Source: Planctomycetaceae bacterium | GTDB lineage: Bacteria > Planctomycetota > Planctomycetia > Pirellulales > Pirellulaceae | NCBI GenBank assembly: GCA_002685655.1 | Contig: NYXM01000066.1 | Coordinates: 1-17,248 of the forward strand | Length of the DNA stretch: 17,248 bases | Direction: 5' to 3' | Shown: positions 1 through 17,248 of the stretch, piece by piece | Layout of the letters: every line of letters begins with the position of its first letter | Position numbering within the stretch: position 1 is the first letter of the stretch | Position numbers and translations under genes: made by a program | Notes under the pieces: generated by a model | Database searches by the model: none | The model's input: only the letters and a program-made list of their open reading frames with translations | Told to the model about the DNA's origin: nothing

Positions 1-163
1 CCCTGGGTTGCGATGCCGAACGAACCAGATCAACGCTGAAGGCGTTGCACATCTCGCGATTGTCGCACGCCTTCAGCGTGCAAATATTCTCCAGCCCCAT
101 TTACCCAGGGTGGCGCGGCTGCGCCGCTGACCCTGGGCGACGATGTGTAACGCTTTCAGCGTT
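1..163. repeat. Planctomycete-type palindromic intergenic repeat block
   Basis: Non-coding block made of short palindromes. A 15-bp element occurs three times: at 32-46 (inverted relative to the others), at 67-80 (13-bp core ACGCCTTCAGCGT at 67-79) and at 149-163 (AACGCTTTCAGCGTT, itself a 6-bp stem with a 3-nt loop). The core at 33-45 is an exact reverse complement of 67-79. A larger hairpin lies between them: CCCAGGG at 104-110 pairs with CCCTGGG at 131-137, enclosing an inner GCGGC/GCCGC stem at 115-119 and 123-127. The string CCCTGGG plus G and CGATG occurs at 1-15 and again at 131-145, as if unit ends are repeated. I recall similar blocks scattered between genes in planctomycete genomes; copy number here was not checked. 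A 64-codon reading frame (45-239) across the block is not credible as a gene. Confidence 0.7.
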
Positions 164-257
164 GGATCTTGCGAGCAAGCTAAACACGTACTCGGGAGAG
201 GTGACAGGATGTGAAAACGGTTGCAAACCAACTACTTAAAAGCTGCACGACCTCGAC

Positions 258-268
258 AAGGAGGGGGG
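258..268 (+). promoter_or_regulatory. Strong ribosome binding site for the MoxR-like gene
   Basis: The purine run AAGGAGGGGGG ends about 10 nt before the ATG at 279. It fixes that ATG as the start in preference to the in-frame internal Met codons at residues 18 and 21. Confidence 0.75.
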
Positions 269-278
269 AGACACGGCG

Positions 279-1769
279 ATGGCTCGCGCTATAATGCCCT
301 CTCACGGAAAAATCCCCTTTCACGAGTCCATGTCGTCCATGCCAGAGCCTACCACTCCGCAAAACCGGCCCTCCAATCTTCGTCAGTTGCGAGAAAGCGG
401 TTGGACTTCCAAGACGATCAAAGACGAACTTCGTGACAACCTGTTGCGGCAGCTGGCCGAGGGGACCGAGCTTTACCCGAGCATTGTTGGGTACGACGAA
501 ACGGTTATCCCAGAAGTGAATTTGGCGATCCTGGCCGGACACGACATGCTGTTCCTTGGCGAGAAGGGGCAGGCCAAGAGCCGATTGATGCGGTCTTTGG
601 TTCAGTTTCTGGATCCGTGGATCCCGTTCCTCGACATTTCCGGCACGCCGTTTCATGAAGATCCAATGCTTCCAATCAGCCACGCCGGCAAACAGTTTGT
701 CGCCGAACACGCACACGATGATGTGCCAATCGCTTGGTGGCACCGTGACGATCGTTATGCGGAGAGGCTGTCGCCGGGGACCAAGTTTGCGGATGTGGTT
801 GGCGAAATTGATCCGGCGAAACTGGCTGGCGGTGTGAGTATGTCGACTGAAGAGGCGTTGCACTTTGGTTTAATTCCACGGATGCACCGTGGCATTTTTG
901 CGATGAACGAACTGCCGGAACTCGACGAGTTGGTTCAAGTTGGCATGTTCAACATTCTGGAGGAACGAGACGTGCAGATTCGAGGCTTTCCCGTTCGCTT
1001 CGAAATCGACGTGTTGCTGCTGTTTAGCGCAAATCCATCCACCTACAATCGAAGCGGAAAAGTGATTCCGCAGTTGAAGGACCGCATTGGTTCGGTAATT
1101 CACACACATTACCCACACGATCGCGCACTGGGCATCCAAATCATGGAGCAGGAAGCGGGGATCGATTTGGGGGGTGACTATCCGGTGGCGGTGCCCTATT
1201 TCATGCGCGAGATTATCGAGCAGATTACCGTGCAGGCCCGCAAGTCAAAGTACATCGACCAGCAATCAGGCGTCAGCGCACGGTTCAGCATTGCCAACTA
1301 TCGCACCATGGTTGCTTCAGCCCGTCGCCGCGCGGTCATCTTAGGCGAGCAGCCGGCTGTGCCTCGCATCAGCGATTTGGGACACCTGTATTCGTCATCT
1401 TTGGGTAAGGTGGAACTGGAATTGATGAGCAGCCATCAGATGTCGGAACGGCAAATCCTGGATGGCGTGATTGCCGAGGCAGTTCAAGTCGTATTCGAAC
1501 AATACGTCGACCGACACGGGCTGGACGAGATCAGCCATATCTTCGGACGCGGAGTGAAGATCGAAGTTGGCGACATGCTGCCGTCGAGCAAATATGCCGA
1601 GCGGTTGAAGCGTGTTCCGCCGATATGGAACAAGGCGTTTGAAGTCAATGCAGCAGAAGTCGAGCAGATGCGGGCGTCGTGTGTCGAGTTTGTTCTGGCC
1701 GGCCTCTATTCGCTCGACCAGATCTCACGTTCACAATCGCATGGCACACAGGTTTACGAGATCGAGTAG
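279..1769 (+). CDS. MoxR-family AAA+ ATPase (magnesium chelatase ChlI-like)
   Basis: A 496-residue cytosolic AAA+ ATPase. Visible motifs are Walker A GEKGQAKS (residues 94-101), Walker B IFAMNE (206-211, Asn in place of the usual Asp before Glu), sensor 1 in LLLFSANPS (Asn252), and a candidate arginine-finger region PQLKDR (264-269). No signal peptide or membrane segment is seen. MoxR-type ATPases usually act with a VWA-domain partner to remodel or metallate client proteins, and such a partner follows at 1946. The first 45 residues are Pro/Ser-rich and probably disordered. The start is set by a strong ribosome binding site. Annotation pipelines often call such proteins magnesium chelatase, but no BchD/BchH genes are present, so chlorophyll chemistry is not implied. 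Family assignment is firm; the client is unknown. Confidence 0.88.
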
Positions 1770-1792
1770 CCTAACTTGCTGGAAAGTGTGTA

Positions 1793-1869
1793 TTGTAAAG
1801 GGGTCGGGAGTCATTTGTGCGAAGCACCCGAAGGGCCGTTCCGGCAAATGACTCCCGACCCCTTTACAA
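1793..1869. repeat. 25-bp perfect inverted repeat, REP/MITE-like
   Basis: Positions 1793-1817 and 1845-1869 are exact reverse complements (25 bp), separated by 27 nt. The outer part of each arm reads TTGTAAAGGGGTCGGGAG, or its complement. Arms of this AAAGGGGTC type resemble the REP palindromes that RAYT (REP-associated tyrosine transposase) proteins act on; that link is from memory. A transcript across it would form a very stable hairpin between the MoxR and VWA genes, which could attenuate or process the message. There is no T-run directly after the right arm, so it is not a textbook intrinsic terminator. No transposase lies nearby. Confidence 0.85.
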
Positions 1870-1945
1870 CCCCCGACCTCTTTTCAACCCCCTGGCGACG
1901 GCGAAACAACCGAACTGACCCACTAACACTGGAATTCCTGGTGCC

Positions 1946-3682
1946 ATGTCGAAACAACGTCGCGTCGGTGGCATCATTCACACGTACCAGAAGTACGATC
2001 CTCGGCAGTTTCCCAGTCCTAGGCAACCGCCCACGGATGCGGTTTCGCCGGCCTTCGATCACATGCTGATGTTCGGTAGCCGCCGGAGGTTGACCGAGGA
2101 AGAGCTGGCGAGGGCGATCCACCTCGATCCCAGTCAGATTGGCGGGTTCGGCCCGAGCATTGATGCTTTGTTGGCGATGTTGCGGGAAAGGAAGCGGAAG
2201 ATCCTGGAGAAGTACGAAACGGACACGGTTCGGCAGCTCGCGAAGCAACAATATCAGACGCTCGGCGAAACGCTGAAGCCACCCAAAAAGCAGTGCGATC
2301 GTTTTCAGCTGGCATTTGAAGCCGAGCAGATTTACGAGCTTGAGCGTGTCTGGTTTGCGGCGGGCGAAGACCGGTCGCAGTTTGCCCGGGGGCTCGTGCA
2401 ACTGATCGAAACGTTGGGAAACAAATACCAGGTAGATGAACTCGCCGCCAAGTACGTTTTCACTGGTCGGACTCCGCTGACGGTCCCAGAAGCTCTTGCC
2501 GTTAAGGAAGAATTGGAGAAGATTGACGAACTCATCAAGCAACTTGAAGAGGCACGTGAAACGGCACAGATTGCCGTCGTGGACATGGATGCCCTGGCCG
2601 AATTCACCGAACCGGGTGATGTTGAGAAGCTGCGAGAGATGCAGCGGATGGTCGAAGAGTACATTCGCGACATGGCCGAACAGCAGGGACTCCACCGCGA
2701 TGGCGGCGCGTTTCAACTAACGCCGAAAGCGTACCGCTTGTTTCAGGGGCGTCTGTTGGAACGCATCTTTAGTAATTTGCAGGAGTCGCGGACAGGGCGG
2801 CATCAAGGTGCGGTCGAAGGCGACGGTGCCGTTGAACAGCAGCAGACCAAACCGTACGAGTTTGGCGATTCTCTGACTCACATGGACATTCCTCAGACGT
2901 TCGTCAATGCGATGTTACGTCAGTCCAAAGAAGGTCAGTCGAACGATTCGAGCAGCAGCACGTCGCAATTGCCTATCCGACTAAAGCCGGAAGATATCGA
3001 GGTTCATCGCACTCGGAACACGCCAAAATGTGCGACCGTAGTGATTATGGACATGAGCGGTTCGATGCGCTACGACAGCCAGTACATGAATGTCAAACGC
3101 ATGGCGCTGGCGATGGAGGGCCTGATTCGCTCGGAGTACCCCGGCGACCACCTGCACTTCATTGAAATGTACACATTCGGTAAGCCCTGTCGACCGGGTG
3201 AAGTGATCGATCTGCTGCCCAAACCGGTGACGATCACCCGTCCCGAAGTGCGGTTTCGGATCGACATGAGTCGCGAAGACATTAGCGAACATCAGATTCC
3301 GCCGCACTTCACGAACATCCAGCACGCCTTGCAACTCAGCCGCAATTTCTTAGCCGGCCAGGATACGCCCAATCGCCAGATTATATTGATCACCGACGGT
3401 TTGCCGACGGCGCACTTTGACGAGCAGTGGCTGTACCTGCTGTATCCGCCGCACCTGCTAACCGAACAAGCGACGTTGCGTGAAGGATTGCTGTGCCAAC
3501 GCGAAGGCATCACCATCAACATCTTTCTGGTGCCCAGCTGGTCACAATCTGAAGAGGACATTCGGTTCGCCTACCGCTTGGCGGAATCGACGACGGGGCG
3601 CGTCTTTTTCACGGCTGGTAGCGACCTGGATCGCTGCGTGGTGTGGGACTACGTGAGCCGTCGGCGCGAGATGTTGGGATAG
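1946..3682 (+). CDS. VWA domain protein, partner of the MoxR-like ATPase
   Basis: A 578-residue protein with no signal peptide or membrane segment, so probably cytosolic, unlike membrane-anchored BatA/BatB. The first ~340 residues are charged and helical, with likely coiled-coil stretches around 170-240, and hold no recognised domain. A von Willebrand A domain fills roughly residues 355-570, with a complete MIDAS metal site: D369-x-S371-x-S373 (in MDMSGSM), T456 (in FTNIQHAL) and D484 (in ITDGLP). It follows the AAA+ gene by 176 bp, a gap that contains a 25-bp inverted repeat. MoxR plus VWA pairs such as RavA/ViaA act as chaperone-like complexes; by analogy this protein could present clients to the ATPase. 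The ribosome binding site before the ATG is weak. Its stop codon is only 6 bp from that of the convergent radical SAM gene. Confidence 0.85.
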   Translation: MSKQRRVGGIIHTYQKYDPRQFPSPRQPPTDAVSPAFDHMLMFGSRRRLTEEELARAIHLDPSQIGGFGPSIDALLAMLRERKRKILEKYETDTVRQLAKQQYQTLGETLKPPKKQCDRFQLAFEAEQIYELERVWFAAGEDRSQFARGLVQLIETLGNKYQVDELAAKYVFTGRTPLTVPEALAVKEELEKIDELIKQLEEARETAQIAVVDMDALAEFTEPGDVEKLREMQRMVEEYIRDMAEQQGLHRDGGAFQLTPKAYRLFQGRLLERIFSNLQESRTGRHQGAVEGDGAVEQQQTKPYEFGDSLTHMDIPQTFVNAMLRQSKEGQSNDSSSSTSQLPIRLKPEDIEVHRTRNTPKCATVVIMDMSGSMRYDSQYMNVKRMALAMEGLIRSEYPGDHLHFIEMYTFGKPCRPGEVIDLLPKPVTITRPEVRFRIDMSREDISEHQIPPHFTNIQHALQLSRNFLAGQDTPNRQIILITDGLPTAHFDEQWLYLLYPPHLLTEQATLREGLLCQREGITINIFLVPSWSQSEEDIRFAYRLAESTTGRVFFTAGSDLDRCVVWDYVSRRREMLG

Positions 3683-3688
3683 ACGCCA

Positions 3689-4969
3689 TCACGAACTGAT
3701 TTCCACCACGTCAGGTTCGCTCATTTCCTGCGGCGGTTCGTTGCGAGTGTCTCGCCAGTTGTCGGCGTTGAAGTGCTTCGAGTACACGCCGAATTCATGA
3801 AAGGCAATCTTCTTGGCGATTCGATAGGCCCAACTCTTTTCGGGAATCTCGCTACCCGGATTAAACTGTGACGGTCGCGACCACATGGCGTCTAGTTCCG
3901 GCCGTGCTGTCTTGCGGGCCGTCGAGTCTTTCGCGCCATGCTTGTCGATCAACTCGCCCATCAAGTCGGGGCGTTCCAAGACGATGCAGCCGCGCGTGTT
4001 TGTCGCGGCGGCCTCACGAAAATCTCGCAAGAATGCCGAGTCATTGAACACTTCGCGGAGAGGTCGCTGGTCGTGAATTGAGTCCTTGGAGAACTGAATG
4101 ACCGGACAGGGTTCGATGTCGCCCCAAGGAGTGATGTGATGTGTGAAGCCGATCGCCATCGGACACAGTGCTTGACCGTCGCCGTCGTAATATGCATCGA
4201 TGACGAAGATTGGCTTATTCACTCGCAAGTCGACGACAAACTGCCGCGCGCGGCGTTGTTGTTCGAGCGTCAGCGAAAGTTGCTCGTTCGGATCGGGCCC
4301 CACCGGGCGATAGATGTGGAACCAGGTGTACAACACGCCCATTTCGATCAGACGGTCGATCCACTCGTCGGTGAGCAAGTCGTCGATGTTCGACCGGCAA
4401 AGACTCGTGCAGACGCCTGTCATGACCTTGTTGTTCACACAATGCTGGATGCCCTCCATCGACTTGCTGTAGACATCGGCGCGGCCACGACGTTCGTCGC
4501 TGACGATCTCCGAGCCTTCAATGCTGACCAGCACTGTCGCATTTCCGATCTTGCGGAGCCGTTTGGCCGCGTTGTCGTCGATGAAGTGTCCGTTCGTGAA
4601 AACCTGGAAATAGGCGTCGGGGTGGGCTTCGAGGATTTCGTATAACTCGTCGTGCATGAACGGTTCGCCGCCCAGGAGGCCGAAAAACGAATTGCCCATA
4701 GCCTTAGCTTCATTGATCATCCGGTTCATCGCGGCAACGTCAATTTTCTGTTGCTTGGCCGCCACGTCCACCCAGCAGCCCTGGCACCGCAGGTTGCAGC
4801 TGTTGATGATCGAAATGTAAAGGTAAGGTGGAAAGAATTCACCTCGCTTCAGGCGGCGCTTGTGGCGTTGCACCGAACGCAGGCCCTTGACGCCCATGTT
4901 CCAGCCAAGCTTCCACAAGAGCCGTTTGTCGGTCTCCATCAGGAGACGTTTGGCCATACGCAAGTACAT
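3689..4969 (-). CDS. Radical SAM protein with SPASM/twitch-like cysteines
   Basis: A 426-residue radical SAM enzyme. The CX3CX2C motif that binds the SAM [4Fe-4S] cluster is C58-C62-C65 (in SCNLRCQGC), and the GGEP SAM-contact motif is at 100-103. Near the C-terminus, C269-X13-G283-X4-C288 fits the opening of a SPASM/twitch domain; C328 could be a further ligand, so one auxiliary Fe-S cluster is likely. The basic N-terminal ~45 residues (MYLRMAKRLL onward, KRHKRR-rich) could be amphipathic. The frame stays open to 5128, but the first 53 codons are Arg/Pro-rich and overlap a hairpin repeat, so I prefer the ATG at 4967-4969; no strong ribosome site supports either start. It lies 288 bp downstream of the ATP-grasp gene on the same strand. 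SPASM-type enzymes often modify peptides or proteins; the substrate here is unknown. Confidence 0.82.
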   Translation of the reverse strand: MYLRMAKRLLMETDKRLLWKLGWNMGVKGLRSVQRHKRRLKRGEFFPPYLYISIINSCNLRCQGCWVDVAAKQQKIDVAAMNRMINEAKAMGNSFFGLLGGEPFMHDELYEILEAHPDAYFQVFTNGHFIDDNAAKRLRKIGNATVLVSIEGSEIVSDERRGRADVYSKSMEGIQHCVNNKVMTGVCTSLCRSNIDDLLTDEWIDRLIEMGVLYTWFHIYRPVGPDPNEQLSLTLEQQRRARQFVVDLRVNKPIFVIDAYYDGDGQALCPMAIGFTHHITPWGDIEPCPVIQFSKDSIHDQRPLREVFNDSAFLRDFREAAATNTRGCIVLERPDLMGELIDKHGAKDSTARKTARPELDAMWSRPSQFNPGSEIPEKSWAYRIAKKIAFHEFGVYSKHFNADNWRDTRNEPPQEMSEPDVVEISS

Positions 4970-5080
4970 GTTGTCGCTTCTTGGCGGGGCAGGGCGAAAA
5001 TGTAAACCGAACCCCAAGTATACCACCGAGACGGTCCGCGCGACAGGAAGGCAACGGCAGACTCCGTGGCGTACTTGGTT

Positions 5081-5106
5081 GTGGCAGGGTCTCCCGACCC
5101 GGCCAC
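5081..5106. repeat. Hairpin between ATP-grasp and radical SAM genes
   Basis: GTGGC-A-GGGTC (5081-5091) pairs with GACCC-G-GCCAC (5096-5106) around a TCCC loop, with a single mismatch. It is one of several palindromes filling 4970-5257, a gap of 288 bp with no credible gene. Confidence 0.6.
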
Positions 5107-5164
5107 GCATTGCGACCGCAGGTCTCACCTTCCGGCCGCTGGTTGAATCTCCCGTTGCGAAGTG

Positions 5165-5228
5165 GTGCCCCGTCGGAAGACCGGGGCACAGCAGTGGTCG
5201 GAAGATCGGGGCACAGCCGTGCCCGATC
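5165..5228. repeat. 2 x 25-bp tandem repeat with nested hairpins
   Basis: Units 5172-5196 and 5197-5221 are adjacent direct copies with 23 of 25 bases identical (differences at unit positions 10 and 22). The first overlaps a hairpin GTGCCCCG/CGGGGCAC (5165-5172 with 5182-5189). The second overlaps a hairpin 5204-5214/5219-5228 with one bulged G. A 12-bp palindrome CAGCCATGGCTG follows at 5244-5255, just downstream of the ATP-grasp stop codon as read on the minus strand. Together these may terminate or process the minus-strand transcript, or may be dispersed repeats. Confidence 0.7.
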
Positions 5229-5257
5229 CACGTGGTGGATTCACAGCCATGGCTGCG

Positions 5258-6283
5258 TCACCCGCGCCAAGCGTGACGATACCTTAATCCAAGATTCAGA
5301 ATGCGTTGAATCAGCTGGTCGTACTCGATTCCCACTGCGTGAGCCGACTCGGCCAAATCTTCGCCATACGAGAGGTTCGGATTCGGATTTGCTTCAAGCA
5401 CATAGATGCGCCCATCCGCGGTGACGCGAAAGTCCATTCGGGCATAGCCGCTCATGTGCAGAGCTCTGTAGATCTGTTTGCAGAGACGTCGAATCTTGGC
5501 ACGCATTTTCGGCGGGAGGTCTTTGGGAGCTTCGGTCTTGACCCCCAATTCCTTTTGGATTTTGAAGTCCCACTTGACCGCCGCTGTCGCAATGTTGGGC
5601 TCGCCGGCGGGCAAATTGGTCATCAGCAGTTCCCAGATCGGAAGCACCGTCAGTTGACGGTTTCCCAGGACACCGACATAAAACTCACGACCTTCGATGT
5701 ACTCCTCGACCAAGGCTGCCGTCTTAATCTCGTCGTAGCAATGTTGCACGCGTTCGCGCAGTTCTTCGGGAGTGTTGACGATTGACTTGTTGCTCAGACC
5801 GAACGAAGCATCCTCGGTCGCCGACTTTACGAACATCGGGTAGTTCATATCCTCACTCGGTGTGATCGCGCTGCCGTGTTCATAAACCGTAAAGCGAGGC
5901 GTCGGGATTTGGTGAAACTGCAGGATCTGTTTGGAGAGCGTTTTATCGTGAGACAGCATGAGGCCGCGTGGGTTGCATCCCGTATATGGCTGCCTAATCA
6001 ACTCCAAGTACGAAGCGATGTGTTGGTCGTATGTGGCGACGCCGTGGAACTCTTCCAGCAGATTGAAGGTGATGTGGGGCTTGAAACTGAGCAGCGCCTC
6101 CCGAATCACGTCCAGATCGTCTGAGGCCCCCAGCTTGAGTACGTCGTGCCCCAATTCGCCCAGCGTCGTCACGACATCGTACTCGGTCTTCCACTCGAGC
6201 GCCTGCTCGTCGGTGTAGCCCTTGATGTTGTCGGGAGGAACCAGCTCCTCGTCCATCAGGGCCATCACGCGGAGCTTCTTCAT
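5258..6283 (-). CDS. ATP-grasp ligase, D-alanine--D-alanine ligase-like
   Basis: A 341-residue protein with the Ddl (COG1181-like) layout. The N-terminal domain contains YTGCNPRGLMLSHDKTLSKQ, which resembles the Ddl YTG...DK...K stretch. A central ATP-grasp strand contains FVKSATEDASFGL, followed by VEEYIEGREFYVGVLG. The C-terminal metal- and ATP-binding stretch is ARMDFRV...YVLEANPNPNLS; E-x-N-P replaces the Ddl E-x-N-T-x-P-G signature, arguing against a true cell-wall Ddl. Family members join a carboxylate to an amine through an acyl phosphate; the substrate here is unknown. The ATG at 6281-6283 overlaps the upstream metallopeptidase stop as ATGA, which decides the start over the longer open frame to 6460 and implies coupled translation. 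Confidence 0.85.
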   Translation of the reverse strand: MKKLRVMALMDEELVPPDNIKGYTDEQALEWKTEYDVVTTLGELGHDVLKLGASDDLDVIREALLSFKPHITFNLLEEFHGVATYDQHIASYLELIRQPYTGCNPRGLMLSHDKTLSKQILQFHQIPTPRFTVYEHGSAITPSEDMNYPMFVKSATEDASFGLSNKSIVNTPEELRERVQHCYDEIKTAALVEEYIEGREFYVGVLGNRQLTVLPIWELLMTNLPAGEPNIATAAVKWDFKIQKELGVKTEAPKDLPPKMRAKIRRLCKQIYRALHMSGYARMDFRVTADGRIYVLEANPNPNLSYGEDLAESAHAVGIEYDQLIQRILNLGLRYRHAWRG

Positions 6284-7371
6284 ATCGCGACTCGGTGCTG
6301 CCCGCCATGCAGGACATTCATGGTCTGCACCGTCAGCAAGACAAGGACGTACCGCCGCGTTTCTCGCTCGGAATAGCGAAGCCGCAGCTTGAGTTCGCGA
6401 CAACGGTCGACCATTTCGTTGACGACTTGATCGATTGTATAAGGGTGTTGACCGGTCCACGGCCCGACCGCTTCTCGCAACGATCGGCGATCACCACGTA
6501 GGAACATGGCGGCTGTCACGTTACGGGTATGCTTTCGTTCATTGGAAAACAGACGCAGTAAGTCTCGGTCAAGGAAGCTTGGGTGACCCACGCCGTAACG
6601 CTCTTTCTTCTCTTCGTAATGTTGCCGCAGCGTCTTTCGAAGCGTTCGCACGGGATCGACTCGTCTCCGAGTGGTGACGGCGGCTTTGCGCTGCATGAGA
6701 TCATTCATCAGATGATCGACATACTGCAGCTTGGCAAGTGCATCCCATCCTGTGTACTCCGTCTTCCAATTCGAACGAGGTCTTAGCCAGACGGCAAACG
6801 TCTCGGCGAAATCTTCCGCGGGATGCGCCTGGGCATACCACATCCCAAGATGTTGCACGAAACTCTTGCTGTACGGTTTGGGTGAATAGTGGTCAGGATA
6901 GGGTTGCGATGAACTACCAAAAACACGTTGCCACGCCTTCCGCCGGCCAAGGCGAAAGGCATTGTCCAGCGCATGGCCAGCTTCGTGGCGAAGGATGCAG
7001 AGGCACCAGTTCCGGTTTCCGCCCTCCACCTCGAGCATCTGCTTGCGTTCGAGGCGTTCCAATCGGGGATGCGCCAAGTAAAACGGAATGGCGATGCCCG
7101 GTACGCTGTCCGGCGTAAACCACTCGTCCGAGAGCCAGCAGTGAGGACGAAACCGTAGGCCACTTCCTGCTAGCTCTCCGTAAAGTTGCTCGATGCGTTG
7201 CTCGAGGCGCGTTCCGGCGATGACCACACCGAGATCACAAATGCGCACATCCAGTAGTGCCTCGTCGGAGTAACGAGCCCAAAAGGGCTCTTCCAAACGA
7301 CGAAGCATTGAGGCAGAACGTTTTCTTGCAGATCGATCCATGGCTTCCCGGCAAAATGTGTCCGACAACAT
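6280..7371 (-). CDS. Putative zinc-binding metallopeptidase (PF15887-like)
   Basis: A 363-residue protein with the zincin motif HEAGH at 129-133 (within LRHEAGHALDNAF). A downstream HPAEDFAETFAVWL segment (183-196) has E186 or E190 as the likely third zinc ligand, as in gluzincins. This arrangement, with WYAQAHP just before it, matches what I recall of the putative zinc-binding metallo-peptidase family PF15887. No signal peptide is visible, so it is likely intracellular. The stop codon overlaps the ATG of the ATP-grasp gene by 4 bp, so the two are made together; a ligase and a hydrolase acting on the same bond type is a reasonable inference. The start is uncertain: ATG 7369-7371 has a poor ribosome site, and the in-frame ATG at residue 11 (7339-7341, preceded by GGGAAG) is an alternative. 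Confidence 0.85.
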   Translation of the reverse strand: MLSDTFCREAMDRSARKRSASMLRRLEEPFWARYSDEALLDVRICDLGVVIAGTRLEQRIEQLYGELAGSGLRFRPHCWLSDEWFTPDSVPGIAIPFYLAHPRLERLERKQMLEVEGGNRNWCLCILRHEAGHALDNAFRLGRRKAWQRVFGSSSQPYPDHYSPKPYSKSFVQHLGMWYAQAHPAEDFAETFAVWLRPRSNWKTEYTGWDALAKLQYVDHLMNDLMQRKAAVTTRRRVDPVRTLRKTLRQHYEEKKERYGVGHPSFLDRDLLRLFSNERKHTRNVTAAMFLRGDRRSLREAVGPWTGQHPYTIDQVVNEMVDRCRELKLRLRYSERETRRYVLVLLTVQTMNVLHGGQHRVAI

Positions 7372-7575
7372 AAATCGGCGAAATGATCCGCGTACGCCAC
7401 AATTTTATGTTCGGATGAAGGCAATGCAATCATTCCTGCCGTGACTCGACATTACGTCTCGGGCTACGTAGACTTGGAAATTATACCATTTACTCTTTTA
7501 CTGCCCTTCCTGGATTGCCAGGTCTTACATCGAGTTGTGGTCAAAATCGTGTTTTCAGACCTTAAGAAATCTCGC
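7372..7575. promoter_or_regulatory. Divergent intergenic region, probable promoters both ways
   Basis: These 204 bp separate the minus-strand metallopeptidase operon from the plus-strand terpene operon and must hold both promoters. The middle is AT-richer than its surroundings (about 7475-7500), with a TATACC element at 7482-7487 that could serve as a plus-strand -10 box, though no good -35 is seen. No operator palindrome was recognised. An open frame through this region joins the cyclase gene in frame from a GTG at 7441 but encodes an implausible hydrophobic leader. Confidence 0.4.
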
Positions 7576-9465
7576 GTGACCAGTGCGTTTCAGAGCGCAC
7601 GCAAGCAGCTTTTGGCGTCGCGTGCACCGGAAGGGCACTGGATTGGCGAACTTTCGAGCTCGGCGCTTTCGACGGCCACAGCGGTTAGCGCCTTAACGCT
7701 CGTTCAGCGCAATCACGTTGATTGTGGAGCCTCCGGTCAGTTGCCTCTGATCGAAGGGGGCGAAGGGGGCGCGCAGATTGGCCAGTTGATTGCTGGTGGT
7801 ATCGCCTGGTTGGCGGAACGGCAGAACGAAGACGGTGGCTGGGGAGACACGGACAAGAGCTATTCCAACATCTCGACCACAATGTTAGCGATTGCTGCCT
7901 TTCGTTTGGCGGGTGAGGCAGACAAGCGATCGGGTTTGATACAACGGGCGGGCGGATTTGTCGAGTCGCAGGGAGGCGTGCCTGGGCTGCGGCGTCGTTA
8001 CGGCAAGGACAAGACGTTTGCCGTTCCGATTCTCGCCAATTGCGCGATGGCTGGCATGGTCCCTTGGCAGCAGGTTTCAGCGTTGCCCTTCGAATTGGCC
8101 TGTTTTCCACAGGCTTTCTATCGCTTCATGCGGTTGCCGGTGGTCAGCTACGCGATTCCCGCATTGGTGGCAATCGGCCAGGCTCGGCACTACCACAAAC
8201 CACCGCTCAATCCGTTCGCGCGGCTTGTACGTGCCGTGGCGGCCAAGAAAAGCCTCCGTGTGCTTGAGACCATTCAACCGGAGAGCGGTGGGTACCTGGA
8301 AGCGATTCCGTTGACAAGCTTCGTGGTGATGAGCCTGGCGTCTATTGGAAAAAGTGACCTACCCGTCGCTCGGCGAGGAGTTGACTTTCTCTTGGCGTCA
8401 GTTCGAACGGATGGCAGTTGGCCCATTGACACGAATCTGGCCACATGGAATACAACGCTGGCAGTCAACGGATTGGCGGGCGGCGGTGAAGACGTCGCAC
8501 GGCTTGAATGCCTCGATTGGCTCCTTTCCTGTCAGCAACTTGAGCGCCATCCATTCACCGGCGCGGCTCCGGGCGGGTGGGGATGGAGCGATCTCAGTGG
8601 TGCGGTGCCGGATGCCGACGACACACCTGGCGCGTTGCTTGCCTTGGCCGCATGGCGGGACGCACCATCATGCCCACCCCAGCACTGTCCAGTTTTGGAG
8701 CAGGCGGCCTGTGACGGCCTTGGCTGGCTGCTCGCATTGCAGAATCGCGATGGCGGCTGGCCGACATTCTGTCGTGGGTGGGGAGCCTTGCCATTTGACC
8801 GATCCGGCTCGGACCTGACGGCCCACGCGCTGCGAGCGATTCATGTTTGGCAACCACTGGGGGAGACGGATTCCGGGCCTTCTCATGTCGGCCCGGCAAG
8901 CCGAGCGTTTGCCCGGGCGATCGACCGCGGATTTCGTTTCTTGACCCAAGAGCAACGCTCAGATGGTAGCTGGGTCCCGTTATGGTTTGGCAACCAGGAC
9001 CACCCTCGCGAGGAAAACCCCATCTACGGTACCGCGAAAGTCTTGATGGCGTATCGTGATTTTGATCGAACCGCATCAAGTGAAGCCCAGCGGGGTTTAG
9101 ACTGGTTGCGAGAATCACAGAACGGCGACGGTGGCTGGGGGGGAGGAGCCTCGATTCCGACGGCACGACCAGGTGCCGCAACAAGCAGTGTCGAAGAGAC
9201 TGCCTTGGCTGTCGAAGCACTGATGATGGACGTGGCTGGCGAATCGACTCAAAAGGCTGTCACAAAAGGACTTCGGTGGCTGGTCGAGGCAGTCGAATCC
9301 GGGGAGTACCTGGAAAACTCGCCGATTGGTTTTTACTTCGCGAAGCTATGGTATCATGAGAGACTCTACCCACTGGTCTTTACGGTTTCTGCGTTGGGTC
9401 GGGCCCTCACCACACCAGACCAATCGTCCCGCCAAAAATCATCGACAGCCCGCCTGACTTGCTAA
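7576..9465 (+). CDS. Squalene-hopene cyclase-like class II terpene cyclase
   Basis: With a GTG start at 7576 the product is 629 residues, close to the ~630 of bacterial squalene-hopene cyclases. The protonating DxDDT motif is present as DADDT (D346-D349 in PDADDTPGALLAL). Several QW-type repeats are seen: AERQNEDGGWGD, LASVRTDGSWPIDTNLATW, LALQNRDGGWPTF, TQEQRSDGSWVPLWF and RESQNGDGGWGGG, followed by the SSVEETALAVEAL segment common in the family. It should fold as two alpha-barrels and bind the membrane monotopically. Family members cyclise squalene, oxidosqualene or linear prenyl chains. A polyprenyl synthase gene follows after 34 bp, while no squalene synthase is present. The frame is open back to a GTG at 7441; I chose 7576 because VTSAFQSARKQLL fits the usual family N-terminus, but GTG 7549 is also possible. 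Confidence 0.87.
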   Translation: MTSAFQSARKQLLASRAPEGHWIGELSSSALSTATAVSALTLVQRNHVDCGASGQLPLIEGGEGGAQIGQLIAGGIAWLAERQNEDGGWGDTDKSYSNISTTMLAIAAFRLAGEADKRSGLIQRAGGFVESQGGVPGLRRRYGKDKTFAVPILANCAMAGMVPWQQVSALPFELACFPQAFYRFMRLPVVSYAIPALVAIGQARHYHKPPLNPFARLVRAVAAKKSLRVLETIQPESGGYLEAIPLTSFVVMSLASIGKSDLPVARRGVDFLLASVRTDGSWPIDTNLATWNTTLAVNGLAGGGEDVARLECLDWLLSCQQLERHPFTGAAPGGWGWSDLSGAVPDADDTPGALLALAAWRDAPSCPPQHCPVLEQAACDGLGWLLALQNRDGGWPTFCRGWGALPFDRSGSDLTAHALRAIHVWQPLGETDSGPSHVGPASRAFARAIDRGFRFLTQEQRSDGSWVPLWFGNQDHPREENPIYGTAKVLMAYRDFDRTASSEAQRGLDWLRESQNGDGGWGGGASIPTARPGAATSSVEETALAVEALMMDVAGESTQKAVTKGLRWLVEAVESGEYLENSPIGFYFAKLWYHERLYPLVFTVSALGRALTTPDQSSRQKSSTARLTC

Positions 9466-9486
9466 TCATCTGCTTGCTTTCGGAAT

Positions 9487-9502
9487 TGAGGATATCACCT
9501 TG
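9487..9502 (+). promoter_or_regulatory. Ribosome site and TTG start of the DUF116 fusion gene
   Basis: GAGGAT lies about 8 nt before a TTG at 9500-9502. No ATG or GTG fits better upstream of the conserved DUF116 region, so a TTG start is likely and may lower expression relative to the cyclase gene. Confidence 0.55.
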
Positions 9503-11356
9503 GCTTCAGCACCAACGTCGCGCCAATTGACCGAAAAGGCGGATTCGGGCCAACCGAAACGCAAATCACGTCGGCGGAAGACATCCCATTTGAAAGAAGT
9601 TCCGCCGACGAAGACACAGCGCGAGGAATTGCGCGGCAAGTGCGCCGCAGTCACAGCTCAACTGGATAAGAGCATTCCGCTTGCGAAGGAAGAGATGGAA
9701 CGCTTCGTCCGCGAGATTCTGGATCACATGGGTCTGCCTGAATCGTATCTTGGCTGGACCATGGTGGTCTTTGCTTCCGAATTCTGGCGCGAACAGGTTG
9801 CCGCGATTCCGCCCGAACGACGGCTCTTCCTACTGCCCCACTGCTTGAAGCACGCCGAAGGGTGTCCCGCTGACTATGACGAATTCGGTTTGGAGTGCAA
9901 AGAGTGCGGTGCCTGCAGCATCGCGGACTTTCGCACCGTCGCGGACGATATGGGCTACAAGGTTTTGGTTGCCGAAGGTTCGCCGATTGTCCTGAAGATC
10001 ATCGTCAGTGGCCATGTCGACGCGATCGTCGGCGTCGCCTGCCTGAATGTCTTGGAAAAAGCGATCGACAAGATATTGCTGGCAGGAATTCCTTGCATGG
10101 CCGTGTCCTTGCTCTCGAGCGACTGTCGCAATACGTCAGTGGATGAAGACTGGGTTAGCGAAATGATCGCCCTGCGTGCGGAGGTCCCGGTTCAGCAGAC
10201 GCAAACCTATGTTCACCTGTTGCGTACGGCCGCCAATATGTTCGATGCTGACGAGCTGGAGCGGTTGGTGCCGCGGGCGCGCGGTGGCCCCCGGCTGGCC
10301 GAAATGAATGGTCAGGGGATTGGTGGTTTGGATCCAATCGCTGGAACCGAGGCCTTGGCGTACGACTTCCTTTCGCTCGGCGGAAAGCACTCGCGCCCCT
10401 TTATTACGCTGGCGGTCTATGACGCGCTGACGGGGGGCAAGGCAACACAGGCCGATGGCCAAGCCGCTGCCGATGCAATTTCGGATGCGGTCCGTCGCGC
10501 CGCGATGTCGATCGAGACATTCCACAAAGCGTCGTTGGTCCATGATGACATTGAAGATGACGACGCCTTCCGCTACGGCGAAGATGCAGTGCACCGCCGC
10601 TATGGCATTCCGACGGCGATCAACGTGGGCGACTACCTGATCGGCCTGGGATATCGTCTGGTTAGCCGTGAGACAAAGACGTTGGGCGCGGACGTGGTCG
10701 CTGACATTCTGGACAATCTGGCGGACGCGCATATCAAGCTCTCCGAAGGCCAAGGTTCCGAACTGCTGTGGCGAGATGCCAAAGACAAACGTCTGAAGCC
10801 GATCGATGCGTTGAAGATCTACGCACTGAAGACTTCGCCCGCGTTTGAAGCCGCGTTGTATGCCGGAGCTCGTTTGGCCGGGTCCGTGGATGAGTATGTA
10901 AAGCCGATTCGCCAATTCTCGCGAAACATGGGAGTCGCCTTTCAAATCCTCAATGATCTGAAAGACTGGCACGGCGATTCGGACAACAAACTTTCAGCAG
11001 GCGGTGACATCTTGGGCGGCCGCCCCACGGTGCTGTTGGCCTTGGCGTTGCAGAACCTGCCCGCCGCCGAACAGGCAGAGTTGATTTCGTTGGTTGATGG
11101 CAAAGTCTCGGCGTCCGAGTTTCAGCTCCGGCGCGTGTATCAACTGTTCGAGCAAGCGGATGTCTTTGAACAGGCACATCGTCTGGTCGACAAGCATCAG
11201 CAACGCGCCGAATCCATCGCCGACGAAGTCCAACCAGCGGATCTGCGTCGGTTGTTCTACTACTTGGTCGACACTGTTCTGGAACGTCCCACCGAGTCCG
11301 CAGAGGTGGTGGACCCGCCAATCGTCCTGACAGATTTGACCCTTGCCAAGGCGTGA
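9500..11356 (+). CDS. DUF116-polyprenyl diphosphate synthase fusion protein
   Basis: A 618-residue two-domain protein. After a basic, disordered leader (~1-45) comes a DUF116-like domain (~60-235) with clustered cysteines C115, C122, C133, C136 and C139, where CxxCxxC suggests an Fe-S or metal site, then a GVACLNVLEKAI stretch. From ~275 it is a trans-isoprenyl diphosphate synthase: LGGKHSRP (substrate-binding GGKxxRP), first Asp-rich motif DDIED (349-353 in LVHDDIEDDD) and second motif NDLKD (485-489), where Asn485 replaces the usual first Asp. Residues before the first motif (Ala at -5, Phe at -8) hint at a product longer than C15, perhaps C20-C25. The enzyme would condense IPP with an allylic diphosphate in the cytosol. 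The start is TTG with GAGG upstream. It follows the cyclase gene by 34 bp, so is probably co-transcribed. The role of DUF116 is unknown. Confidence 0.87.
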   Translation: MASAPTSRQLTEKADSGQPKRKSRRRKTSHLKEVPPTKTQREELRGKCAAVTAQLDKSIPLAKEEMERFVREILDHMGLPESYLGWTMVVFASEFWREQVAAIPPERRLFLLPHCLKHAEGCPADYDEFGLECKECGACSIADFRTVADDMGYKVLVAEGSPIVLKIIVSGHVDAIVGVACLNVLEKAIDKILLAGIPCMAVSLLSSDCRNTSVDEDWVSEMIALRAEVPVQQTQTYVHLLRTAANMFDADELERLVPRARGGPRLAEMNGQGIGGLDPIAGTEALAYDFLSLGGKHSRPFITLAVYDALTGGKATQADGQAAADAISDAVRRAAMSIETFHKASLVHDDIEDDDAFRYGEDAVHRRYGIPTAINVGDYLIGLGYRLVSRETKTLGADVVADILDNLADAHIKLSEGQGSELLWRDAKDKRLKPIDALKIYALKTSPAFEAALYAGARLAGSVDEYVKPIRQFSRNMGVAFQILNDLKDWHGDSDNKLSAGGDILGGRPTVLLALALQNLPAAEQAELISLVDGKVSASEFQLRRVYQLFEQADVFEQAHRLVDKHQQRAESIADEVQPADLRRLFYYLVDTVLERPTESAEVVDPPIVLTDLTLAKA

Positions 11357-11394
11357 TACCCGCTTAGGATCGTTCGAGGAATTACTGTCCGATA

Positions 11395-11445
11395 GTCGCC
11401 TTTCGCTCCGCGAAAGGAACGCGCTTTCGCGGAGCGAAAGACGAC
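11395..11445. repeat. 22-bp inverted repeat, terminator-like hairpin
   Basis: CTTTCGCTCCGCGAAAG (11400-11416) and its exact reverse complement at 11424-11440 are separated by 7 nt. Pairing continues through GTCG/CGAC outside one mismatch (11399 with 11441), giving 11395-11416 with 11424-11445. Each arm is also a smaller palindrome (CTTTCGC/GCGAAAG). It begins about 40 bp after the synthase stop codon and could end that transcript, although no T-run follows. I recall similar CTTTCGCTCCGCGAAAG palindromes dispersed in planctomycete genomes. Confidence 0.75.
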
Positions 11446-11603
11446 AATAAGAGATCGAACACTGCTTACCCCACTTGTTCGCTTTAACAATGCACCAGGG
11501 GTCTGTTTTGGCAGGACGGCACTGGCCTGTCTCGGCGGCCTTCCGGCCGTTGAGTTGCTGGAAATCGTGACACCGGTCTGATCGTTCGATAGAATGTGAG
11601 CAG

Positions 11604-11674
11604 TGTGAGTGGCTTGGTTTTCTTGTTTGGTTTTCTAGCTGGGTTTTCTAGCTGGGTTTTCTGGTCCACTCACA
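11604..11674. repeat. 4 x 13-bp tandem repeat bounded by 9-bp inverted repeats
   Basis: Four consecutive 13-bp units occupy 11614-11626, 11627-11639, 11640-11652 and 11653-11665, with consensus TKGGTTTTCTAGC and the first and last units diverged at their ends. The array is bounded by TGTGAGTGG (11604-11612) and its exact complement CCACTCACA (11666-11674), so the repeats sit in the loop of a possible cruciform or hairpin. Confidence 0.8.
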
Positions 11675-11839
11675 TCATGCCGGCCCACTCGGATCATCCC
11701 GGAGGCCACATTCACCGCACCACAGCTCACTGCACCGTCTATCCATTGGTCGGATTGTCTGCAAACCATGCATGATCTTTCGCAACACGGACTTTGTCGC
11801 CCAGTCACCGAATTTCGCCCTGCCCATTAACGAGATCTC

Positions 11840-13117
11840 ATGAAAGACCAGTACGACTGCATCGTCGTTGGCGGTGGCCCCGCGGGAGGCTGCTCCGCCG
11901 CTCTGATTGCCGAGGCTGGATTTTCGACGTTACTCGTTGAACGCGAAAAAATACCGCGCTTTCATGTCGGTGAATCGTTGATGCCGGAAGCGTACTGGAC
12001 GTTCGAGAGACTGGGCGTGCTCGACAAGATGAGGCAGAGCGATTTCGTCAAGAAAGTCAGTGTTCAATTCGTCAGTTCGACGGGTGCCGAATCGCAGCCG
12101 TTCTTCTTCAGAGAGCACGATCCCCGAGAATCCGCACAAACCTGGCAGGTGACACGTGCCGACTTCGACAAAATGCTCTTTGATAACGCTGCGGAGAAAA
12201 GTGCCGAATGTCACGATCAAACGCATGTGATGGACATCGTGCGTGAGAAGAGACGCGTGGTTGGTGTCACGCTGAGGACGGCCGCTGGCGAGCTTCGCGA
12301 AGTGCGCAGTCAGGTTCTTGTGGATGCCACGGGCCAACAAGCATTCTTGGCCAACCGCCTGGGGCTTCGCATTGATACTCCAGAACCGGGCAAAGTCGCG
12401 ATATGGGGGTACTACCGAGGTGCTCGAAGAGATGCCGGCGAAGATGGTGGTGCCACGATCGTCTTGCACACGCGCGATAAGTTATCCTGGTTCTGGTTCA
12501 TTCCCCTGGCTAACGATGTTACGAGCATCGGTGTGGTTGGTGACCGTGATTACCTGTTCCAGGGGCGAGGTGAACCGTCGGACATTTTCGAAGATGAACT
12601 GGTCAAGTGCCCGGCGCTGGTCGAACGCCTGATGGACGCCGAGTTGACCAGTGAGTTTCGCAGGGCCAAGGAGTTCTCCTATTCGACAAAACAGAACGCG
12701 GGTGACGGCTGGATTATGGTTGGCGATGCCCGGGGGTTCATCGACCCGATCTATTCTTCGGGAGTCTACTTTGCACTCCGCTCAGGCGAACTAGCGGCGG
12801 ACGCTATCGTTACAGGCTTACGCGACGGCGACACGACCGCATCCCAGTTGTCCGGATGGTACGAAGACTTCTCCGCGGGAACGCGGCGGATTCAAAAACT
12901 AGTCGATGCCTACTACAACAACGACTTCAACTTCGGGCAGTTCCTCCGTGATTATCCGCAGCATACCGGAAACCTGACGGACTTGTTGGTCGGCCGGATT
13001 TTCCATGACCGTGCTGGGTGTATGTTCGATGACATGGTAGCAGAACTGGCCAAAGCGACCGTCGCGGCTGCGCAAAAACGCCGAATGGCCGCCAAACGGG
13101 CCAACGCGGAGAATTAG
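11840..13117 (+). CDS. FAD-dependent oxidoreductase, halogenase/geranylgeranyl reductase type
   Basis: A 425-residue single-component flavoprotein. The FAD-binding GxGxxG is GGGPAG (11-16), followed by the VGESLMPEAYW stretch (43-53) and a late GDARGFIDP segment. Both signatures of flavin-dependent halogenases are present: WxWxIP as WFWFIP (217-222) and FxxPxxSxG as FIDPIYSSG (300-308). K71/K72 in FVKKVSVQF could correspond to the halogenase lysine that forms the chloramine. Related proteins without proven halogenation include geranylgeranyl reductases, and automated labels such as tryptophan halogenase are common and unreliable. It is probably cytosolic or membrane-associated. It lies 483 bp after the polyprenyl synthase gene on the same strand, which suggests a prenyl-derived substrate, by inference only. 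The ATG is preceded by a weak ribosome site. Confidence 0.82.
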   Translation: MKDQYDCIVVGGGPAGGCSAALIAEAGFSTLLVEREKIPRFHVGESLMPEAYWTFERLGVLDKMRQSDFVKKVSVQFVSSTGAESQPFFFREHDPRESAQTWQVTRADFDKMLFDNAAEKSAECHDQTHVMDIVREKRRVVGVTLRTAAGELREVRSQVLVDATGQQAFLANRLGLRIDTPEPGKVAIWGYYRGARRDAGEDGGATIVLHTRDKLSWFWFIPLANDVTSIGVVGDRDYLFQGRGEPSDIFEDELVKCPALVERLMDAELTSEFRRAKEFSYSTKQNAGDGWIMVGDARGFIDPIYSSGVYFALRSGELAADAIVTGLRDGDTTASQLSGWYEDFSAGTRRIQKLVDAYYNNDFNFGQFLRDYPQHTGNLTDLLVGRIFHDRAGCMFDDMVAELAKATVAAAQKRRMAAKRANAEN

Positions 13118-13140
13118 CGGGGCTGTGCCTCGGACCGACG

Positions 13141-13191
13141 CGAGCTTTCGCTCGGTTGTGGCGACCCGCTCCCCGACCAACCTGTGGTCGG
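13141..13191. terminator. Candidate bidirectional terminator hairpins
   Basis: The 120-bp gap between convergent stop codons holds CGAGC-TTTC-GCTCG (13141-13154) and CCGACCA-ACCTG-TGGTCGG (13173-13191). Neither is followed by a clear T-run, so the terminator role is inferred from the hairpins and the convergent layout. Confidence 0.4.
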
Positions 13192-13237
13192 TGCCCGTCG
13201 CTGAACAACTTGACTCATTTCATACGCGTTTTGAAAC

Positions 13238-13537
13238 CTACCAAGGTGTCATGTAAACGCCGTTGGTCCGTATTCCCACGTCGCCAGGCGGAACACCGAG
13301 GTCGTTGAAATAGCGCGAATGGAAGGCGCCGATGTACCTCGGATACGCGTCCTCGACGGACTCGTAGCGAGCATACGGCAGGGCGTGAAACAGGCCATGT
13401 CTCGCATTGACGGTGGGTTTTGCCGTCGGTCTGCGGTAGGCCATCCATCTTCGGAAGGGGCCGGCGGCGTGCGTGTCGACGGCCAGCATACCAAATGCAA
13501 CGGTTGTCAGGGTCAGAGCGATTACGGCTCGTTTCAT
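13238..13537 (-). CDS. Small secreted protein of unknown function
   Basis: A 99-residue protein with a clear Sec signal peptide: MKR, a hydrophobic core to about residue 20, and a likely signal peptidase I site after THA (residue 24). The mature part (~75 residues) is rich in Arg, Tyr and Pro. Its C-terminal half (YPRYIGAFHSRYFNDLGVPP and GDVGIRTNGVYMTPW) resembles a motif I recall in other planctomycete small secreted proteins; no function is known to me. There are no cysteines after the signal and no membrane anchor, so it should end up free outside the cytoplasmic membrane. AAGGAG about 8 nt upstream of the ATG is a strong ribosome site and makes this a real gene. It is convergent with the FAD oxidoreductase and divergent from the haem protein, with 250 bp between the two starts. 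Confidence 0.8.
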   Translation of the reverse strand: MKRAVIALTLTTVAFGMLAVDTHAAGPFRRWMAYRRPTAKPTVNARHGLFHALPYARYESVEDAYPRYIGAFHSRYFNDLGVPPGDVGIRTNGVYMTPW

Positions 13538-13545
13538 GGGGAGGC

Positions 13546-13551
13546 TCCTTG
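13546..13551 (-). promoter_or_regulatory. Ribosome binding site of the small secreted protein
   Basis: Read on the minus strand, GCAAGGAGCC precedes the ATG at 13535-13537 at standard spacing. It supports this short gene over the overlapping frames on both strands. Confidence 0.7.
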
Positions 13552-13787
13552 CGGGGGAAACTTTGGGAATTGGGAGTGTCTCAAGCGTAGGTCATGAATA
13601 ACGGGGCGGTCGCTGCTGGGAAAAAAAGTCACCAGAATTTCTCCGGCTCCGAGAGGCCGTAGTGACCTCGCACTGGCAGCCAACTAAGCTAACCATGACA
13701 CCGCGTCGACTGCCAGGCACCAATTGGCGCGGAACGGCCCTCCTCCAATGTCCACTGCTTGGGAGACAACCTGTGCGAGACGATCCC

Positions 13788-16700
13788 ATGAGACCTATCC
13801 GCATCCTGATGGCCTTGGCGTTGAGCGCCGCAGGCCTACTGCCAACAGGTCCGGCGCTGGCCCAGAATCCGTTTGCCGCGATCGTTCGCACGACAGACCC
13901 CTTGAGCCCGAAAGAACAGCTCGAGAAGTTCCACCTCCCGCCCGGCTTCGAGATTCAGTTATTTGCCGCCGAACCGGGCATTCAAAAGCCCATGAACCTC
14001 GCATTTGACGGCCGAGGGCGGCTGTGGGTCAGCGGTTCGGTCGAATACCCGTTCGTCGCCGATCCGGGCCATGGTCGCGATTCGATCCGCATTCTGGAAG
14101 ACACGACCGGCGATGGCCGAGCGGACAGGATCACGACGTTTGCTGATGGCTTGAATATCCCGATCGGACTCTACCCGTATCGCGATGGGGTCGTCGTTTA
14201 CAGCGTTCCCAATATCTACTTCTTGCGTGACACCGACGGAGATGGCCATGCGGATCGTCGCGAGATCCTTTACGGACCGCTTGATGCGCCCGTAGATACA
14301 CATGGTATGCAGAACGCCTTTCGTCGCGGCTTTGATGGCTGGCTCTACATCAACCACGGTTTCCGCAACGATACGACAATCGCCGGTTCGGACGGAAGCA
14401 AGATTACGCTCAACAGTGGTAACACGTACCGCGTCCGATTGGACGGTTCACGCGTCGAGCAATATACGTGGGGCCAAGTCAACCCGTTCGGCAGTACGTT
14501 CACTCCAGGTGGAGACCTGATCACCGCTGACTGTCACAGCAAACCGCTCACTCTACTGTTGCGCGGCGCGCACTACTCCAGTTTCAATAAGCCCCATGAT
14601 GGGCTGGGATTCGCGCCCAACATGACGGAACATTCTCATGGATCAACCGCGATTGCCGGTGCCGCCTATTGCGACGGTGCATTCCCCGTCGCTTGGCAAG
14701 GTTCGCTACTGGTTGCCAACGTCATGACATGCCGCGTGCATCGCGATACGTTGGTTCTTCACGGTTCGTCGGTGGAAGCGCACGAACAACCTGATCTACT
14801 GGACTGTGACGACCCCTGGTTCCGCCCGGTCGACCTGCGATTTGGCCCCGACGGCGCGCTGTACGTTGCCGATTTTTATAACCGCATCATCGGGCATTAC
14901 GAAGTCCCGCTCGACCATCCGCAGCGCGATCGCACGCGAGGGCGGATTTGGCGCGTTGTGTATCGCGGCGTTCGTCAGGACCATCCGCAACAGCTCGCCA
15001 ACGTCGATCTTACGACGGCGTCGACTGACGAGTTGATCGCTGTGTTGGCTTCCCCGTCAATGGATCAGCGGATGCTGGCCACAGATCAACTAACGGACAG
15101 GATCGGCCCACCGGCGATCGATCCGTTACGTCAAATGTTGCAGGATGCTCCGAACGTGCCCGCTCGCGTTCACACGATGTGGGCGTTGTACCGATTGAAG
15201 GCGCTGAAGTTGGCCGAAGTCGAACGGTTAGCCCACGCCCCTGAGGCGACCGTTCGTCGTCATGCCATGCGAGCGCTAGCGGAAACCGCCGTGACGTCGG
15301 CGCAATCCCGTGAATTGGCCATTGCCGCGTTGCGAGACGTCGATCCAGCCGTGCGACGCGCCGCGGCGGACGCCATCGGTCAACATCCCACGACAGAATC
15401 GATCGGCCCGTTACTCCGCGCGCTAGAAGAGGCCGCGACTGACGATGTTCAACTGCGACATACGATACGCTTGGCGATCAGAAATCAACTCCGCGCGCCG
15501 CTGCGCGACGGCGATAACCCGTTCGCCATGCTTGAGGGCCTGAATCTCGACCCGGCGGGGCACGAACTGATGGCGAGTATCGCCCAATCGATTCACACCG
15601 AGCAAGCTGCCACGTACATCGTCGACAGACTCCAGACCCAGGTGCCAGCCGTGGACGTGATGCTGGCACGATTGAAGCACGCGGCGTCGTATGCGTCGGA
15701 GACGCTGATTGATCGCATCGTCCCACTCGTTCGCAAGCACGCCAAGGACGACGTCGATCTGCAGAAGCAACTGCTGCAGACATTACAACAACAACGCTCC
15801 CAACGCGGACTTCCACCAACGGACTCGTTACGAGACTGGGGCACAACGCTGGCCGCCGAACTTCTGAAATCGCTCGACAGAGAAGCGAACACCTGGGGTG
15901 TGGCGCGTGGCGGTGATCTTTGGGACTTTGAAGAGCGTAAATCCGCCGATCGCCGGCAGGCAACGCGATTTCTTAGTAGCTTGCCTGGGGGCGAGCGTGG
16001 TACGAGTGTCCTCCGCAGTGTGCCGTTTGAGATTCCGCCTCAATTGTCGTTCTTCATTTGCGGGCACCGCGGGTTCCCAGATAAGCCGCCTTTGGATGCA
16101 AACTTCGTGGTGATTCGCCTCGCCGAAACTGGGCGAATCGCGGGACACGCTTTTCCGCCACGCCATGATGTGGCCCAGCCCGTCGTCTGGGATTTGTCTG
16201 AATACCAGGGACAACGAGGATATCTGGAGATCGTCGATGGCCTGAATCTATCGGCGTATGCCTGGCTGGCTGTCGCCAGGTTCGAGCCTGACGTGGTGCC
16301 GCTGACCATGGCGAGCCCTCGAACCATTGCGCAACGTCAGATCGCCGCCGCTGCGATTGCCGAGGCGCTACAGCTTTCGCATCTGGCTGACCCGTTGCGC
16401 CGCATCGTCCGCGCTGAGACGACCGGCGCGGAAGCCCGCTCCGCTGCGGTTGCGGCGATCGTGACGTTGGAGCCCAATCCGGTAGCTGCTGCATTTGTAT
16501 CGATATTGGGCGAGGCTGGCGTCAACCCAGTGTTGCAGTTGACAATTGCCGACGCGATCGCCGACCGTGACTCCGCCAAGCTGGACGAGCTTGCGCAACA
16601 GACCATGAAAACCTCGCCGATGCGTGTACAACAGAAGTTGGCCGATGGACTGGCAGCAAGTCCCATCGGCAGCGGAGTCCTTTTGGATTTGATCGAGCGT

Positions 16701-17156
16701 GGGATCGCTTCGGCCCGCCTGCTGCAGAGCGCATCATTGCGTCAAAAACTGCTGGCCGCAGATCAGCCGACGATGGCATCGCGAATTGAACAATTGACCG
16801 CGAACTTGCCCGCCGCCAGCGAACAACTGGATTCGATTTTGAAACAGCGACGCACATCTTTCTTGGCGGCAGCGGCATCAGCCGAGCGTGGGCAGCTGCA
16901 GTTCACAAGACATTGTGCCGTCTGCCATCAAGTTCAGGGCCAAGGAGCGGTGGTTGGTCCTCAGTTGGATGGTGTGGGCAACCGCGGCCTGGAGCGGATT
17001 CTGGAGGATGTCCTGGATCCCAACCGCAATTTGGATGCGGCGTTCCACGTTTCGTTGTTGGCCACAAGCGACGGACGCGTCCTGACAGGATTGTTCCGAC
17101 GTAAGGAAGGTAAGTCGCTGATTTTTGCGGCCAACGACGGTAAAGAATTTTCGTAA
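13788..17156 (+). CDS. PVC-type haem-binding dehydrogenase with C-terminal cytochrome c
   Basis: A 1122-residue exported protein. A signal peptide (MRPIRILMALALSAAGLLPTG, then ALAQ) precedes a membrane-bound dehydrogenase-type beta-propeller (~40-390; opening motif LEKFHLPPGFEIQLFAAEPG, with Asp-rich blades such as DTDGDGHADR). HEAT-like helical repeats follow (~420-690), then a possible beta-sandwich, carbohydrate-binding-like insert (~700-835, ending WDLSEYQGQRGYLEIVD and AYAWLAVARF), more helical repeats (~840-1010) and a cytochrome c domain with CAVCH (C1043, C1046, H1047). Such proteins are numerous in planctomycetes and are thought to oxidise sugars or polymers and pass electrons to haem. 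The frame is open back to 13662, but the Met at 13788 starts the signal peptide. The protein stops at GKEFS, where relatives usually carry several dozen more residues, so it may be truncated. Confidence 0.87.
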   Translation: MRPIRILMALALSAAGLLPTGPALAQNPFAAIVRTTDPLSPKEQLEKFHLPPGFEIQLFAAEPGIQKPMNLAFDGRGRLWVSGSVEYPFVADPGHGRDSIRILEDTTGDGRADRITTFADGLNIPIGLYPYRDGVVVYSVPNIYFLRDTDGDGHADRREILYGPLDAPVDTHGMQNAFRRGFDGWLYINHGFRNDTTIAGSDGSKITLNSGNTYRVRLDGSRVEQYTWGQVNPFGSTFTPGGDLITADCHSKPLTLLLRGAHYSSFNKPHDGLGFAPNMTEHSHGSTAIAGAAYCDGAFPVAWQGSLLVANVMTCRVHRDTLVLHGSSVEAHEQPDLLDCDDPWFRPVDLRFGPDGALYVADFYNRIIGHYEVPLDHPQRDRTRGRIWRVVYRGVRQDHPQQLANVDLTTASTDELIAVLASPSMDQRMLATDQLTDRIGPPAIDPLRQMLQDAPNVPARVHTMWALYRLKALKLAEVERLAHAPEATVRRHAMRALAETAVTSAQSRELAIAALRDVDPAVRRAAADAIGQHPTTESIGPLLRALEEAATDDVQLRHTIRLAIRNQLRAPLRDGDNPFAMLEGLNLDPAGHELMASIAQSIHTEQAATYIVDRLQTQVPAVDVMLARLKHAASYASETLIDRIVPLVRKHAKDDVDLQKQLLQTLQQQRSQRGLPPTDSLRDWGTTLAAELLKSLDREANTWGVARGGDLWDFEERKSADRRQATRFLSSLPGGERGTSVLRSVPFEIPPQLSFFICGHRGFPDKPPLDANFVVIRLAETGRIAGHAFPPRHDVAQPVVWDLSEYQGQRGYLEIVDGLNLSAYAWLAVARFEPDVVPLTMASPRTIAQRQIAAAAIAEALQLSHLADPLRRIVRAETTGAEARSAAVAAIVTLEPNPVAAAFVSILGEAGVNPVLQLTIADAIADRDSAKLDELAQQTMKTSPMRVQQKLADGLAASPIGSGVLLDLIERGIASARLLQSASLRQKLLAADQPTMASRIEQLTANLPAASEQLDSILKQRRTSFLAAAASAERGQLQFTRHCAVCHQVQGQGAVVGPQLDGVGNRGLERILEDVLDPNRNLDAAFHVSLLATSDGRVLTGLFRRKEGKSLIFAANDGKEFS

Positions 17157-17248
17157 CCGTTCACGGAGTTACGTTCAATAGGCTTGGGGCCGGTTGATTT
17201 TGCCGTTTGGCCCTGATGGATTTGTGAAGAAACGAAAAGAAGTTGCGG
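17157..17248. other. Window end, no supported gene
   Basis: These 92 bp hold no full gene. In the frame of the haem protein, after its TAA, the translation PFTELRSIGLGPVDFAVWP runs to a second stop at about 17215 and weakly resembles the missing family tail. A GTG at 17224 opens a frame to the window edge but is too short to judge. Confidence 0.4.

Follow-up and report, generated by a model that had tools for sequence, protein, structure and literature searches.

A planctomycete gene module built on a DxDD terpene cyclase and a DUF116-prenyl synthase fusion appears to make a ring-forming isoprenoid without squalene

The locus lies in a 17,248-nucleotide stretch of DNA from a Planctomycetaceae bacterium, which was analysed whole and is referred to here as the window. 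A class II terpene cyclase, a fusion of DUF116 with a prenyl synthase and a flavoprotein are all encoded by open reading frames on the plus strand, as a reading made earlier from the sequence alone had stated. Positions 11357-11839 form a gap that holds the wreck of a fourth, chorismate-lyase-like gene. The sequence-only reading had missed this gene, along with the radical SAM gene and the Fe-S and lipoyl partners. The features of the window are as follows:

3689..4975, minus strand: radical SAM protein with a CxxxCxxC motif (Pfam Radical_SAM, 54 bits)
7537..9465, plus strand: class II terpene cyclase of its own group, with a DADDT motif (Pfam, alignment, tree)
9500..11356, plus strand: fusion protein of DUF116 (Rossmann-like model, rich in cysteine) and a trans-polyprenyl diphosphate synthase (Pfam)
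11400..11440, no strand: two 17-bp palindromic repeats, in the stretch that lacks the bulk of the chorismate-lyase-like gene
11492..11581, plus strand: remnant of the chorismate-lyase-like gene, its last ~28 codons (75% identity to locus L004, E 9e-9)
11840..13117, plus strand: FAD-dependent halogenase-type flavoprotein, accessory (motifs; 21/80 loci)

The cyclase start at 7576 is probably too late and 7537 the better choice, because the database copy (P0121, 642 aa) begins at 7537 and includes Arg13, a residue whose conservation among 12 aligned rows is at least 90%. The radical SAM reading frame is open to 5128, and orthologue matches start near its residue 52. Rfam gave nothing above the gathering score within the window, and Pfam identified no SQS/PSY protein among the 10 window ORFs scanned. 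By sequence, the nearest relative is L001.

The cyclase matches both Pfam domains of its superfamily (SQHop_cyclase_C, 141 bits; SQHop_cyclase_N, 81 bits), and its DADDT motif is intact as described before, with DxDD present in 20/20 aligned rows. This two-domain architecture, the DxDD acid and QW-like repeats are shared with squalene-hopene cyclase (SHC), and some sources label the module cyclase as one. However, it scores 112 bits against the curated TIGR01507 cut-off of 431, is 23-27% identical to SHCs (23-26% to two canonical planctomycete enzymes), and differs from them by a shortened loop after the DxDD region and a WFGNQ..EEN insert. In an unrooted tree of 23 rows, a 100/100 branch splits the 14 module rows from the 5 SHC rows. 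A class II enzyme that acts on a non-squalene polyprenoid and has a long-chain prenyl synthase alongside is exemplified by Bacillus SqhC, the tetraprenyl-beta-curcumene cyclase; L127, which we take to be SqhC from its superoxide dismutase neighbour, is 25% identical to the module cyclase and branches with SHC, not with the module.

The earlier reading had proposed looking for squalene synthase and a second SHC elsewhere in the genome. Among 14 related cyclase genomes, a set that was gathered by baiting for loci with the synthase and is therefore no independent sample, seven have no PF00494 (SQS/PSY) match, one of them a finished chromosome, and the other seven do; a canonical SHC occurs alongside the module cyclase in 3/14. 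Because the cyclase forms a separate 100/100 group and half of these 14 genomes show no squalene-synthase-family gene, it is, as judged from sequence comparison, probably not a squalene-hopene cyclase but a group of its own. The same two observations support a route that need not pass through squalene, as had been claimed, and the seven genomes make it unlikely that the enzyme serves as the sole hopanoid cyclase acting on squalene. That the locus simply pairs an ordinary SHC with an ordinary prenyl synthase, as the common superfamily, the DxDD motif and the name in some sources would allow, is very improbable in light of the low TIGR01507 score, the low identity, the separate grouping and the occurrence in genomes without an SQS/PSY match.

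The fusion of a polyprenyl synthase with a cysteine-rich domain recognised in the earlier reading is borne out by Pfam, with DUF116 (PF01976) at 138 bits over a cut-off of 25 and polyprenyl_synt at 149 bits. In the window, the first Asp-rich motif of the synthase, DDIED, is intact and the second, NDLKD, has one change; the synthase of the distant locus L113 has DDxxD. The DUF116 part contains 7 invariant cysteines (29 rows). An IspH-like fold was considered for it, and the hits listed held only generic Rossmann-like matches, an absence that does not exclude such a fold. The same type of fusion is already in print as the Psta_0175-type DUF116-polyprenyl synthetase, to which passages of that paper give a general electron-transfer role with no cyclase or pathway (PMC5898192).

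Across Planctomycetota, the cyclase adjoins the fusion in 77/80 loci (the others are L017, L029 and L050, the last at a contig end) and is partial in five further loci, mostly at contig ends. In the phylum sample, the fusion is present in 33/34 cyclase genomes and in about 38/149 planctomycete genomes, where 51 matched the query, 13 were dropped for matching the synthase part only, and G042, G089 and G112 were counted on partial matches; the co-occurrence p values are hypergeometric and ignore kinship among genomes. Taken by their sequences and neighbourhoods, the cyclase and the DUF116-prenyl synthase are a genuine conserved pair, and the refuting condition set in the earlier reading, a neighbourhood without conservation, does not apply to them. 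A further 20 distant loci come from 19 genomes. In distant genomes a ~1-kb gene between synthase and cyclase was considered as a UbiA; the product of those scanned is an alpha-alpha toroid protein that weakly resembles the Rab geranylgeranyl transferase beta subunit.

The partners of this pair extend beyond its immediate neighbours. A radical SAM orthologue and a ferredoxin each occur in 22/22 module genomes, and all 29 radical SAM orthologues found in a 149-genome draw fall in genomes with the DUF116-prenyl synthase (orthologues defined by E<=1e-90; a limit of 1e-30 matches 45 genomes, of which this keeps 29, and a clear gap follows down to 1e-52). The nearest solved structure to the radical SAM protein is SkfB (E 1e-11), which is uninformative. 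The ferredoxin and a second H-protein are encoded outside the window, elsewhere, and the H-protein-like gene is indistinguishable from ordinary GcvH in G009 and G045. A 112-aa protein, which we likened to HdrA-N by its sequence pattern, gave nothing over cut-off in Pfam or NCBIfam. Sequence comparison links a DxDD cyclase of its own group to the DUF116-synthase and to three further partners: one radical SAM orthologue, a protein of ferredoxin type and a carrier resembling the H-protein. These components could also be read as an Fe-S replacement of squalene synthase, in which a ferredoxin-fed DUF116 would remove diphosphate from polyprenyl diphosphates, or couple them, and the cyclase would use the resulting hydrocarbon. 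The seven invariant cysteines in a domain fused to a prenyl synthase, the radical SAM and ferredoxin genes in 22/22 genomes and the seven genomes without an SQS/PSY match all fit such a role, which we nonetheless regard as improbable.

A chorismate-lyase-like gene lies directly behind the synthase in 75/80 loci and is the next gene in Pirellulales; it is missing from L007, L011, L044, L059 and L077, and in two of these, L044 and L077, the locus runs no further than the synthase. It co-occurs with the synthase in 19/24 genomes, unlinked cases included, and the core operon also occurs without it. The protein qualifies for the UbiC/DUF98 chorismate lyase fold, with which the family shares the TPLGR motif and the Arg and Glu positions. 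Its Arg74 and Glu172 align with Arg76 and Glu155 of UbiC, which we take to be catalytic, in a single hhalign comparison (64% probability, P 6.4e-5); across 20 rows Glu172 is invariant and Arg74 reaches at least 90% conservation. The family differs from UbiC/DUF98 in that NCBIfam and Pfam scans return nothing over cut-off (PF01947 matches 2/20 members, with a best E of 0.055), in sitting in a terpenoid cluster, and in surviving only as a remnant in the window. Regulator domains share the chorismate-lyase fold, a weak point of the 4-hydroxybenzoate reading. The enzyme probably makes an aromatic head group in one lineage. In the window, as assembled, its gene is broken, so the organism would need another source of 4-hydroxybenzoate or would run an altered pathway.

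The flavoprotein carries both motifs reported for it, WFWFIP (residue 217) and FIDPIYSSG (residue 300); WxWxIP is present in 19/19 homologues and FxxPxxSxG in 18/19, one having T for F. Lys72, aligned with a Lys of 5bva and presumably the catalytic halogenase lysine, is kept in 17/19, with one gap and one Pro. These are features of phenolic FAD halogenases of the CmlS, PltA and 5bva type, although the protein falls below the CmlS equivalog cut-off (191 bits against 900). The GGR-type reductase suggested earlier is not borne out, with TIGR02032 at 131 bits below its cut-off of 158.8 and the halogenase motifs and lysine position retained. By its motifs the flavoprotein may thus be a halogenase-type enzyme, and hydroxylase activity is also possible. 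It occurs in only 21/80 loci, 3 of them partial matches, so the three genes are not supported as the unit once proposed; what stands of the sequence-only reading is the conserved cyclase-synthase pair and a route that does not require squalene. As judged by distribution, the radical SAM protein, the ferredoxin, the second H-protein and the lyase-like protein are better module partners than the halogenase-like gene.

In 21/21 flavoprotein loci the lyase-like gene lies between synthase and flavoprotein, and Bmp5/Bmp6 provide a precedent for a lyase-halogenase pairing. Two neighbouring pathways may share a transcription unit: the cyclase and synthase, with their Fe-S partners, would yield a purely isoprenoid cyclic lipid comparable to the C35 sesquarterpenes of Bacillus, and the lyase and halogenase a small halogenated 4-hydroxybenzoate comparable to 3,5-dibromo-p-anisic acid. 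Neither accessory gene is obligatory, since some core operons lack the lyase; no UbiA is seen in the cluster, and dibromo-p-anisic acid is known from a planctomycete according to a review passage on Panter 2019 (PMC12078418). Against this, the lyase-like gene follows the synthase far more often than the halogenase does and accompanies it even when unlinked. We consider two separate pathways a serious possibility, if on the unlikely side.

The window carries part of a module that is widely conserved among planctomycetes and that appears to yield a ring-forming isoprenoid by a route without squalene, the usual precursor. The most likely product is a long-chain polyprenoid that has been cyclised, and Pirellulales may make it as a polyprenyl-4-hydroxybenzoate meroterpenoid that is sometimes ring-halogenated, a chemistry that we infer. 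In this scheme, the fused synthase would provide a linear long-chain polyprenyl diphosphate, the lyase of Pirellulales would supply 4-hydroxybenzoate, and a UbiA-type enzyme encoded elsewhere would join the two. The DxDD aspartate of the cyclase would then protonate the far end of the chain and the rings would close, by analogy with the merosterolic acid synthase MstE acting on geranylgeranyl-dihydroxybenzoate. MstE is a class II cyclase for a prenylated hydroxybenzoate, as we propose for the module enzyme, and is described as monodomain in a passage of PMC9401909; on this description it differs from the module cyclase, which matches both SQHop domains. The flavoprotein may halogenate or hydroxylate the phenol ring, the radical SAM protein, DUF116, ferredoxin and H-protein may carry out low-potential reductive tailoring, and where a lineage lacks the lyase, the substrate of the cyclase would be a polyprenyl chain bearing another head group. 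A polyprenoid cyclised by the module, with a 4-hydroxybenzoate head in Pirellulales, is the explanation that we tentatively favour, at a probability somewhat short of even.

No aromatic prenyltransferase of the UbiA type is seen in the cluster, and the candidate elsewhere in the genome is MqnP-like (UbiA genes were classified in 3/14 genomes and in 8/10 fetched loci, leaving out L101 and L103). This candidate, and the futalosine route by which planctomycetes make menaquinone according to passages of PMC3914697, would suit a fused synthase that gives the quinone side chain and a cyclase that closes its end to an omega-cyclic menaquinone. We find this unlikely, as each of the 14 genomes also encodes one or two stand-alone prenyl synthases, the fusion is present in about 38/149 planctomycete genomes, and the lyase-like gene is left unexplained.

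Among the titles, abstract openings and passages covered, a scope outside which Santana-Molina 2020 and 2022, the likeliest on the cyclase, fall, we recognised no paper as describing the module, and newness in print is not claimed. Planctomycete terpenoid clusters, including that of Adhaeretor mobilis, are described in passages of PMC8303584 as holding polyprenyl synthetases and terpene cyclases and are ascribed there to carotenoids and hopanoids; the hopanoid-gene passages of PMC12628686 add nothing further on the module. A bolder and rather doubtful proposal is that many Planctomycetota make an unseen cyclic polyprenoid membrane lipid as a sterol or hopanoid substitute, free of squalene synthase and oxygen-independent, whose chain would be processed reductively by the Fe-S domain with ferredoxin, the lipoyl carrier and the radical SAM enzyme before or after cyclisation, and to which Pirellulales would add a 4-hydroxybenzoate head.

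Planctomycetes serve as a testing ground for the origins of sterols and hopanoids. If the module lipid is cyclic and not derived from squalene, hopanoid calls made from this gene would be wrong and lipid-biomarker readings would shift. DUF116 gains a testable pathway context with a measurable predicted product class, and the module, if the reading is true, would add to the class II cyclases a new branch that works with Fe-S partners.

A cyclase gene lies directly upstream of the DUF116-prenyl synthase fusion in 77 of 80 loci that the fusion protein, used as bait, retrieved from named records. Among these 80, L017 and L029 have no cyclase, and L050, also counted as cyclase-less, stops at a contig edge. 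In a phylum draw of 149 genomes, the cyclase occurs in 34, 33 of which also carry the DUF116-synthase. The sequence-only reading had joined this pair to a halogenase-like flavoprotein as one pathway; all three genes are real and the pair is a conserved unit, whereas the flavoprotein is found in 21/80 loci (three as partial matches), and that choice of pathway partners is not supported. The cyclase probably starts at 7537, giving 642 aa, rather than at 7576 as first read, because a conserved arginine (Arg13 in P0121, the database copy of the cyclase) precedes the later start. The window's other features are:

279–3682: Mg-chelatase/MoxR-like AAA protein, then von Willebrand factor A protein (Pfam)
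3689–4975, minus strand: radical SAM gene, orthologue of the module radical SAM
5258–7371, minus strand: ATP-grasp ORF resembling D-Ala-D-Ala ligase, which overlaps a PF15887 (zinc metallopeptidase) ORF
9500–11356: fusion protein
11400–11440: 17-bp palindromic repeats (also L027, 12793–12879, and L055, 11787–12430)
11840–13117: flavoprotein
13238–13537, minus strand: 99-aa ORF, no Pfam family matched

Among the 80 loci, the MoxR-like and von Willebrand factor A proteins are both present only in L002, and the ATP-grasp and PF15887 ORFs occur in six loci each, the same nearest relatives. The 99-aa ORF is conserved in L001 and L002, with an N-terminus that reads by eye as signal-peptide-like.

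Cyclase and fusion protein belong to very large families, with 7108/7998 and 7995/7995 scored candidates above threshold, respectively; the best 120 matches of each are planctomycete wherever the source names an organism. In more distant planctomycetes the module genes form compact operons. Locus L113 runs from an H-protein-like carrier, whose lipoyl-lysine motif looks intact by eye, through a CobW-type GTPase, cysteine desulfurase, radical SAM protein, 112-aa protein (presumably resembling the HdrA N-terminus), 4Fe-4S ferredoxin, DUF116-synthase and alpha-alpha toroid protein to the cyclase. Across 20 distant loci from 19 genomes, the most frequent partner is the ferredoxin-type cluster (15 loci), followed by the toroid protein (12), the H-protein cluster (11), CobW (10) and radical SAM (8). 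Close to the bait in the 80 loci are radical SAM (27), the toroid protein (22), ferredoxin (11) and H-protein (10), with CobW in none; the window has only the radical SAM gene of these partners. Genome-wide, the radical SAM orthologue and the ferredoxin occur in 22/22 module genomes and the H-protein-like carrier in 20/22 (E ≤ 2.5e-13). In the 149-genome draw the radical SAM orthologue is present in 29 genomes, all with DUF116-synthase and 28 with cyclase, and missing from 9 of 38 DUF116-synthase genomes. The toroid protein, stand-alone in L108 (9089–9973), L113 (8702–9631) and L040 (17279–18217), is weakly similar to Rab geranylgeranyl transferase beta.

The proposal of a route not passing through squalene is supported by a cyclase score of 112 bits vs an SHC cut-off of 431, a separate tree group and seven of 14 genomes without an SQS/PSY gene. 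The unrooted 23-row tree has a 100/100 branch that separates 14/14 module cyclases from a Bacillus SqhC and from the SHCs of planctomycetes, Streptomyces, Cupriavidus and Bradyrhizobium. A Halorussus row joins the module side outside the module clade; its own position, like those of one Streptomyces row and Paenibacillus, is unsure because of long branches. The module cyclase is present in each of the 14 genomes studied, accompanied in three by a canonical SHC. The seven in which no SQS/PSY gene was seen, an absence that in drafts may be a gap, include Adhaeretor mobilis (G001), whose chromosome is finished, and, as a draft, G009, the genome that holds L002 and is the window's second-nearest relative. 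The other seven carry such genes (in G010 a single 62.7-bit match), so absence is not a rule.

We infer all of the module's chemistry. The leading explanation is a cyclised polyprenoid, in Pirellulales perhaps a 4-hydroxybenzoate meroterpenoid whose aromatic step would use a lyase-like protein. No UbiA was seen among identified cluster proteins, and the one UbiA/MqnP-like enzyme in each of three genomes classified may well serve menaquinone. The genomes G001 (locus L097) and G005 (locus L104) additionally encode an EboC-like UbiA protein each, scoring 191 and 176 bits against a cut-off of 250. The lyase profile has no match in operon-carrying genomes such as G030, G045, G058, G072 and G093, and the aromatic step is therefore a lineage feature, not core. 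By fold alone, lyases and effector-binding domains cannot be told apart. Since the lyase model is matched equally well by UbiC and by regulator domains, we lowered the leading explanation slightly, to somewhat under an even chance. Flavoprotein and lyase may instead form a separate small-molecule branch, by analogy with the dibromo-p-anisic acid producer (PMC12078418). In the window, the 17-bp repeats sit at the break of the lyase-like gene; partly tandem, they recur in other planctomycete loci, and may be REP-like elements tied to loss of that gene.

Taken together, the genes form a real, conserved isoprenoid module. No description of it was found in the literature searched, and we rate it a variant, so far not found described, of class II cyclase pathways; its Fe-S side could lift it beyond such a variant.
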